A program made the translations under genes and the position numbers. DNA of 64,000 nucleotides. It comes from Pseudomonas oryzihabitans (GTDB lineage: Bacteria; Pseudomonadota; Gammaproteobacteria; Pseudomonadales; Pseudomonadaceae). The stretch is from positions 834,001 to 898,000 of the forward strand of contig NZ_CP021645.1 of assembly GCF_006384975.1 (NCBI RefSeq), given 5' to 3'. The notes below the pieces were generated by a model. The model was not told the origin of the DNA and made no database searches. It saw only the letters and a program-made list of their open reading frames with translations. Shown here piece by piece: positions 1 to 64,000 of the stretch. Every line of letters starts with the position of its first letter. Within the stretch, counting starts at the first letter, position 1.

Positions 1-2703
1 GCGCAACGCTTCGTGCCCAATCCCTTCCGCGCCGGCGAGCGGCTCTACCGCACCGGTGACCGGGTACGGCTCAATGCCGAGGGGCTGCTGGAATACCTCG
101 GCCGCGCCGACCAGCAGATCAAGCTGCGCGGTTTCCGCATCGAGACCGGCGAGATCGAAGCGGCGCTCAAGGCGTGCCCGGGCGTGCGCGAGGCCTTGGT
201 GATGGTTCGCGAGACCCCGGCCGGTGCCCGCCTGGTGGGCTATGTCGGTGGCACCCAATTGCAGGAAGCGATGCTGCTGGAGCGACTTCGCCAACGCCTG
301 CCGGGCCATCTGGTGCCGCAGCACCTGGTGCTGCTGAAGCGCTTACCGCAGTTGCCCAACGGCAAGCTGGATCGCCGGGCGTTGCCGCTGCCGGAACTCG
401 CCAGCCAGACCCTCGACGAACAGCCCCAGGGCCCACGCGAGGAACTGCTGGCCGGACTCTGGCGCGAATTGCTGGGTGTCGAACGGATCGGGCGGGCGTC
501 CGGCTTCTTCGAGCTGGGCGGGGATTCCATCCAGTCCCTGGCGCTGATCAGTCGCCTGCAGCGCGCGGGCTGGCAACTGGGGCCCAAGGCCGTCTTCCGC
601 AGTCCAAGACTCGCCGACCTGGCGCTCTGTCTCGAACCTCTCGCCACGCAACCGGTCTGGGAGCCGGCCCAGGGCGAGCAGCGCCTGACGCCGATCCAGG
701 CGCATTTCTTCGCCCAGCAGCTGCCCAACCCGGCGCACTGGAACCAGGCGTTGCTGCTGGAGGTGCGCGAGCCCCTCGACCCGGTGCGGCTGGAAGCCAC
801 GGTGGCCTGGCTGCTGCAACGGCACGACGTGCTGCGCCTGGCCTTCTGGCCGACCGCGCAGGGCTGGCAGGCCGGCTACCGCGACGATGTGGGTGTCGAA
901 CAACTGCTGCAGCAGGTCGAGGTGGCCGATGCGGCGGCGCTGGAAGCCCTCTGCGCACGGACCCAGCGGAGCTTCGATCTGGCGCGTGGTGGCTTGCTGC
1001 GGCTGGTCCTGGCGCGCTATCCAGGCGGCGATCAGCGGCTGTTCATCTGCGCCCACCACCTGATCATGGATGGCGTTTCCTGGCGACTGCTGCTGGACGA
1101 CCTGGGGCGGATCTATTCGGCCCTGGGGCGCGACGAACCCCTGACCGACGAGCCCCGCCCGCCGGCCTACCAGGCCTGGGCCGAGCGCCTGGCCGGCTGG
1201 GCGGCGCAGTCCGCCGCCCAGGCCCGCTTGGAATTCTGGCAAGCCCTGGCGCCGCGGCCGGACTGGCCGGTGGACCGGCCCACGGGCGGTGCCACCCAGG
1301 GCCAGGTGTGCACGGCCGAGCTGCAACTCGATCCGGCGCGCACCCGCTGGTTGCTGCGCGAGGCCCCGGCCGCCCTGGGTGCGCGGCTCGACGAGGTGCT
1401 GCTCGCCGCGCTGGCCCAGGCGGTGCGCGACTGGAGCGGCCAGGACGGACACGTCATCGCCCTGGAAGGTCACGGCCGCGAGGCCCTGTTCGCTGATCTC
1501 GATCCGGGCCGCACCCTGGGTTGGTTCACCAGTCTCTATCCGCTGCGGTTGAGCTGTGGCGAGAGCCCACGGGCCACCCTGCAGGGCCTGCGCGCCCAGC
1601 TTGCCGCGGGTGGCCAGCGCGGTCTGGACTATGGCGCGCTGCGCTACCTGGCCAAGGCCGCGGCCCTGGTCGACCAGCCGGAACCGCCGCTGGCCTTCAA
1701 CTACCTCGGCCAGCTCGACGGCGCCCTGGGCGACGGCCGTTTCGTCCCGGCGCGGGAAGCCTTTGGCGAACTGGTCGATCCGGCCACCCCGTTGCTGCAG
1801 GAGTTGGAGATCAACGCCCAGGTCTACGACGGCCGGCTGGGGCTGAGATGCCGCTACAGCGGTGAACGCTATGCGGCGGCCACGGTGGAGCGGCTACTGG
1901 CGGCCTTCGACCAGGCACTGGCTGCACTCACTGCCAGTGCCGAGGAATCGACGCCCATCGCCACCACCCAAGGCGCCGATCCACGAATCCAGCTGACGCC
2001 GAGCGCGACAGGTCGGCCACCGCTGTTCTGCCCCCATCCGGTCAGCGGGACCGTGGTGGGCTATTACCCGCTGGCAAGTCAGCTGGCTGGCCAATGGGAT
2101 GTCTGGGGCCTGCAGAATCGCCAGATCCTCGACCCAAGCTGGCGCGATACCAGCCTGGCGCAACTGGCGCGCGACTATGTCCGGGTGCTGCTGGAGACCC
2201 AACCACGCGGACCCTATCGGCTGCTGGGCTGGTCCCTGGGCGGCGCCCTGGTGCTGGAAATGGCCAGTCTGCTCGAACGCCTGGGTAAGCCGGTGGCCTT
2301 CGTCGGGCTGGTCGATGGCTATGTTCCCGGCGCGGGCCTGGTCCGGCGGCCAGCACCAGCGGCAGGCGATGCCGAGCTCGAGGAGAGCGGTGCCTGGGCC
2401 CAGTTGCTGGCCGTCGAGGCCCATTTGCATGGCCTGGCCCACCAACACCCGCAGCTGCAGCCCCTGCGCGCTCCGGTCCACGCCTGGTGGGCCAGCCGCT
2501 CGCCGGAAAACAACCATAACGGCCAAGCCCTGCTGGAACAGGGACTGGGACGCCCCCTGGCGCAGTCCCGTTGGATTGATGCCGACCACCTGGGCATCGT
2601 CCGCGATCCGCGCCTGCTGGCCGACGTCGCCGAATGCCTGAATTCATCTCTTGCCCACAGCGCCCGTACCCCGGGTTTCGAGGAATACGCTCATGTCCGC
2701 TAG
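1..2703 (+). CDS. Non-ribosomal peptide synthetase, C-terminal module (A-PCP-E-TE), 5' truncated by window edge
   Basis: This is the terminal part of a siderophore-type NRPS; the frame is open from base 1, so the gene continues to the left. In order it shows the end of an adenylation domain (YRTGDRV near residue 17, [10 protein letters not shown] near 125), a carrier domain with LGGDS (Ser176, the phosphopantetheine site), an epimerisation domain (about 220-650, with [16 protein letters not shown] and FNYLG, motifs of E rather than C domains), and a type I thioesterase (about 670-890) with GWSLGG, nucleophile Ser745. The assembly line should therefore end with a D-configured residue and be released by the TE. 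The stop overlaps the next start by 11 bp, so it is translationally coupled to the diaminobutyrate aminotransferase. The amino acid specificity is unreadable because the A-domain core is missing. Family call is firm; product is inference. Confidence 0.95.
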
Positions 2704-4078
2704 TCATTCGTTGCCGCGCGTCCCCGCCGATGCCGACTACCGCTTCACCAGCACCCCACGCCTGGAGCGCCAGGCTGCCCTGGAATCCAACGCCCGTAGC
2801 TATCCACGGCGGTTGCCGCTGGAGTTGCGCCGGGCCCAGGGCATCCATGTACAGGACAGCGAGGGCCGCTGGTTCATCGACTGCCTGGCCGGCGCCGGTA
2901 CCCTGGCCCTCGGCCACAATCACCCGGTGGTTCTCGACGCCATGCGCGGCCTGCTGGACGGCGAGCGCCCCCTGCACACCCTCGACCTGATGACCGAAAC
3001 CAAGGACGATTTCATCCGCGAGCTCTATGCCCTGTTGCCGGAAGGTTTCGCCCGCAACGCCCGCATCCAGTTCTGCGGTCCGGCCGGTACCGATGCGGTA
3101 GAGGCCGCCATCAAGCTGGTCCGTACCGCCACCGGCCGCCGCCAGTTGCTGGCCTGTCACGGTGCCTATCACGGCATGACCCAGGGCGCCCTGGGACTGA
3201 TGGGCAGTCATGGACCCAAGCGCCACCTGGACGGCATGAACGGTGGTGTGCAATTCCTGCCCTTTCCCCACGCCTATCGCTGCCCCTTCGGCCTGGGCGG
3301 CGAACTGGGCGAGCGGGCGGCGCTGAACTACCTGGAGACCATGCTCAACGATCCGGAGAGCGGGGTGCTGCCGCCGGCGGCGCTGATCGTCGAGCCGATC
3401 CAGGGGGAGGGCGGGGTGAATCCGGCGTCCATCACCTGGCTGCGCGAGGTTCGGCGGATCACCCGGGAGGCCGGCGTCCCGCTGGTGCTCGACGAGATCC
3501 AGTCCGGCATCGCCCGCAGCGGTCGGCGCTTCGCCTTCGAACACGCGGACATCGAGCCCGATGTGCTGGTCCTGTCCAAGGCCATCGGCGGCAGCCAGCC
3601 GCTGGCGGTGGTGGTCTACCACGAGTCGCTGGATCGTTGGTCGCCCGGTGCCCATGCCGGCACCTTCCGTGGCAACCAGCTGGCCATGGCCGCCGGCACC
3701 GCCACCTTGCGCCTGGTGCGCGAGCAGCGTCTGGAAGTGCACGCGGCCGCCATGGGCGAACGCCTCGCCGGCCACCTGCGAGCCTTGCAGCGCGACTATC
3801 CGCAATTGGGCGACGTGCGTGGTCGAGGCTTGATGCTGGGCGTGGAAGTGGTGCGTCCCGATGGCCCGACCGATCGCCAGGGACACCCCCTGGCCGACGG
3901 CGTCTTGGCCGCGCGCCTGCAGCAGGAATGCCTACGCCGGGGCCTGATCATCGAAGTCGGCGGTCGCCACGGCGCCGTACTGCGCTTCCTGCCACCACTC
4001 ATCGTGCAAGCCGAGCAGATCGACCAGATCGCCGACTGCCTGGCGACCGCCCTGCGCTCGGTCATGGCGGCTGGCTAG
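2693..4078 (+). CDS. Diaminobutyrate--2-oxoglutarate aminotransferase (PvdH/EctB-like)
   Basis: A class III PLP aminotransferase of 461 aa that by family converts aspartate semialdehyde plus glutamate into L-2,4-diaminobutyrate (Dab), a common siderophore building block. Visible features are the N-terminal [35 protein letters not shown], the cofactor Asp in LVLDEIQSG and the PLP lysine in [10 protein letters not shown] chose the ATG at 2693, preceded by GAGGAA, because it starts [10 protein letters not shown]. An upstream in-frame TTG at 2651 would add 14 unlikely residues lying inside the NRPS. It overlaps the NRPS by 11 bp, which ties Dab supply to the assembly line, as PvdH does for pyoverdine. 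An ectoine role (EctB) is unlikely because no ectA or ectC is nearby. Confidence 0.92.
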
Positions 4079-4126
4079 CCATACCTGCGGGCCAGGGAAG
4101 GCAGCAGCCCGTTTTATTTTCTAAAT

Positions 4127-4145
4127 AGTAACGATTCTGATTTGA
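4127..4145. promoter_or_regulatory. Putative Fur box upstream of the TonB receptor
   Basis: Read on the minus strand this 19-mer matches 11 of 19 positions of the classical Fur consensus and contains AGAATCGTT. The same 9-base core occurs in the candidate site before the ATPase gene at 13371. It sits in the AT-rich 160-bp gap before the receptor, just upstream of a -10-like TAATAA at 4161-4166. Iron-repressed transcription is inferred from position and similarity. Confidence 0.45.
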
Positions 4146-4238
4146 TATCTTATTGCCATGTAATAAAGTAGGGCCGGTTTAGGGGGAGGCGCGCCTAGCG
4201 CGCGGTTTTAAGGATCATTTCAAGGACAGTTGCTAGCC

Positions 4239-6401
4239 ATGCACAAAGTCGTAGCTCACGGATTCCATATCACTCTGCTGGCGGCGGCCGTCGCCTGGCA
4301 TACCCAGGCGGTGGCCCAGGCGAAGGAAGCACCCGCCGCCATCGCGCCGACGACCATCACCGCCGAGGCCGAACCCTCGCCGGTCGGCCCGGATGTGGGC
4401 TACAAGGCCAACAACAGCGCGGCCGCCAGCAAGACCAATACCCCGCTTGCGGAAACGCCGCGCTCGGTGTCGGTCGTCACCCAACAGCGCATCGAGGACC
4501 AGCAGGCGCAGACCCTGACCGATATCCTGGGGTATACGCCGGGCATCTTCGCGCCGCCGTTCGCGGTGGGCGATGGTCTGGCCGGCGACTACTTCTTCAT
4601 TCGCGGCTTCAATGCCACCGACTACGGCTACGGCCTCTATCGCGACGGCTTGAGAGTGCAGGGCAACCGCTACGACACCAGCACCGAGCCCTACGGCTTG
4701 GAGCGGGTCGAGGTGTTCCGCGGGCCCAGCTCCATCCTCTACGGCGAGAACGCCCCCGGCGGCCTGGTCAACCTGGTCAGCAAGAGACCCACCGCCGATG
4801 CGCGCGGCGAGGTCCAGGCCAGCTATGGCAGCAACAACCGGCGCCAGCTGGGCGTGGACGTTTCCGGGCCGCTCACCGACGACGGCAGCGTGCTCGGGAG
4901 GGTCGTCATGCTGGGACGCAAGTCCGATACCCAGGTGGACCATGTCCCCGACGACCGCTTCTATATCGCGCCTTCGGTTACCTTCAACCTGAACGACAGC
5001 ACCGCCCTGACCCTGCTCTCCAGCTACCAGCGCGACCGCACCGCCATCGAACTGGGTTATCCGGCGGCGGGCACCCTGCTGCACAACCCCAATGGCAAGT
5101 TCAGCCGGCACGCCATGCTCGGCGACCCGGACTGGGACAAGTTCGAGCGCGAGACCTGGAGCCTCGGCTACGAATTCTCCCACCAGTTCAACGACGTCTG
5201 GACCTTCCGCCAGAATTCCCGCTACATGCAGTCGCGCATCGACCGCCACGAGATCTGGCCGAACACCCTGAACCAGGGCGGCTTCGGCACCACCCTGTCG
5301 GCCTCGGCCTACGATCGCCAGAACAAGGCCATGGTCTACTCCCTGGATAACCAGCTCGAAGGCAAGTTCGATACCGGCGATTTCCATCACACCCTGCTGT
5401 TCGGCGCGGGCTATGACCGGACTTCCTTCAACCAGGATTGGGCTGCCGGGGCGATCAGCAGCATCAATGTGTTCGATCCCGTCTACCGCGTTGAACCGAC
5501 CACTCCCTTCTCGGTGACCAACAGCCTGCTCACGCAACATCTGTACGGCACCTACAGCCAGCTGCAGACCAAGTACGACAACTGGATCTTGCTGCTGGGT
5601 GGCCGCATGGACTGGGCCCAGAGCGAGTACCGCAACAAGCGTACCCAGCTCAATCCCGCCCAGGACGATGACGACTGGAACCACAAGTTCACCTGGCAGA
5701 CCGGGCTGATGTACCAGTTCGACAATGGCCTGTCGCCCTACGTCAGCTATGCCCGCGGCTTCGTGCCGGTGCAGCAGCCGCCGGTGAACGGCCCGGCTTT
5801 CAGCCCCATCACCAGCGAGCAGTACGAAGTCGGGGTGAAGTACGAACCCAAGGGCTGGAACACCAGCGTCACCGCCTCGGCGTTCGACCTGCGCAAGGAC
5901 AACGACGTCATCACCGAGAACAACCTGCCGCGCCAGGTCGGGGAGAGTCGCTCCAAGGGCTTCGAGCTGGAGGTCAACAGCAACCTCACCGACAACCTGA
6001 ACTGGGTAACGGCCTACACCTACACCGATGCGCGCATCACCAAGGATGCCCCTGGTTCGCGCTTCGAGGATCGACAGATGACCGGGGTGCCGCGCAACTT
6101 CGCCTCCAGCTGGCTGACCTACCGCTTCAAGGACGGTGAGCTACGCGGCCTGCGTCTCTCCGGCGGGGTGCGCTACATCGACAGCGTGTACTCCTACACC
6201 ACCACCTACGGCAAGCTGTCCACCGGCGACGTCACCCTGGTGGATGCCGGTATCGGCTATGACTTCGACCGGCACTGGTCGCTGGACGTCAATGCCAAGA
6301 ACCTGTTCGACAAGGAGTACGTCTCGGGTTGTAACGATGCCGGTCGTTGCTACTGGGGCGACGAACGCAGCGTCATAGGCACGGTTGCCTATCGCTGGTA
6401 A
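4239..6401 (+). CDS. TonB-dependent ferric-siderophore receptor (FhuA-like)
   Basis: An outer-membrane 22-strand barrel receptor of 720 aa that imports the ferric siderophore using TonB energy. It has a Sec signal peptide ending near AVAQA (about residue 28), then directly a plug domain (LAETPRSVSVVTQQRIEDQQ, FIRGFNATDYG, YGLERVEVFRGPSSILYG, GGLVNLVSKRP) and a barrel ending in aromatic YRW. The C-terminal NLFDKEYV followed by a Cys-containing loop and SVIGTVAYRW resembles ferrichrome/hydroxamate receptors. There is no N-terminal signalling (STN) extension and no FecIR pair beside it, so surface signalling is not expected. The ATG at 4239 has AAGGACA upstream; the in-frame TTG at 4230 is less likely. 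It is probably the cognate receptor of the siderophore made by the flanking NRPS. Confidence 0.93.
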   Translation: MHKVVAHGFHITLLAAAVAWHTQAVAQAKEAPAAIAPTTITAEAEPSPVGPDVGYKANNSAAASKTNTPLAETPRSVSVVTQQRIEDQQAQTLTDILGYTPGIFAPPFAVGDGLAGDYFFIRGFNATDYGYGLYRDGLRVQGNRYDTSTEPYGLERVEVFRGPSSILYGENAPGGLVNLVSKRPTADARGEVQASYGSNNRRQLGVDVSGPLTDDGSVLGRVVMLGRKSDTQVDHVPDDRFYIAPSVTFNLNDSTALTLLSSYQRDRTAIELGYPAAGTLLHNPNGKFSRHAMLGDPDWDKFERETWSLGYEFSHQFNDVWTFRQNSRYMQSRIDRHEIWPNTLNQGGFGTTLSASAYDRQNKAMVYSLDNQLEGKFDTGDFHHTLLFGAGYDRTSFNQDWAAGAISSINVFDPVYRVEPTTPFSVTNSLLTQHLYGTYSQLQTKYDNWILLLGGRMDWAQSEYRNKRTQLNPAQDDDDWNHKFTWQTGLMYQFDNGLSPYVSYARGFVPVQQPPVNGPAFSPITSEQYEVGVKYEPKGWNTSVTASAFDLRKDNDVITENNLPRQVGESRSKGFELEVNSNLTDNLNWVTAYTYTDARITKDAPGSRFEDRQMTGVPRNFASSWLTYRFKDGELRGLRLSGGVRYIDSVYSYTTTYGKLSTGDVTLVDAGIGYDFDRHWSLDVNAKNLFDKEYVSGCNDAGRCYWGDERSVIGTVAYRW

Positions 6402-6409
6402 GGTCGAAT

Positions 6410-6473
6410 CCCACGCCGTCGTCGGCGTGGGTCCCGCTCTCCCGTCACGGGCGAAGCCAACTGGCTTCGCCCG
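6410..6473. other. Tandem perfect hairpins between receptor and permease genes
   Basis: Two perfect inverted repeats fill the 93-bp gap. One is a 9-bp stem (6410-6418 with 6423-6431, loop TCGT). The second is a 12-bp stem (6448-6459 with 6462-6473, 2-nt loop). Neither is followed by a T-run, so they look less like classical terminators than like a partial terminator, RNA-stability or processing element. Such an element could lower expression of the permease relative to the abundant receptor. Confidence 0.5.
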
Positions 6474-6494
6474 CGTTGCTTAAGCGAAGTCTCC

Positions 6495-8519
6495 ATGTCG
6501 CAGTCTCCCAGGGGCGCCGTTTCGCGGTCGCCCGCTTGGTCTCTTTCCATCGGTCTGGGCGGCCTCTTGCTGCTCGGCCTGTTCCTCTGGCAGGCGTTGT
6601 TCGCCTCTGGCTGGCCGAATGCGCAAGCCTGGATCGCCCCTTGGTCCGCCACTCCTTCCTGGCCGGGGTTGGCACTCTGGTGGCTGCAACTACCGCGCGC
6701 CGTGGCCGGCCTGGTGGTAGGGGCGAGCCTGGGGATCGCCGGGGCGCTGATGCAGGTGGTCACCCGCAATCCGCTGGCCTCTCCCGACCTGCTCGGCATC
6801 ACCGCCGGGGCCCAACTCGGCCTCATCCTGAGCCTGCTAATGCCAGCCTTTCTCGGCCTGCCGCTGGTGTTTCTCGGCGGCTTGCTGGCCGCGCTGTTCA
6901 CCTTCGCCATGGCCGGCGGTTGGCACACCACGCCGCTGCGCCTGACCCTGGCCGGGGTGGCCATCGCCCAGGCCGCGGCTGCGGCCATCACCCTGTTTCT
7001 CAGTCTCAACGACCGGGCCGCCATGGTCCTCTCGTTGTGGAATACCGGCTCGTTGCGGCAGCTGGGCTGGGATCACCTGGAGATCGCCGCGCCGCTGCTG
7101 CCCCTGGCCTTGCTGCTGGTCTGGCTGCTGCGGCGGCCGTTGGACCTGTCGCGGCTGGGTGACGGCCAGATGCGCGGCCTGGGTCTGCCGCCGGCCGGGG
7201 TCAAGGTCATCAGCCTGCTGCTGGCCAGCGCCTTGACCGCCCTCGCTATCCAGTTGGCCGGCCCGTTAGGCTTCATTGGCTTGATCGCTCCCAACCTGTT
7301 ACGTCTCGGCTTGGGCGTAAGCAAACCCTCCCAACTGGTCGCGCTCTCCGGCCTCTGGGGCGCCGTGCTGACCCTGGCCGCGGATATGCTGGTACGCCTG
7401 CTGTCCGGTTGGATCAGCCTGCCCCTGGGGGTGCTCTCGGCACTTCTGGGTTCGCTTTGCCTGCTGCTGTTGTTGCCGCGTCTCGGCGGCGGAACCCGTG
7501 CCGCCATCGGGTTGCTGAATAGCGAGGCACCTACGCGGCGGGGCGCTGCCTTGCCCCTCGCTGGCGGCCTGTTGGTGCTGTTGCTGGGCCTGGTGCTGGC
7601 CGGCCTCTGCGGCGGGGTCGGCCCGGGCGCCTGGGCCTTCCTACAGGCGCTGCTCCATGGCGCGCCCGAGGCCCGGGTGCTCCTGGATCTGCGCTTGCCA
7701 CGGCTACTGGTGGATGCCGGGGCCGGCGCCCTGTTGGCCACCAGCGGGCTGCTGCTGCAGGCGGTGACGCGCAATCCCTTGGCCGGACCGGAAATCCTCG
7801 GGGTCAGCCAGAGCGCCGGCCTGGCGGTGCTGGCCGCGATCATCCTGGTGCCGGATCTGGCCGCCGAATGGCGCTTTTCCCTGGCCTGGCTTGGCGCTGG
7901 CCTCGCCCTGGCCTGGGTGATAGGTGCCAACCTGAGGTGCGGGCTGGAGCCCCTGCGCTTGGTGCTGACCGGCTTTGCCATCAGCGGCCTGGTGCTGGCG
8001 CTGTCCAGCGTGCTGATCGCCCAGTATGCGAGCAACGTGGCCCAGGCGCTGACCTGGCTGGTGGGCAGCAGCTACGGTCGCACCTGGGACGACGTCGGTG
8101 CGCTGCTACCCTGGCTGGTGCTGGGATTGGGGGCTGCCGCCCTGACCGCACGTTGGTTGGATCTCTTGGGGTTGGACGAAGGCGTGGCCACTGGCCTGGG
8201 CCTGTCCGTGGCCAGTCGCCGGCTGCTGCTGGTGGCCTTGGCCAGTGTGCTGATCGCGGCCGCCGTGGCCGTGGTGGGGCCGGTGGCCTTCGTCGGGCTG
8301 CTGGTGCCCCATGGCGTGCGCCTGCTCGGCTTGCACCGGGCGCGCCAGCGGCTGCTGGTGGCGCCGCTGCTGGGGGCCTGCCTGCTGGTGCTGGCCGATC
8401 TGGTGGCGCGCTGGAGTCTCGCACCGCTGGACATTCCCCTGGGCATCACCACCGCGGCCCTCGGCGCACCGGCCTTTCTATTGCTGCTGGCGCGCAGCTA
8501 TCGGCGGGCACGCCGATGA
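6495..8519 (+). CDS. Iron-siderophore ABC transporter permease, fused double-domain (FhuB-type)
   Basis: An inner-membrane permease of 674 aa in which two FecCD domains are fused in one chain, the architecture of FhuB. Each half carries the family signature: the first half has RAVAGLVVGASLGIAGALMQ followed by TRNPLASPDLLG, and the second has RLPRLLVDAGAGALLATSG followed by TRNPLAGPEILG. The ATPase-contact loops are GPLGFIGLIAPNLLR and GPVAFVGLLVPHGVRLL. About 18-20 hydrophobic segments are expected. The stop overlaps the next ATG (ATGA), so it is coupled to the binding protein. The fused form and the FhuF gene downstream favour a hydroxamate-type siderophore substrate, which is inference. Confidence 0.93.
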   Translation: MSQSPRGAVSRSPAWSLSIGLGGLLLLGLFLWQALFASGWPNAQAWIAPWSATPSWPGLALWWLQLPRAVAGLVVGASLGIAGALMQVVTRNPLASPDLLGITAGAQLGLILSLLMPAFLGLPLVFLGGLLAALFTFAMAGGWHTTPLRLTLAGVAIAQAAAAAITLFLSLNDRAAMVLSLWNTGSLRQLGWDHLEIAAPLLPLALLLVWLLRRPLDLSRLGDGQMRGLGLPPAGVKVISLLLASALTALAIQLAGPLGFIGLIAPNLLRLGLGVSKPSQLVALSGLWGAVLTLAADMLVRLLSGWISLPLGVLSALLGSLCLLLLLPRLGGGTRAAIGLLNSEAPTRRGAALPLAGGLLVLLLGLVLAGLCGGVGPGAWAFLQALLHGAPEARVLLDLRLPRLLVDAGAGALLATSGLLLQAVTRNPLAGPEILGVSQSAGLAVLAAIILVPDLAAEWRFSLAWLGAGLALAWVIGANLRCGLEPLRLVLTGFAISGLVLALSSVLIAQYASNVAQALTWLVGSSYGRTWDDVGALLPWLVLGLGAAALTARWLDLLGLDEGVATGLGLSVASRRLLLVALASVLIAAAVAVVGPVAFVGLLVPHGVRLLGLHRARQRLLVAPLLGACLLVLADLVARWSLAPLDIPLGITTAALGAPAFLLLLARSYRRARR

Positions 8520-9442
8520 GTATTCGTTCCTTACTCGTCCTGCTATTGGCCCTGTGGTTCGCCACGGGCGCGGCGCGCGCGGCCGACGACCTGATCGCCC
8601 GCCAATCGGCGCAGCTACCCGAGCGGCCGCTGCGTATCGTCACCCTCGACGACGTGGCCACCGAACTGGTGACCTCCCTGGGCCTGGCGCCGGTAGGGGT
8701 GGCCAACCTGGCAGGCTATCGACGCTACGTCGGTCTCGGCGCTGACCTGCTGAAGGACAGCCAGCCCCTCGGCAGTGGCCAGCAGCCCGACCTCGAAACC
8801 ATCGCCCGGCTGCGGCCGGATTTGATCCTCGGCTCCGGCTATCTCCACCTGGGGTTGTTCCGCCGGCTGGAGAGCCTGGCGCCGACGCTGCTCTACCGCT
8901 ACGGCCTGGAAACCGCGGACGATGACGCCGTGGCGCGCGCCAGTGCGCTGCTCAGCGATCTCGGTAGGCGGCTCGGACGGACCGGGGAGGCGGCAGCGGT
9001 GAATCTCCAGGCGGACCGCGCCCTGGCCGACGCCGAGGTCGCCGCCCAGCAGGCGGGCGTCGTCGGGCGGCCCTTGGCCGTACTCTTCCCGTTGCCGCAG
9101 CAGGGGGTGTTCATCGCCCTCAACCGGCGCGTGCTGATCAATGCCCTGGTCCGCCGCCTGGGTGGTCGTGATCCCTGGCCGCTGGCCTCCGACCGGGTGC
9201 TGCATCGCTACCATGACGTCCAGGAGATCGCCGCAGTACCGGACCTCACGGCGCTGTTCGTCGGCGAGCAGACCGGGCATCCCTTCTTTCGCTCGGCGCT
9301 CTGGCAGGCCATGCCGCTGGCGCGCAGCGGTCGCTATGCCAGCCTGCTCAGTCCCTACTGGACCTTCGGCGGCCCGGCCAGCGTGGCGGTACTGGCGCAC
9401 CAGGTCGCCACCGCGCTGCGGGGCCTGCCGCCACCGCCATGA
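8516..9442 (+). CDS. Periplasmic iron-siderophore substrate-binding protein (FhuD-like)
   Basis: A 308-aa class III periplasmic binding protein that delivers the ferric siderophore to the preceding permease. A Sec signal peptide ends near ATGAARA (residue 22). The PERPLRIVTLDDVATELVTS start, the GVANLAGYRRYVG segment and ETIARLRPDLILGS are typical of FhuD/FecB. The ATG at 8516 overlaps the permease stop by 4 bp. There is no lipobox cysteine, so it is a soluble periplasmic protein. It ends 80 bp before MbtH. Confidence 0.9.
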   Translation: MSIRSLLVLLLALWFATGAARAADDLIARQSAQLPERPLRIVTLDDVATELVTSLGLAPVGVANLAGYRRYVGLGADLLKDSQPLGSGQQPDLETIARLRPDLILGSGYLHLGLFRRLESLAPTLLYRYGLETADDDAVARASALLSDLGRRLGRTGEAAAVNLQADRALADAEVAAQQAGVVGRPLAVLFPLPQQGVFIALNRRVLINALVRRLGGRDPWPLASDRVLHRYHDVQEIAAVPDLTALFVGEQTGHPFFRSALWQAMPLARSGRYASLLSPYWTFGGPASVAVLAHQVATALRGLPPPP

Positions 9443-9522
9443 AGGTTACTGAACAGCCGCGCGCCTCGTTCGTCCTCTAAGAGGAAAGCCGCACGAGGCG
9501 GTTGCCCTGCAGGAGGATTGCC

Positions 9523-9726
9523 ATGAGTTTCGACAGCGACACCACCCAGTTCCAGGTCGTCATCAACGCCGAAGAGCAGTATTCGATCTGGCCGGACTAC
9601 AAGGCCCTGCCGGCCGGCTGGACCGCCGTCGGCGTCAGCGGCGACAAAGCCACCTGCCTGGCCCATATCGAGCAGGTCTGGACCGACATGCGCCCGCTGA
9701 GCCTGCGCCAGGCCATGTCCAACTAG
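9523..9726 (+). CDS. MbtH-family NRPS accessory protein
   Basis: A 67-aa MbtH-like protein that binds and activates NRPS adenylation domains in the cytoplasm. It shows the family signature [10 protein letters not shown], then ALPAGW and, near the C-terminus, a WTDMRPLS segment. The ATG at 9523 follows a strong AGGAGG; the longer in-frame extension to 9502 lacks support. It lies between transport and tailoring genes of the siderophore cluster, which confirms that these genes form one biosynthetic locus. Confidence 0.96.
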
Positions 9727-9740
9727 CCGGGAGGCCCGCC

Positions 9741-10733
9741 ATGACCACGCTACCTGCGGATCTCCTGGAGCTGGAGCCCGGTCTGCCGCTACGCCTGTCC
9801 CCGCGCGAGCCGGGATGCGGGTTGGGCGATGTCTTCACCGCGCTGCGGGAGCGGGTGGACCAGCACCTGGAGACCTCCGGCGGTATTCTCCTGCATGGCT
9901 TCGCCGATCCCGGCGTCGCCGGCTTCCAGGCCTTCGCCACCCGTTTCGGCCATCCGCTGCTGAACTACGAGTTCGGCTCCACCCCGCGTAGCCGGGTGAC
10001 GGCCGATGGCGTCTACACCTCCACCGAATACCCGGCGCGCCAGTGGATACCGCTGCACAACGAGCAGGCCTACACCTGCGACTGGCCCATGCGCATCTGG
10101 TTCTATTGCGCCCAGGCCGCGGAAGAGGGCGGCGAGACCCCCATCGCCGATAGCCGCCAGGTATTCGCCCGTATCGATCCGGCCTTGCGCCGGCGCTTCG
10201 CCGAACGCCGGCTGAGCTACGTGCGTAACTACGGCAACGGCCTGGATGTGGCCTGGCAGCAGGTGTTCGACACCGAGGACCGCGCAGCCGTGGAGCGCTT
10301 CTGCGCCGACCGTGGCATCGCCTGCGAGTGGAAGTCGGATGGCGAATTGCGCACCCGCCAGCTGTGCCAGGGCGTCGCCCGGCATCCACGCACTGGCGAC
10401 TGGGTCTGGTTCAACCAGGCGCACCTGTTCCATGTCTCTGCGCTGGAGCCGGAGATGCGCGAGGTCCTACTCGAGACCGTCGGCGAGGAAGACCTGCCAC
10501 GCAATGTCTTCTACGGTGACGGCGCGCCGCTGGAAGACAGCGCCCTGGACGAGATTCGCGGTGTGCTCGACGAGAGCCGCATCCTCTTTCCCTGGAGCAC
10601 CGGCGACATCCTGCTGCTCGACAACATGCTCACCGCTCATGGACGCGCCCCCTTCAAGGGGCCGCGCAAGGTGGTGGTGGCCATGACCGAAGGCCGTCAC
10701 GAAGACCCCCTGCCACGCGAGATCCCGCTATGA
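9741..10733 (+). CDS. SyrP-like Fe(II)/2-oxoglutarate-dependent hydroxylase (TauD family)
   Basis: A 330-aa TauD/SyrP-family oxygenase. Relatives hydroxylate the beta carbon of an NRPS-bound amino acid, classically aspartate and in some lipopeptide siderophores histidine, which creates a bidentate iron ligand. The metal triad is visible as HNE (His106, Glu108) and the distal His300 in LTAHGR, with a basic segment after it for 2-oxoglutarate. It also shows EGGETPIADSR. A GGGAGG ribosome site precedes ATG 9741. It is coupled by ATGA overlap to the acyltransferase. Substrate residue unknown; beta-hydroxy-Asp is the leading guess. Confidence 0.88.
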   Translation: MTTLPADLLELEPGLPLRLSPREPGCGLGDVFTALRERVDQHLETSGGILLHGFADPGVAGFQAFATRFGHPLLNYEFGSTPRSRVTADGVYTSTEYPARQWIPLHNEQAYTCDWPMRIWFYCAQAAEEGGETPIADSRQVFARIDPALRRRFAERRLSYVRNYGNGLDVAWQQVFDTEDRAAVERFCADRGIACEWKSDGELRTRQLCQGVARHPRTGDWVWFNQAHLFHVSALEPEMREVLLETVGEEDLPRNVFYGDGAPLEDSALDEIRGVLDESRILFPWSTGDILLLDNMLTAHGRAPFKGPRKVVVAMTEGRHEDPLPREIPL

Positions 10734-11728
10734 CCTCGGTCCTGCAATTGCCGGGCGGGTTGCGCCTGGTCCACGAAAGCCTCGATGGCGACAGCCTGTG
10801 GCGCGTCGGCGACGAACTCTGGTTGCGTTGTCGCGAGCAATCCGTGCCGGAGGGGCTGAAGGTCGCGGTCAAGGGCGGGGGCGCCGACCTGACCGTCGAA
10901 CGCCTGGCGGTGCTCGCCCTGGGCTTGCTGCTGCGCGCGCCCGAGGCGCCTGCGCTGCTCTGGGAAGGCTTGCCGACGCTGCCCGAGGCCTTGCGTCAGG
11001 GATTGCTTGCCCAGACCGCCGAGGGCGACTTGCGCACCTGGCGTGCCCAGTTCTGGCAAAGGCCACAACCCTGGTTGCGCCAGCCGAGCAGCGCGGGCTA
11101 TCCGGCCTTGCCGCAACTGACCGGCCAGCGCCGTCACCCGCGCCGCCCACCCAAGCCGACGGAGGAAGTCTATCGCCGTTACGATCATCGGCTGGGCGCC
11201 TGGATCGCCCTGCGTGCCCTGGCGGTCGAGGAGGACCTGCCGCTGTTCCATCGCTGGCAGAATCAACCGCGGGTAGCGGCCTTCTGGCAGGAGGAGGGCA
11301 GCCTCGCGCAGCACCGCGCCTACCTGCAGCGGCAGGCCGCCGATCCCCATGTGCTGACCCTGATCGGTAGCCTGGACGACCAGCCCTTCGCCTACTTCGA
11401 AGCCTATTGGGCGGCCGAAGACCGCATCGCGCCGTTCTACGCCGTGGATGACTATGATCGTGGCATCCATATGCTGGTGGGCGAAGAGAGTCTGCGCGGC
11501 CCCCAGCGCGTGGCCTGCTGGCTGCCGGCGCTGGTGCACTACCTGCTACTGGACGAGCCGCGCACCCGGCGCATCGTCAGCGAACCCCGCGCCGACAACG
11601 AGCGCATGATCGGCCACCTGCAATGCCAGGGCTTCTATCGGCAGAAAGACTTCGACTTTCCCCATAAACGCGCCGCGCTCATGCTGCTCGAACGCGAGCG
11701 CTTCTTCGACCGTTGCGTGTTGGCATGA
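10730..11728 (+). CDS. AlcB/IucB-type GNAT acyltransferase, siderophore hydroxamate N-acylase
   Basis: A 332-aa protein whose C-terminal half (about 155-330) is the AlcB/IucB/RhbD GNAT fold that acylates N-hydroxylated lysine, ornithine or diamines to give hydroxamates. Visible are FHRWQNQPRVAAFWQEEG, YFEAYWAAEDRI, YDRGIHMLVGE and DEPRTRRIVSEPRADNERM, all characteristic of this family. The N-terminal 150 residues are a less conserved accessory region. The matching N-monooxygenase is not in the window and should lie to the left. The start overlaps the hydroxylase stop (ATGA). It implies that the siderophore carries at least one acylated hydroxamate. Confidence 0.85.
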   Translation: MTSVLQLPGGLRLVHESLDGDSLWRVGDELWLRCREQSVPEGLKVAVKGGGADLTVERLAVLALGLLLRAPEAPALLWEGLPTLPEALRQGLLAQTAEGDLRTWRAQFWQRPQPWLRQPSSAGYPALPQLTGQRRHPRRPPKPTEEVYRRYDHRLGAWIALRALAVEEDLPLFHRWQNQPRVAAFWQEEGSLAQHRAYLQRQAADPHVLTLIGSLDDQPFAYFEAYWAAEDRIAPFYAVDDYDRGIHMLVGEESLRGPQRVACWLPALVHYLLLDEPRTRRIVSEPRADNERMIGHLQCQGFYRQKDFDFPHKRAALMLLERERFFDRCVLA

Positions 11729-11783
11729 GAGGGAAGTTGCCGCCGCACTTGGCCTCAATCGGGCAGCCGCCTAAGGTAACGGG

Positions 11784-11825
11784 ATGAATCCCGATCTCAT
11801 CGCTATCGGATCGCCCAACCGATGA
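11784..11825 (+). other. Possible 13-codon leader ORF coupled to fhuF
   Basis: An ATG at 11784, with AAGG 7 bases upstream, opens a 13-codon frame (MNPDLIAIGSPNR) whose TGA overlaps the fhuF ATG as ATGA. The fhuF start itself has no clear Shine-Dalgarno, so translational coupling through this leader would explain its translation. Chance is possible at this length. Confidence 0.3.
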
Positions 11826-12568
11826 TTCCCGCTCTCGCCCCTCTGTTCACCGGCCCCCTCCAGTCGTTCGCCACGGTATTGCGGCTGCCGACGGCAGGGG
11901 AGTCGGTGATCCCACTGGGCCGGTTGCTCGAAGAGGGCTTGCCGGATCTGCTGGACAGCTACGGCGGGGACCCGAGGCTGGATCGGCGGGCACTGCTCTC
12001 TGTCTGGTCCAAGTACTACTTTTCGCGACTGATTCCGCCGGTGGTGGCGGCGGCGTTATTGCTGCGCTGGCGCCTGCCCTTGGCGGTGGATCAGTTGGGG
12101 CTGGTGCTGAACGACGCCCGGGTGCCGGAAGCCTTCGTGCTGCCCCACGCGGGCGCGGCCTTCGCGGCGGACCATCCCGACCTGCTCCAGCCGCTGGTGC
12201 TGGAGAATCTACGCCCCTTCATCGAAGGCGCCTGTGCGCAGATCAGGGTGTCACCCAAGGTGCTCTGGAGCAACGCCGGCAACTACCTGGAATGGTTCCT
12301 CGGCGAATTGCGCAAGGTGCGGCCCCGGGCCGGTGCGCTACCACCCTTCGAGCACTGGCTGGAGCAGCCGACCGATGCCCAGGGCGCGCGCAATCCGCTG
12401 TTCAAGCCGGTGATCTACGTCGAACTGCCCCTGGAAGGCGGGGCCGAGTCGTCAACCTGGCAGTGGCGGCAACGGCGGGTCTGTTGCATCCGCTACCGCT
12501 TGCCCGAGGAAGAACTCTGCAGCAACTGCCCGCTGCTCAAGGACCCGCAGCCCGCGACGGCGGACTAA
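11822..12568 (+). CDS. fhuF: Siderophore-iron reductase FhuF family
   Basis: A 248-aa FhuF-type ferric-siderophore reductase, a cytoplasmic or membrane-associated [2Fe-2S] protein that releases iron from hydroxamate siderophores after import. The diagnostic C-terminal cluster motif CC-x10-C-x2-C is complete (Cys221, 222, 233, 236), inside RRVCCIRYRLPEEELCSNC. Upstream segments such as FSRLIPPVVAAALLL and VLWSNAGNYLEWFL also fit the family. It converges with the ATPase gene, leaving only 10 bp. Its presence argues that the ligand is a hydroxamate and not a catecholate. The ribosome site is weak (see the leader ORF). Confidence 0.92.
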   Translation: MIPALAPLFTGPLQSFATVLRLPTAGESVIPLGRLLEEGLPDLLDSYGGDPRLDRRALLSVWSKYYFSRLIPPVVAAALLLRWRLPLAVDQLGLVLNDARVPEAFVLPHAGAAFAADHPDLLQPLVLENLRPFIEGACAQIRVSPKVLWSNAGNYLEWFLGELRKVRPRAGALPPFEHWLEQPTDAQGARNPLFKPVIYVELPLEGGAESSTWQWRQRRVCCIRYRLPEEELCSNCPLLKDPQPATAD

Positions 12569-12578
12569 CGGTGTCGGG

Positions 12579-13346
12579 CTAGCGGTGAAAACCCAGCGGG
12601 GTGCCATCGTGGGGATGGGGTAGGACATCCATGGGAATGCCATAGATGGCCTGCAGCGTATCCCCGTTCATCAGCTCGGCAGGGCTGCCCTCGATCAATA
12701 CGCGGCCCGCCCTTAGCGCGATCAGGTGGTCGCAATAACGCGCCGCCATGTTGATCTCGTGCAGCACCAGGATGATACCGAGGTCCAGTTGCCGGCCCAG
12801 CGCCTGGACCTGCTGCAGGACCTCGACCTGGTGCGCGATATCGAGCGCGGAGGTGGGCTCGTCGAGCAGCAGATAGCGGGTGTCCTGTGCCAGCAACATC
12901 GCCAGCCATACTCGCTGCCGCTCACCGCCCGAGAGGGTATCCACCAGTTGGTCGGCGAATCTATCGGTCCCCGTCAGCTGCAGCGCCCGCGCGATGTGAT
13001 CGCGATCCTTTTGCCCGTAGCGACCGAGGGCGCCGTGCCAGGGATAGCGGCCCATGCCAACGAGTTCTCTGACGGTCATGCCTTCCGCGGGCGGCAACTG
13101 CTGCGGCAGGTAGGCCACCTGCCGCGCATAATGCTGGGTCTTCCAGTTGGCCAGATCCTCACCGTCCAGGGTCAGGGTGCCGCTGGAGGGTGTGAGCTGA
13201 CGCGCCAGCAACTTGAGCAACGTGGACTTTCCCGAACCATTGTGGCCGATCAAGCCGATGACCCGCCCGCGTGGCAATTGCAGGGATACCGGATGCAGCA
13301 AGGCGCGACCGTTGAGCGAAAAGCTTACATGGGTTAAGTCGAACAT
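12579..13346 (-). CDS. Iron-siderophore ABC transporter ATP-binding protein (FhuC/FecE-like)
   Basis: The 255-aa ATPase that should power the fused permease encoded at 6495. It has Walker A GHNGSGKST (34-42), the Q-loop in YLPQQLPPAEGM, the signature LSGGERQR, Walker B YLLLDEPTSALD and the switch histidine in LVLHEIN. The C-terminal end with IYGIPMDVLPHP is typical of FepC/FhuC. It is encoded on the opposite strand from the other transport genes, with its own Fur-box-like promoter region, so ATPase and permease are separately transcribed. Confidence 0.94.
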   Translation of the reverse strand: MFDLTHVSFSLNGRALLHPVSLQLPRGRVIGLIGHNGSGKSTLLKLLARQLTPSSGTLTLDGEDLANWKTQHYARQVAYLPQQLPPAEGMTVRELVGMGRYPWHGALGRYGQKDRDHIARALQLTGTDRFADQLVDTLSGGERQRVWLAMLLAQDTRYLLLDEPTSALDIAHQVEVLQQVQALGRQLDLGIILVLHEINMAARYCDHLIALRAGRVLIEGSPAELMNGDTLQAIYGIPMDVLPHPHDGTPLGFHR

Positions 13347-13370
13347 CGCTTTCCCTGGGCAGTTACAGCG

Positions 13371-13389
13371 TTAGATGAGAATCGTTCCG
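13371..13389. promoter_or_regulatory. Putative Fur box upstream of the ABC ATPase
   Basis: A 19-mer with 10 of 19 matches to the Fur consensus but 10 of 12 in the centre (ATGAGAATCGTT against ATGATAATCATT). It lies 25 bp upstream of the ATPase start and shares AGAATCGTT with the site before the TonB receptor. Iron repression is inferred. Confidence 0.5.
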
Positions 13390-13452
13390 CAATGCTACCT
13401 GGGCGATGGGCAACCAGCCAGATCAAATAGCTACCTGGGGTTAGGGCACCTT

Positions 13453-14349
13453 CTACTCCGGCTTGGTCCCGATCTGCTCGCGTAGCAATTCCAGATAGCG
13501 CCGCGCCCCCAGGCCCTGGGGGCGGTTCTTGATCCAGATGACGTCGATCCAGCGGCGGATCTGGCTGGCCATGTTGTCGAATTGCACCTGTTCGAGCAGC
13601 CCGGCGACGATCAGCGGCCGTACCAGCGGGTGGGGCAGATAGGCCCAGCCGAGGCCGGCTTGGACCAGGTCGAGGGTGGCCAGGTAACTGTCGGTCAGCC
13701 AGACCCGCTGCGACAGCACGATCTGGGGATCCGAGGCATTGCGGTCGCCGCCGGCCACCACGATCTGGCGGGTGTCGGCCATCAGCGTTTCGTCCAGCGG
13801 CCGGCCGCCACTGGTGAAGGGATAGCCAGGGGCGGCCACTGCGGTCAGCAACTGGCTGCCGGCCTCGGCGAAGCCCTCGTGCTCGTCGATCCCGGGACGC
13901 TCGAAGATCAACGCCATGTCCACGCTGCCTTCGTGCAGCAGACGAATCGCCTCGGCCCGCGCCGCTGAGCGGATCTCGATCTCCAACGCCGGGAATTCCT
14001 CGGCGAGGGTGGCGAGCGGCCGGCTCCAGGCGCCGGTTTGCAACTCGGGCGCCATCACCAGCACGAAGCGCCGCTCCAGGCCCGCATGCAGCTGCAGGGC
14101 ATGGGCGTCGAGCAGATTGAGCTGGCTGGCCACCTGGCGTGCCTGGGGTTCGAGGGCGCGGGCTGCGGGCGTGGGCAGGGCCTTGCGGGTCGCGCGGTCG
14201 AACAGCACCAGGTCCAGCTCCGCTTCCAATTGGGAAATGGCCATGTTGACGGCGGACGGTACCCGGCCAAGCGCCCGGGCGGCCGCGGAAAAGGAGCCTT
14301 CGTCGATCACGGCCAGAAAGACCCGGAGCGTTTCGCTGGTGAAGGCCAT
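13453..14349 (-). CDS. LysR-family transcriptional regulator
   Basis: A 298-aa LysR-type regulator. The N-terminal winged helix-turn-helix is clear (FLAVIDEGSFSAAARALGRV, then SAVNMAISQLEAELDLVLFDR, residues 11-52), followed by a periplasmic-binding-protein-like effector domain (about 90-290). It is divergent from the SDR/aminotransferase/ligase operon with 89 bp between starts, the usual arrangement for a LysR protein controlling its neighbour. A dyad in that gap is a candidate operator. The co-inducer is unknown, most simply the substrate or an intermediate of the adjacent pathway. Confidence 0.92.
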   Translation of the reverse strand: MAFTSETLRVFLAVIDEGSFSAAARALGRVPSAVNMAISQLEAELDLVLFDRATRKALPTPAARALEPQARQVASQLNLLDAHALQLHAGLERRFVLVMAPELQTGAWSRPLATLAEEFPALEIEIRSAARAEAIRLLHEGSVDMALIFERPGIDEHEGFAEAGSQLLTAVAAPGYPFTSGGRPLDETLMADTRQIVVAGGDRNASDPQIVLSQRVWLTDSYLATLDLVQAGLGWAYLPHPLVRPLIVAGLLEQVQFDNMASQIRRWIDVIWIKNRPQGLGARRYLELLREQIGTKPE

Positions 14350-14363
14350 GGTTGTCAGTTTCT

Positions 14364-14390
14364 CTGATAACGATCGTCTTTTTGTATCAG
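14364..14390. promoter_or_regulatory. Candidate LysR operator in divergent intergenic region
   Basis: An inverted repeat CTGATA-N15-TATCAG (14364-14369 and 14385-14390), with a small internal palindrome ACGATCGT (14370-14377), lies between the divergent LysR and SDR genes. Size and position fit LysR-type recognition and activation sites. Binding is inferred. Confidence 0.5.
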
Positions 14391-14438
14391 CCAGAGGCGC
14401 CTAGAGTCCATCGAAACAGCGAGGGAGCGCAGTCCGCT

Positions 14439-15215
14439 ATGTTCGAGACGATGACGGGTCAGGTGGCCTTGATCAGTGGCGCGGGGAGTCGATCCGGCAT
14501 TGGTATGGCCATCGCTCGGCGTCTGGGGGCCGCTGGGGCGAAATTGATCGTCACCGCCAGCGGCACGCGGATCAGCGAACGGGTCGAAGAACTGAAGGAT
14601 GCTGGCTTCGCCGTGGAGGGCGGGGCGCTGGACCTCACCGAGGAAGCGGCGGTCGTCGATTTCGCCCAATGGGCCGAGGCCTGCTGGGGACGTATCGACA
14701 TCCTGGTGAACAATGCCGGTATGGCCATGCAGGGCAGTCCCGAGCCCCTGGCCGAGGTGGCGCACATGAGTCTCGCCGAGTGGAACCTGTCCCTGGCGCG
14801 CAACCTGACCACTGCCTTCCTGCTCACTCGCGCGGTGCTGCCCGGCATGCAACGGCGCGGCTATGGCCGCATCGTCCATGTCAGTTCCGCCACCGGTCTC
14901 CGCGCCGGCAATCCGGGTGAGGCGGGCTACAGCGCGGCCAAGGCCGGCTTGGTCGGCCTGAACATGAGCCTGGCCCTGGAAGTGGCCGGGCAGGGCATCA
15001 CGGTCAACGCCGTGGCCCCCGGCTGGATCGCCACCGGCTCCAGCCTGCCGCAGGAACTCCGGGCGGCGACCCGGGTGCCGGTCGGTCGGGCCGGGCGCCC
15101 CGATGAGGTCGCCGCGGCGGTGGCCTTTCTGGCCTCGCCCTCGGCGAGCTACATCACCGGTGAGTGGCTGGTGGTGGATGGCGGCAACAGCCGTATCGAA
15201 AACAAAGGAGCCTGA
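14439..15215 (+). CDS. Short-chain dehydrogenase/reductase (FabG-like)
   Basis: A 258-aa classical SDR, a cytoplasmic NAD(P)-dependent oxidoreductase. It shows the cofactor loop GAGSRSGIG (residues about 14-22), NNAGMAMQG, an SSATG active-site serine region, the catalytic YSAAK and a C-terminal GEWLVVDGG. The ATG at 14439 follows GAGGGAG; a start 4 codons later (MTGQVAL) is also possible. It is the first gene of a four-gene operon with a second SDR, an aminotransferase and a glutamine-synthetase-like ligase. It probably oxidises an alcohol or reduces a ketone intermediate of that catabolic pathway; no specific substrate can be read. Confidence 0.9.
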   Translation: MFETMTGQVALISGAGSRSGIGMAIARRLGAAGAKLIVTASGTRISERVEELKDAGFAVEGGALDLTEEAAVVDFAQWAEACWGRIDILVNNAGMAMQGSPEPLAEVAHMSLAEWNLSLARNLTTAFLLTRAVLPGMQRRGYGRIVHVSSATGLRAGNPGEAGYSAAKAGLVGLNMSLALEVAGQGITVNAVAPGWIATGSSLPQELRAATRVPVGRAGRPDEVAAAVAFLASPSASYITGEWLVVDGGNSRIENKGA

Positions 15216-15216
15216 T

Positions 15217-15972
15217 ATGCAGCCAGTCGTGTTGATCACGGGAGTCTTGGGTGGCATCGGTCAGGCCATGCGTGCTCAGTTCGCCAACGACGGCTGGCAG
15301 GTTTTCGGCACCGATCTCGATGCCGCGGCCCTGGCTGAGCTGCAGGCCGAGGGAGCGTTGGCCGGTTGCCACGCCGCGGACCTGCGACGCGCCAGCGCCG
15401 CCCAAGAGGTGGTCGCGGCCGCGCAGGCGACGCTGGGGCGCCTCGATGCCCTGATCAACTGCGCAGGAATCTGGCGGGAGGGCCCGGCGGAGAGCTTCAG
15501 CGAGGAAGACTTCGACCTGGTACTGGACGTCAATCTCAAGGCGACCTTCTTTCTCTGCGCCGCCGCCATCCCGGCGCTGCGCGCCACGCGGGGCGCCATC
15601 GTCAACATCAGCAGCGACGCCGGTCGCCAGGGCAACCGCAACGCCGCCGTCTATTGCGCCAGCAAGGGGGCGGTGACCCTGCTGACCAAGGCGCTGGCGC
15701 TGGATCTGGCACCCAGCGGCGTGCGCTGCAACAGCATCTCCCCGGGCGATGTGGCGACACCGATGCTGAGCTTCCAGGCCGAGCGCTATGGCAATGGCGA
15801 TCCAGCCGGCTACCTGCAGGAGCTGCTGGCGAAATATCCGCAAGGCGAGGAGGCACGTTTCATTCAACCCGAAGAGGTCGCCGAGCTGGCCTTTTTCCTG
15901 TGTCAGCCCGCCGCCCGCTCCATCACCGGGGCGGACATGGCCATCGATTGCGGCGTGTCGGCCGGCCATTGA
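15217..15972 (+). CDS. Short-chain dehydrogenase/reductase, second in operon
   Basis: A 251-aa SDR starting one base after the previous stop, with AAAGGAG in front. Cofactor loop TGVLGGIG (8-15), NCAGIW, the serine of NISSDAG and the catalytic YCASK are present. The C-terminus ends in SITGADMAIDCG, as in FabG-like enzymes. The two consecutive SDRs are clearly different proteins (different glycine loops and lengths), so they may catalyse sequential steps or act on different stereoisomers. Substrate unknown. Confidence 0.9.
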   Translation: MQPVVLITGVLGGIGQAMRAQFANDGWQVFGTDLDAAALAELQAEGALAGCHAADLRRASAAQEVVAAAQATLGRLDALINCAGIWREGPAESFSEEDFDLVLDVNLKATFFLCAAAIPALRATRGAIVNISSDAGRQGNRNAAVYCASKGAVTLLTKALALDLAPSGVRCNSISPGDVATPMLSFQAERYGNGDPAGYLQELLAKYPQGEEARFIQPEEVAELAFFLCQPAARSITGADMAIDCGVSAGH

Positions 15973-16008
15973 GCCCGGTCGTCCAGCCCTTAGCGCAGAG
16001 GATTTTCC

Positions 16009-17403
16009 ATGACTACCAGTGGCATCGGCGAGGCGGCGATCGAGACGTTCACCGCCCGCGAGCGTGAGCGTTTCCTGGCGCGCAATCCCAAGTCCCTGGC
16101 CTTGGCCGAGCGAGCGCGGCACTCCTTGTTCGGTGGCGTACCCATGCACTGGATGAACGACTGGTCGATGCCCAGCGCACTCTTCGTCAGCCACGCTCAG
16201 GGCGCGCGTTTCTTCGATGTCGATGGGCACGAATACGTCGATTTCTGTCTCGGCGATACCGGCAGCATGTTCGGCCACTCGCCCGTGCCCATCGCCCGGG
16301 CCTTGGCCGAACAGGGCGCACGCGGCCTGACCACCATGCTGCCGGGCGAGGATGCGGTGATTGCCGGCGAATTGCTCGCCGAGCGCTTCGGCTTGCCGTT
16401 CTGGCAGGTGGCGACCACCGCCACCGATGCCAATCGCTATGTGATCCGCTGGGCGCGCGCCATCACCGGGCGCAAGACGCTGCTGGTATTCGACGGCTGC
16501 TACCACGGCACCGTCGACGACGTGATGGTGCGCCATCAGGACGGGCGCACCGTGCACCGGGGAGGCCTGATCGGTGAGGTGCGCAACCTCGCCGAGACCA
16601 GCCGGGCCGTGCCCTTCAACGATGTCGCGGCGCTGGAGGCGGCGCTGGCCCAGGGCGACGTGGCCGCCATCCTCTGCGAGCCGGCCATGACCAACATCGG
16701 CATGGTCTTGCCGGCCCCCGGCTTCCTGGACCAGGTGCGCACCCTGAGCCGCAAGCATGGCACCTTGTTGATCATCGACGAGACCCACACCCTGTCCACC
16801 GGCCCGGGCGGCTGCACCCGGGCCTGGAACCTGCAACCGGACTTCATCACCTTCGGCAAGCCCATCGCCGGGGGCGTGCCCTGTTCGGCCTATGGCTGCA
16901 CCCACGAGATGGCCCAGGCGATGCGGCTGGCGCAACAGCACGCCCGCGCGACCAGCCATGGACACGGCCACAGCGGCATGGGCACCACGCTTTCGGCCAA
17001 CGCCCTGGCCATGCGCTGCCTGCGGGTGAACCTGGAAGAGGTGATGACGCCTGCAGCCTATTACACCCAGATGCTGCCGATGGCCGCGCGCCTCGCCAGC
17101 GGCTTGCGTGAGCTGATCGCCCGTCACGGCCTCGCCTGGTCGGTCACCGAACTCGGCGCCCGCTGCGAGTTCCAGTTCTGCGCCACGCCGCCCACCAATG
17201 GCGCCGAGGCCGAGGCGGCCTTTCACGACAGCCTGCAACAGGCGCTGCACCTCTATCTGATCAATCGCGGCATCCTCATCACGCCGTTCCACAACATGAC
17301 CCTCTGTTGCCCGGACATTCAGTTGGCGGATGTCGACCGGCTGCTCGCCACCCTCGACAGAGGCCTTACCGAGCTGCTGGCGCTGCCGGGTGCCCGGGTC
17401 TGA
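16009..17403 (+). CDS. Class III PLP aminotransferase (glutamate-1-semialdehyde-aminomutase-like)
   Basis: A 464-aa class III aminotransferase. It contains FDVDGHEYVDFCLGDTGSMFGHSP, a TTATDAN cofactor region, FDGCYHGTVDD, the Asp of LIIDETHTLSTGPGG and the PLP lysine in ITFGKPIAGG (Lys284). The layout and GSM/GHSP motif place it near glutamate-1-semialdehyde aminomutases and related omega-transaminases rather than GABA transaminases. It sits between two SDRs and a gamma-glutamyl-ligase-like enzyme, which suggests conversion between an amine or amino acid and an oxo compound. It is not HemL: context and length differ. Substrate unknown. Confidence 0.9.
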   Translation: MTTSGIGEAAIETFTARERERFLARNPKSLALAERARHSLFGGVPMHWMNDWSMPSALFVSHAQGARFFDVDGHEYVDFCLGDTGSMFGHSPVPIARALAEQGARGLTTMLPGEDAVIAGELLAERFGLPFWQVATTATDANRYVIRWARAITGRKTLLVFDGCYHGTVDDVMVRHQDGRTVHRGGLIGEVRNLAETSRAVPFNDVAALEAALAQGDVAAILCEPAMTNIGMVLPAPGFLDQVRTLSRKHGTLLIIDETHTLSTGPGGCTRAWNLQPDFITFGKPIAGGVPCSAYGCTHEMAQAMRLAQQHARATSHGHGHSGMGTTLSANALAMRCLRVNLEEVMTPAAYYTQMLPMAARLASGLRELIARHGLAWSVTELGARCEFQFCATPPTNGAEAEAAFHDSLQQALHLYLINRGILITPFHNMTLCCPDIQLADVDRLLATLDRGLTELLALPGARV

Positions 17404-17418
17404 CCGCACGAGATATCC

Positions 17419-18786
17419 ATGAGATTCGCCGACCCCCAGGAAGCCCGTAGCTTCCTCGCTGCCCATCCCGAGGTGCGCAGCATCGAACTGCTGCTGATCG
17501 ACGCCAATGGCGTGCCCCGCGGCAAACTCTTGCATCGCGACGAACTGCTGGCGATCTACGAGCAGGGCCGACCCTTGCCCAGCTCCATCCTGGCCCTGAC
17601 CCTCCAGGGCGAAGACGTCGAAGCCACCGGCCTGGTCTGGGACGTGGCCGATGTCGACTGCTGGACCTATCCGCTGCCCGGCAGCTTGACCCTGCAACCC
17701 TGGCGCAGCACCCCGACCGGACAGGTGCAGGTGAGCATGCACCCGACCCAAGGCTTGCCGGCGGCGCCCGCCGATCCGCGCCATGCGCTGGTGCGAGTGA
17801 TCGAGCGCCTGCAAGCCGATGGCTACTACCCGGTGATGGCGGTGGAGCTGGAGTTCTACCTGCTCGATCGCGAGCGCGACGCCCAGGGCCGCCCGCAACC
17901 GGCGCTGCAGATGAATGGCACCCGGCCCGGAGCCCCCCAGGTCTATGGCGTCTATGAACTGGAACAGCTACAGCCCTTTCTCGATGATCTCTACGCCGCC
18001 TGCGAGGTGCAGGGCCTGCCGGTGCGCACGGCCATCTCCGAATACGCCCCCGGCCAGCTCGAACTGACCCTGCTGCATCGCCTCGATGCGCTCCAGGCTC
18101 TCGACGAAGGCGTGCGCTACAAACGCCTGGTCAAGGGCGTGGCCAACCGGCACGGGCTGCAGGCCTGCTTCATGGCCAAGCCCTTCGGTGACCAGGCCGG
18201 CAGCGGTCTGCACCTGCACCTCAGCCTGGCCGATGCCGCCGGCAACAACCTCTTCGCCAGCGAGGACCCACAGGGCACGCCGCTACTGCGCCACGCCATC
18301 GGCGGCATGCTGCACCGACTGCTGGATTCCCTGGCCATCTTTTGCCCCAACGCCAATTCCTATCGGCGCTTCCAGGCCAATAGCTACGCGCCGCTGGCCA
18401 AGAGTTGGGGCGTGAACAATCGCAGCGTGTCCCTGCGCGTACCCGGCGGTCTGGCCAGCAGTCGCCATATCGAACATCGCATCTGCGGCGCCGATGCCAA
18501 TCCCTACCTGGCCGCTGCCGCTATCCTGGCCGCTGCCCACGAAGGCATCCGTGATCAGCGCGGTCCCGGCCCCGCCATCGTCGGCAACGGCTACGAACAG
18601 GCCACCGAGTGCCTGCCCACCGACTGGTTCACCGCGCTGCAGGCTCTGGAGCGCTCCGCCTGGATCCGCGAGGCCTTGGGCGAGCGCTTCGTCGAGGTCT
18701 TTCTCGCCATCAAGCGTGCGGAGTATCGACAGTTCATGGCTGAAGTGGGCGAGCAGGATTGGCGGTGGTATCTGACCCATGTCTGA
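17419..18786 (+). CDS. Glutamine-synthetase-family ligase (gamma-glutamylpolyamine synthetase-like, PuuA/PauA type)
   Basis: A 455-aa GlnA-fold enzyme. Members of this subgroup ligate glutamate to amines (putrescine, other polyamines, ethanolamine) as the first step of the gamma-glutamyl catabolic route. Seen are the N-terminal beta-grasp IELLLIDANGVPRGK, metal ligands in VELEFYLL and EYAPGQLELTLLH, the nucleotide histidine in GSGLHLHLSL, CPNANSYRRF and the RIEHR-like HIEHRICGADANPYL. It is the last gene of the SDR/SDR/aminotransferase operon. It is shorter than housekeeping GlnA (about 468 aa) and I see no adenylylation-site tyrosine context, so a catabolic role is likely. Confidence 0.88.
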   Translation: MRFADPQEARSFLAAHPEVRSIELLLIDANGVPRGKLLHRDELLAIYEQGRPLPSSILALTLQGEDVEATGLVWDVADVDCWTYPLPGSLTLQPWRSTPTGQVQVSMHPTQGLPAAPADPRHALVRVIERLQADGYYPVMAVELEFYLLDRERDAQGRPQPALQMNGTRPGAPQVYGVYELEQLQPFLDDLYAACEVQGLPVRTAISEYAPGQLELTLLHRLDALQALDEGVRYKRLVKGVANRHGLQACFMAKPFGDQAGSGLHLHLSLADAAGNNLFASEDPQGTPLLRHAIGGMLHRLLDSLAIFCPNANSYRRFQANSYAPLAKSWGVNNRSVSLRVPGGLASSRHIEHRICGADANPYLAAAAILAAAHEGIRDQRGPGPAIVGNGYEQATECLPTDWFTALQALERSAWIREALGERFVEVFLAIKRAEYRQFMAEVGEQDWRWYLTHV

Positions 18787-18834
18787 GTCTGCACCTTGGG
18801 CAGCTATTCTCGCGTTCGACTGATCGACGGGTGT

Positions 18835-19533
18835 TCAACTGGGCAGTGCACTGATCCGGTTGACGCTGATGATGCCGCCGCTCCAGATCATCTCCACGGG
18901 CGCGGCCTGAACCACGGCGGTGACCGATCTGGGTGTCAGCAAGGCCCAGCAGTGCCCGCCCGACCGTCGCACCGAGTGATAACTCAATCCTGGGCAGCCC
19001 GCTCGTTTGGCATCCAGCCCCAGCGCGCGGGCGGCACCATAGTGCTGGGGGTCGTATATGGGATCGCTGATGGCGACCGACATCGCATCGCGCAGACCTT
19101 GGTCGGAAAAGCTCACTGTCAGGGCGCGAAAGACGAAGCGTTCATATTTCAGCGCCGGGACCTTCGACCAATAGGCCTCCTGGTGATGGCGAACTTCGGC
19201 CAATGCCGTATCGGGGTGGTCGGCCAGGTAAAGAACGCCGAAGCTACCATCGCTGAAACGCGAACCCGCGGGATTCACATGAGTGAAGGGGGCTACCGCA
19301 TAGGTGCATCCGGAAATACCAAATGGAATCTGATCTCGCGGGATCAGCTCCAATCTTCCCAATTCGTTCTGTAACCGCGGGTTGGTCAGCATCTGCAACT
19401 GGTAAAGAACCTCGAAGTCCTCGGCATCGGCGACATCCTCGAACAGGGCAATGGGCGGAAACTTGGAGTTGACCAGCCGATGCCCCTGCAGGCCCTGGCC
19501 CGGTCGCAGGGGCAGAGCCTCCAGCCTTACCAC
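18835..19533 (-). CDS. RES-domain toxin of a type II toxin-antitoxin system
   Basis: A 232-aa RES-domain protein. Characterised RES toxins either hydrolyse NAD+ or ADP-ribosylate phosphoribosyl-pyrophosphate synthetase. The name-giving residues can be placed at Arg92 (GSRFSDGSFGVLYL), Glu113 (ALAEVRHH) and Ser184 or Ser187 (LSYHSVR). The start is GTG at 19533, overlapping the antitoxin stop by 7 bp (GTGGTAA), which is typical coupling with the antitoxin first. The length is at the upper end of the family. It converges on the glutamine-synthetase-like gene with 48 bp between them. Confidence 0.88.
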   Translation of the reverse strand: MVRLEALPLRPGQGLQGHRLVNSKFPPIALFEDVADAEDFEVLYQLQMLTNPRLQNELGRLELIPRDQIPFGISGCTYAVAPFTHVNPAGSRFSDGSFGVLYLADHPDTALAEVRHHQEAYWSKVPALKYERFVFRALTVSFSDQGLRDAMSVAISDPIYDPQHYGAARALGLDAKRAGCPGLSYHSVRRSGGHCWALLTPRSVTAVVQAAPVEMIWSGGIISVNRISALPS

Positions 19534-19931
19534 CCGGCACCCCGCAGAACATCGATTCGCCGAAAGGTTTCGTAGAGCGCGATCATGTCACCCTGAGCCA
19601 TGACTTCAAGCGGCGAACGGCCATTGAAGAACTCGTGGTAATTCGCCATGGCGACGAAACCGTAGACGTTTTCCGGGTTGTCAAAGACTACGCGGAGAGC
19701 GGAATGGATGTTGAGCACCAGACTGATGCGCTGAAGTTGATCGGTATCCAGACTCACCGACCAATCGCCCTCGCGTTGCAGCGCTCGCGTGTAGGTACTA
19801 CGCGAGATGCGCAGGATCCTACAGCTCTGCTCACAGGAGGCCTGCCATCTTTCCAGAATATTGAGCGCCGCTCGTAAGCCAACCGCACTTTGACTTTTCG
19901 AAAACTTGGCGACTGCTGCTGCGTTGGACAT
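19527..19931 (-). CDS. Xre/MbcA/ParS-type antitoxin (DUF2384)
   Basis: A 134-aa partner of the RES toxin. It has an N-terminal helix-turn-helix-like part (CRILRISRSTYTRALQ) and the C-terminal MbcA/ParS toxin-binding domain (SLVLNIHSALRVVFDNPENV, FFNGRSPLEVMAQG, then an ETFRRIDVLRGAGW tail). Such antitoxins insert their C-terminus in the RES active site and repress their own promoter. The gene precedes and overlaps the toxin. The ATG at 19931 is preceded by a GGAG-like site. Confidence 0.9.
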   Translation of the reverse strand: MSNAAAVAKFSKSQSAVGLRAALNILERWQASCEQSCRILRISRSTYTRALQREGDWSVSLDTDQLQRISLVLNIHSALRVVFDNPENVYGFVAMANYHEFFNGRSPLEVMAQGDMIALYETFRRIDVLRGAGW

Positions 19932-19952
19932 GATATTTCTCCATCCTTAGAG

Positions 19953-19971
19953 GCAAATATAGATTTTTTGC
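19953..19971. promoter_or_regulatory. Candidate autoregulatory operator upstream of the Xre antitoxin
   Basis: An inverted repeat GCAAA-N9-TTTGC lies 22 bp upstream of the antitoxin ATG in a locally AT-rich stretch that should hold the promoter. This fits a site for Xre-type autorepression. No footprint is known to me for this sequence. Confidence 0.4.
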
Positions 19972-20027
19972 GTCCATAGATAAACAGCTGTTCGTCTAGT
20001 TACGACAGCCCCTGGCTAGAGTGGCGT

Positions 20028-21422
20028 CTACGAGCCAAGACTCGCCTGCCAACGGCGATCTCGCAACGAGGGACGGCGATGCAGCCGCTCATCCAGCAGC
20101 GCCTGCGCCTTGGCAGGCTCGCCGCCGCGCATCAGGGCCACCAGCAGGGTATCTTCGATGACTTCGCGCTGGGCACCACTGCCACCGATCCGCACTACGT
20201 CCACCCGCACCGGTTCCAGCAGGCGCGCGCAGCCCCGGTAATCCTCCTCGGCGAAGGCCAGCAGGGCGCGGCAGAGGGTGGCGACGACCGGTCCGGCCGC
20301 TAGCTTGCCGGCCTGGCTGAGTGCTTCGAGACCCTCCACGCGCGCGGCTACGGCGGCGCGATCCCCGGTCGCCGCTGCGATCAGCGCCATATGCACGTCG
20401 ATGAAGGCCAGGCCCGGTTGCTCGAACAGCCCGGCGGCGCTGGCGGCCATGGCTTGCCAGAGTCCTGGCGGCACCTCATGGCCATAGAGCGAAAGACGCC
20501 AGAGGAAGGAGGCATTGTCGCTCACCCGATTGAGCGGACCCGCGGTAGAGACGGCAGGCGCCACATAGCGCTCGTAGAAGCCCAGCGCGCCTTGGCTGTC
20601 CCCCTGTTCCAGGGCCACCAGGGCGCCATGCCAGGCGATATGGCCGTGCAGGGTGCCGTGGCGCGGATACTCGGGCAGCCAACCGGCGATCAGCGCCTTG
20701 GCCGCCGGGCTATCGCCGGATTCGTGCAGCACATGGGTCAGCGCATGGGCGGCGTTGACATTGTTCCGACGGAGTTCGAGGGCTCTTTCGGCTAGCGCCC
20801 TTCCGCGGATGACATCGCCGTTCTCGCCATGGGACCAGCCGCGATAGGTCAGGAACCACCAATCGTCCGCCGCAAAATGGCGGGCGTGGCGCTCGCACAG
20901 GTCGACTCGCGCCTGGTCGTGATCGGCCCGCCCGGAAAACGCCAGCAGCCCGAAGGCGCCTAGCGGCAGACCCAGGATGAGGATGTCGCGCGGCCAGCGA
21001 TCGGCATGGTCCAGCGCCCCTTGCAGCGCCCGCGCGGATTCACCCGCCACCAGCGCCTGCACCACCTGCACATGGCTGAGCTCACGCTCCGTCCCACGCC
21101 GCTCGACCAGCCGCCGCGCCAGGGCGATGGCTTGGCGCGCTGCGCTGATCTGGTTATCGATCAGGTGCAGGCGCGCCCGGGCGGCATGGGCGAGGGCGAA
21201 GTCAGGGTCCAGGGCAATGGCTTCGTCCAGGGCTTGCGCCGCACCGGGCCACAGCGACAGGAGCAGGTCCACGCCATTGTCGTAGGCGTCGGCAGCCTGG
21301 GTGGAAGCGGTCGAAAGGGGCAGGCCGTAGCGGTCGGTAGGGGGCACGGGTGTCTCGGAGCTGGCTAGCGAAACCGCCATCTTCCCACAGTGCCTCTGCA
21401 TGCGATGCCCAAGGCTGCTCAT
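20028..21422 (-). CDS. TTC38-like tetratricopeptide repeat protein
   Basis: A 464-aa helical-repeat protein resembling the bacterial 'tetratricopeptide repeat protein 38' family, whose biochemical role is not established. TPR-like helices run through the chain (ALDEAIALDPDFALAHAARA, then DLCERHARHFAADDWWFLTY, NAAHALTHVLHESGD and GTLHGHIAWHGALVALEQGD). The conserved His/Trp-rich middle (HVLHE, HIAWH) is characteristic of this family. There is no signal peptide. The start could be 21422 or the downstream ATG (MAVSLASS, about 21380); neither ribosome site is strong. It is codirectional with the toxin-antitoxin genes but separated by about 96 bp. Confidence 0.8.
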   Translation of the reverse strand: MSSLGHRMQRHCGKMAVSLASSETPVPPTDRYGLPLSTASTQAADAYDNGVDLLLSLWPGAAQALDEAIALDPDFALAHAARARLHLIDNQISAARQAIALARRLVERRGTERELSHVQVVQALVAGESARALQGALDHADRWPRDILILGLPLGAFGLLAFSGRADHDQARVDLCERHARHFAADDWWFLTYRGWSHGENGDVIRGRALAERALELRRNNVNAAHALTHVLHESGDSPAAKALIAGWLPEYPRHGTLHGHIAWHGALVALEQGDSQGALGFYERYVAPAVSTAGPLNRVSDNASFLWRLSLYGHEVPPGLWQAMAASAAGLFEQPGLAFIDVHMALIAAATGDRAAVAARVEGLEALSQAGKLAAGPVVATLCRALLAFAEEDYRGCARLLEPVRVDVVRIGGSGAQREVIEDTLLVALMRGGEPAKAQALLDERLHRRPSLRDRRWQASLGS

Positions 21423-21442
21423 CCAAAAGGAGCTCGCTAGGT

Positions 21443-22054
21443 TCAGCCAGTGAGCAACCTGTACAGCGGCGATAGGGTCGCCAGCAGCAGGAGGGTTGCC
21501 ATGGCTAGATTGAACGCCTGGGCACGGCGTGGCTCTGTCAGCCAGTTGCGCAGAGCGCTACCGGCCACAGCCCAGATGCCGACGCAGGGGACGCTCAGCA
21601 TGGCTAGCAAGGTGGCCGCCAGGGCTACGTTCAGTCCGTGGTTTTCCACCGGGATATAGGCCGCCGCCGCGCTGATGGATAGGGTCCAGGCCTTGGGGTT
21701 GAGCCACTGGAAGGCGGCGCCGCCGAGCAGTCCTGGGTGCCCGCTGGGTTCGGCGTCGAGGCGTACCGGGCCGCTGGTGGCGATCCGCCAAGCCAGCAGC
21801 AGGAGATAGGCGAGTCCCAGCACGCCGAGGAGCCGCTGCAAGCCAGGCAGGGCGTCAAGGATTACGCCGAGGCCAAGGCCCAGCACCGCCAATTGCAGCC
21901 CCACGCCGAGGGCGATCCCGAGGATCAAGGGTAGGGTGCGTCTGACGCCGAGGTGCGCGCCACTGGCGAGGACCAGCGCGTTATTAGGGCCGGGTGTGGC
22001 GGTCATGATGAGGCAGAACAGCAGGAACGGCAGGAGCACGGCGAGATCGGTCAT
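21443..22054 (-). CDS. LysE/RhtB-family amino acid exporter
   Basis: A 203-aa inner-membrane exporter with six predicted hydrophobic segments. It has the LysE/RhtB hallmark MTATPGPNNALVLASGAHLG near the N-terminus and FQWLNPKAWTLSIS in the middle. Family members export amino acids such as lysine, threonine or homoserine. I place the start at ATG 22054 (MTDLAVLL); the frame extends two codons further to a TTG. It is divergent from an Lrp-family regulator, the common exporter/sensor pairing. Confidence 0.92.
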   Translation of the reverse strand: MTDLAVLLPFLLFCLIMTATPGPNNALVLASGAHLGVRRTLPLILGIALGVGLQLAVLGLGLGVILDALPGLQRLLGVLGLAYLLLLAWRIATSGPVRLDAEPSGHPGLLGGAAFQWLNPKAWTLSISAAAAYIPVENHGLNVALAATLLAMLSVPCVGIWAVAGSALRNWLTEPRRAQAFNLAMATLLLLATLSPLYRLLTG

Positions 22055-22156
22055 GAGCAAGGACGTTGCGTAGCGGCTGGGGGAGCGCCTATTTTATTGC
22101 TCGGTATCCGGTCTAAGATTGCAAAGATTGGGTAAGTCCATGCAGGAATGCAATCA

Positions 22157-22609
22157 ATGATCGAGCTGGATCGTCTCAGCCGCCGAATATTGCGTGAGCT
22201 CGAAAGAGACGCGCGGCAGACCAACGTCAAACTGGCCGAGCGGGTGGGGCTTTCACCCTCTGCGTGTCTGAGGCGCGTCCAGGAGCTGGAGCGTTCCGGT
22301 GTCATCAAGGGCTATCGCGCGGTGGTGGATCGCACGCTGGTAGGTCTTGGCTTCGTCGTCTACGTCGCCGTGGGCATGTCCTGTCACACTCGCGAGGTGC
22401 TGGATGCCTTCGAAAAGGCCATCAGCGTTTCGGCCGACGTGGTGGAGTGCCATACCGTGACCGGCGCCGTGGAATACCTGCTGCGCGTGGAGGTGGCCGA
22501 TATGCAGGCCTACCGCGCCTTCCACACTCAGGTCCTGGGGGTGCTGCCGCATGTGCATTCGGTGGTCAGCTATATCGTCATGGATACCGCCAAGGACGAG
22601 CGCGCCTAG
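22157..22609 (+). CDS. Lrp/AsnC-family transcriptional regulator
   Basis: A 150-aa feast/famine regulator. The N-terminal helix-turn-helix (RRILRELERDARQTNVKLAE, then RVGLSPSACLRRVQELERSG) is followed by the RAM effector domain (VVECHTVTGAVEYLLRVEVA). The ATG at 22157 is 8 bases after AGGAA; the in-frame ATG at 22148 sits on that site and is less likely. It is divergently transcribed from the LysE-type exporter and probably controls it in response to the exported amino acid. Confidence 0.93.
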   Translation: MIELDRLSRRILRELERDARQTNVKLAERVGLSPSACLRRVQELERSGVIKGYRAVVDRTLVGLGFVVYVAVGMSCHTREVLDAFEKAISVSADVVECHTVTGAVEYLLRVEVADMQAYRAFHTQVLGVLPHVHSVVSYIVMDTAKDERA

Positions 22610-22648
22610 CTCAATAAACCGGGGTAGGCGCTCGCCCTGCAGCTGCAC

Positions 22649-23005
22649 TCAGTCTTTCTTCAACATCCCCGCCAGGGCGGCGAAGGGATTGTGGGTGGCC
22701 TTGGCCACCGAGGGGGTGCTCAGCGAGCCCTCCGTGAAGTACTGCTGATCGGTATAGCGGCTGTGTTCGTTATCGTGACAGTACAGGCAGAGCAATTCCC
22801 AGTTGGAGCCGTCCTGGGGATTGTTGTCGTGGTTGTGGTCACGGTGATGCACGGTGAGTTCGCTCAGGCGCTTGCCGGAAAACTCGCGGGCGCAACGGCC
22901 GCAGACGTGGGGGTACATCTTCAGCGCCTTTTCCCGATAGCCGCGTTCACGCTCGCGTTGGGTTTCGGCGAGGATGCGGTCGAGCTTGGACGTATCGTTG
23001 GCCAT
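22649..23005 (-). CDS. YajD-like HNH nuclease family protein
   Basis: A 118-aa HNH-motif protein of the YajD type. Visible are two zinc-type CxxC pairs (CGRC, and CLYC in LLCLYCHDNEH) and the HNH core LTVHHRDHNHDNNP followed by NWELLCLYC. YajD is widely conserved but its biological role is not established; nuclease activity is inferred from the fold. The true start is ATG 23005 (MANDTSKLD) with GAGGTG upstream. The much longer open frame extending to 23173 has no ribosome site and non-conserved sequence. Confidence 0.88.
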   Translation of the reverse strand: MANDTSKLDRILAETQRERERGYREKALKMYPHVCGRCAREFSGKRLSELTVHHRDHNHDNNPQDGSNWELLCLYCHDNEHSRYTDQQYFTEGSLSTPSVAKATHNPFAALAGMLKKD

Positions 23006-23185
23006 GGGGCACCTCGGGGTAGGAAGTGGCGAGTATAGTGCGCGCGCTGCCGCATGCCACTCGCTGGCGATACCGGTTGGGAGCCGTGGTGCGAGCGCGG
23101 GTCCTGCCAGGATGCCGCGCCGACTCGAGCGCTGCCAGCGCCAAGCCCTGTCTGCTGACCAACAGCTCTTCAACAGAATGTTCGT

Positions 23186-23199
23186 CTGACAACTGTCAG
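23186..23199. promoter_or_regulatory. Palindrome upstream of the sigma-54 promoter, candidate enhancer site
   Basis: A perfect 6-2-6 palindrome CTGACA-AC-TGTCAG centred about 57 bp upstream of the -24 element. Its position suits a bacterial enhancer-binding protein, for example an SfnR-type activator of sulfone and sulfonate genes. The regulator identity is inference. Confidence 0.4.
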
Positions 23200-23247
23200 G
23201 TAGCGCAAACTTACCTTAGATGTCTGAAAAACAACGACTTTTTGATT

Positions 23248-23263
23248 TGGCATGGGGCGTGCT
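23248..23263 (+). promoter_or_regulatory. Sigma-54 (RpoN) -24/-12 promoter for the sfnB-like operon
   Basis: TGGCATG-GGGC-GTGCT matches the -24/-12 consensus TGGCACG-N4-TTGCA/T with the obligatory GG and GC separated by exactly 10 bp. Transcription would start near 23274, 23 bp before the sfnB-like ATG. Pseudomonas putida sfn genes are known to be RpoN/SfnR controlled, which supports the reading. Confidence 0.7.
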
Positions 23264-23296
23264 CTACCTGCTGGGTATCCTTCTGGGAGTCCCTGT

Positions 23297-24523
23297 ATGG
23301 CCGCTGTCACTCCGCTCAATGCCATTCCCCGCGCCGCCCCCGAACGTCCCGCCACCGTCCTGCGCGACGCCGCCGAAGCCCTCGACGCGGCAGCCGCCCT
23401 GGCGGACGACTTCGCCCGCGAGGCGCGTAGCCGCGATCAGGAGCGGCGTCTGCCCTGGGCCGAACTCGAACGCTTCTCGGCCAGCGGGCTGTGGGCCATC
23501 ACCGTGCCGCGCGCCTTCGGCGGCGCCGGGGTCGGTTTCGGCACGGTGGCGGAAGTCATTGCCCGCATTTCCGCGGCCGATCCGTCCCTGGGGCAACTGC
23601 CGCAGAACCACCTGGGGGTGGTCAACAACCTGTTGTTGACCGGCAATCCCGAGCAGCAGCGGCATTACCTGGGGTTGGTGCTCCAGGGCTATCGCTTCGG
23701 CAATGCCTTTTCCGAGGCGCGCAGCAAGACCGTCACCCAGTTCGAGACGCGCATCCGCTTCACCGGTGACACGGCCTGGATCGATGGCGAGAAGGCCTAT
23801 TGCACCGGTGCGCTGTTCGCCCATGTGGTGCCCACGGTGGCGCTGGACGAGGAGGGGTTGGCGCATCTGGCCCTGGTGCCGCGCGACGCCGGCGGCCTGA
23901 CGGTGATCGACGATTGGGATGGCTTCGGCCAGCGCACCACGGCCAGCGGCCGCGTGCTGCTCAAGGGGGTGAGCGTGCCGCGCAGCGCGGTGCTGCCGGC
24001 CTGGAAGGCCTTCGAGCGACCCACGGCGGATGGCCCGGTGTCCCAGATCATCCAGGCCGCGGTGGATGTCGGCATCGCCCGGGGCGCCTTCGCCGCGACC
24101 TTGGCGGCGGCGCGCCAGGCCCGCCCCTGGACCGACAGCGGCCTCGAACATGGCTGGCAGGACCCGCTGAGCCAGGCGCTGATCGGCGACCTGAGCTGGC
24201 GCCTGGCCGCGGCCGAGGCGCTGCTGGAAGAGGCGGGGACGGCGGTGGATCGGGCGCTGGCCGCCCCCTCGGCGAAGGTCGTCGCCGAGGCCTCGGTGGT
24301 GGTGGGTCAGGCCAAGGTGGCCTCGACCGAGATCGCCCTGGCAGCGGCCAATCGCCTGTGCGAGCTGGGCGGCACCCGTAGCGTCTCGGAACGCTTCGGC
24401 CATGACCGTCACTGGCGCAATGCCCGCACCCATACGCTGCATGATCCGGTGCGCTGGAAGTATCACCTCATCGGCAACTACCTGCTCAACGGCGTCGAGC
24501 CGCCCCGTCACGCCTGGAACTGA
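23297..24523 (+). CDS. SfnB-family acyl-CoA-dehydrogenase-like flavin oxidoreductase (sulfur acquisition)
   Basis: A 408-aa member of the SfnB branch of the acyl-CoA dehydrogenase superfamily, associated with growth on sulfones and other organosulfur compounds during sulfate limitation. Typical pieces are GLWAITVPRAFGGAGVGFGT, the PSLGQLPQNHLGVVNNLLLTG substrate side, NAFSEARSKTV, the middle DDWDGFGQRTTASGRV and the C-terminal FGHDRHWRNARTHTLHDPVRWK. The ATG at 23297 follows TGGGAGT. It is the first gene behind a sigma-54 promoter and heads a unit with a small gene, an ABC transporter and a flavin monooxygenase. It probably uses FMNH2 and oxygen; substrate unknown. Confidence 0.88.
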   Translation: MAAVTPLNAIPRAAPERPATVLRDAAEALDAAAALADDFAREARSRDQERRLPWAELERFSASGLWAITVPRAFGGAGVGFGTVAEVIARISAADPSLGQLPQNHLGVVNNLLLTGNPEQQRHYLGLVLQGYRFGNAFSEARSKTVTQFETRIRFTGDTAWIDGEKAYCTGALFAHVVPTVALDEEGLAHLALVPRDAGGLTVIDDWDGFGQRTTASGRVLLKGVSVPRSAVLPAWKAFERPTADGPVSQIIQAAVDVGIARGAFAATLAAARQARPWTDSGLEHGWQDPLSQALIGDLSWRLAAAEALLEEAGTAVDRALAAPSAKVVAEASVVVGQAKVASTEIALAAANRLCELGGTRSVSERFGHDRHWRNARTHTLHDPVRWKYHLIGNYLLNGVEPPRHAWN

Positions 24524-24527
24524 TGCC

Positions 24528-24884
24528 ATGACCGATCTCGCCTTCGCCACCCAAGCAGAGTTGACCTTTGCCGAACAGGTTTTCGAGCAGCTGCGCCAGG
24601 CGCTGCCCAAGTCATCACGCGCCCGCGACCCCTTGGTGATCGCCGCGGTCGGCGACCTGCAGGTACGCCTGGCCGCGGCGCGCGCCCTGCAACGCGCCAG
24701 TGCTGCCGATGATGGACCGGTGCGGCAGATTCAGGCACGCCTGGCGGCCGACAGTGCCCGCCAGCTCGCTGCCGAACTCCAGCGCGAATGGCTAGGCGGA
24801 GCACCCTCGCAGCGTCCGCTCGGCGCGGCGCCCCGTGACCTCAAGCGCCTCCTGGGCGAGCACCACCTGACGATCACCGACTAA
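24528..24884 (+). CDS. Small conserved-looking protein of unknown function in the sulfur operon
   Basis: A 118-aa protein I do not recognise. It is Ala/Leu/Gln/Arg-rich and almost entirely helical in character (TQAELTFAEQVFEQLRQALP, then VAAVGDLQVRLAAARALQRA-type segments, QIQARLAADSARQLAAELQR). It has no signal peptide, membrane segment or cysteine. The ATG at 24528 begins 4 bp after the sfnB-like stop. Tight spacing and operon position imply a role with the SfnB-like flavoprotein. A fold resembling the N-terminal or C-terminal helical bundle of acyl-CoA-dehydrogenase-like enzymes is conceivable, making it an accessory subunit, but this is speculation. Confidence 0.75.
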   Translation: MTDLAFATQAELTFAEQVFEQLRQALPKSSRARDPLVIAAVGDLQVRLAAARALQRASAADDGPVRQIQARLAADSARQLAAELQREWLGGAPSQRPLGAAPRDLKRLLGEHHLTITD

Positions 24885-24900
24885 AACAGAAAGGATTCCC

Positions 24901-25866
24901 ATGGCTCTTCGCACACTGCTCCGCTCCCTCCTGCTGTTACCCCTGCTGGCGACTACCACCCTCGCGTTTGCGGACGAGATTCCTTCGCTGGCCGGCAAGC
25001 GCATCGCCATCAGCATGACCGGCACCAGCCACTACTTCGATCTCAAGGCATTCCAGGCCCAGGTGGAGGAGGTCAAGCGGCTGGGCGGCATTCCCATCAC
25101 CCTGGACGCCGGTCGTAACGACAAGAATCTGGTGACCCAGCTGCAGACCCTGGTGACCCAGAAGCCGGATGCGGTGATCCAGACCCTCGGCACCCTGAGC
25201 GTCATAGATCCCTGGCTGAAACGCATCAAGGCGGCCGGCATCCCGCTGTTCACCATCGACGCGCCGTCCCAGTACAGCCTCAACAACACCACTTCCGACA
25301 ACGCCGCGGCCGGTCGTGAACTCGCCGAGCAACTGGCCAAGGACACCGGCGGCCAGGGCAATATCCTGGTGTTCAACGGCTTCCAGGGCGTACCCGTGTG
25401 CGCCATCCGCTACGCCGAGCTGCGCAAGGTGCTGGAGGCTCATCCGGGGCTGAAGATCATCCAGCCCGAGTTGCGCGATGTGATCCCCAATACCGTGCAG
25501 GACGCTCGGGGCCAGATCGCGGCGCTGCTCAACAAGTATCCCAAGGGCCAGATCGCCGCCATCTGGTCGGCCTGGGACATTCCCCAGCTCGGCGCCAGCC
25601 AGGCCTTGATCGAGGCGGGCCGTACCGAGATCAAGACCTATGGCGTCGACGGTACGCCCGAGGTGCTGGAACTGCTCAAGCGCGACGACAGCCCGGTGGG
25701 CGCGGTGGTCGCCCAGCAACCGGCTCTGATGGGTCGTACCGCGGTGCAGAACGTCGCCCGCTATCTGGCCGGCGCCCGCGACCTGCCCAAGGAAACCCAT
25801 GTGCCGACCCTTCTCACCACCAAGGCCAATCTGGACCAGGTCGCGGCGCTGCGGGGTGATCAATGA
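24901..25866 (+). CDS. Periplasmic substrate-binding protein, sugar-type (RbsB-like) ABC transporter
   Basis: A 321-aa class I binding protein with a Sec signal peptide ending near LAFA (residue 24). It shows the RbsB-like plan: IAISMTGTSHYFDLKAFQAQ, repeated LVTQ segments, AGIPLFTIDAPSQYSLNNTT, ELAEQLAKDTGGQGNILVFN and KTYGVDGTPEVLELL. This family normally binds sugars, polyols or autoinducer-2. Here it lies in an organosulfur operon, so its ligand may be a sulfur-containing sugar or sugar-like compound, which is inference. It overlaps the ATPase gene by 4 bp. Confidence 0.9.
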   Translation: MALRTLLRSLLLLPLLATTTLAFADEIPSLAGKRIAISMTGTSHYFDLKAFQAQVEEVKRLGGIPITLDAGRNDKNLVTQLQTLVTQKPDAVIQTLGTLSVIDPWLKRIKAAGIPLFTIDAPSQYSLNNTTSDNAAAGRELAEQLAKDTGGQGNILVFNGFQGVPVCAIRYAELRKVLEAHPGLKIIQPELRDVIPNTVQDARGQIAALLNKYPKGQIAAIWSAWDIPQLGASQALIEAGRTEIKTYGVDGTPEVLELLKRDDSPVGAVVAQQPALMGRTAVQNVARYLAGARDLPKETHVPTLLTTKANLDQVAALRGDQ

Positions 25867-27401
25867 GTGCGGCGGTACTCGAACTAATCGGCATCGCCAA
25901 GCGCTACGGGGCGACCCAGGCGCTGGCTGGCGTCGACCTGACCCTGAGGGCCGGCGAGATCCACGGCCTGATCGGCGAGAACGGCGCCGGCAAGTCGACC
26001 CTGATCAAGGTGCTCGGCGGCCTGGTGACGCCCGATGCTGGCGACCTGCTCCTGGCGGGCCAGTCGCTGCTTGGCGCCGGACCTCGGGAGTTGGCCCAGC
26101 GCGGGGTGTCCATCATCCACCAGGAGCGGTTGCTGCCGCCCAACTTCACCCTGGCCGAGGCGCTGTTCTTCGGTCAGGAACGGCGCCGTGGATTACTGCT
26201 GGATCGCCGCGGCCAGGAGCGCGAAGCGGAACGGCTACTGGCCGAGCGCTTCGGTCTGCAATGCCGGGCGCGCACCCGGGTGGCGGAATTGAGCAGCGCC
26301 GAACAGCAACTGCTACAGATCAGCCGGGCGCTACTGGGTACGCCCAAGGTGCTGGTACTCGACGAGCCGACGGTAGCCCTGGCCCATGGCGAGGTGGAGC
26401 GCCTGCTCGGGCTGCTGCGCCAGTTGCGCGATCAGGGCCTGGCCTTGCTCTATGTGTCCCACTACCTACAGGAGGTGGAACGCCTCTGTGACCGCGCCAC
26501 GGTCCTGCGTGGCGGCCAGGTGGTGGCGGAGGTCGAGCCCCGCGTCACGCCAGCGGCCGCCATGGCGCGGTTGATGATCAACCGGGAACTCGGCGAGGCC
26601 TATCCCAAGGCGCAGGCGGTGCCGGGCGAGGTGCTGCTGGAGACCCGCGGGCTCGGTCGACCGGGTGCCTTCGCCGAGGTCGATCTGCAGGTTCGCCGGG
26701 GCGAGGTGGTGGGCGTCGCCGGCCTGGTCGGCTCGGGCGCCAAGGAATTGCTGAAGACCCTGTTCGGTCTGCTGCCGGTGGCGGAGGGCGAATTGCTGCT
26801 GGAGGGCCGGCCGCAGCGTTTCGCCCAGCCCCGGGCGGCGGTGCGGGCGGGGCTGGCGCTGTTGCCGGAGAATCGCCGGCAGCAGGGCGTGGCCCTGGAT
26901 CTCACCGTGACCGAGAATCTCACCCTGGCCGCCCTGGAGCGTTTCAGCCGCTTCGGCCTACGCCGGCCCGGTGTCGAGCGCCGCGCGGCACGGGAGCTGC
27001 GCCAGGCCCTGGACATCCGTACCCCGGACTTGGATACCCCGGTACGGCAGCTCAGTGGCGGCAACCAGCAGAAGGTCGCCCTGGGCAAGTGGCTGGCCCG
27101 CGACGCCCGACTCTATCTGCTGGACGAACCCAGCGTGGGCATCGACCTCGCCGCGCGGGCCGAACTCTATCGCCAGATCGCTCGGCTGGTGGAGCAGGGC
27201 GCCGGGGTGCTGATCCTCTCGGTGGATCTGCCCGAGTTGCTCAATCTCTGCGACCGCATCCATGTGATGCATCGCGGGCGCTTGCTGCCGGCGCGCCCGG
27301 CCAGGGGGCTGAGCGCCGAGGAGCTACTGGCAACGGCGACCGGCGCGGTCGCACCGGTCGCGGAGTTGGAGAGGAGGGCGGATCTTGGCCTCGTCTCCTG
27401 A
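25863..27401 (+). CDS. Sugar-type ABC transporter ATPase with two nucleotide-binding domains (RbsA-like)
   Basis: A 512-aa tandem ATPase. The N-terminal domain has Walker A GENGAGKST, an unusual signature ELSSAEQQLLQI, and Walker B VLVLDEPTVAL. The C-terminal domain has the degenerate Walker A GLVGSGAKEL typical of RbsA second domains, the signature LSGGNQQKVALGKW, and Walker B LYLLDEPSVGID. It is coupled to the binding protein (ATGA) and overlaps the following permease by 17 bp. It energises uptake by the two adjacent permeases. Confidence 0.93.
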   Translation: MSAAVLELIGIAKRYGATQALAGVDLTLRAGEIHGLIGENGAGKSTLIKVLGGLVTPDAGDLLLAGQSLLGAGPRELAQRGVSIIHQERLLPPNFTLAEALFFGQERRRGLLLDRRGQEREAERLLAERFGLQCRARTRVAELSSAEQQLLQISRALLGTPKVLVLDEPTVALAHGEVERLLGLLRQLRDQGLALLYVSHYLQEVERLCDRATVLRGGQVVAEVEPRVTPAAAMARLMINRELGEAYPKAQAVPGEVLLETRGLGRPGAFAEVDLQVRRGEVVGVAGLVGSGAKELLKTLFGLLPVAEGELLLEGRPQRFAQPRAAVRAGLALLPENRRQQGVALDLTVTENLTLAALERFSRFGLRRPGVERRAARELRQALDIRTPDLDTPVRQLSGGNQQKVALGKWLARDARLYLLDEPSVGIDLAARAELYRQIARLVEQGAGVLILSVDLPELLNLCDRIHVMHRGRLLPARPARGLSAEELLATATGAVAPVAELERRADLGLVS

Positions 27402-28374
27402 ATCCTTGACGGCACCCGTCCCGACGGGGCGGCTGGACCCCTGGCGCCATGGCGCGCTGTTGGCCTTTGCGGTGATCGCCGTCCTGTTCGCCTGGCGAGC
27501 GCCAGGGTTCCTGGGGGCCGGTAATCTCGCCAGTATCCTGGCCCAGGCCGCCATTCCGGGCATCCTGGCGCTGGGCCTTACCTTGGTGATCGTCGGCGGG
27601 GGCGGCAACGTGCTAGCCGGTGGCCTGGATCTGTCGCTGGCGGCGAATCTCGGCCTCTGCGCGGCGGTCCAGGCGACCCTGGTCAACGCGGGATACGGCG
27701 CGCCGGTGGCGATTGGCCTGACCCTCGCCTGCGGCCTACTGGTCGGGGCGGTCAACGGCCTGGCGGTGACCCTGCTGGGGCTGCCGCCGCTGCTGGCGAC
27801 CCTGGCCAGTCTTAATGTGGTGGCCGGCCTGGAGCTGGTGCTGAGCGAGAACACCGTGTTGCCCGCCAGCGCGCCCTGGCTGGATCTGCTCGGGATGGGC
27901 AGTTTCCTCGGCATCCCGGCGGCGGGTTGGGTGCTGCTGGGCAGCGCCCTGGTGCTGGCGGTCCTGCTGCAACGTACGCCCTATGGCCTGCGGCTGGCGG
28001 CGGTGGGGGACCACCCCGAAGCGGCTCGGGCCGCCGGCTTGCCGGTGCGTACCCTGGTATTTTCCAGCTACCTGCTGGCGGGTGGCTGCGCGGGTCTCGC
28101 GGCGCTGCTGTCGGTCGCCTGGTTCAGCGGCAGTACTCCGGGTTCGGGTGAGTTACTGCTGCCGGTGGTGGCCATCGCCTTTCTCGGTACGGTGTTTTCC
28201 TGGCGCTCGCAACCCAGTGTCGGCGGCACCCTGTTGGCGGCCTTGCTGGTGGGCATGCTCGGCAACGGCTTCCAGTTGCTCGGGGTGAGCAGTTTCCTGG
28301 TCAACGGCGTGCAGGGCACGCTGATCCTGCTGGTAGTGGCAGCGGCCAGTCTGCGCCAGGAGGGCAGCCGATGA
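27385..28374 (+). CDS. Sugar-type ABC transporter permease (RbsC-like), TTG start
   Basis: A 329-aa integral membrane permease of the RbsC/AraH family. The conserved LALGLTLVIVGGGGNVLAGG followed by LDLSLAANLG and the later GNGFQLLGVSSFLVNGVQG fit this family. The start is TTG at 27385, inside the end of the ATPase gene, with GAGGAGG 8 bases upstream and no ATG or GTG nearby, so TTG use is well supported. It overlaps the next permease by ATGA. Two different permeases imply a heterodimeric channel, whereas the classical ribose system has one permease gene. Confidence 0.9.
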   Translation: MASSPESLTAPVPTGRLDPWRHGALLAFAVIAVLFAWRAPGFLGAGNLASILAQAAIPGILALGLTLVIVGGGGNVLAGGLDLSLAANLGLCAAVQATLVNAGYGAPVAIGLTLACGLLVGAVNGLAVTLLGLPPLLATLASLNVVAGLELVLSENTVLPASAPWLDLLGMGSFLGIPAAGWVLLGSALVLAVLLQRTPYGLRLAAVGDHPEAARAAGLPVRTLVFSSYLLAGGCAGLAALLSVAWFSGSTPGSGELLLPVVAIAFLGTVFSWRSQPSVGGTLLAALLVGMLGNGFQLLGVSSFLVNGVQGTLILLVVAAASLRQEGSR

Positions 28375-29324
28375 GTGCGACGATCTCTCTCGGCCGCCCG
28401 GGCCTGCGCCTGGCGCTGCCTCTGCTGTTCCTGACCCTGGTGTTGGTCTTCGCCCTGGCCGCGCCCGGCTTTCTCAGCCAGGGCAACCTGCTCAGCCTGC
28501 TGCTGAACAATGGCCTGGTGCCGGCGCTGGTGGCCCTGGGGCTGACCTACGCCATCGCCGCGGGCGGCATTGATCTCTCGGTGGGTATCGCCCTGGACCT
28601 GGCGGCCTTCGGTTGCATCGCCTTGCTCAACGCCGGTTGGCCGCTGGCCGTGGCGCTCGCCGGTGGCTTGGGTCTCGGGCTGCTGGTGGGCGTGGCCAAT
28701 GCCCTGCTGGTGGCCGGGGTAGGGCTGTCGCCCTTTCTGGCCAGCCTGGGGCTGCTGTTCATCGGTACCAGCCTGCAACAGCTGTTGTCGGAGGGCGGGC
28801 TGCCGCTCTATCTGAAACCCGAGTTCCGGCCGGCGGCGAGCAGCTGGCTCGGCGTACCGGCGGCGGTCTGGACGGTACTGCTGCTGGCTGGGGTCTACGG
28901 CCTGGTGCTGGCCCGTGGGCGCCTGGGTCGCGCGCTGCTGGCCCTGGGTAGCCAGCCGCTGGTGGCGCGTTATTCGGGGCTGGCGCTACGCCGCCTGGCG
29001 CTCTGGACCTGTCTGGCCACCGCCCTGGCCGCGGCGGTGGCGGGGATGCTGCTGGCGCTGCGCATCGATGCCTATGTGCCGCTCTCGGGCAATGCCTATC
29101 TCATCAACGGCATCGGCGCCGTCTTCATCGGCGCCAGCCTGAACCGCCATGGTCGGCCCAATGTGCCCGGCACCCTGCTGGGCGTCCTGCTGCTGGCAAT
29201 AGCCGCCAACGGCCTGCTGCTGGTGGGCTGGAATTTCTACTGGCAACAGGTGGCCACCGGCCTGCTGATCCTCCTGGTGCTGACTCTCAATCAACTCGCC
29301 CGGCGCCACGACGCGTCCCTCTAG
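28371..29324 (+). CDS. Sugar-type ABC transporter permease, second subunit (RbsC-like)
   Basis: A 317-aa membrane permease of the same family as its neighbour. It shows LVALGLTYAIAAGGIDLSVG, the consensus motif for this group, then ANALLVAGVGLSPFLASLG and NAYLINGIGAVFIGASLN. The ATG overlaps the first permease stop, so the two are co-translated and most likely pair in one transporter. It ends 8 bp before the flavin monooxygenase ATG, so import and oxidation are in one unit. Confidence 0.92.
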   Translation: MSATISLGRPGLRLALPLLFLTLVLVFALAAPGFLSQGNLLSLLLNNGLVPALVALGLTYAIAAGGIDLSVGIALDLAAFGCIALLNAGWPLAVALAGGLGLGLLVGVANALLVAGVGLSPFLASLGLLFIGTSLQQLLSEGGLPLYLKPEFRPAASSWLGVPAAVWTVLLLAGVYGLVLARGRLGRALLALGSQPLVARYSGLALRRLALWTCLATALAAAVAGMLLALRIDAYVPLSGNAYLINGIGAVFIGASLNRHGRPNVPGTLLGVLLLAIAANGLLLVGWNFYWQQVATGLLILLVLTLNQLARRHDASL

Positions 29325-29332
29325 GAGCCCCC

Positions 29333-30766
29333 ATGTCCCGTGAAATCCGCCTCAACGCCTTCGACATGAATTGCGTGGCCCACCAATCCCCTGGACTCTG
29401 GCGCCACCCGCGCGACCGCTCCTGGGACTACAAGGACCTCGACTACTGGACCGAGCTGGCGCAGCTGCTCGAACGCGGCCTGTTCGACGGGCTGTTCATC
29501 GCCGATGTCCTCGGTCTCTACGACGTCTACGGCGGCGGCCCCGAGGCCACCCTGCGCGAGGCCACCCAGGTGCCGGTCAACGATCCCCTGGCGCTGATCA
29601 CCCCCATGGCGGCGGTGACCCGCCACCTGAGCTTCGGGCTCACCGCTTCCCTGAGTTTCGAGCATCCCTATCCCTTCGCCCGCCGGCTCTCCACCCTGGA
29701 TCACCTGACCAAGGGGCGCATCGGCTGGAACATCGTCACCTCCTACCTGGAAAGCGGCGCGCGCAATCTCGGCCAGTCCGCCCAGGCCGACCACGATGCC
29801 CGCTACGACTATGCCGAAGAGTATCTGCAGGTCGTCTACAAGCTGCTGGAGGGCAGCTGGGAGGAGGGCGCGGTGCTGCGTGATCGCGCCTCCGGGCGCT
29901 TCACCGATCCGGCCAAGGTGCATCCCATCGGCCATCACGGCCGGCATTTCCAGGTGCCGGGTTACCACCTCTGCGAGCCCTCGCCGCAGCGCACCCCGGT
30001 GCTCTATCAGGCCGGCGCCAGCAGTCGCGGTCGCCAGTTCGCCGCCGAGCATGCCGAGTGCGTCTTCGTCGCCGCGCCCTCCAAGACGGTGCTCAAGAAG
30101 ACCGTGGCCGACATCCGCCGCCGCGCCGCCGAGGCCGGTCGCGATCCGCGCCAGGTGCTGATCTTCAACCTGCAGACGGTCATCGTCGGCGAAACCGATG
30201 CCCAGGCCCGGGCCAAGTGGCAGGAGTACAAAGGCTACGTCAGCTACGAGGGTGCTTTGACGCTGATCTCCGGCTGGACCGGGATCGACTTCGCCGCCTA
30301 CCGCCCGGACCAGGTGCTCAAGCACCTGCACACCAACGCCATCCAGTCGGCGGTGGAAGCCTTCTCCACCGCCGACCCCGGCAAGCAATGGACGGTGCAG
30401 GAGCTGGCCGACTGGGTCGGCATCGGCGGCTTCGGCCCGCTGCTGGTGGGCAGCCCCGCGACGGTCGCGGACGAATTGCAGAGCTGGGTAGAGGAAACCG
30501 ACGTGGACGGCTTCAACCTGGCCTATGCCGTGACCCACGAGACCTTCGCCGACGTGGTGGAACTGCTGGTCCCCGAGTTGCAACGGCGCGGCGTCTACAA
30601 GCACGCCTATCGGGAGGGCACCCTGCGCGAAAAACTTGGCGGTGCTGGCCCGCGGTTGCCGGTGGAACATCCCGCCGCAGGCTATCGCGATCTGGCGCGG
30701 CTGCGGGAGGCGAGCGCGGTGCCTGTGACAGGCAAGCGTTACGCAGACGTCAGCTCCAGCGCCTGA
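29333..30766 (+). CDS. FMNH2-dependent monooxygenase, NtaA/SnaA/DszA (LLM-class) family
   Basis: A 477-aa bacterial luciferase-like monooxygenase. Relatives oxidise dibenzothiophene sulfone, dimethyl sulfide, nitrilotriacetate or alkanesulfonates using reduced flavin and oxygen. Family features are DYWTELAQLLERGLFDGLFI, LTASLSFEHPYPFARRLSTL, GRIGWNIVTSY and ARNLGQ, YAEEYLQVVYKLLEGSWE, HPIGHHGRHF and PSPQRTPVLYQAGASSRG. AGGAG precedes ATG 29333. It is the last gene of the sfnB-led operon, so it probably desulfonates or S-oxidises the imported compound. No flavin reductase gene is nearby, so FMNH2 must come from elsewhere. Its 3' end overlaps the MFS gene on the other strand by 28 bp. Confidence 0.92.
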   Translation: MSREIRLNAFDMNCVAHQSPGLWRHPRDRSWDYKDLDYWTELAQLLERGLFDGLFIADVLGLYDVYGGGPEATLREATQVPVNDPLALITPMAAVTRHLSFGLTASLSFEHPYPFARRLSTLDHLTKGRIGWNIVTSYLESGARNLGQSAQADHDARYDYAEEYLQVVYKLLEGSWEEGAVLRDRASGRFTDPAKVHPIGHHGRHFQVPGYHLCEPSPQRTPVLYQAGASSRGRQFAAEHAECVFVAAPSKTVLKKTVADIRRRAAEAGRDPRQVLIFNLQTVIVGETDAQARAKWQEYKGYVSYEGALTLISGWTGIDFAAYRPDQVLKHLHTNAIQSAVEAFSTADPGKQWTVQELADWVGIGGFGPLLVGSPATVADELQSWVEETDVDGFNLAYAVTHETFADVVELLVPELQRRGVYKHAYREGTLREKLGGAGPRLPVEHPAAGYRDLARLREASAVPVTGKRYADVSSSA

Positions 30767-31980
30767 CGTTTCCCAGCCCTTGGAAACAACGGCACGCTGG
30801 CCAGGGCGCAGCCAGCCGCCGCCAGCCATACCGCTGCCCAAGACAGTCGACTCGCCAGGGCCGCCACCGCGATGGGCGTGAGAAACAGCATGACGAACAC
30901 GCAGGTGTTACCCATGGCCAAGGCTGTCCCGGCGCGCTGGGTACCGGCCAGGGTGGCCAGCTCGGTGTAGGCGACACCATGCCAGGCCGATACGGTGATG
31001 CCGGCCACGATCATCACCGTGATAGTCACCCAGTTGGCCAGAGGTACGGTGCTTAGAGCAGTGGTACTGAGCGCACTGACGCTGATGCCCAACACCAGGA
31101 AGGCAAGAGCGCTCAGCCAGGCGCAGCGCTTGAGGTAGGAACGGCGGTTGTCATGCCTGTCGGTCCAGTAGCCGCTCCAGATGCGGCTGATAATGGCACC
31201 CGCCTGGATGATCGCGAGGGTGGCGGAGACGAACCTGATGTCGACCCCGCCAACGTCATGCAGGAATACCGCTGCATAGGTAAGGATGGCGAATTGCGGC
31301 GCGCAGAGTAGGCCGATGGCCAGGACGATCCGCCAGACCGCGGGATCGTATAGCGGCCCCTTGCTGGCCGGGATCTCTTTGGCCCTGGCAGGGCTAGTGA
31401 AATCAGGCTCGAACAGCCACGCCCAGGCGAAGAGACCTGACAGTAGGCACAGCGCAGCGGAGGCTGCGAAAACCTCGACGAAGCCATAGCTGTGCGCCAG
31501 CCAGGGCAGCAAGATCGCGCCCAGGGCATAGCCGCCCGGTACGGCGGTCTGGCGCAGGCTCATGGCCAGGCCGCGCTCGCCCTCCCGGAACCAAGCCAGG
31601 ATCGCGCGACCGCTGGCACCGTTGACGCTGCTGCCCAGTAGGCCCACCGCGAACAGGCCGGCCGCCAGCAGCATGACCACAGGCGCCAGGGAAGCGAGCA
31701 GCGCCAGCATCGACAAGGCCACGGCCGAGCTGAACAAGCCCATCAGCAATACCGGACGGTCTCCCCAGCGGTCGGTGAGCAGGCCCCAGGGGATCTCGCT
31801 GGCAGCAATGCCCAGTCCTAGTACGCCCAGCACCATACCGAGTTCACTGTCATCCAACTGGTAGGAGGTGCGCAGGTATACCGCGGTCGCGGGAAGACCG
31901 CCGACCAGACTGGAGAAGCTGGCGTTGGCGGCAATCCCGACGCCCAGGACTTTCCAGCGGTGATTGTTGTTCAGGGTCAT
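30739..31980 (-). CDS. MFS transporter
   Basis: A 413-aa major facilitator with twelve predicted transmembrane segments. The loop 2-3 motif GLLTDRWGDRPVLLMG and the loop 8-9 equivalent GYWTDRHDNRRSY are clear. The second helix region VLGLGIAASEIPWG and GERGLAMSLRQTAVPGGYA resemble CynX/NimT and anion or aromatic-acid transporters. It is divergent from a LysR regulator that probably controls it. Its last 28 bp overlap the monooxygenase gene tail-to-tail. Substrate unknown. Confidence 0.9.
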   Translation of the reverse strand: MTLNNNHRWKVLGVGIAANASFSSLVGGLPATAVYLRTSYQLDDSELGMVLGVLGLGIAASEIPWGLLTDRWGDRPVLLMGLFSSAVALSMLALLASLAPVVMLLAAGLFAVGLLGSSVNGASGRAILAWFREGERGLAMSLRQTAVPGGYALGAILLPWLAHSYGFVEVFAASAALCLLSGLFAWAWLFEPDFTSPARAKEIPASKGPLYDPAVWRIVLAIGLLCAPQFAILTYAAVFLHDVGGVDIRFVSATLAIIQAGAIISRIWSGYWTDRHDNRRSYLKRCAWLSALAFLVLGISVSALSTTALSTVPLANWVTITVMIVAGITVSAWHGVAYTELATLAGTQRAGTALAMGNTCVFVMLFLTPIAVAALASRLSWAAVWLAAAGCALASVPLFPRAGKRQALELTSA

Positions 31981-32083
31981 GGCGAGGCTCGCTGTCCAGA
32001 AAAGGTGGGCAGGAAACTCTCATGACGGTATCGTTCGGAAAATCAAATTATTTTTCGTTGTCGTCCCATAAATCAGGATGGTC

Positions 32084-32977
32084 ATGCGGCTGGTCAATCT
32101 AGATCTCGATGCGCTGCGCAGCTTCGTGACGGGCATGGAAGTGGGCAGTTTCGCCAAGGCTGCGAGCAAGTTGGCGCGCTCTACGTCGGCCATCAGCGCT
32201 CAGTTGAAAAAACTGGAAGCCCAGGCCGGAACGCCCCTGTTCAAGAAGGCGGGTCGGCAACTGGAGCTGACCGACGCGGGAGAGGTGCTGCTGGGCTACT
32301 CTCGCAAGCTGCTCAGCCTGAATGACGAAACCGTCGCGGCGGTTGCGGAACTCAAGCTCAAGGGCTGGGTGCGCCTGGGCTTGCAGGAGGATCTTGGCGG
32401 TTTCCTGCCCCAGGTTCTGGGCCGCTTTATGCGTGCTCATCCGAACGTGCAGGTGGAGGCTTGCATCGCCCGTAACGCCGATTTGCTCAGCCGGCTGGAC
32501 AAGGGGTCGCTGGACTTGGCCGTAGCCTGGGACGGCGTGGATCGCGCTGGTTACCGGGAAACGGTAGCCGAGCTACCGATGAGCTGGATAGGTTCTTCCC
32601 AGCACCCACTGGCCTGGCATCCGGATGGTCAGGTGCCGCTACCGATCATTGCCTTCGAGGCGCCTTGCCCGTTCTTCGCCCTGGCCACCGAAGCCCTCGA
32701 CCGCGCCGGTCTGCCCTGGCGCCTAGCCTTCACCAGTTCGAGCCTCAGCGGCCTCGCTGCGGCTACCGAGGCGGGCCTGGGCTACACCATCCGTACCCGC
32801 CTGGGCTTGCAGCGGGGTACCGAACCGTTGCCGGTGGGTAGCCAGGATTTGCCGCAACTGCCATCCATTGCCCTGACCCTGCATCGCCCTGAGGCAACTG
32901 CCGATCCTGTCACCGAAAAGCTATCAGCCATCGTGCTGCAGGCTATCCGCAGTGAATTGGCCGCTGGACAGCCATAA
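32084..32977 (+). CDS. LysR-family transcriptional regulator
   Basis: A 297-aa LysR-type regulator with helix-turn-helix FVTGMEVGSFAKAASKLARS followed by TSAISAQLKKLEAQAGTPLF, and an effector domain from about residue 90. I chose ATG 32084 because AGGA ends 5 bases before it; ATG 32078, two codons upstream, sits directly on that site. It is divergent from the MFS transporter across a roughly 100-bp AT-rich gap, so it most simply regulates that transporter. DNA-binding sequence resembles the HdfR/LrhA-like LysR subgroup; inducer unknown. Confidence 0.9.
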   Translation: MRLVNLDLDALRSFVTGMEVGSFAKAASKLARSTSAISAQLKKLEAQAGTPLFKKAGRQLELTDAGEVLLGYSRKLLSLNDETVAAVAELKLKGWVRLGLQEDLGGFLPQVLGRFMRAHPNVQVEACIARNADLLSRLDKGSLDLAVAWDGVDRAGYRETVAELPMSWIGSSQHPLAWHPDGQVPLPIIAFEAPCPFFALATEALDRAGLPWRLAFTSSSLSGLAAATEAGLGYTIRTRLGLQRGTEPLPVGSQDLPQLPSIALTLHRPEATADPVTEKLSAIVLQAIRSELAAGQP

Positions 32978-33013
32978 CGTATTCGCCTGCCGATAAGAGC
33001 CAGCGATTGGTCG

Positions 33014-33931
33014 TCACTCCGCCGCCACCGGCCGCTTGCGCCGTCGATAGGCTCCGGGCGGCAGGCCGTATTCCTTGCTGAAGGCGCGCACGAAGGCGGC
33101 CACGGAGCGATAGCCGACCCGCTCGGCCACGGCTTCCACGCTGCGGTCCGCATCCAGCTCGCGGCAGGCGCGGCGCAGGCGCAGGGCCAGCAGCACCTGA
33201 CCCGGGGACTGGCCGCTGACTTCGAGGAATCTCTTGCTGAAGGCCGAGCGCGACAAGCCGGTCACGGCAGCCATGTCCACCAACGACCAGGGCTGCTCCG
33301 GCGCCTCGATCAGGCGCTCCAGCAGCGGACCGAATTGGGCGTGGCGGGCCAAGGCCACCAGCCCGCCGAGTTGTTCGGCCGGCCGATTCAACTGGTCGCG
33401 CAGCACATAGAGAAACAGCAGCTGACTCAGGCGCTCCAGCACCAAGGCCGAGCTTTGCGGATCGGCGGCTTCCTGGCGGATCAACTGGAACAGCGCCTGG
33501 GGGCCCTGGGCCTGGGCGTCGTCGGCCCGCAACACCAGCACCGCTGGCAAGGCCTCGATGATGAGCCGCGACAGGCTACCGGTGAAGTCGAAGAAGCCGC
33601 AGACCAGCCCGGCGCCCTCGCCGGGACGCTCGGCCAGGGCGCCAATCTGGCCCCGGGGCAACTGGCAGGCATCAGTTGAGTTGGCACTGCTGGCCAGGCG
33701 AAAGGGCAGGTCGTGCAGCAGGAAGACCGCATCGCCACTGGTCAGGGCCTCCGGCGGCTGGCCGTCCAGATGCAGCCAGCACTGGCCGTCCACCAGCAGA
33801 TGAAAGCTGGCCCGGGCCGAGCCCTGGGTGGAGGCCTGCCAGCCACCGCAGTAACGACCGGCGTGGAACAGGCTGGCGTCGCATTCGAGGCTGTCCAATA
33901 ACCATTCGGTAGAAGCACAGGAAGAAGTCAT
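33014..33931 (-). CDS. AraC-family regulator with N-terminal cupin sensor
   Basis: A 305-aa AraC-type activator. The N-terminal half is a cupin ligand domain of the AraC_binding_2/cupin_6 sort (GSARASFHLLVDGQCWLHLD, then GDAVFLLHDLPFRL). The C-terminal 100 residues have both helix-turn-helix units (WSLVDMAAVTGLSRSAFSKR and VEAVAERVGYRSVAAFVRAF) and the closing GLPPGAYRR motif. It is divergent from the CMD/flavoprotein/ABC operon with 107 bp between starts and is the likely pathway activator. Confidence 0.92.
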   Translation of the reverse strand: MTSSCASTEWLLDSLECDASLFHAGRYCGGWQASTQGSARASFHLLVDGQCWLHLDGQPPEALTSGDAVFLLHDLPFRLASSANSTDACQLPRGQIGALAERPGEGAGLVCGFFDFTGSLSRLIIEALPAVLVLRADDAQAQGPQALFQLIRQEAADPQSSALVLERLSQLLFLYVLRDQLNRPAEQLGGLVALARHAQFGPLLERLIEAPEQPWSLVDMAAVTGLSRSAFSKRFLEVSGQSPGQVLLALRLRRACRELDADRSVEAVAERVGYRSVAAFVRAFSKEYGLPPGAYRRRKRPVAAE

Positions 33932-34038
33932 CTAAGGCTTGGACTCTGGAGCAAGTGATGGCGACTTTAGAATATGGATCTCTGTTCTTATTACCAAGAC
34001 ACTTGTCGACATTCCTTATCTGCCCTGGAGTCGAAACC

Positions 34039-34599
34039 ATGTCGCGTCTGCCCATCCTCACCCCGGAAACCGCCCCGGAGGCCGCTCGCCCCTTCCTGGA
34101 AAACGCGCGCCAGGCCTCGGGCTTCATCCCCAATCTGCTGGGCGTGCTGGCCAACGCACCGGCGGCCCTGGAGACCTATGTCACCGTCTCCGGCCTCAAT
34201 GCCAAGGCCAGCCTGGGGCTGCCCGAGCGCGAGGTGGTGCAACTGGTGGCGGCGACCACTCACGGCTGCGATTTCTGCGTGGCTGGCCATACCGCCGTCG
34301 CCACCCACAAGGCCAAGCTCGATCCGGCGACCATCGCTGCGCTGCGCGAGGGTAAGACCCTGCCCGAGCCGCGTCTGGAGGCCCTGGCGGCCTTTGCCCG
34401 GGCGGTGATCGCCAGTCGGGGCGCGGTAGCCGATGCCGACCTGGCGAACTTCCGCGAGGCGGGCTATAGCGACGGCCAGGCGCTCGAAGTGGTCCTCGGC
34501 GTCAGCCTCGCGACCCTGTGCAACTTCGCCAACGTCCTGGCGCAGACGCCGCTGAATGCCGAGCTGGCGGCCTACCGGTGGGAGCCGAGCCGTGGCTGA
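34039..34599 (+). CDS. Carboxymuconolactone decarboxylase/AhpD-family protein
   Basis: A 186-aa CMD-family helical protein. It carries the AhpD-like redox motif THGCDFCVAGHT, with the CxxC pair and downstream His, so a peroxidase or disulfide-relay activity is more likely than lactone decarboxylation. The preceding ETYVTVSGLNAKASLGLPER also fits the family. I use the ATG at 34039 (MSRLPILT). The open frame extends 28 codons upstream, but that part overlaps the promoter region. It overlaps the next gene by 8 bp and is the first gene of an operon with a flavoprotein and a sulfonate-type ABC transporter. Confidence 0.88.
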   Translation: MSRLPILTPETAPEAARPFLENARQASGFIPNLLGVLANAPAALETYVTVSGLNAKASLGLPEREVVQLVAATTHGCDFCVAGHTAVATHKAKLDPATIAALREGKTLPEPRLEALAAFARAVIASRGAVADADLANFREAGYSDGQALEVVLGVSLATLCNFANVLAQTPLNAELAAYRWEPSRG

Positions 34600-35686
34600 A
34601 TTCGATCCCCGCGGGCCAGCCGCTCCCGGCGCGGCGCTGGGCGACTGGCTCGACGAGCGCGCCGAGGCGCTGGACCAGGGAATCTGCGATCCCGAGGCGC
34701 TGCTGCCGCAACTGGCCGAAGGCGGTTGCTTCGGCCAGGGCGTCGCCCCGCTCCTGGGCGGTAGCGGCGGCACCCTGGGTGACGCGGTGGAAGGCATCGC
34801 CTGGCTCGCCGAGCATTCGCTGACCGCCGCCTTCGTCTGCTGGGGGCAGCGCGCCTTCATCGAATACCTGCTGCAAAGCCCCAACGGCGGCTTGCGCGAC
34901 CGACTGCTACCCAGGTTGCTCAGCGGCGACCTGGCCGGGGCGACCGGTCTTTCCAACGCCATGAAGTTCCTGTCCGGCCTCGAGCAATTGCAGATCGAGG
35001 CCCGGCGTACCGAACACGGCTGGCGCCTCACCGGCTGCATGCCCTGGGTGACCAACTTGCGCAAGAGCGGCTTCGTGGTGGCGGGCGCCGTGGCTCGTGC
35101 CGGTGAGGCGCGACCCTTCGTCACCGCCCTGGCCAGCCATGGCCCCGGCCTGTACCGCTCGCCCGATCTGCAACTCATGGGGCTGCAGGGGAGCAACACC
35201 GCCGCCCTGACCCTGACCGACGTCGAGTTGACCGAGGACTGGCTGCTGCACGACGAGGCACGCCTCTATCTACCCCGGGTGCGACCGGCCTTCCTCGGCC
35301 TGCAGTGCGGCCTGGCCATCGGCCTCGCCCGGCGCAGTCTGGCCGAGGCGCAGCGCTTGGAAGGCGAGGGGCGACGCGCCCTGCAAGCCGAACTCGACGC
35401 TCTGGGCGAGGCGCTGGAGCGCAGCGTGCGGAGGCTGCACGAAGGACTGGCGGACCAGCGCTTCATCGAGCAACCAGCAGAGCTGTTCCGCCTGCGCATC
35501 GCCCTGGCCGAACAGGCCGCCGCGGCGGTGCAACTGGAGCTGCAAGCCAGTGGCGGCGGCGCCTATCTGCGTGAGCGCGGCGAGGCCTTCGCGCGGCGCT
35601 GGCGGGAGGCTGCCTTCGTGCCCATCGTCACCCCCAGCCTGACCCAGTTGCGCGGCGAGCTGGCGCGCCAGGCGGCCAGCGCATGA
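34592..35686 (+). CDS. Acyl-CoA-dehydrogenase-like flavoprotein in ABC operon
   Basis: A 364-aa protein resembling the acyl-CoA dehydrogenase superfamily. Recognisable parts are LLPQLAEGGCFGQGVAPLLG with GGSGGTLGDAVEGI, an ATGLSNAMKFLSGLEQLQIE strand region, GLYRSPDLQLMGLQGSNTA and a C-terminal helical bundle. It lacks a clear acyl-CoA dehydrogenase catalytic glutamate context and is about 15 residues shorter than typical, so it may be an FMNH2-using oxygenase of the SfnB/DszC kind. The start is GTG 34592, with GGGAG upstream, overlapping the CMD stop. The in-frame ATG at 34556 lies well inside the CMD gene. The adjacent Ssu-type transporter suggests a sulfonate or sulfur ester substrate. Confidence 0.8.
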   Translation: MAEFDPRGPAAPGAALGDWLDERAEALDQGICDPEALLPQLAEGGCFGQGVAPLLGGSGGTLGDAVEGIAWLAEHSLTAAFVCWGQRAFIEYLLQSPNGGLRDRLLPRLLSGDLAGATGLSNAMKFLSGLEQLQIEARRTEHGWRLTGCMPWVTNLRKSGFVVAGAVARAGEARPFVTALASHGPGLYRSPDLQLMGLQGSNTAALTLTDVELTEDWLLHDEARLYLPRVRPAFLGLQCGLAIGLARRSLAEAQRLEGEGRRALQAELDALGEALERSVRRLHEGLADQRFIEQPAELFRLRIALAEQAAAAVQLELQASGGGAYLRERGEAFARRWREAAFVPIVTPSLTQLRGELARQAASA

Positions 35687-36513
35687 GCGCCATCCTCAGC
35701 GCCCAGGGGCTGGCCATCGGCTATGCCGGCGCGGACGGCTGGCAACCGGTGCTGGACGGCTTCGACCTGGAAGTCAAACCCGGTGAGGTGGTGAGCCTGC
35801 TCGGCCCCTCCGGGGTCGGCAAGTCCAGCGTGCTGCGGGCCCTGGCCGGGTTGCAACCGGCCGCCCAGGGAGAGGTGCGCCTGCTCGGCGAGCCGCTGCG
35901 GCAGCCGCACCCCCAGGTCGCCGTGGCCTTCCAGGACCCCTGCCTACTGCCCTGGCTGAATCTGCGCGACAACGTGGCCTTCGGCCTGGATTTTCGTCGC
36001 CAACCGCGGCTGCCGGCAGCCGTGGCCCGGCAGCGGGTGGATGAAGCCATCGCCGCGGTCGGCTTGAGCGCGGCGGCCAGGCGTTATCCCGCCGAACTCT
36101 CCGGTGGCATGGCCCAGCGCACCGCCCTGGCCCGCTGTCTGGCGCGGCAGCCCCGAGTGCTGCTGCTGGACGAGCCCTTCGGTGCCCTCGACGAGGTCAC
36201 CCGCGCCGACATGCAGCTACTATTGCTGCGCCTGGTGGCGGAGCAGGGCACCGCGGCCGTGCTCATCACCCACGACATCGACGAGGCGCTGCTGGTCTCC
36301 GACCGAATCCTGCTACTGGGCGACCACCCGGCGCGGGTCATCGGCGAGTGGCACCTCGACCTGGCGCAACCGCGCACCGAGGCCATCGAGGCCTTGGGCA
36401 CCCTGCGTATTGATATCCTGCAAACCCTACGGCGGGCGAGCCGACCCCATCCTTCACCTTCTGCAGCGGAGCCTGCCCATGTGCCTGCAAGATCCCCGTC
36501 CCTCGCGCCGTGA
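35683..36513 (+). CDS. Nitrate/sulfonate/taurine-type ABC transporter ATP-binding protein (SsuB/TauB-like)
   Basis: A 276-aa ATPase with Walker A GPSGVGKSS, Q-loop VAFQDPCLLPWLNLRDNVAF, signature LSGGMAQR, Walker B VLLLDEPFGALDEVTR and switch ITHDIDEAL. The P-W-x-x-x-x-N segment after the Q-loop is characteristic of the Ssu/Tau/Nrt family. It is coupled to the flavoprotein by ATGA, and its C-terminal 12 codons overlap the binding-protein gene by 35 bp. The tail after residue 250 is Pro/Ser-rich and not conserved in this family. Confidence 0.93.
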   Translation: MSAILSAQGLAIGYAGADGWQPVLDGFDLEVKPGEVVSLLGPSGVGKSSVLRALAGLQPAAQGEVRLLGEPLRQPHPQVAVAFQDPCLLPWLNLRDNVAFGLDFRRQPRLPAAVARQRVDEAIAAVGLSAAARRYPAELSGGMAQRTALARCLARQPRVLLLDEPFGALDEVTRADMQLLLLRLVAEQGTAAVLITHDIDEALLVSDRILLLGDHPARVIGEWHLDLAQPRTEAIEALGTLRIDILQTLRRASRPHPSPSAAEPAHVPARSPSLAP

Positions 36514-37678
36514 ATTCCTCAAGCTGGCCGCGCTGTTCAGCGCTGCCGGTGCCTTCCCCCTGTTGCGCAGCCTGGAGGCACGCGCGGCGGCCGAGCCCGA
36601 TGCGCCAGTACGCATCGGCTACCTGCCGATCACCGATGCCACGCCCTTGCTGGTGGCCCACGCCCGCGGCCTGTTCGATGCCGAAGGGGTCAAGGCGGAG
36701 AAGCCGGTGATGCTGCGCAGTTGGGCGCAGGTGGTCGAGGCTTTCCTGTCCGGCCAGGTGAACGTCATCCATCTCCTGTCGCCGATGACCGTCTGGGCCC
36801 GCTACGGCAGCCAGGTACCGGCCAAGGTGGTGGCCTGGAACCACATCGACGGCTCGGGCCTGACCGTGGCGCCGGACATCCATGAGGTGCGCCAACTGGC
36901 CGGGCGCACCGTGGCAATTCCCTTCTGGTACTCCATCCATAACGTGGTGCTGCAGGAATTGCTGCGGCAGCATGGCCTCAAGGCGGTGAGCCGCCCGGCC
37001 GACGCCAGCCTGGCCGCCGATGAGGTCAACCTGCTGGTGCTGGCCCCGTCCGACATGCCACCGGCGCTGGCCAGCGGACGTATCGCTGGCTATATCGTCG
37101 CCGAACCCTTCAACGCCCTGGCGGAAAGCCAGCAGGTCGGGCGCATCCAGCGCTTCACCGGCGACATCTGGCGCAATCACGCCTGCTGCGTGGTGTTCAT
37201 GCACGAGCGCGATCTCAACGAGCGGCCGGAGTGGTCGCAGCGGGTGGTCAATGCCATCGTCAAGGCCCAGGTCTGGACCCGGGAGAACCGGGCCGACGCC
37301 GCGGCCTTGCTGTCCCGCGAAGGCAGCGGTCACTACACGCCTCATCCGGAAAGCCTGCTCAAGCAGGTGCTGGTGCCCAATGCCGCGGCGCGTGGTCGCT
37401 ACCTGGCCGATGGCGCCATCCGCCACGCTGACTGGCACGAGGAGCGTATCGACTTCCAGCCCTATCCCTATCCCAGCTACACCCGCGAATTGGTGAAGAG
37501 ACTCAAGAACACCCTGATCCAGGGCGACGCCGGCTTCCTCGCCAGCCTGGACCCGGAATTCGCCGCCACCGATCTGGTGGACGACCGCTTCGTTCGCCAG
37601 GCCATCGCCGCGGTGGGCGGCATGGGCACCTTCGGCCTCGCCGAAGGCTTCGCCCGCCAGGAGGAGATCCAGGTGTGA
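36479..37678 (+). CDS. SsuA/TauA-type periplasmic substrate-binding protein, Tat-exported
   Basis: A 399-aa binding protein of the nitrate/sulfonate/taurine family. The N-terminus has a twin-arginine signal (SRREFLKLAALFSAAGAF), so it is probably exported folded through Tat. Then come PVRIGYLPITDATPLLVAHA, a GLFDAEGVKAEKP segment, FLSGQVNVIHLLSPMTVWAR and AGRTVAIPFWYSIHNVVLQE, typical of NrtA/SsuA-like proteins. The ATG at 36479 follows AGCGGAG. It overlaps both neighbours (35 bp and 4 bp). It may bind a bulky sulfonate, nitrile or thiocyanate-like compound; ligand unknown. Confidence 0.9.
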   Translation: MCLQDPRPSRREFLKLAALFSAAGAFPLLRSLEARAAAEPDAPVRIGYLPITDATPLLVAHARGLFDAEGVKAEKPVMLRSWAQVVEAFLSGQVNVIHLLSPMTVWARYGSQVPAKVVAWNHIDGSGLTVAPDIHEVRQLAGRTVAIPFWYSIHNVVLQELLRQHGLKAVSRPADASLAADEVNLLVLAPSDMPPALASGRIAGYIVAEPFNALAESQQVGRIQRFTGDIWRNHACCVVFMHERDLNERPEWSQRVVNAIVKAQVWTRENRADAAALLSREGSGHYTPHPESLLKQVLVPNAAARGRYLADGAIRHADWHEERIDFQPYPYPSYTRELVKRLKNTLIQGDAGFLASLDPEFAATDLVDDRFVRQAIAAVGGMGTFGLAEGFARQEEIQV

Positions 37679-38436
37679 GGGAGTCTCGCCTCGAACGCAT
37701 CCTGCTCGGCAGCGCTGGCCTGCTGGTTCTGGTGGTGCTCTGGTGGGCGGCGGTGCAGGGTCTTGCGGCTCCGGGCAGCATGGCCCGGCGCTTCGGTCCT
37801 GGCACCACCTTCGTCAGCCTCTGGCACCTACTGGCCAGCGGCGAACTGTGGCCGCACATTCTGGTCAGCCTGGAGCGGGTACTGATCGGCCTGGGCCTGG
37901 CCTTGCTGGTCGGGGTGCCGCTGGGCTTGCTGGTGGGCTCCTGGCGCGCCCTGGAAACCGCCACCACGCCAGCCTTCCAGTTCCTGCGGATGATCTCGCC
38001 GTTGTCCTGGATGCCCCTGGCGGTGATGGTCATGGGGGTAGGGGACAAGCCCATCTACTTCCTGTTGGCCTTCGCCGCGGTCTGGCCGATCCTGCTCAAT
38101 ACCGCGGCCGGCGTGCGCAACCTGGACCCGCGCTGGCTGCAACTGGCCCACAGCCTGAGCGCCACCCGTTGGGAAGTGCTGCGGCGGGTGGTACTGCCGG
38201 GCGTGCTCGGCCAGGTGCTGACCGGGGTGCGCCTGGCCATCGGCATACTCTGGATCGTGCTGGTGCCTTGCGAAATGCTCGGCGTCAGCGCCGGCCTCGG
38301 CTACTACATCCTCGATACCCGCGATCGCCTGGCCTACGGCGAGCTGATGGCCCTGGTGCTGCTGATCGGCCTGCTGGGCTTCGCCCTGGACTTCCTGGCG
38401 CGGCAACTGCACCAGCGGTTTTTGCCCAGGGGCTAA
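37675..38436 (+). CDS. Nitrate/sulfonate/taurine-type ABC transporter permease (SsuC/TauC-like), GTG start
   Basis: A 253-aa membrane permease with about six transmembrane segments. The EAA-like loop around LAHSLSATRWEVLRRVVLPG, the PAFQFLRMISPLSWMPLAVM stretch and GLGYYILDTRDRLAYGELMA define the SsuC/TauC group. Translation starts at GTG 37675, overlapping the binding-protein stop (GTGA). It completes the ABC transporter of the CMD/flavoprotein operon and is its last gene; a 715-bp non-coding stretch follows. Confidence 0.92.
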   Translation: MRESRLERILLGSAGLLVLVVLWWAAVQGLAAPGSMARRFGPGTTFVSLWHLLASGELWPHILVSLERVLIGLGLALLVGVPLGLLVGSWRALETATTPAFQFLRMISPLSWMPLAVMVMGVGDKPIYFLLAFAAVWPILLNTAAGVRNLDPRWLQLAHSLSATRWEVLRRVVLPGVLGQVLTGVRLAIGILWIVLVPCEMLGVSAGLGYYILDTRDRLAYGELMALVLLIGLLGFALDFLARQLHQRFLPRG

Positions 38437-39151
38437 GGCGGAGCGGGGCGCGCTAAGGACTCATCTGGGTTTCGCCTAGGTTCTGCCGAAACCTTCCGCA
38501 AGCCCGGCCCGCTTCCTATGCTCTGTACGAAAAGCCGCCGAGTGAAGGTCAGGCGAGGCCTAGGCGGCCCCGTGAAAAAGGCTGAGGAAGCGGACCGGAC
38601 TCGCGCTCGACCAGGCTCGCGCTCGAGTTTACGAGCGGTAAATGAGCATTGCGACGGGGCTGGCTAGGCCGGGCTGGCGACCCAGGCCTTTTTCAACGAA
38701 GCATCACCGAGCGCAGGTATTTTCCGTACGCTTTGATTGGCTGGCCCTCTCCCTCCGGGCCAGCCCTCAGCCTTCGCGGCTGGCCTGAGGCTGCCTGGGA
38801 TTTCTTCACCAAGAATCTCAGGCTCTGCAGATTGACCGCTCGCCGCTGTGCTCTGTCACCACCCATCGCCTCCTCGCTATTGCCGTAGCGGAATTTTTTT
38901 GCCGCATCACGGCTATTTATTGCCCATGCAGCAAGGCAAAAAAAATTAATTAAACAAAAGACTGGCTATTAAGCCTGTCGCCTCGCTTGTTGTCCGCCCT
39001 GAAGAATGTAACCCCAATATTTAAAATAAACCGTATTACAATATGGATTTGGCATGCAAGCTGCAATTGTCGAGTGTGCAGCCAAAACTCTTGTTTGGCG
39101 TGCGCTATAAAACGAAGCCGGCAGCCGCCAACATAGAATGGAAGTACGACG
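38437..39151. other. Non-coding junction region between high-GC operon and lower-GC flagellar-cap cassette
   Basis: About 715 bp without a supportable gene. It starts at the GC content of the left neighbour and becomes AT-rich from about 38880 (runs such as AATTTTTTT and AAAAAAAATTAATTAA). It contains a directly repeated CTCGCGCTCGA (38600-38610, 38616-38626), an inverted repeat GAAAAAGGC/GCCTTTTTC (38574-38582, 38686-38694) and a perfect 9-bp hairpin (38739-38747 with 38757-38765), followed by a smaller CAGCC/GGCTG hairpin. It reads like an insertion junction or mobile-element debris, but no transposase remnant is recognisable. The right end holds the sigma-54 promoter listed separately. Confidence 0.5.
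39050..39066 (+). promoter_or_regulatory. Sigma-54 (RpoN) -24/-12 promoter for the flgD-like gene
   Basis: TTGGCATG-CAAG-CTGCAA matches TTGGCACG-N4-TTGCA at all but two key positions, with GG (39051-39052) and GC (39063-39064) separated by exactly 10 bp. Predicted start near 39076, leaving a leader of about 75 nt. Early and middle flagellar genes of Pseudomonas are RpoN/FleQ dependent, which fits the gene it serves. Confidence 0.7.
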
Positions 39152-39898
39152 ATGAGCCCTTCTTTGATTTCAGCCAATAGTGGCTTTGACACCACTTCAA
39201 AGTTTATGAGCAGCCTGTCCAGGAACAAGGGTGAAACCTCATCAAAGATCACTGACGAGACCGCTAACGGCGCTGATAGCAAAGCGAAACGTAGGGACGA
39301 ACTGGGTAAGAATCAGTTTCTGAAGTTGCTCGTGACCCAGATGAATAATCAAAGTCCCTTACAGCCTCAAGCAAATGGCGAGTTTATCGCCCAGCTTGCG
39401 CAGTTCAGTACGGTCGAAGGTATCGAAAACCTGAACAAGAATGTGAAAGCCCTTCTTGATGGGGGGAAGGCTTCCCAGGCGCTGCAAGGGGCTGCTCTGG
39501 TTGGGAAGAATATAATCGTTAGTACCGACAAAACCCAGGTCAATACGGCAGAAGGCACCAAGGGTGCAGTAACCATCCCTAACGCTAGCGCAAATGTTTG
39601 GGTCAATGTCTACGACCCCGCAGGAAAGTTGGTCAATCGCCTGGATCTAGGGCAACAGCCGGCTGGAGTGAGTAGCTTCAAATGGAATGGAAACGATTCC
39701 AGTGGCAAGAAACTCAGCTCTGGTATGTATCGATTTGAAGCTCAGACCACCCTTAAAGGCGTCAATACCGCCCTGAAGACCGATCTCTCCGCCAAGGTCG
39801 AAAGTGTGACTCTCGGAAGAAACGGCAGTGAGATGATGGTTAAAGTGGCGGGCGTTGGAAGCATCCCGCTATCAAAGATCCAGGCAATCGGTCAATAG
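39152..39898 (+). CDS. Orphan FlgD-like flagellar hook-capping protein
   Basis: A 248-aa FlgD family protein, the scaffold cap that guides hook polymerisation. The N-terminal export/cap motif is clear at residues 51-63 (LGKNQFLKLLVTQ), followed by QSPLQP, then FIAQLAQFSTVEGIENLN. The C-terminal part has the FlgD Ig/tudor-like region (VWVNVYDPAGKLVNRLDLG, then FKWNGNDSSGKKLSSGMYRF). Length is normal for FlgD. It lies alone with a fliD-like gene, without hook (flgE), rod or filament genes. Base composition is clearly lower than the surroundings: 29 of 60 bases are G/C at 39181-39240, against about 70% nearby. This suggests horizontal acquisition. It could cap a secondary appendage or be a remnant. 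Confidence 0.85.
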   Translation: MSPSLISANSGFDTTSKFMSSLSRNKGETSSKITDETANGADSKAKRRDELGKNQFLKLLVTQMNNQSPLQPQANGEFIAQLAQFSTVEGIENLNKNVKALLDGGKASQALQGAALVGKNIIVSTDKTQVNTAEGTKGAVTIPNASANVWVNVYDPAGKLVNRLDLGQQPAGVSSFKWNGNDSSGKKLSSGMYRFEAQTTLKGVNTALKTDLSAKVESVTLGRNGSEMMVKVAGVGSIPLSKIQAIGQ

Positions 39899-40001
39899 CA
39901 GACAGGTATCCCGTTTGAAGCGAGGTCTGTCGGAGCCTTTGATCGTTATAGATGCGAGCACGGCCAAGTGGTTGAGCAAACACTGGAAAAGGATTTAAAA
40001 G

Positions 40002-41423
40002 ATGCCTGGGATAGTGGGGATAGGCGGTTCAGGACTCGATATTGACGCTATCGTCAAAAAAAGCGTTGAGGCTGAGAAGGCACCTAAACAAAATCAAATA
40101 AGCAAGACTGAAAAATCGACCACGATCAATATCACCGCATTGGGAGCGCTCCGGAGTGCCATTAGCGAATTCCAAAGCGCTTTGGCGGAGCTCAGCAAAA
40201 GCTCGAGCTTCACCGTTCGATCAGTCAGCTTGTCAAGCAAGGGTCATTTCACCGCAAGTGCCGGTTCGAATGTCACCACTGGCTCTTACAAAATAGAGGT
40301 TACGCAACTTGCCAGCAGCAGCAAAATTGCCCTGGCCGCGATACCCGCAGGTGCAAAACTAGACTATGGAACCCTGACCATCAAGGTTGGCAGCAAGATC
40401 GCTTTAGAGGTCAACGTCGATAAAAACAACAACAGCCTGGCCGGTATCCGAGACGCGATAAACAAGGCTGGGAAGGAACAAGGGGTCAGCGCTACGATAA
40501 TAAATGACGCCTCTGGCTCTCGCTTGATCCTTTCAACAACCAATACCGGCGCAGGAAATGACATATCGGTTAGCGTGAAGGAAGGCCAGCGAGCAGGTCA
40601 GCAGAGCTTGCAACGGCTAGCGTTCGCGCCAGGAAATGGTAATGGTAACGCCGGCTCCGGTGATGATGGCGCCAAAGTCATAAGCAAAGCCGCTGACGCA
40701 TTGTTAACGGTCGACGGTCTGAAGTTGTCCAGTGCCTCAAATGTCGTGAGTAACGCCATAGAGGGTGTGACCTTGACACTTACGGCAACGACTCAAAAGG
40801 GCAGTGCCGTTACGCTGGGTATAGAAAAGGATGAAGGTGCGATCAAAGGCAACGTCAAGAAATTTGTAGACTCCTACAATAAATTGATGGGCGTCATTGC
40901 GACGCAAACCAAAGTCACTATTGTGAACAATAACAGCAGGCCTGTGGCCGGAGCCTTGGTGGGCGACGCCACGGCTCGCACGCTAACAGCGACGATCAGA
41001 AATGAACTGGTAAACATGCAAGGTGCTGGCTCTGTAAAGGCCCTTGCCCACTTGGGTATCACAACGACGAAAGAAGGAACCCTGGCACTCGATGATGCAA
41101 AGTTGAGTAAGGTTGTTTCGGAAAAATCAGATGATATTACCGATTTTTTTACCAGCTCTCGCGGTCTTGCTTCTAGAATGAAAGCAAAACTCGATCCTTA
41201 CGACAAAGCCGGCGGAATCCTGGAGCAACGTAATTCTGCACTTACCGATAAATTAAAGAAAGTCGACTCGCAAAAGGCACAGCTCGATATGAGAATGACT
41301 GAGCTCCAGGTTCGACTATACAAAAAATACAACGCCATGGATGCACTTTATTCAAGGCTTTCGGCCACGGCGGACAGCTTATTGAAAAGCTTGGCATCAA
41401 CGCCTTTTGCTAGAAAAGACTAG
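40002..41423 (+). CDS. Orphan FliD-like flagellar filament-capping protein
   Basis: A 473-aa FliD family protein, the filament cap that promotes flagellin assembly and often mediates mucin adhesion. It has the FliD_N motif IGGSGLDIDAIVKKSVEAEK, a Ser/Thr-rich variable middle with a GNGNGNAGSGDDG linker (about residues 207-219), and a FliD_C region (VKKFVDSYNKLMGVIATQTK, ALAHLGITTTKEGTLALDD, the late LSRL-like YSRLSATADSLLKSLAS helix). Both termini are intact and the length is typical. AAGGA precedes ATG 40002. It follows the flgD-like gene by 103 bp on the same strand and shares its lower GC content, so the two were probably acquired together. Confidence 0.88.
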   Translation: MPGIVGIGGSGLDIDAIVKKSVEAEKAPKQNQISKTEKSTTINITALGALRSAISEFQSALAELSKSSSFTVRSVSLSSKGHFTASAGSNVTTGSYKIEVTQLASSSKIALAAIPAGAKLDYGTLTIKVGSKIALEVNVDKNNNSLAGIRDAINKAGKEQGVSATIINDASGSRLILSTTNTGAGNDISVSVKEGQRAGQQSLQRLAFAPGNGNGNAGSGDDGAKVISKAADALLTVDGLKLSSASNVVSNAIEGVTLTLTATTQKGSAVTLGIEKDEGAIKGNVKKFVDSYNKLMGVIATQTKVTIVNNNSRPVAGALVGDATARTLTATIRNELVNMQGAGSVKALAHLGITTTKEGTLALDDAKLSKVVSEKSDDITDFFTSSRGLASRMKAKLDPYDKAGGILEQRNSALTDKLKKVDSQKAQLDMRMTELQVRLYKKYNAMDALYSRLSATADSLLKSLASTPFARKD

Positions 41424-41810
41424 CATTGATTGTCGGCAGTATTTCAATGAAGCCTTCGAGAGCCCATGGATGATCGCTCACAGGCGATTAGCTGTTGCAG
41501 AACGATGGGAATTGGCAGGATGAAATCCATCGGTACCCATGACGATGCGCGTAAGCTCAGTTTAAGCCGAAGCGGCACAGCAACAGACAGAAGCCTGGGT
41601 CTGAGCAGGCCCGCAACGGCCACTCGATCTGGGGGCGAGCCCGAGCATGACCTGCTGGGCAGGCAATTCCGGTCGTGCGGGCTGCTGGCGGAAGTCGCGG
41701 ACTCAGCCCTCCGCGGGTGCGTCTAGCTGTTGTCGATGGGCTGTGCGGACCGCCGCGGTCTGAGCGCCAATGGATACTTACCGGGCGTGATCAGATCCGG
41801 GAGTGGCTCC
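41424..41810. other. Intergenic region after the flagellar-cap cassette, no supportable gene
   Basis: 387 bp between fliD-like and the convergent GNAT gene. An open frame at 41466-41726 exists, but its product (Arg/Ser-rich, no family motif, no ribosome site) looks like chance. GC content climbs back to the local level after about 41600. I see no terminator with a T-run and no inverted repeat matching the left junction. Confidence 0.5.
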
Positions 41811-42653
41811 TCAGCCCAGCGCCTGGGTCAGCAGGGCGAACTGATCCAGGCCGTCGCGGGGCTCGGGTGCCTTGCCCTTGGCCATCTGTTCCACCTCATC
41901 GACCTGCGGGATGCCCCGCTCGATGAGCCAGGGATTGAGGCCACTGCGCCCGGTCACGTCGAATCTCACGTAACGGCCCTCGGCGTGGCGCAGCAGGGCC
42001 AGGCTGAGCGCCTGGGCCTGCGCGGTGGATTCGGCTATCACCGGGCCGACCGACAGACCGCGGCCATAGGGGCGGAGCAGGGCGAAGCCGCGTAACTGGC
42101 CGTCGCGCTCCAGGCCGACGATAGTTTCGGCCTGCGGCAGCAGTTCCCGGAGCAGGGCGGTGCGCTCCAGTCCGGTAGCGGCCTGGGCCAGGCTTTCCAG
42201 CTGCGGGGCATCCGCCAGGGACAGCACACGAACCTGCGCTTCCAACGGGTGCGGCGCGCCCATGGCCGGTAGCGCCGCGATCTGGTGCTGATAGATGCGC
42301 TCGTAGGAGGCGAAGCCCTGGCTGCGGTAGAGCGGGGCGCCGCGCAGGGTGGCGACCAGCAGCGGGGTGCGGCTGCCGGCCAGTTGCAGCAGGCCGTCCA
42401 TGAGGCGTCGGCCATGGCCTTGGCCCTGGTGGCTATCGGCGACGATCACCAGGCCGATGGTGGCGTAGTCGCCCTGGGGTACACAGAAACCGGTGCCGAA
42501 TACGCCCTGGTCGTCCTCCAGCACCAGGCCTTCGCCGGTATGGAACAGGCATTGCCAGTCTTCCAGGCGATGGGGCCACTGCAGCGCCTGGGACAGGCGG
42601 TGGGCGGTGGCGAGGTCGGTTTCGCGCAGGGGTCTCAGGGTGACATTGGACAC
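41811..42653 (-). CDS. GNAT-family N-acetyltransferase with second C-terminal domain
   Basis: A 280-aa acetyltransferase. The N-terminal half is a GNAT fold with acetyl-CoA loop VIVADSHQGQGHGRRLMDGL (the Q/RxxGxG/A pattern). The C-terminal half (about 140-280) resembles the Acetyltransf_18-type domain found after GNAT domains in this group (SVGPVIAESTAQAQALSLAL, DVTGRSGLNPWLIERGI). Start is GTG 42653 with GGAG upstream. It is divergent from the aldehyde dehydrogenase gene. It may acetylate a small amine linked to the neighbouring catabolic genes; substrate unknown. Confidence 0.87.
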   Translation of the reverse strand: MSNVTLRPLRETDLATAHRLSQALQWPHRLEDWQCLFHTGEGLVLEDDQGVFGTGFCVPQGDYATIGLVIVADSHQGQGHGRRLMDGLLQLAGSRTPLLVATLRGAPLYRSQGFASYERIYQHQIAALPAMGAPHPLEAQVRVLSLADAPQLESLAQAATGLERTALLRELLPQAETIVGLERDGQLRGFALLRPYGRGLSVGPVIAESTAQAQALSLALLRHAEGRYVRFDVTGRSGLNPWLIERGIPQVDEVEQMAKGKAPEPRDGLDQFALLTQALG

Positions 42654-42836
42654 GGCAAGGCTCCGGTTCGGGTCTGACAGATTCGGGCATCAGCCTAGCA
42701 AGCGCCGACGGCAGATTCGGTTGCGCTGTGGTGGCCGCACCGGCGCGAGCCGCCGAAGGTCTGGGCCAGTTCGGCAAAAGATGATGACCCGTCCGCCTAG
42801 CATGGGGCCAAGCCCACAGCCCTAGCGGAGCGCGCC

Positions 42837-44312
42837 ATGGCCTCGTTCGACCCCACCGCAGTTGCGGTTCGTTGTGCTCATTTCATCGGCGGTCGCAGCC
42901 GCGAAGCCGCCGCCGGGCTGGAGGTGTTCCGGCCCTCCGACGGCGAGTTGCAGAGCGGCTTACCGTGCGCCTCGGCCGACCTGGTGGACGAGGTGGTGGA
43001 GAGTACCTGGCGCGCTTGGAAGACCAGCGACTGGGCGACCCGCCCGCCGCGGGAACGGGCGCGGGTGATGCGCCGCTGGGCCGACCTGGTGGAAGCCGAT
43101 GGCGAGGTACTTGGCCCCCTGGAAGCCGTGGGCTCGACCCGTCCGCTACGCGAGGTGCTGGCCTGGGACATCCCCTATGTGGCCGAGGGCATCCGCTTCT
43201 TCGCCGAATTCGCCGACAAGCACGGCGGCGAGGTGGCGGCGACCGCTACCTCCCATCTGGGTATGCAGATCACCGAGCCCTATGGCGTGGTGGGCGCCAT
43301 CGCTCCGTGGAATTTTCCACTGAGCATGGCCGGCTGGAAGATCGCCCCGGCGCTGGCCGCGGGTAATGCCGTGGTGATCAAGCCGTCGGAGCTGACCCCG
43401 TTCTCCATCCTGCGCCTGGCCGAACTCGCCACCCTGGCCGGGTTGCCCGCCGGTATCCTCAGCGTGGTCCAGGGCGATGGCCGGATGACCGGCGATGCCC
43501 TGTGCCGTCATCCACGCATCGGCAAAGTGACCTTTACCGGCTCGACCGGCACCGGCAGCGCCATCATGACCGCCTGCGCCGAGAGCGGTCCCAAGCCGGT
43601 GACCCTGGAATTGGGCGGCAAGAGTCCGCAACTGGTATTCGCCGATGCGCCGGATCTCGCCCGTACCGCCCGCAGCGTGGCCGCCGCCATCACCGGCAAT
43701 GCCGGCCAGGTGTGTGTCTCGGGTTCGCGGCTGCTGGTCCAGCGCGCTGCCCTGGAGCCCATGCTCGAGGGCATTCGCGCCGCCTTCGCCGAATTGCGTC
43801 CAGGGCCGACCTGGTCGGCCGAAGCCACCCTGGCACCGATTATTTCCCATCGCCAGGGCCAGCGCATCCACGACATCGTCACGCGCAGCCGGGCGGCCGG
43901 GGCGGAGATCCTGGTCGGTGGCGAACTGCAGGACGGACTGGGCGGCGCCTACTACCAGCCGACTCTGATCGCCGGCGTGAGCGCGGACAACCCGGCGGTG
44001 CGCGAAGAGATCTTCGGCCCGGTGCTGACCGTGCAGGTATTCGACGACGAAGCCGAGGCCTTGGCCTTGGCCGAGCACCCCACCTATGGCCTGGCCGCGG
44101 GCGTGCACACCGCCGATCTCGGCCGGGCGCTGCGCCTGACCCGGGCGCTGGAAGCGGGCACCGTCTGGGTCAACCGCTATGGGCGCAGCCACGACTGGAT
44201 CATCCCTACCGGCGGCTACAAGAGATCCGGTATCGGCAAGGACCTCGGCCGTGCGGCCTTCGAGGCCAACCTGCGCAGCAAGAGCGTATTGATCGATCTG
44301 GAGCACTCCTGA
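42837..44312 (+). CDS. NAD(P)-dependent aldehyde dehydrogenase
   Basis: A 491-aa ALDH superfamily enzyme. It has APWNFPLSMAGWKIAPALAA, cofactor GSTGTGSAI, the general base in LELGGKSPQLVF, the catalytic cysteine in GNAGQVCVSGSRLLV and EEIFGPVLTVQVF. Overall pattern resembles betaine-aldehyde and gamma-glutamyl-gamma-aminobutyraldehyde dehydrogenases, giving an acid from an amine-derived aldehyde. It lies just before the HAD/amine-oxidase unit, so it plausibly oxidises the aldehyde released by that oxidase. Start ATG 42837 has a weak GGAG-like site. Confidence 0.93.
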   Translation: MASFDPTAVAVRCAHFIGGRSREAAAGLEVFRPSDGELQSGLPCASADLVDEVVESTWRAWKTSDWATRPPRERARVMRRWADLVEADGEVLGPLEAVGSTRPLREVLAWDIPYVAEGIRFFAEFADKHGGEVAATATSHLGMQITEPYGVVGAIAPWNFPLSMAGWKIAPALAAGNAVVIKPSELTPFSILRLAELATLAGLPAGILSVVQGDGRMTGDALCRHPRIGKVTFTGSTGTGSAIMTACAESGPKPVTLELGGKSPQLVFADAPDLARTARSVAAAITGNAGQVCVSGSRLLVQRAALEPMLEGIRAAFAELRPGPTWSAEATLAPIISHRQGQRIHDIVTRSRAAGAEILVGGELQDGLGGAYYQPTLIAGVSADNPAVREEIFGPVLTVQVFDDEAEALALAEHPTYGLAAGVHTADLGRALRLTRALEAGTVWVNRYGRSHDWIIPTGGYKRSGIGKDLGRAAFEANLRSKSVLIDLEHS

Positions 44313-44317
44313 GTGCC

Positions 44318-44413
44318 CCGCAAACAATGCTGGAGCCTGCCCGTAAAACGGTTTTTTCTGTCTTCGGTGGTGCTTGAAAGCGGACAACTACCAGGCCCGC
44401 CGATGCTGTAATG
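44318..44413 (+). promoter_or_regulatory. Conserved promoter/operator module, copy 1 (before HAD/amine-oxidase genes)
   Basis: This 96-bp segment shares three blocks at identical spacing with 46751-46846. CCGCAAACAATGCTG is at offset 0 (15 of 15 identical, containing GCA-N5-TGC symmetry), AAAAC followed by a T/C-rich TTTTCT block is at offset 27, and GCTGTAATG is at offset 87. The last block looks like a -10 region (TGTAAT). A shared regulator for the two units is inferred. Confidence 0.65.
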
Positions 44414-44477
44414 CTTGCCAGGGACGCCACCGGCGCCCCAGCCTCCACTCACGACTCTCCGTCAAAGGACCCTTGCC

Positions 44478-45149
44478 ATGACCGCCTTTCGGCCCAAGTA
44501 CATCACCTTCGACTGCTACGGCACCCTGACCCGTTTCCGCATGTCCGACATGGCTCGCGAGATGTTCGCCGACCGCATCCCGGCCGAGGCCATGGACCAG
44601 TTCTGCAAGGACTTCAACGGCTATCGCTTCGACGAGGTGCTCGGCGCCTGGAAACCCTATTCGGAGGTGCTGTACTCGGCAGTGGAACGTACCTGCAAGC
44701 GCTGGGGCATCTCCTTCACCGACGCCGAAGCCAATGCCTACTACGAGGCGGTGCCGACCTGGGGCCCCCATGCGGACGTGACCGCTGGCCTGGCCAAGAT
44801 CGCCGACAAGATCCCGCTGGTGATCTATTCCAATGCCGCCGACGAGCAGATCATGTCCAACGTCGACAAGCTGGGCGTGCCTTTCCACCGCGTCTTCACC
44901 GCCGAGCAGGGCCAGGCCTACAAGCCGCGCCTGCAGGCCTTCGAATACATGCTGGACAACCTGGGCTGCGGTCCTGAAGACGTGTTGCACGTCTCCTCGA
45001 GCTTCCGCTACGACCTGATCCCGGCCGACTACATGAACATCAAGAACAAGGTGTTCGTGAACCGTGGTCACGAGCCGAGCACCCCGTACTACAGCAACAC
45101 CGAGATCAAGGACATCGGCGGCCTGGCCGCTGTGGTCGGTCTCGAGTAA
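44478..45149 (+). CDS. Haloacid dehalogenase type II (HAD superfamily)
   Basis: A 223-aa HAD hydrolase. The nucleophile is Asp12 in YITFDCYGTL, motif II is VIYSNAADEQI, the Lys is in AYKPRLQAFEYML, and motif III is the VSSSFRYDLIPADYMN segment, which lacks the classic DD pair but fits type II L-2-haloacid dehalogenases. Actual dehalogenation is uncertain because this subgroup often sits beside amine oxidase genes and may act on other substrates. The ATG at 44478 has AAAGGA upstream. It is 26 bp before the amine oxidase gene, in one unit. Confidence 0.88.
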   Translation: MTAFRPKYITFDCYGTLTRFRMSDMAREMFADRIPAEAMDQFCKDFNGYRFDEVLGAWKPYSEVLYSAVERTCKRWGISFTDAEANAYYEAVPTWGPHADVTAGLAKIADKIPLVIYSNAADEQIMSNVDKLGVPFHRVFTAEQGQAYKPRLQAFEYMLDNLGCGPEDVLHVSSSFRYDLIPADYMNIKNKVFVNRGHEPSTPYYSNTEIKDIGGLAAVVGLE

Positions 45150-45175
45150 CCCCCTTGCCGCAGGAGAGCCCGCCC

Positions 45176-46468
45176 ATGAGTCACGGCCCAGCATCGTCCG
45201 AATCCTACTGGCTGGCGACCGCGCCGACCTTTACCGGCGGCGCCCAGGGGCCGGTCGCGGGGGAAGTCGATGTCGCCGTCATCGGCGGCGGCTTCACCGG
45301 GCTGTCGGCGGCCGTGGCGCTGCGCAAGCGCGGTGCCAGCGTGGCGGTACTGGAGGCCGGCCGGGTGATCGGCGAAGCCTCCGGCCGCAACGGAGGGCAT
45401 TGCAATACCGGGGTCGCGCAGGACTATGCGTCCCTGCGTGCCAGCCTGGGCCCCGAGCGGGCCCAGGCCTTCTACCAGGCCTATGCCGATGCGGTGGCCA
45501 GCGTCGAGGCGGTGATCGCCGAAGAGGGGATCGCCTGCGACTTCCACAAGGCGGGCAAGCTCAAGCTGGCGGCCAAGCCGCAGCATTATGACAACCTGGC
45601 GCGCACCTGCGAGCTGATCCGCGCGGAGGTCGATCCGGACGTGGAACTGCTCGGCCCTGCACAGACGCGGATCGAGGTGGCCTCCGACGGATTTTACGGC
45701 GGCCTGCTGCAACGCAATGGCGCCCAGATGCACATGGGGCGCTTCGGCGTGGGCTTGGCGGAAGCGGCGGTACGCCGTGGCGCCCAGGTCTACGAAGGGG
45801 CGGCGGTGAGCGATCTGCAGCGCCTGCCGGACGGCAGCTTCCGCGTGGTGAGTGCTAAGGGCGAATTGCGTGCCCGCCAGGTGCTGGTGGCCACGGGCAA
45901 TGCCAGCATTGGGCCCTTCCAGTGGTTTCGCCGACGCATCGCCTCGGTGGGCAGCTTCATCATCGCCACCGCGCCACTACCGAAGGAGCAATTGGATGCA
46001 CTGCTGCCCAACCGGCGCACCTATGTGACCAGCCGCATCATTGGCAACTATTTCCGCACCACACCGGACCACCGGCTGATCTTTGGCGGCCGGGCGCGCT
46101 TCGCCTTGTCCGATCCGCGCCAGGACGCCAAGAGCGGTGCCGTGCTGCGCAACGCCCTCGGCCAACTCTTTCCCAGCTTGGCCCAGGCGCCCATCGACTA
46201 TTGCTGGGGCGGCCTGGTGGACATGACCGCTGACCGTCTGCCCCGGGCTGGTGAGCAGGATGGCCTGTTCTACGCCATGGGCTACAGCGGCCATGGGGTG
46301 CAGATGTCGGTGCACATGGGCCGGGTGATGGCCGAGGTGCTGGAAGGGCGCAGCCAGGCCAATCCCTGGCGCGTGCTGGATTGGCCGGCCATTCCCGGCC
46401 ACTTCGGCAAGCCCTGGTTCCTGCCGCTGGTAGGGCTGTACTACCGGGTGCAGGATCGACTGCACTGA
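45176..46468 (+). CDS. FAD-dependent amine/amino-acid oxidase (DAO family, PuuB/OrdL-like)
   Basis: A 430-aa D-amino-acid-oxidase-fold flavoprotein. It has the dinucleotide motif VAVIGGGFTGLSAAVALRKR (about residues 31-50), the EASGRNGGHCNTG flavin segment, and a C-terminal YAMGYSGHGVQMSVHMGRVM. This pattern matches gamma-glutamylputrescine oxidase and related enzymes, which oxidise secondary or primary amines to aldehydes with hydrogen peroxide release. CAGGAG precedes ATG 45176. It shares a promoter module with the ABC/dehydrogenase operon downstream and is followed by a strong terminator. Confidence 0.92.
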   Translation: MSHGPASSESYWLATAPTFTGGAQGPVAGEVDVAVIGGGFTGLSAAVALRKRGASVAVLEAGRVIGEASGRNGGHCNTGVAQDYASLRASLGPERAQAFYQAYADAVASVEAVIAEEGIACDFHKAGKLKLAAKPQHYDNLARTCELIRAEVDPDVELLGPAQTRIEVASDGFYGGLLQRNGAQMHMGRFGVGLAEAAVRRGAQVYEGAAVSDLQRLPDGSFRVVSAKGELRARQVLVATGNASIGPFQWFRRRIASVGSFIIATAPLPKEQLDALLPNRRTYVTSRIIGNYFRTTPDHRLIFGGRARFALSDPRQDAKSGAVLRNALGQLFPSLAQAPIDYCWGGLVDMTADRLPRAGEQDGLFYAMGYSGHGVQMSVHMGRVMAEVLEGRSQANPWRVLDWPAIPGHFGKPWFLPLVGLYYRVQDRLH

Positions 46469-46496
46469 GCGCCTGCATTAACCGCTGAACACCGCG

Positions 46497-46545
46497 AACC
46501 GCCAGCCGCGGCGCTCCAACAGAAGAGCCGCGGCTGGCGGTTTTT
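46497..46545 (+). terminator. Strong intrinsic terminator after the amine oxidase gene
   Basis: A perfect 16-bp GC-rich stem (46497-46512 with 46527-46542), a 14-nt loop and a run of five T at 46541-46545. It lies 28 bp after the oxidase stop. It separates the HAD/oxidase unit from the ABC transporter operon. Confidence 0.9.
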
Positions 46546-46750
46546 GCCTTTCTACCTCGCCAGGACCGTCCCCTGCCGCTCTGGCCAGGTAGGGCAACAC
46601 CCCGGAGCAGAAACTGCTGAAACGTCCGGCTTTTGGACCCTTGCAAGCCTTTTAGCGCCGCCAGAAACGCCGTTCGGCAACCAGGCAAGATAGCCTTCAA
46701 ACGCGCCAAATCCGGGCATTGGCGGCCCTGTTGCGCCGTCGCGAAGCACA
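46546..46750. other. Non-coding stretch between terminator and promoter module
   Basis: Together with the terminator and promoter module this is part of a 474-bp gap without a supportable gene. I see no family-like open frame and no further symmetric element of note. Confidence 0.4.
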
Positions 46751-46846
46751 CCGCAAACAATGCTGAGCCAATCGGGCAAAACAGTCTTTTCTATCTCGTC
46801 ACAGGCTCAATTCGACGGTAATCGACAGGGGCCCGGTGCTGTAATG
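46751..46846 (+). promoter_or_regulatory. Conserved promoter/operator module, copy 2 (before the peptide-type ABC operon)
   Basis: Same blocks and same spacing as at 44318: CCGCAAACAATGCTG (46751-46765), AAAAC (46778-46782) followed by TCTTTTCTATCT, and GCTGTAATG (46838-46846). The sequence between blocks is diverged, so the blocks look selectively kept. The module ends 96 bp before the binding-protein ATG. Confidence 0.65.
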
Positions 46847-46942
46847 AACCAGGCCGCGAGACAAGGCGGCCGAGAGGACAGCTCCGTGCTCCCGGGGAGG
46901 GGGGCGCGGACTGGCGACAGAGCCCCCAACGAGCGAGCCGAC

Positions 46943-48580
46943 ATGACAGAGAAAAAGACTGGAAGTCCCCTGATAGGTCCTGCAGAAAGCGTCCGGGCCT
47001 TCGAGGCCATGCAACGGGGGGTGTCGCGACGCGATGCGCTGCGGCTGCTGGGCGCCGCCGGGCTGATGGCGACGGGTGTGGGCAGTCTGTTGGGCCGTGA
47101 TGGTCACGCCTTGGCCGCCGAGGACGCCAGCGGCGGTACGCCGCGCCGGGGCGGTCGGGTTCGTGCCGCCGCCGCTGGATCGTCCACCGCCGACACCCTC
47201 GACCCGGCCAAAGGCTCGTTCTCCGGCGACTATGCGCGCCAGTATTTCTTCTACAACGGCCTGACGGTGTTCGACAGCCATCTCGTGCCGCAGATGGCGC
47301 TGGCCACCAGCATGGACACCCAGGACGCCACCACCTGGACCATCAAGCTGCGGCAGGGCGTGCAATTCCATAACGGTAAGACCTTCGACAGCGCCGACGT
47401 CGTCTACTCCCTGCTGCGCCACAAGGACCCGGCGGTGGGTTCCAAGGTCAAGGCCCTGGCCGACCAGTTCGCCGAGGTCACCGCGATGGCGCCCGACGAG
47501 GTGCGTATCCGCCTGGTATCGCCGAACTCAGAGCTGCCGGCGGTGCTGGCCATCTCGCACTTCCTGATCATCGCCGACGGCACCAAGGATTTTTCCACCG
47601 CCAACGGCACCGGGCCCTTCAAGGTCAAGGAATTCAAGCCGGGTGTCCGTACCGTGGGCGCGCGCAACGAGAATTACTGGAAGTCCGGCAAGCCCTACCT
47701 GGACGAGATCGAACTCATCGGCATCACCGACGAGCCCTCGCGGGTCAACGCGTTGCTGGCCGGTGACATCCAGCTCACCGTCTCGGTAGACCCGCGCTCG
47801 GCCGACCGCCTCAAGCAGGGCGACAAGGTCAAGATCGTGGCCAACACCTCGGGCAGCTACACCGACCTGATCATGCGCATTCCCAACCGGCCGTTCAACG
47901 ATCCCAACGTGGTCGAGGGTATGAAGCTGCTGTTCGATCGCGAGCAGATCCTCAAGTCGGTGTTCCTCGGCTACGGGGTCGTCGGCAACGACCAGCCGAT
48001 CATGCCCGGCACCCCCTATTATTCGGCCGATGTACCCCAGCGGCCCTACGATCCGGACAAGGCCAAGTTCCTGTTCCAGAAGGCCGGTATCGCCGGGGCC
48101 AAGCTGCCATTGGTGACCTCCACCGCCGCCGACAACGCCAACGAGATGGCCCTGGTATTGCAGCAATCGGCGAAGCGGGCCGGGCTCGACCTGATGGTCA
48201 ACCGCGTCAGCGCCGATGGCTACTGGAACACCCACTGGATGAAGGACCCGCTGGGCTTCGGCAATATCAACGCGCGGCCCACCGCCAACATCCTCTTGTC
48301 GCAATTCTTCAAGTCCGATGCACCCTTCAACGAATCGGGCTGGAAGAACGAGCAATTCGACCAGTTGGTGGTGGCCTCCCGCGGCGAAACCGACCTGGCC
48401 AAGCGCAAGCAGATGTACGCCGACATGCAGCTGTTGATCAACCAGCACTGCGGCATCGGCCTGCCGATCTTCACCAGCTCCATCGATGCCCATTCGCCCA
48501 AGCTCGGCGGCTACGGCATCATCCCCATCGGCGGCTTCATGGGCTACATGTTCGGCGAACACGTCTGGCTGGAAGCCTGA
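46943..48580 (+). CDS. Peptide/opine-type ABC transporter substrate-binding protein (DppA/OppA family), Tat signal
   Basis: A 545-aa SBP_bac_5 family protein. The N-terminus has a twin-arginine motif (SRRDALRLLGAAG) after a 30-residue leader, suggesting Tat export. Family features are TWTIKLRQGVQFHNGKTFDS, ADVVYSLLRHKDPAVGS, NGTGPFKVKEFKPG and the later MYADMQLLINQHCGIGLPIF. I use ATG 46943 (MTEKKTGS); the open frame reaches 61 codons further up through the promoter module and is not credible. It heads an operon with two permeases, a fused ATPase and a three-subunit dehydrogenase, so it probably binds an oligopeptide- or opine-like amino acid derivative. Confidence 0.92.
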   Translation: MTEKKTGSPLIGPAESVRAFEAMQRGVSRRDALRLLGAAGLMATGVGSLLGRDGHALAAEDASGGTPRRGGRVRAAAAGSSTADTLDPAKGSFSGDYARQYFFYNGLTVFDSHLVPQMALATSMDTQDATTWTIKLRQGVQFHNGKTFDSADVVYSLLRHKDPAVGSKVKALADQFAEVTAMAPDEVRIRLVSPNSELPAVLAISHFLIIADGTKDFSTANGTGPFKVKEFKPGVRTVGARNENYWKSGKPYLDEIELIGITDEPSRVNALLAGDIQLTVSVDPRSADRLKQGDKVKIVANTSGSYTDLIMRIPNRPFNDPNVVEGMKLLFDREQILKSVFLGYGVVGNDQPIMPGTPYYSADVPQRPYDPDKAKFLFQKAGIAGAKLPLVTSTAADNANEMALVLQQSAKRAGLDLMVNRVSADGYWNTHWMKDPLGFGNINARPTANILLSQFFKSDAPFNESGWKNEQFDQLVVASRGETDLAKRKQMYADMQLLINQHCGIGLPIFTSSIDAHSPKLGGYGIIPIGGFMGYMFGEHVWLEA

Positions 48581-48655
48581 CGCTTTGTGCCTGGTGGCGA
48601 GCGCGGTCCGTAGTGGCCGAACGCTCGCCGCTCCACGCTCAAGCAGGAGGTGGCT

Positions 48656-49612
48656 GTGGATCGTTCCGTCTTTTCCCTCATCATCAGGCGCGTCGGCGGC
48701 GGGGTGCTGACCCTGTTCATCGTCTCGCTGCTGGTGTTCTTCGTCTCCGCGCTGTTGCCGGGCGATGCCGCCCAGCAGGCCCTGGGCCAATTCGCGCTGC
48801 CCGAGCAGGTCGCGGCGTTGCGCGCCCAGATGGGGCTCGACCAGCCGGCGTTGCTGCGCTACTTCCACTGGCTGACCGGTCTACTGCACGGCGATCTCGG
48901 CCAGTCCCTGGCCAGCCAGGCGCCCATCACCAGCCTGATCGGCGACCGCCTGCTCGGCTCGCTGATGCTGGCCGGGGTGACCGCCCTGGTCTCGGTGCCG
49001 CTGGCGCTGGTGCTCGGCATCGCCTCGGCGATGAACGCGGGCGGGCGACTGGACCGGGGGCTCAACCTCTTCACCCTGGGCATCGTCGCGGTGCCGGAAT
49101 TCCTCGTGGCGACCCTGGCGGTGCTGGTCTTCGCCGTGCATCTGCACTGGACCTCGGCGCTGACCTTCGCCCATGACATTTCCGGCCCCCTGGATTTCCT
49201 GCGCGCCTATGCGCTGCCGGTGGGCACCCTGTGCTGCGTGATCGTGGCGCAGATGGCGCGGATGACCCGTGCGGCCCTGGTGGAGCAACTGCAGAGCCCC
49301 TATGTGGAGATGGCGCGCCTGAAGGGCATCGGCCCGGTACGTGCCGTGTTGCGCCATGCCTTGCCCAATGCCGTGGGGCCCATCGCCAACGCCGTGGCCC
49401 TGAGTCTTTCCTACCTGATGGGTGGGGTGGTCATCGTCGAGACCATCTTCAACTATCCCGGTATCGCCCAACTGATGGTGGACGGCGTCGCCAGTCGTGA
49501 CCTGCCGCTGATCCAGGCCTGCGCCATGCTGTTCTGCTGCGCCTATCTGGTGCTCATGACCCTGGCGGACCTCTGCGCCATCCTGTCCAACCCGAGGCTG
49601 AGAACGCTATGA
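48656..49612 (+). CDS. DppB-like ABC transporter permease, GTG start
   Basis: A 318-aa BPD-type membrane permease of the oligopeptide/opine/nickel family. It shows the N-terminal RRVGGGVLTLFIVSLLVFFV segment, LPGDAAQQ, YPGIAQLMVDGVASRDLPL and the EAA loop EMARLKGIGPVRAVLRHALP. Start is GTG 48656, five bases after AGGAGG; an earlier in-frame GTG at 48650 lies on that site. It is coupled to the second permease by ATGA. Confidence 0.92.
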   Translation: MDRSVFSLIIRRVGGGVLTLFIVSLLVFFVSALLPGDAAQQALGQFALPEQVAALRAQMGLDQPALLRYFHWLTGLLHGDLGQSLASQAPITSLIGDRLLGSLMLAGVTALVSVPLALVLGIASAMNAGGRLDRGLNLFTLGIVAVPEFLVATLAVLVFAVHLHWTSALTFAHDISGPLDFLRAYALPVGTLCCVIVAQMARMTRAALVEQLQSPYVEMARLKGIGPVRAVLRHALPNAVGPIANAVALSLSYLMGGVVIVETIFNYPGIAQLMVDGVASRDLPLIQACAMLFCCAYLVLMTLADLCAILSNPRLRTL

Positions 49613-50508
49613 CCCGACCCGTGACGCCCGTGCGCAGCGCCGCCGTCCTGCCGGTGGACGGCAAGACGCTCGACGCCCAGCTGTCCCCGCCCCGTACCCG
49701 TCGCCCGGCACGCTGGTCCCTGACCGGACTCATCGGCGGCTTCCTGGTGGCCTTCTGGCTGTTCATCGCCGTATTCGGCGTGTGGCTCGCGCCCTATGAT
49801 CCGGGCGCGCTGGGCGGCTCCGTGCTGGCCAGCTACAGCGCGGCCCATCCCCTGGGGACCGACTACATGGGCCGCGACGTGCTCAGCCGCATCCTCGACG
49901 GTGCTCGCTTCACCGTGGGCCTGGCGCTGATCGCCGCGGTGCTGTCCTGCGCCCTGGGCACCGGCCTGGGCCTGCTCGCAGCGCTCTCGGGGCGCTGGGT
50001 GGACGAGCCGCTGTCGCGGCTGATCGATGCGCTGATCTCCCTGCCAAGCAAGATGCTGGCGCTGGTGATGGTCTCGGCCTTCGGCTCCTCGGTGCCGCTG
50101 CTGATCGTCATGGCGGTGGTGGGCTACGCCCCGGGCTGCTATCGCATCGCCCGCAGCCTGGCGATGAACCTTACCGAACTGGAATACGTCCAGGTCGCCC
50201 GCACCCGTGGCGAGGGCCGGCTGTACATCGCCCTGGTGGAGATGCTGCCCAACATGCGCCTGCCGCTGCTTACCGACCTGGGCCTGAGATTCGTCTACAT
50301 CGTGCTGCTGCTCAGCGGCATGAGTTTCCTCGGCCTTGGCGTGCAACCGCCCAATGCCGACCTGGGTTCGCTGGTGCGGGAAAACATCGGCGGCCTGGCC
50401 GATGGCGCCCCGGCGGTGCTGATGCCGGCCCTGGCCATCGGTACCCTGACCGTGGGCGTCAACCTGCTCATCGACCGGTTCGGCGCGCGGCGCCGGGGAG
50501 GGCGTTGA
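49609..50508 (+). CDS. DppC-like ABC transporter permease
   Basis: A 299-aa inner-membrane permease, the partner of the DppB-like protein. It contains AAHPLGTDYMGRDVLSRILD (the hallmark of DppC/OppC), the EAA loop YVQVARTRGEGRLYIALVEM and LSGMSFLGLGVQPPNADLGS. About six transmembrane segments follow a cytoplasmic N-terminus of some 40 residues. It overlaps the first permease by 4 bp and is separated by one base from the ATPase start. Confidence 0.93.
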   Translation: MTRPVTPVRSAAVLPVDGKTLDAQLSPPRTRRPARWSLTGLIGGFLVAFWLFIAVFGVWLAPYDPGALGGSVLASYSAAHPLGTDYMGRDVLSRILDGARFTVGLALIAAVLSCALGTGLGLLAALSGRWVDEPLSRLIDALISLPSKMLALVMVSAFGSSVPLLIVMAVVGYAPGCYRIARSLAMNLTELEYVQVARTRGEGRLYIALVEMLPNMRLPLLTDLGLRFVYIVLLLSGMSFLGLGVQPPNADLGSLVRENIGGLADGAPAVLMPALAIGTLTVGVNLLIDRFGARRRGGR

Positions 50509-50509
50509 G

Positions 50510-52354
50510 ATGACGACGCTGGTAGAGGTCAAGGACCTGCGCGTGGTCGCCCAGTCCGAGGATGGCAGTGAAACCCTCATCGTCAAGGAGGTCGGCTTCA
50601 GCCTGGCCAAGGGCGAGGTGCTGGCGCTGATCGGCGAGTCCGGCTCGGGCAAGACCACCATAGCGCTGTCGTTGCTCGGCTACGCCCGCGCCGGTTGCCG
50701 GCTCGCCGGCGGCTCGATCCGGGTGGGCGACACCCAGGTACTGGAGCTGGATGCGGCGGGCCTGCGGCAGTTGCGTGGCCGTACCGTGGCCTATATCGCC
50801 CAGAGCGCGGCAGCGGCCTTCAATCCGTCTCGCCGGTTGCTGGAGCAGATTATCGAGAGCGCCCTGATCCACGGCGTACTGACACGGCGCGACGCCGAGG
50901 CCCGCGCCCTGGAACTGTTCCGCGAACTGGCGCTGCCGGACCCCGAGCATATCGGCGAGCGTTATCCGCACCAGGTGTCCGGCGGCCAGCTGCAGCGGCT
51001 GATGGCGGCCATGGCGCTGATCACCGATCCGACCCTGGTGATCCTCGACGAACCCACCACGGCGCTGGACGTGACAACCCAGATCGAGGTGCTGCGCGTC
51101 TTCAAGCAGGTGGTGCGCGAACGTGGCGTGACCGCCATCTATGTTTCCCATGATCTGGCGGTGGTGGCCCAGATGGCCGACCGTATCCTGGTGCTCAATG
51201 GCGGTGAGGTCTACGAGAACCGTCGTACCGAGCGCCTGCTGGCCAGTGCCCGGCATCCCTATACCCGCAGCCTGCTGGCCGCGGCTCAGCCGGAGCCCCT
51301 GGCCGAGCGCGGGTTGCCCGCGGTGGAAACCCGGGCGCCCGTGCTGGAGGTAAAGGATCTGGTCGCCGGCTACGGCCCGCTGAATGCCGAGGGACTGCCG
51401 CGCTATCGGGTGCTGGAAAACATCAACCTGAGCATCGCACCGGGGCAGGCCCTGGGGGTGATCGGCGAATCCGGCTCCGGCAAGTCGACCCTGGCGCGGG
51501 TGATCGCCGGCCTGCTGCCGCCCGCGCGGGGCAGCGTGCACCTGGGTGGTGAGCCCTTGCCGCCGGGCCTGGATGGCCGCACCCGCGAGCAGTTCCGCCG
51601 CGTGCAGCTGGTCTACCAGAACGCCGACACGGCGCTGAATCCGGCCCATAGCGTGGAGCGCATCCTGATGCGCCCGCTGGAGACCTACCATGCCTTCGAC
51701 AAGGCCACCCGTCAGCGCAAGGTGCGCGAATTGCTTGACCGGGTGCAGTTGCCGGCCAGCCTCGCCAACCGGCGTCCAGGGGAGCTGTCCGGTGGCCAGA
51801 AGCAGCGGGTCAATCTGGCCCGGGCCCTGGCGGCCGAACCCGAGCTGATCCTCTGCGACGAGGTCACCTCGGCGCTGGATACCGTGGTCGGCGCCGCCAT
51901 CCTCGACCTGCTGGTGGAGCTGCGGCGCGAGCTGGGGCTGGCCTATCTGTTCATCAGCCACGACATCTCCACGGTGCGCAGCCTGTGCGACGAGGTGCTG
52001 GTGCTCTATTCCGGTCAGCCGGTGGAGCTGGGCACCCCGGCCACGTTGCAGCATCCACCGCTGCATCCCTACACCGAATTGCTCACCGCCTCGGTGCCCG
52101 CGCTGCGCCAGGGCTGGCTGGAGGAGCAGCCGGTCCGTACGGTGGCGCCCCTGGCGCCCAAGATCCAGGCGACCGGTGCGCTCTGTAGCTTCCTGCGCCG
52201 TTGTCCGGTGCGTGTCGAGGGCCGCTGTGATCGTGAGGCGCCGCCGCAACAGCGGCTGCCGGGCGGCAACCTTATCCTTTGTCACCATGACGGCGAGACC
52301 TTGCAGCACCTGCAAGGCGGCGCCGTGCTGCACACCCAAGGAGTTCGCGCATGA
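50510..52354 (+). CDS. Fused dipeptide/opine ABC transporter ATPase (DppD-DppF-like)
   Basis: A 614-aa protein with two complete ATP-binding domains. Domain 1 has Walker A GESGSGKTT, signature VSGGQLQRL and Walker B LVILDEPTTALDVTTQ. Domain 2 has Walker A GESGSGKST, signature LSGGQKQRVNLARALA and Walker B ELILCDEVTSALD. The extra C-terminal segment has the Cys-rich oligopeptide motif with LCSFLRRCPVRVEGRCDRE. Fusion of the two ATPases is common in proteobacterial relatives (YejF, GsiA). It overlaps the ferredoxin-like gene by ATGA. Confidence 0.94.
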   Translation: MTTLVEVKDLRVVAQSEDGSETLIVKEVGFSLAKGEVLALIGESGSGKTTIALSLLGYARAGCRLAGGSIRVGDTQVLELDAAGLRQLRGRTVAYIAQSAAAAFNPSRRLLEQIIESALIHGVLTRRDAEARALELFRELALPDPEHIGERYPHQVSGGQLQRLMAAMALITDPTLVILDEPTTALDVTTQIEVLRVFKQVVRERGVTAIYVSHDLAVVAQMADRILVLNGGEVYENRRTERLLASARHPYTRSLLAAAQPEPLAERGLPAVETRAPVLEVKDLVAGYGPLNAEGLPRYRVLENINLSIAPGQALGVIGESGSGKSTLARVIAGLLPPARGSVHLGGEPLPPGLDGRTREQFRRVQLVYQNADTALNPAHSVERILMRPLETYHAFDKATRQRKVRELLDRVQLPASLANRRPGELSGGQKQRVNLARALAAEPELILCDEVTSALDTVVGAAILDLLVELRRELGLAYLFISHDISTVRSLCDEVLVLYSGQPVELGTPATLQHPPLHPYTELLTASVPALRQGWLEEQPVRTVAPLAPKIQATGALCSFLRRCPVRVEGRCDREAPPQQRLPGGNLILCHHDGETLQHLQGGAVLHTQGVRA

Positions 52355-52656
52355 CTTCCCGCTTCCAGCGACTCGCCGAAACCGGTCGCCCGCAGGTCAG
52401 CCTCACGGTCGACGGCCTGCCGGTCACGGCGCTGGCGGGTGACACCCTGATGGTCGCCTTGCTCGCCAACGGCCCGGCGTTGCGGCGCTCCGAATTCGGC
52501 GAAGAGCGCCGTGCCGGCTTCTGCCTGATGGGGGCCTGCCAGGATTGCTGGGTGTGGACCGCCGAGGGCGAGCGCCTGCGCGCCTGTGGTACCGAGGTCC
52601 GCGACGGGCTGCAGATCCTCACCAAGCAACCGGAGGCGGTATGGAATCTGGCCTAG
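52351..52656 (+). CDS. Small [2Fe-2S] subunit of amine/imino-acid dehydrogenase (HcnA/OoxC-like)
   Basis: A 101-aa 2Fe-2S protein of the Fer2_4 type. Cysteines occur as GFCLMGACQDCWVW and RACGTEV, i.e. C-x4-C-x2-C plus a distal Cys, typical of the gamma subunit in HcnABC, D-hydroxyproline dehydrogenase and opine oxidase. It transfers electrons between flavin subunits. ATG 52351 overlaps the ATPase stop, and it is followed with overlap by the large FAD subunit, so a heterotrimeric membrane-associated dehydrogenase is likely. Confidence 0.92.
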   Translation: MTSRFQRLAETGRPQVSLTVDGLPVTALAGDTLMVALLANGPALRRSEFGEERRAGFCLMGACQDCWVWTAEGERLRACGTEVRDGLQILTKQPEAVWNLA

Positions 52657-54056
52657 CATCCTCTGACTCGAAGACGCCGCGGGTGGTCATCGTCGGGGCC
52701 GGCCCGGCCGGCGTACGCTGCGCCGAAACCCTGCTGGCCGCGGGTATCGCCCCGGTGGTGGTTGATGAGAATCGCCGCGACGGTGGTCAGATCTATCGCC
52801 GCCAGCCCGAGGGATTCCAGCGCTCCTATGCCACCCTCTACGGCAGCGAGGCGGCCAAGGCCGAAGACCTGCACCGCACCTTCGACGGGCTGCGTGGGCG
52901 GCTGGACTATCGCCCGGAGACGATGGCCTGGCACCTGCACGAGCGCACGCTCTACACCGTGCAGGGCAATCGCCAGCGCACCCTGGACTTCGACGCCCTG
53001 GTGCTCTGCACCGGCGCCAGCGACCGGCTACTGCCGGTGCCGGGCTGGAACCTGGCGGGCACCTATACCCTCGGCGGCGCCCAGATCGCCCTCAAGGCCC
53101 AGGCGGTGTCCATCGGCCGGCGGGTGATCTTCCTGGGTAGCGGTCCCTTGCTTTACCTGGTCGCCAGCCAGTACCAGCAGGCTGGTGCCACCGTCGCAGC
53201 GGTGCTCGATACTGCGCCGCTGCGGCTGCGCGCCCTGGCGGCGCCCAAGCTGCTGGCGCGGCCGGGTGTCGCCTGGAAGGGCGTGCAACTCATGGCTTCG
53301 CTCCAGCGCGCCGGGGTGCCGTTGCACTTTGGCGTCACCCCGCTGGAAATCCTCGGCGATGCCGAGCAGGGCGTACGGGGCGTGGCCTTCGCCGATGCCC
53401 GCGGCCTGCGCCAGGAGGTGGTCGGCGATGCCGTGGGCCTGGGCTATCACCTGAGACCGGAAACACAGCTGGCCGATCTCGCCCGCTGCGCCTTCGAATT
53501 CGAGCGGGCGACCGGGCAATGGGTACTGCAACTGGATGCCGAAGGGCGGACGTCCACGCCGGGCGTCTATGCCGCTGGCGATGGTGCCCGGGTACGCGGC
53601 GCCGATGCCGCCGAACTCGCCGGGCAGCTGGCCGCCTGTGCAGTGTTGACGGATCTCGGACGCACGCCACCAAACGGCCTCGCCGAGCGCTGCCGCGAGG
53701 GCCTGGAGGTGCAGGAGCGCTTCCGCCTCGGCCTGGCCGAGGCCTTTCCCTGGCCGGCCAAGCAGATGGCCAGCCTGCCGGATACGGCGGTGGTCTGTCG
53801 CTGCGAGGGCATCACCGCCGGTGAACTGCGCGCCGTGGTACGCGAGAAGGGCGCCCGCGAGGCCAATAGGGCCAAGGCCTTCAGCCGCGTTGGCATGGGC
53901 CGTTGCCAGGGTCGCTACTGCGCCCAGGCCGGTGCTGAGATCATCGCCGCCGAATCCGGGGTGCCGGTGGAGATCGTCGGCCGCCTGCGCGGCCAGGCAC
54001 CGGTACGGCCCCTGCCGCTGGGCATCGTCGCCTGCGAAGAAGAGGTTTCGTCATGA
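52641..54056 (+). CDS. NAD/FAD-dependent alpha subunit of amine/imino-acid dehydrogenase (OoxA/HcnB-like)
   Basis: A 471-aa flavoprotein. It has the Rossmann motif VVIVGAGPAGVRCAETLL (about residues 14-31), a second dinucleotide site VIFLGSGPLLYLVAS, and the C-terminal BFD-like [2Fe-2S] domain with CRCEGITAGEL and MGRCQGRYC. This matches the large subunit of opine oxidase, cyanide synthase and D-hydroxyproline dehydrogenase complexes. ATG 52641 follows CGGAGG inside the small subunit gene (16-bp overlap). Larger upstream extension of the frame is not credible. Confidence 0.92.
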   Translation: MESGLASSDSKTPRVVIVGAGPAGVRCAETLLAAGIAPVVVDENRRDGGQIYRRQPEGFQRSYATLYGSEAAKAEDLHRTFDGLRGRLDYRPETMAWHLHERTLYTVQGNRQRTLDFDALVLCTGASDRLLPVPGWNLAGTYTLGGAQIALKAQAVSIGRRVIFLGSGPLLYLVASQYQQAGATVAAVLDTAPLRLRALAAPKLLARPGVAWKGVQLMASLQRAGVPLHFGVTPLEILGDAEQGVRGVAFADARGLRQEVVGDAVGLGYHLRPETQLADLARCAFEFERATGQWVLQLDAEGRTSTPGVYAAGDGARVRGADAAELAGQLAACAVLTDLGRTPPNGLAERCREGLEVQERFRLGLAEAFPWPAKQMASLPDTAVVCRCEGITAGELRAVVREKGAREANRAKAFSRVGMGRCQGRYCAQAGAEIIAAESGVPVEIVGRLRGQAPVRPLPLGIVACEEEVSS

Positions 54057-55213
54057 GTCAGATCGCCGCCAACCGCGCGGACGTCATCGTCGTCGGCGCC
54101 GGCATCATGGGCAGCGCCAGCGCCTTCTTCCTGCGTCGCCGGGGGCTGTCGGTGCTCCTGCTGGAGCGCGACCAGGTCGGGCGTTTCGCCAGTGGCACCA
54201 ACTTCGGCAACGTGCGCCGGCAGGGTCGCTACCTGACCCAGGTGGCCCTGTCCAACCGCTCCCGTGGCATCTGGGGTCGCTTGCCGGAATTGATCGGCGA
54301 TGACCTGGAGTTCATCCCCGGTGGCCACCTGCGGGTGGTCTACGATCCCAGCCGCATCGCCATGCTGCACGACTACGCCCGGGCGCCGGAGACCGCTGCC
54401 CTGGAGCTGCAGGTGCTCGAAGGCGCGGCCCTGCACGAGAAGTTTCCCTACCTGGGCCCCGAGGTGGTGGCCGGCTCCTATGCGCCCCACGACGGCCATG
54501 CCAATCCGCGCCTCGCCGCGCCGGCCTTCGCGCGCGCCGGGGTACGCGAGGGCGTCAATCTGCAGGAGGGCGTGGAGATCACCCAGGTGTCCAAGTCGGG
54601 CGCCGACTTTCTGGTGCAGGCCGCCGATGGCCGCCGTTTCCAGGCACCGCGCCTGCTGATCACCGCCGGCGCCTGGGGCAGCCGGCTGTCCAGCCAGTTC
54701 GGCGAGCCGGTGCCCATCGAGACCCATGGACCGCAGATGGGCGTCACCGAGCCCTTGCCTTATGTCTTCAAGGAGGCGGTGGGCGTGTCTTCGCCGCTGG
54801 TGGCGGAGACCATCTATTTCCGCCAGATCCCGCGCGGCAACGTCATCTTCGGCGGCTGCTTCCGTACCCGCCCGGACCTGGACACCCGCCTGGCTCGCGC
54901 CGAACCCCATGGCCTGCTCAACCAGCTCACCCAGTTGCGCCGCCTGGCGCCGGCCCTTGGCCGGGTCAACGTGATCCGCACCTGGAGCGGAGTGGAGGGC
55001 TATATCGCCGACGACCTGCCAATCATGGGCCCGAGCAGCCAGGTGGACGGTCTCTACTATGCCTTCGGCTTCTGCGGCGCCGGCTTCCAGCTTGGCCCAG
55101 GGGTGGGCGACACCATGGCCGAACTGATCGCCACCGGCCGTACCGACACGCCCCTGGCGGCCTTCGACGTGGCCCGTTTTGCCCAAGCCCGCACCGAGAG
55201 TCTCGCCGGATGA
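54053..55213 (+). CDS. FAD-dependent beta subunit (DAO family) of amine/imino-acid dehydrogenase (OoxB/HcnC-like)
   Basis: A 386-aa D-amino-acid-oxidase-fold protein, the catalytic subunit of the complex. It has DVIVVGAGIMGSASAFFLRR (about residues 10-29), an FGNVRRQGRY flavin segment, and a C-terminal AFGFCGAGFQLGPGVGDTMA. It is coupled to the alpha subunit by ATGA. The order small-alpha-beta, with a peptide-type transporter in front and a deacylase behind, points to oxidation of an imported N-substituted amino acid, as in opine catabolism. HcnC itself (glycine oxidation to cyanide) is unlikely in this context. Confidence 0.9.
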   Translation: MSQIAANRADVIVVGAGIMGSASAFFLRRRGLSVLLLERDQVGRFASGTNFGNVRRQGRYLTQVALSNRSRGIWGRLPELIGDDLEFIPGGHLRVVYDPSRIAMLHDYARAPETAALELQVLEGAALHEKFPYLGPEVVAGSYAPHDGHANPRLAAPAFARAGVREGVNLQEGVEITQVSKSGADFLVQAADGRRFQAPRLLITAGAWGSRLSSQFGEPVPIETHGPQMGVTEPLPYVFKEAVGVSSPLVAETIYFRQIPRGNVIFGGCFRTRPDLDTRLARAEPHGLLNQLTQLRRLAPALGRVNVIRTWSGVEGYIADDLPIMGPSSQVDGLYYAFGFCGAGFQLGPGVGDTMAELIATGRTDTPLAAFDVARFAQARTESLAG

Positions 55214-56361
55214 CTAGCCAGGAACTACTGCGTACCCTGATCGGTTTCCCCACGGTCTCCGCCGACTCCAACCTGGCGCTGATCCATCACGTGCAGGGCC
55301 TGCTGGAAGCAGCCGGCATCGCCTGTCGCCTGGTGCTCGACGAGAGCGGGCGCAAGGCCAATCTTTTCGCCAGCGTCGGCCCGGCCGACGTTCCCGGCGT
55401 GCTGCTCTCCGGCCATACCGACGTGGTACCCGTGGAAGGTCAGGCCTGGACCCTGCCACCCTTCGAAGGCACCCTGAAGGACGGCCGGATCTATGGTCGC
55501 GGCGCCTGCGACATGAAGGGCTTCGTCGCCTGCGCGGTAGTGGCCCTGCTGGCTGCCGCTCGCGGTGAACCTTTGAAACGACCGCTGCAACTGGCGCTGT
55601 CCCACGACGAGGAGATCGGCTGCGTCGGGGTCCGGCGCCTGCTGGATGTGCTGGAATTGGCGCCCGTGCGACCCTTCCTCTGTATCGTCGGCGAACCCAC
55701 GGAATTACAGGTTGCCCTCGGCCACAAGGGCAAGGCGGCGCTGCGCGCCCACTGTCATGGCCAGGAGGGGCACTCGTCGAAAGCCCCCCTGCATGTGAAT
55801 GCCATCCACCTGGCCAGCGATCTGGTCGGCGCACTGCGCGCCAGCCAGCGGCGCCTGGCGGAAGAGGGCGCGCGCGATGCGGCTTACGACATTCCCTACA
55901 CCACCCTGCATGTCGGGCGTATCGACGGCGGCAAGGCGCTGAACATCGTGCCCAATCTCTGCACCCTGGATTTCGAGATCCGCCATCTGCCGGCCGACGA
56001 TCCCGCTGCCCTGGTGGCCGCGCTGCAAGACACGGCGGATGGCCTGGTCCGCGAGGCCCGCCAACTGTCACCCAAGGCGGCCATCGAAATCGAGACCGTC
56101 AACGCCTATCCCGGCCTGGACACCCACCCCAGCGTCGAGGCCGTGCGTTTCCTGCAGACCCTGGTCGAACCCGGAACCGCGCAACTCAAGGTGGCCTTCG
56201 GTACCGAAGGCGGGCTCTTCGCCAGTCGGCTGGATACCCCCGTGGTGGTCTGCGGCCCCGGCAGCATCGACCAGGCGCACAAGCCGGACGAGTATGTCGA
56301 GCTGAGCCAGTTGGATGCCTGTGATGCCTTGCTGGGGCGGTTGCGGGTGGCTTTGAGTTAA
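55210..56361 (+). CDS. ArgE/DapE-family metallopeptidase (acetylornithine-deacetylase-like)
   Basis: A 383-aa M20 family zinc hydrolase that removes acyl groups from N-acyl amino acids. The metal ligands appear in LLSGHTDVVPVEGQAW (His, Asp), YGRGACDMKGFVA (Asp), SHDEEIGCVG (catalytic Glu-Glu) and a late H in IDQAHKPDEYV. The N-terminal LLRTLIGFPTVSADSNLAL matches ArgE of bacteria. It overlaps the beta subunit stop by ATGA, so it is part of the catabolic operon and is probably not the arginine-biosynthetic enzyme. It may deacylate the imported substrate or a product. Confidence 0.92.
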   Translation: MTSQELLRTLIGFPTVSADSNLALIHHVQGLLEAAGIACRLVLDESGRKANLFASVGPADVPGVLLSGHTDVVPVEGQAWTLPPFEGTLKDGRIYGRGACDMKGFVACAVVALLAAARGEPLKRPLQLALSHDEEIGCVGVRRLLDVLELAPVRPFLCIVGEPTELQVALGHKGKAALRAHCHGQEGHSSKAPLHVNAIHLASDLVGALRASQRRLAEEGARDAAYDIPYTTLHVGRIDGGKALNIVPNLCTLDFEIRHLPADDPAALVAALQDTADGLVREARQLSPKAAIEIETVNAYPGLDTHPSVEAVRFLQTLVEPGTAQLKVAFGTEGGLFASRLDTPVVVCGPGSIDQAHKPDEYVELSQLDACDALLGRLRVALS

Positions 56362-56378
56362 GCCACCCCGACCGCTAC

Positions 56379-57305
56379 CTAATAACCCCGCTGCCGATCC
56401 ACCAACCCCCGCAGCGGCTCACCACGCTGATGGCGACGAATGTTCTCCAGCAGCACCGTGAAAGCCGTTTCCGGCACCGTCATGGCGCCTACGTGGGGCG
56501 TCAGCCAGATCCTCGGGTGCTGCCAGAAGGGATGGTCGGCAGCCGGCGGTTCCGTTTCCAACACATCCAGCACCGCCTGGCTCAGCTGGCCATTGTCCAA
56601 AGCAGCCAGTAGATCCGCTTCCACCAACTGGGCGCCGCGGCCCAGGTTGATCAGGCTGGCGCCACGGGGCAGGGCGGCGAACAGGCGGGCATCGAGGAGG
56701 CCACGGGTCTCCTGGGTCAGGGGCAGCAGGCAGATAAGGATCTCACAGTCGGCCAGGAACGCCGGCAACTGCTCGGCGCCGGCATGGCAGCGTATGCCGG
56801 GTAGCTCATGGGGCGAGCGCGACCAGCCCGATAGGGCGAAGCCGAAGCTCGCCAGCCGCTCCAGCACCGCCTGGCCGATCTGACCGAGGCCAAGCACCCC
56901 GACACGTCTGTTCTCCGCTGTCACCAGGGCATGTTCCTGCCAGCGCCCCGCACCCTGCTGGTCTAGGTAGAGTGGCAACTGGCGATGCAGCGCCAGGACC
57001 ATGAGCGTCGCGTACTCCACCATGCCAGCGACGATGCCGGGATCGAGCATCCGTACCACTGGCAGCTCCGGTGGCAGCCGGCTCAGGTCGAACTGGTCGA
57101 TGCCGGCGGAGGTGGCGAATAGCACTTCGAGATTGGGCAAGCGACTGGCCAGGTCTTCCGGTGGTTGCCAGCAGGCCAGGTAGCGGATCTCTTCGGCGTT
57201 ACCCACCTCCGGCCAGTGGCGAAATTCGATATCGGGCGCGCGTTCCTGGAACAGGCGTCGCCACGCCTGGCCCCGCACGGGATCGGCCTTGTATAGCAGC
57301 GTCAT
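56379..57305 (-). CDS. NAD(P)-dependent 2-hydroxyacid dehydrogenase (GhrA-like)
   Basis: A 308-aa D-isomer-specific 2-hydroxyacid dehydrogenase. Cofactor motif VGVLGLGQIGQAVLERLASF, then LICLLPLTQETRGLLDARLF, NLGRGAQLVEADLLAALDNG, and the active-site His in WLTPHVGAMT are present. Length and pattern resemble glyoxylate/hydroxypyruvate reductase A. The ATG at 57305 has GGAGACC upstream; the open frame continuing to 57578 has no start signal. It converges with the ArgE-like gene (17 bp apart) and is divergent from the double-cupin gene. It could reduce glyoxylate or a 2-oxo acid released by the adjacent dehydrogenase, which is inference. Confidence 0.92.
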   Translation of the reverse strand: MTLLYKADPVRGQAWRRLFQERAPDIEFRHWPEVGNAEEIRYLACWQPPEDLASRLPNLEVLFATSAGIDQFDLSRLPPELPVVRMLDPGIVAGMVEYATLMVLALHRQLPLYLDQQGAGRWQEHALVTAENRRVGVLGLGQIGQAVLERLASFGFALSGWSRSPHELPGIRCHAGAEQLPAFLADCEILICLLPLTQETRGLLDARLFAALPRGASLINLGRGAQLVEADLLAALDNGQLSQAVLDVLETEPPAADHPFWQHPRIWLTPHVGAMTVPETAFTVLLENIRRHQRGEPLRGLVDRQRGY

Positions 57306-57536
57306 GGTGAGGTCTCCGGCAAAGCCCAAGCATGGCGCACCGGGGCGATAGTTTGTCCCGAAATTCCGGGGGCTGCCGCCATGATCGGTGGTCCAGTGAA
57401 AACTGCGCCGCACCTTCGAAAAACGGCAGCTTCTGTGCTGCCTACCGCCCGAAACGCCATAACCCGGGTGCCTCGGCGGTCGATACTTGCCCTGTCCGCG
57501 GCACGCCTGCCGCACCTCTGATCGCGAGGAACCGCC

Positions 57537-58250
57537 ATGCCCCTGCTGCACTACTGCCAGCCGTCCAGTGACCGCCAACTACCCCGGGCCCTCTATGCCC
57601 TGCATGACGATCCCCTGGCCGCCGGGCGCGAGTTGCATCTGCACGATGCGAGGCTGGGCTATGTCATGGGCAGTGCCGTCAGCCATTCCGCCGACTGCCA
57701 GATGGAGGACTATCCCTGGGTGGAAGTGAGCGTCATCGAAGCCGGCGAATTGCAGCTCGAATGGACCGGTGGTGCCTTGCAGCTCAAGGCCGGCGATGCC
57801 TTCGTCCTGCCGCGCGGGGTGCAGTGCCGCTGGCGGCACCAGGGCGAGCTGCGCCGCCTGTTCATGGCCTTTCCCGGCCGCGCCAGCGAAGGCCCCATGC
57901 CCTCGGCACCGCTGCTGCTCGATCCTGAGGCCCCGCGTGAGCCTTCACCGCCGCCGGCGGCCAGCGTGCTGCTGAGCCCCGAGCCCAGCGCCACGGGTTG
58001 CGATCTGTTCGAAAGCGGCGGCGGTGCCCTGCGGGTGGGGATGTGGGAATGCACGGGCTACGCGCGCAAGGCCGTGAGCAATCCCCACTGCGAATTGATG
58101 CTGCTCTATGCGGGGGCGGTGACTCTGGCCGTCGACGGGGACGCGCCCTGTCACGTCAGGGCGGGCGAGGCGGTGCTGGTGCCGGCGGAAACCCCCATGG
58201 CCTGGGACAGCCGCGAGACGGTGCGCAAGCTCTACTGCATTCTGCACTAA
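57537..58250 (+). CDS. Double-cupin protein of unknown function
   Basis: A 237-aa protein made of two cupin barrels (about 45-120 and 150-235). In the first are VSVIEAGELQLEW and LKAGDAFVLPRGVQCRW; in the second are ELMLLYAGAVTLAVDG and VRAGEAVLVPAETPMAWDS. The metal-binding histidines of catalytic cupins are mostly missing (one NPHCE), so it may be a small-molecule sensor or a weak-binding protein rather than an enzyme. CGAGGA precedes ATG 57537. Such double cupins often accompany amine catabolic genes and resemble the sensor part of regulators, but no helix-turn-helix is present. Confidence 0.85.
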   Translation: MPLLHYCQPSSDRQLPRALYALHDDPLAAGRELHLHDARLGYVMGSAVSHSADCQMEDYPWVEVSVIEAGELQLEWTGGALQLKAGDAFVLPRGVQCRWRHQGELRRLFMAFPGRASEGPMPSAPLLLDPEAPREPSPPPAASVLLSPEPSATGCDLFESGGGALRVGMWECTGYARKAVSNPHCELMLLYAGAVTLAVDGDAPCHVRAGEAVLVPAETPMAWDSRETVRKLYCILH

Positions 58251-58593
58251 CGGTGGAAATCACGTTAAGCGATAGGTGGCGTCTATCGGCTACGATTCTA
58301 GGGCATCCGCAACGCCGAGCTGAGCGTACGAGAGTTTTCGCCTTTTTTTTGACGAAAGCCGTGGGTTTGCCGAATTTTGGACAGGCGAAGTGCTGCGCCA
58401 GAGCACTTTGGTATAGATAGGCCGACACTTAAGATAGCAGTCCCGCTACTGCCGTTTACCGGTAAAGTCCCCCCATTTATCGGTTGATATCACAATGCCA
58501 CTACACCTTTGTGATTAATTTATCAAATCGAGCCTGGGTTGCCAGGGCTAGGGTGGTGCCACACGGAAGTCAGTACTTTCCAGGGATAGAGCC
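58251..58593. other. Intergenic region upstream of tpsB with AT-rich promoter
   Basis: 343 bp without a gene. It contains a short hairpin (58388-58394 with 58402-58408, AAGTGCT/AGCACTT), a T-run at about 58342-58349 and, near the right end, the dyad listed separately. The right half is AT-rich and presumably includes the tpsB promoter. Confidence 0.5.
58484..58526. promoter_or_regulatory. Nested inverted repeats upstream of tpsB
   Basis: ATCACAA (58489-58495) and TTGTGAT (58509-58515) form a perfect inverted repeat with a 13-bp spacer, flanked by TTGATA (58484-58489) and TATCAA (58521-58526). The position, 68-110 bp before the tpsB ATG, suits an operator. The bound regulator is unknown. Confidence 0.4.
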
Positions 58594-60300
58594 ATGTTCG
58601 TTCTCCTTCGCCAAGGTGTTGCCTTGGCTTGTCTTTTTTTGCTGTCGAACGCCTATGCCCAGGTGGTCCCCACCAATCCCGGAGATACCGACCTGATCCG
58701 CAATCGGCAGGAGCGTCTGCTCCAAGAGCAGCAAAAGCGCCTGCAGGATCTTCAGGAGCTGCCAGGGCCGGCCGCCCAACCGGCGCCACCGCCACCCAGC
58801 GAAGCAGGGCGCTGCTTCACCATCCAGCACATTGAGCTCAAGGGCGCCGAGCATCTCTCCGCTCAGGACCAGGCGACCCTGACACAGCCCTACGTCGGCC
58901 AATGCCTGGGTGTGAACCAGCTCAACGCCCTGCTCAAGACCATCACCGATCACTACATAGGGCATGGCTACGTCACCAGTCGGGCCTATCTGCCACAGCA
59001 GGATCTCGCCAAGGGCACCCTTACCATCCTGGTGGTGGAGGGCAAGCTGGAAAGCCTCAAGCCCGCGGCGGGCAGTGGCTTGACGCCCCGCGAGCTGATG
59101 CAGACCTTTCCCGGCGCGCCGGGCGAGTTGCTCAACCTGCGCGAGCTGGAGCAGATGGTCGACCAGCTCAATCGCTTGCCTTCCAACCAGGTGCAGATGG
59201 ACCTGGTACCGGGCAAGGCGGTCGGTGGCAGCGATGTCGCGGTCAAGAACACCCCGAGCAAGCCCTGGCGCACCTCCCTGTCGCGCAACAACAACGGCCA
59301 GCGCAGCACCGGCGAGCAGCAGTGGGGTCTGGGCCTGGAATGGGACGACCCGCTGGGCCTGGCCGATCAGCTGGTGCTGCGGGGCGGTCACGATGGGGTG
59401 AGCGATAGTAACCAGCTGTCACGCAACGGCTACCTTGGCTACAGCCTGCCGTGGGGCTGGTGGACCTTCAACTACAGCTACAGCCGCAACGACTACCGCT
59501 CCCAGGCCAAGGCCAACGGCTTCGCCTTCCAGCAGAGCGGCGACAGCCAGAACCAGCAATTCAAGGCTGAGCGGGTGGTGCATCGCGACGCGGTGAGCAA
59601 GACAGCGCTCAACTCGGGGCTGTCGCTGCTGAGCACCAATAACTACATCGAGGACAGTCGCCTCGGGCTGAGCAGCAATCGCATCAGCGAGCTGCAACTG
59701 GGCTTCAACCACGGTCGCCGCTTCGGCAGCGCCTTCGTCAACCTGGATCTGGGCTGGCAGCGCGGCGTCGGGATCTTCGGCGCCCAGAGCGATCCCACCT
59801 CCGGCCCCGGCCAGCCCACCGCCCGCTACCGCAAGTACACGGGCACCCTGAGCTATCTGCAGAACTTCCAGCTGCTCGGCGAGAACCTCAGCTTCAGCAG
59901 CCTGGCGACCGGCCAATACAGCGACGACGTGCTCTACAGCCCGCAACGGATGAGCCTGGGCGGCCTGGCCTCGATACGGGGCTTCAAGGATCAGTCGCTG
60001 TCGGGCGACACCGGCGGCTACTGGCGCAACGACCTGCGCTGGACGCGGGCGGTGACCTGGGGCTGGTTGCAACCGCTGTTCAGCCAGTACGGCATCGGCC
60101 TGGGCTATGACCAGGGCGTCATTCATCACGGTCGCTACAACCCCGAGATGCATGGCCGGCTGTCCAGCGATTCCTTGGAACTGTTCGCCCGCGGTCGCTA
60201 CCTGTCCGCCAGCCTGACCTTCGCCCAGTCGCTTGAGCGCCCCGCGGCGCTGCCCGAGCGCGAGCACCCGCTCTATTTCAGCGTCGACCTGTTTCTGTAA
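58594..60300 (+). CDS. Two-partner secretion outer-membrane transporter (TpsB, CdiB/ShlB family)
   Basis: A 568-aa outer-membrane protein that exports its TpsA partner. A signal peptide ends near NAYA (about residue 22). Next come a periplasmic helix linker (LLQEQQKRLQDLQ with Pro-rich PAPPPP), a POTRA domain with CFTIQHIELKGAEHLSAQD, a second POTRA (GTLTILVVEGKLESLK) and a 16-strand barrel. The VRGF-like motif is SIRGFKDQSLSGDTGGYWRN, and the chain ends with an aromatic-terminated FSVDLFL. It is followed 40 bp later by the tpsA-like gene. Confidence 0.94.
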   Translation: MFVLLRQGVALACLFLLSNAYAQVVPTNPGDTDLIRNRQERLLQEQQKRLQDLQELPGPAAQPAPPPPSEAGRCFTIQHIELKGAEHLSAQDQATLTQPYVGQCLGVNQLNALLKTITDHYIGHGYVTSRAYLPQQDLAKGTLTILVVEGKLESLKPAAGSGLTPRELMQTFPGAPGELLNLRELEQMVDQLNRLPSNQVQMDLVPGKAVGGSDVAVKNTPSKPWRTSLSRNNNGQRSTGEQQWGLGLEWDDPLGLADQLVLRGGHDGVSDSNQLSRNGYLGYSLPWGWWTFNYSYSRNDYRSQAKANGFAFQQSGDSQNQQFKAERVVHRDAVSKTALNSGLSLLSTNNYIEDSRLGLSSNRISELQLGFNHGRRFGSAFVNLDLGWQRGVGIFGAQSDPTSGPGQPTARYRKYTGTLSYLQNFQLLGENLSFSSLATGQYSDDVLYSPQRMSLGGLASIRGFKDQSLSGDTGGYWRNDLRWTRAVTWGWLQPLFSQYGIGLGYDQGVIHHGRYNPEMHGRLSSDSLELFARGRYLSASLTFAQSLERPAALPEREHPLYFSVDLFL

Positions 60301-60340
60301 ATCACCCGTTTCGCTACACCGCACTACCTGAGGAGCTGAC

Positions 60341-63300
60341 ATGGACGTCCGCCAATTCGACTTTCTCGCCGCCCAACCCAGCGCCGAACTCAAGCCGCGT
60401 GACACCTTCTGCGGCATTTCCAAGCGCGCCTTGGCCCTGCTGCTGGTCAATGCCCTGTTCTGGCAGCCGATCTGGGCCCAGGCCGAGGGCATCGTGGTCA
60501 GCAACGGCAATGGCGCCCGGCTCGATCAGGCGGGTAATGGCGTCCCCATCGTCAACATCGCCACGCCCGGGGCCAACGGCCTGTCGCACAACCAGTTCCA
60601 GGACTACAACGTCGACAGCCGCGGGGTCATCCTCAACAACGTCACCGACCGCACCGGCAATACTCAACTGGGCGGCATCATCGTCGGCAACCCCAACCTC
60701 CAGGGCCGGGCGGCCGGCGTCATCCTCAACGAGGTGGTGGGCGGCAGCCCCAGCCAGCTCAGGGGCTATACCGAGGTCGCCGGCCAGGCGGCGCGGGTCA
60801 TCGTCGCCAACCCCTATGGCGTGACCTGCAACGGCTGCGGCTTCATCAATACGCCGCGGGTGACCCTCACCACCGGCAAGCCGATCCTCGACGGCAATCG
60901 CCTGGATCGTTTCCAGGTCGATGGCGGCAGCGTCACCATCGAAGGCAATGGCCTCAACGCCGACAACGTCGACCAGTTCGATATCGTCACCCGCTCGGCC
61001 AAGATCAATGCCGAGCTGCATGCTCGCCAGCTCAACATCGTCGCCGGCCGCAACGACGTCGCCGCCGATAGCCTTGCGGCTACTCCGCGCCCCGCCAGCC
61101 CTGGCGACGCCCCGCAACTGGCCATCGACTCCTCCGCCCTGGGTGGCATGTACGCCAACACCATCCGCCTGGTCGGTACCGAGGCTGGCGTAGGGGTGAA
61201 ACTGGCCGGCAACCTGGCGGCCAGTGCCGGGGATATCCAGCTCGATGCCAACGGCCAGCTGACCCTGGCCCAGGCCGCCGCCAGCGGCAACATCGCCTTG
61301 AAGGGGCAAGGCGTCGACGCCCAGGGCCCGGTCTATGCCGGGGGTCGCGTCAACGCTCGGAGCGGGGGCAATCTCACCATCCACCAGAGCGTAGCGGCCC
61401 GTAACGCCATCACCCTCAACGCTGCCGGGCAACTCACCAATGCGGGTGTCATCGAAGCCGGGATAAATCCCGACAACAGCCGCAATGCCACGGGCGATGT
61501 CAGCCTGCAAGGCGCCGGGATCACCAACCGGGGCTCGGTGATCGCCAGCCGCAATCTCAGTGCCACCACCGGCGGCGGCCTCGACAACACTGGCGCCACC
61601 CTGAGCGCCGTCAGCCAGGCGCAACTCCAGGCCAGCACCCTCGGCAACGCCCAGGGCCGTATCCAGAGCCAGGGCAGCCTGGCGGTACAGGCCACCACCC
61701 TCGATAACACCCAAGGCCTCGTGACCAGCGCGGGCGCGCTCACCGCGACCCTTGGCCAGACCAGCAATGGCAAGGGCGAGATTTCCAGTCAGGCGCGCCT
61801 GACGCTGCAAGGCCAGGGCCTCGACAACCGCCAGGGCAAGCTCATCGGTACCTCGGGCCTGGACCTAACTCTGAATACCCTGGACAACCGTAGCGGCACC
61901 CTGGTCAGCCATGGCGACCTCCAGGCACGCCTCAGCGGCGCCCTGGACAACCGCCAGCAGGGCACCCTCCAGGGCGCCGGCAACACCACCCTGAGCTTCG
62001 GCCAACTGCTCAATGCCCAGGGCGTGCTCACCAGCGCGGCGGCCCTGAGCCTGAGCGGTAATCAGGTCAATAACGACAGTGGCCAACTCGGCAGCCAGGG
62101 CAACCTGACTGCCACCCTGGGTAGTCTCGACCAGCTCAATGGCCAGTTCATCAGCCAGGGCCAACTCAGCCTCATCGCCGACCGGCTGGGCAACACGGGC
62201 AACAGCCTGGTCGGTGGCCAGAACGGCGTCGAGTTGCGGGTAACCGCAGTCGACAACCGCGGCGGCGAAGTGTCCAGCCAGAGCGGCAGCGTCAGCCTCA
62301 CCGGGCAGAGCCTGCTCAATAGCGGCGGCAAGGTCATCGCTGGGAGCGATCTGACGGCCAGCATCACCACCCTCGATAACAGCGGTAGTGGCTTGCTGTC
62401 GGCCAAGCAAGGCTTGCGCCTGAGCGGCCAGACCCTGGCCAACGGCGCTGGCGGTGTGTTGAACGCAGGCGCTGGCCTCCAGGCGACCCTGAGCGGCGCG
62501 CTGAACAATGCCGCGGGTAAGCTCCTCGCCCAGGGCGGCCTGACGCTCGGTAGCGCCAGCCTGAATAACCTCGGGGGCCTCCTCAGCGCCCAGGGTGCCC
62601 TGGCCGTGACGACCGGAGACCTGGGTAATACCCAGGGTCGTCTCGTCGGCCAAGCCGCCCTGAACCTCACGGCCGCCAGCCTGGACAATCGCCAAGGCCT
62701 GGTGTCCAGCGTCGGCCAGCAGACCCTGACCGTCACCGGCGGCGCGGTGCAGAACGACGGCGGTCAGCTGGTTACTAACAGCGGCCTGACCCTCAGCAGC
62801 GCCAGCCTGACCAACGGCAGCGGCACCCTGAGTGCCAAGGGTGCCGTGAGCCTGACCACCACCGGGGCGCTCAGCAACGCCCAGACCGGTCGCCTGATCG
62901 GCAGCGATACCTTCAGCGTCACCGCCGGCAGCCTCGCTAATGCCGGTCGCCTGGCCAGTGCCAAGGATCTACAGGTCACCACCGCCAGCCTGACCAACAG
63001 CGGTGAATTGTTCAGCCAGGCCGGCCTGACCCTGGACCTGCAGCACGGCAGCCTGAGCAACGCCAGCGGCGCCCTGATCACCGCCCCCGGCGCCCTGGTA
63101 CTGAAGAACCTGGGTGATGTTCGCAATGCTGGTGAATTGAGTAGCGGCCAGGCCTTCACCCTGGTGGCGGCCAGCCTGGACAACAGCGGCGGCAAGCTGA
63201 TCAGCAACGCCAGCCTGACCTTGCGCATCGCCCGTGCCCTGGCCAATGCCAAGGGCGTCCTGTCCGCTGCTGGCCTGGACATCGAGGCAGCCAGTCTCGA

Positions 63301-64000
63301 CAACAGCGCCGGTATGCTCACCAGCCATCAAGACCTGAAGGTGATGCTGGCGGGTGACCTGCTCAACGGCCAGGGTCAACTGCTCAGCGACGGTGCGCTG
63401 GGCGTTACCGCGGCCAATCTGGACAACCGCCAGGGCGTGATCTCCAGCGCCGGTCAGCAGACCCTGACCTTCACCGACGGCGCCGTGCAAAACGACGGCG
63501 GCCAACTGGTCACCGATGGCGGCCTGACCCTCAGCAGCACCAGCCTGGACAACGGTGCCGGCACCCTGAGTGCCAAGGGCGCCGTCAGCCTGACCACCAC
63601 CGGAGCGCTGAGCAACGCCCAGACCGGTCGCCTGATCGGCAGTGACACCTTCAGACTCAATGCCGGCAGTCTCACTAACGCCGGTCGCCTGACCAGTGCC
63701 AAGGATCTCTCGGTCACCACCGCTAGCCTGACCAACAGCGGCGAACTGTTCAGCCAGGCCGGCCTAACCCTGGACCTCAAAAACGGCAGCCTGACCAACG
63801 CCAGCGGCGGCCTGATCACCGCACCGGGTGCGCTGCTGCTCAAGAACCTTAATACGGTGCGCAACGCCGGTGAACTGAGCAGTGGCCAAGCCTTTACCCT
63901 GGCCGCGACCAGCCTGAACAACAGCGGCGGCAAGCTGATCAGCAACGCCAGCCTGACCCTGCGTATCGCCCGTGCCCTGACCAATGCCAAGGGGGCGCTA
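60341..64000 (+). CDS. Two-partner secretion exoprotein (TpsA, CdiA/FHA-like), 3' truncated by window edge
   Basis: The frame is open for 1220 codons from ATG 60341 (AGGAG upstream) to the window end. It begins with an extended signal peptide (hydrophobic core ALALLLVNALFW, cleavage near AQAEG, residue 48), then the haemagglutination-activity/TPS domain with NPNL (117-120), NPYG (157-160) and a CNGC pair (163-166). From about residue 400 it is a filamentous beta-helix made of short imperfect repeats (LDN-x-G-x-L type). The C-terminus, where CdiA toxins and adhesin domains differ, is outside the window. It may be a contact-dependent inhibition toxin or a filamentous adhesin; the visible part cannot decide. 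Confidence 0.93.
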   Translation, partial: MDVRQFDFLAAQPSAELKPRDTFCGISKRALALLLVNALFWQPIWAQAEGIVVSNGNGARLDQAGNGVPIVNIATPGANGLSHNQFQDYNVDSRGVILNNVTDRTGNTQLGGIIVGNPNLQGRAAGVILNEVVGGSPSQLRGYTEVAGQAARVIVANPYGVTCNGCGFINTPRVTLTTGKPILDGNRLDRFQVDGGSVTIEGNGLNADNVDQFDIVTRSAKINAELHARQLNIVAGRNDVAADSLAATPRPASPGDAPQLAIDSSALGGMYANTIRLVGTEAGVGVKLAGNLAASAGDIQLDANGQLTLAQAAASGNIALKGQGVDAQGPVYAGGRVNARSGGNLTIHQSVAARNAITLNAAGQLTNAGVIEAGINPDNSRNATGDVSLQGAGITNRGSVIASRNLSATTGGGLDNTGATLSAVSQAQLQASTLGNAQGRIQSQGSLAVQATTLDNTQGLVTSAGALTATLGQTSNGKGEISSQARLTLQGQGLDNRQGKLIGTSGLDLTLNTLDNRSGTLVSHGDLQARLSGALDNRQQGTLQGAGNTTLSFGQLLNAQGVLTSAAALSLSGNQVNNDSGQLGSQGNLTATLGSLDQLNGQFISQGQLSLIADRLGNTGNSLVGGQNGVELRVTAVDNRGGEVSSQSGSVSLTGQSLLNSGGKVIAGSDLTASITTLDNSGSGLLSAKQGLRLSGQTLANGAGGVLNAGAGLQATLSGALNNAAGKLLAQGGLTLGSASLNNLGGLLSAQGALAVTTGDLGNTQGRLVGQAALNLTAASLDNRQGLVSSVGQQTLTVTGGAVQNDGGQLVTNSGLTLSSASLTNGSGTLSAKGAVSLTTTGALSNAQTGRLIGSDTFSVTAGSLANAGRLASAKDLQVTTASLTNSGELFSQAGLTLDLQHGSLSNASGALITAPGALVLKNLGDVRNAGELSSGQAFTLVAASLDNSGGKLISNASLTLRIARALANAKGVLSAAGLDIEAASLDNSAGMLTSHQDLKVMLAGDLLNGQGQLLSDGALGVTAANLDNRQGVISSAGQQTLTFTDGAVQNDGGQLVTDGGLTLSSTSLDNGAGTLSAKGAVSLTTTGALSNAQTGRLIGSDTFRLNAGSLTNAGRLTSAKDLSVTTASLTNSGELFSQAGLTLDLKNGSLTNASGGLITAPGALLLKNLNTVRNAGELSSGQAFTLAATSLNNSGGKLISNASLTLRIARALTNAKGAL
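62681..64000 (+). repeat. 738-bp tandem repeat in the tpsA-like gene (copies from 62681 and 63419)
   Basis: Copy 1 begins at 62681 and copy 2 at 63419, an offset of 738 bp (246 codons) confirmed at two points (LDNRQG and the QNDGGQLVT segment, 62753 against 63491). Long blocks are near identical, e.g. those encoding GALSNAQTGRLIGSDTF and SLTNSGELFSQAGLTLDL. Copy 2 continues beyond the window. The repeats probably arose by unequal recombination and lengthen the beta-helix. Confidence 0.9.

What the first reader, a model, noticed from the sequence alone, without database searches (positions are those of the whole stretch)
39050..41423. Orphan flagellar cap pair: flgD-like and fliD-like genes alone behind a sigma-54 promoter
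Seen: intact genes for a hook-cap and a filament-cap homologue, with lower GC than their surroundings, a near-consensus -24/-12 element with the exact 10-bp GG-GC gap, and no hook, rod, flagellin or chaperone genes on either side. Known: flgD and fliD normally reside in separate large flagellar operons and both encode polymerisation caps. Inference: pairing the two caps suggests a mobile cassette that alters or caps the host's flagellum (for example adhesion through a variant FliD, or interference with hook and filament growth).
Basis: partly seen in the sequence, partly recalled or inferred. Interest (0 to 1): 0.75.

Follow-up and report, generated by a model that had tools for sequence, protein, structure and literature searches.

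The report
Orphan hook-cap and filament-cap gene pair
A Pseudomonas carries, besides its normal flagellum genes, a small separate unit encoding only a spare hook cap and a spare filament cap; the same pair seems to exist in a second, diverged lineage, so it looks like a conserved unit whose role is untested.

Summary
Intact flgD-like (39152-39898) and fliD-like (40002-41423) genes form a two-gene unit with a sigma-54 motif 102 bp before the first ATG and non-flagellar neighbours. The genome (a Pseudomonas, oryzihabitans group) also has canonical flgD (54% identity) and fliD (59%) about 1 Mb away in a polar-flagellum cluster. The pair was not found in the 12 other genus genomes. It lies in a 3.4-kb stretch; two relatives with collinear flanks carry other genes there. 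No remnants of other flagellar genes and no mobility genes were found in it.

(2) Both orphans form clades apart from canonical caps yet keep 39 of 40 (FliD) and 68 of 77 (FlgD) otherwise invariant residues, which points to purifying selection.

Most likely the pair makes alternative caps for the host's own flagellum. Function and mobility are inference. Low GC is weaker evidence of foreignness than claimed, because canonical cap genes are GC-poor too.

The parts
39050..39065 (+). sigma-54-type -24/-12 motif TGGCATGCAAGCTGCA, 102 bp (motif start to ATG) before the first gene
39152..39898 (+). orphan flgD-like gene (hook cap homologue), 248 aa, FLKLL at residues 56-60
39899..40001 (+). 103-bp intergenic gap between the two genes; no remnant of other flagellar genes detected
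40002..41423 (+). orphan fliD-like gene (filament cap homologue), 473 aa
38444..41810 (.). 3.4-kb stretch that interrupts collinearity with relatives G006 and G007; besides the pair only ORFs without family matches
38516..38729 (.). dispersed intergenic repeat at the left side of the stretch (62 matches in the genome for the 715-bp query, own place included and some being pieces of one copy; six others long)
41424..41810 (.). right intergenic part, no match in 12 other genus genomes
37675..38436 (+). left neighbour: ABC transporter permease, not flagellar
41811..42653 (-). right neighbour: GNAT acetyltransferase; 51-91% identical full-length match in 10 of 12 other genus genomes

Best explanation
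The pair is an intact, selectively maintained two-gene operon encoding an alternative hook cap (FlgD) and an alternative filament cap (FliD). It is probably transcribed by RNA polymerase with sigma-54 together with other flagellar genes. The stretch encodes no rod, hook, flagellin, chaperone or export gene, so its products would have to be exported by, and act on, the host's own polar flagellum, in place of or mixed with the canonical caps. The filament tip would then carry a FliD that differs most from the canonical one in its middle part (residues 201-280), which I take for the exposed domain. Shown: gene identity, intactness, canonical copies elsewhere, collinear flanks in two relatives, clades apart from the canonical caps, conservation of core residues. 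Inferred: the second occurrence of the pair, promoter activity, export, incorporation into the flagellum, and any effect on the tip.
For: Canonical flgD and fliD at 1868662-1869342 and 1847603-1849039. Of 32 mechanical ORFs listed in that 40-kb region I gave 10 to Pfam; 10 of 10 matched flagellar families or FleQ. Trees: orphan FliD + P0002 + P0003 are one clade (100/100), grouped (97/92) with the canonical clade of the oryzihabitans group (98/93); orphan FlgD + P0122 + P0123 are one clade (100/100) apart from the canonical FlgD rows (midpoint roots). Core kept: FliD 39 of 40 and FlgD 68 of 77 columns that are invariant in the 46 and 32 non-orphan rows; differences between orphan lineages avoid those columns (Fisher p 9.5e-5 FliD; 1e-10 and 6.4e-7 FlgD). 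The pair in a second lineage: the 51-aa extension of P0003 is codon-compatible with the FlgD tail ALSKVQAIGQ-stop of P0122 in another frame, 11 residues; best of 60 control pieces 6. FLKLL is kept where, by homology, FlgD has its export-gate motif (Salmonella residues 36-40; PMC8983047 passages). Sigma-54 motif.
Against: No expression, export or phenotype data. Orphan branches are longer than canonical ones; relative-rate tests reach p < 0.05 in 2 of 6 comparisons (FliD 0.21, 0.016, 0.18; FlgD 0.13, 0.02, 0.10), which would also fit relaxed constraint. Orphan FlgD misses the NCBIfam FlgD cut-off that canonical-type FlgD P0143 just passes (210.5 and 231.8 against 230). The pair is rare. dN/dS could not be computed because no DNA of the second lineage was available. 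No FleQ-like site above chance. The adjacency in P0003 rests on codon compatibility, not on the contig itself.
Confidence: 0.5

Rival explanations
1. The pair is a leftover of a second, once complete flagellar cluster. In the canonical cluster flgD and fliD lie in the same direction about 20 kb apart, so an internal deletion in a duplicated or imported cluster would bring them together; they have since lost function or are losing it.
For: Same orientation and order as in the canonical cluster; somewhat longer branches; rarity.
Against: No trace of other cluster genes upstream, between or downstream at nucleotide level, and nothing above background in the protein-level rows seen (output partly cut). 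The same two-gene arrangement is inferred in a lineage about 25% diverged, so the pair was already a pair and has stayed intact. A promoter motif lies directly before flgD.
Confidence: 0.2
2. A cassette that interferes with the host flagellum: mismatched caps poison hook or filament growth, for example to protect a mobile element or its host from flagellum-binding phages.
For: Two polymerisation caps and nothing else; all three flagellin-family matches of the genome lie in the canonical region.
Against: Core residues conserved as in canonical caps; no close relative on phages, plasmids or viral contigs; nothing known about the strain's motility.
Confidence: 0.1
3. A recent neutral acquisition: functional in its donor, silent and on its way out here.
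For: Not found in 12 other genus genomes; low GC.
Against: Intact in three sequence variants (P0001, P0002 and the window's own); promoter motif in place.
Confidence: 0.2

Closest known systems
Canonical Pseudomonas FlgD and FliD of the polar flagellum (own genome; P. aeruginosa structures 3osv and 5fhy)
   Same: Same domains along the length, 54-59% identity to the own canonical copies; best solved relatives are 3osv (FlgD) and 5fhy (labelled B-type flagellar hook-associated protein 2); that both are from P. aeruginosa is recalled.
   Different: Linked as two genes behind one sigma-54 motif, outside any flagellar cluster; own clades in both trees.
a-type / b-type FliD of P. aeruginosa (alternative filament caps; recalled)
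   Same: Alternative FliD forms within one group of bacteria.
   Different: As recalled, a/b types are allelic at the canonical locus and go with flagellin type. Here the second FliD is additional, elsewhere, and paired with a FlgD.
Second flagellar systems (P. fluorescens F113; Vibrio lateral flagella, the latter recalled)
   Same: A second set of flagellar genes in one genome; F113 makes two types of flagella (PMC8036289 passages).
   Different: Those are whole systems; here only two caps, with no extra hook, rod or export genes in the stretch.
Orphan flagellar genes in Rhodobacterales
   Same: Flagellar genes outside the cluster, three of them co-regulated with it (PMC11974857, one passage).
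   Different: Other bacteria; a cap pair is not mentioned in that passage.

Membership tests
FlgD hook-cap family | FlgD N-terminal domain plus Ig-like and Tudor-like domains | tested here: met
   three Pfam matches over cut-off; 68 of 77 invariant columns kept
FlgD hook-cap family | supports hook polymerisation | not testable with these tools
   needs an experiment
FlgD, NCBIfam equivalog NF005176 | score at or above the curated cut-off | tested here: not met
   210.5 bits against 230; control: canonical-type FlgD P0143 scores 231.8. A diverged family member, not the equivalog by that cut-off
FliD filament-cap family | FliD_N and FliD_C domains and conserved terminal stretches | tested here: met
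FliD, NCBIfam equivalog NF005955 | score at or above the curated cut-off | tested here: not met
   244 bits against 387; not telling, because the own canonical FliD also misses it (275)
Second flagellar system | further rod, hook, flagellin or export genes beside the caps | tested here: not met
   only the two cap genes recognised in 38444-41810, non-flagellar direct neighbours; the three flagellin-family matches of the genome lie in the canonical region. Rod, hook and export families were not searched genome-wide
Mobile genetic element | integrase/transposase, flanking repeats, or presence on phages or plasmids | tested here: not met
   four further ORFs of 80 aa or more that lie in or reach into the stretch gave no Pfam or PHROGs match (4 of 4; a fifth, in another frame of the permease, reaches in by 13 bases and was not tested); no bracketing repeat. 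A dispersed intergenic repeat lies on the left. Mobility genes further out in the window were not searched for
RpoN (sigma-54) dependent operon | -24/-12 element at the right spacing before the operon | tested here: met
   one base off the recalled -12 consensus; activity not tested

The most novel reading that the evidence does not exclude
A conserved, horizontally shared 're-tipping' cassette: two cap genes alone, switched on with the flagellar regulon, that exchange the hook cap and filament cap of the host's own flagellum and so change what the flagellar tip binds (surfaces, hosts or phages) without replacing the rest of the machine.
Probability: 0.25. Interest if true: 0.7.

Novelty: new variant of a known kind. 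Interest (0 to 1): 0.42.

Why it matters
Hook cap and filament cap act one after the other on the same growing structure and are normally encoded in different operons. A stand-alone unit holding just these two suggests that they can be exchanged together and that a cell may run two cap sets on one flagellum. That makes an open question testable with gene removals: whether caps are interchangeable parts, and whether the tip FliD is varied separately from flagellin.

Tried and rejected
Phage or plasmid origin: tblastn of FliD in plasmids gave 83 records, all under 60% identity (best row 44.7%), and in phages 4 Listeria phage records at 26%. Two IMG/VR scans, which reach close relatives only, gave none. 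PHROGs had no match for either protein.

Decayed cluster end: canonical cluster against the three flanking pieces. Nucleotide matches were at most 23 bp. Protein-level matches seen had E of 0.01 or more; my script cut each of the three lists, so not all rows were seen.

Second FliD copies in other relatives (G015, G019, G027, G031, and the FliD of G035): five loci read with the orphan proteins as query. FliD found in 5 of 5, no FlgD at E 1e-3 in any; one locus is only 9 kb. So they are not the same pair.

FleQ site: 2 matches against 3.0 expected in the window, no support. Rfam: no match in 38300-42700. Sigma-70-type scan: none in 38400-42000 against 2.1 expected.

Literature: searches for flgD and fliD with P. 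oryzihabitans, for fliD2/flgD2, for paralogues or orphan copies, for second flagellar systems and for cap genes outside the cluster listed nothing whose title, listing or passages seen describe a stand-alone flgD-fliD pair. The library holds open-licence papers only, so this is weak evidence of absence.

First GC3 figures for the canonical genes were computed on the wrong strand and were replaced.

Full report
What is there. The window is 834001-898000 of a single-contig 5.36-Mb genome. One of its same-genus relatives, G009, has a contig of the same length as P. oryzihabitans YY7, so I place it in the oryzihabitans group; the species itself was not named by any tool. At 39152-39898 and 40002-41423 (+) lie full-length FlgD-like and FliD-like genes, 103 bp apart, each with its Pfam domains over cut-off. 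The closest solved relatives are FlgD 3osv and B-type FliD 5fhy. A sigma-54 motif with correct spacing starts 102 bp before the first ATG. The same pattern occurs 46 times in the genome against 11 for a reversed control. I read the surroundings of 30 of the 46 matches; 1 of these 30 stands 51 bp before the canonical rod gene that I take for flgB, and 15 of 30 lie inside larger ORFs of the same strand, so the pattern alone is not proof of a promoter.

Canonical copies exist. The same genome has flgD (54% identical) and fliD (59%) about 20 kb apart. From 32 mechanical ORFs of that region I gave ten to Pfam, and 10 of 10 gave flagellar or FleQ matches (FleQ, FliT, FlaG, flagellin, FlgK, FlgH, FlgE and rod/hook-type domains; the labels FlgL, FlgG and FlgB are mine). 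The three flagellin-family matches of the genome are all there; two are flagellins differing by 8 of 1449 nucleotides, the third lies in the FlgL-like gene.

Where it sits. Flanks 33.0-38.4 kb and 41.8-47.3 kb or more are collinear in G006 and G007 at 82-87% nucleotide identity. Between them those genomes carry about 2.8 kb that includes a second ABC permease and a stretch similar to the ABC ATPase gene, instead of the pair. In the other loci compared only the GNAT side, or the ABC side, aligns at length. In G010, which has the highest identity on the GNAT side (90.9%), a 66-bp match to the end of the permease stands next to the GNAT gene. The pair thus lies in a 3.4-kb stretch (38444-41810) that varies between species. 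It contains one copy of a dispersed intergenic repeat at 38516-38729 and a right end without match in the 12 other genus genomes. No direct repeat brackets it. Four further ORFs of 80 aa or more that lie in or reach into it gave no Pfam or PHROGs match (4 of 4).

Spread. Each of the 12 other genus genomes has one FliD match only. In 398 family genomes, 196 have an FlgD match at E 1e-60; apart from the orphan itself no listed row is above 59% identity (rows are ordered by E-value, and the tail was not listed). Among 390 order genomes only this genome and G006 pass E 1e-140, the latter with one match at 58%. In the protein collection, FliD has near-identical entries P0001 and P0002 and one 74% relative, P0003, before the next at 58%; a search from P0003 found no further member (next 56%). 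FlgD has P0122 (76% over 85%; 68% over the whole alignment) and P0123 (64%) before others at about 60%. P0003 and P0122 come from unnamed short contigs; whether these are metagenomic was not shown.

The pair in a second lineage. P0003 begins 51 residues before the FliD start. I asked whether that extension could be the far end of a flgD gene read in another frame. The tail ALSKVQAIGQ-stop of P0122 fits over 11 codons, up to the very start of the extension, and would end 118 bp before the fliD start (103 bp in the window). Tails of four other FlgD proteins, canonical ones included, fit over 10 codons; 60 random 16-residue pieces, drawn from the fetched FlgD and FliD proteins, reached at most 6. 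The test indicates that some flgD lies directly before this fliD. In the own genome canonical flgD and fliD are 20 kb apart, so this looks like the same gene pair. It rests on codon compatibility alone, because the contig could not be fetched.

Age and selection. The FliD tree (49 rows; 22 of the 120 listed proteins plus 26 loci and the orphan) groups the orphan clade with the canonical clade of the oryzihabitans group (97/92), which itself has 98/93. The FlgD tree (35 rows; 22 of 120 listed proteins plus 12 loci and the orphan) gives orphan + P0122 + P0123 at 100/100, apart from both the canonical oryzihabitans rows and the other rows. Both roots are midpoints. Both genes therefore seem to have split from the canonical line before the present species of the group did. 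They keep 39 of 40 and 68 of 77 columns invariant in the other rows, and changes between orphan lineages avoid those columns. At columns at least 90% conserved the orphans keep 90 of 97 (FliD) and 92 of 117 (FlgD), against 97 and 115 for the own canonical copies, so FlgD in particular is looser. By 40-residue stretches, FliD identity to the own canonical copy is lowest at 201-240 (15 of 37) and 241-280 (19 of 40) and highest at 321-360 (32 of 40).

Composition. GC is about 0.50; seven neighbouring ORFs have 0.62-0.72. The canonical caps are at 0.57-0.59, and one relative's canonical fliD is at 0.53. Low GC alone is therefore poor proof of foreign origin; absence from relatives is better.

How it may work. 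The stretch encodes only caps, so they would have to use the host's export gate and structures. Orphan FlgD keeps FLKLL at 56-60. [quoted passage not shown] equating the two is my inference. In Pseudomonas, flgD is listed as class III and fliD as class II (table passage in PMC8036289), and the filament cap is among the early FleQ/RpoN genes of P. aeruginosa (passage in PMC3930126); in P. putida, however, fliD depends on FliA (PMC8036289). One sigma-54 promoter for both would join the two classes. Whether the caps are used, mixed in, or harmful is not shown.

Verdict. The mobile and interference parts of the interpretation are not supported by anything found. I rate it a new variant of a known kind, moderately interesting, with a simple set of gene removals that would decide.

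Noticed in passing
G011 (same genus), G011:C41:270138-271475, locus L114: G011 is close to the window's genome by its flanking genes (GNAT 91%, ABC permease 92%), yet its FliD is only 37% identical to the orphan and it has no FlgD match at E 1e-60. Its flagellar cluster may have been replaced as a whole.
   Followed up: partly
38516-38729: Dispersed intergenic repeat with 62 matches in the genome for the surrounding 715-bp query; matching pieces of relatives G009 and G002 lie at the junction equivalent to 46466-46702.
   Followed up: partly
G000:C1:1849587-1852797 (locus L112:14588-17798): Two almost identical flagellin genes in tandem, 8 of 1449 nucleotides different.
   Followed up: partly
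G000:C1:2965361-2966858: Five sigma-54-like motifs in one direction, four of them 75-81 bp apart within 250 bp: a repeated promoter-like or other tandem element.
   Followed up: no
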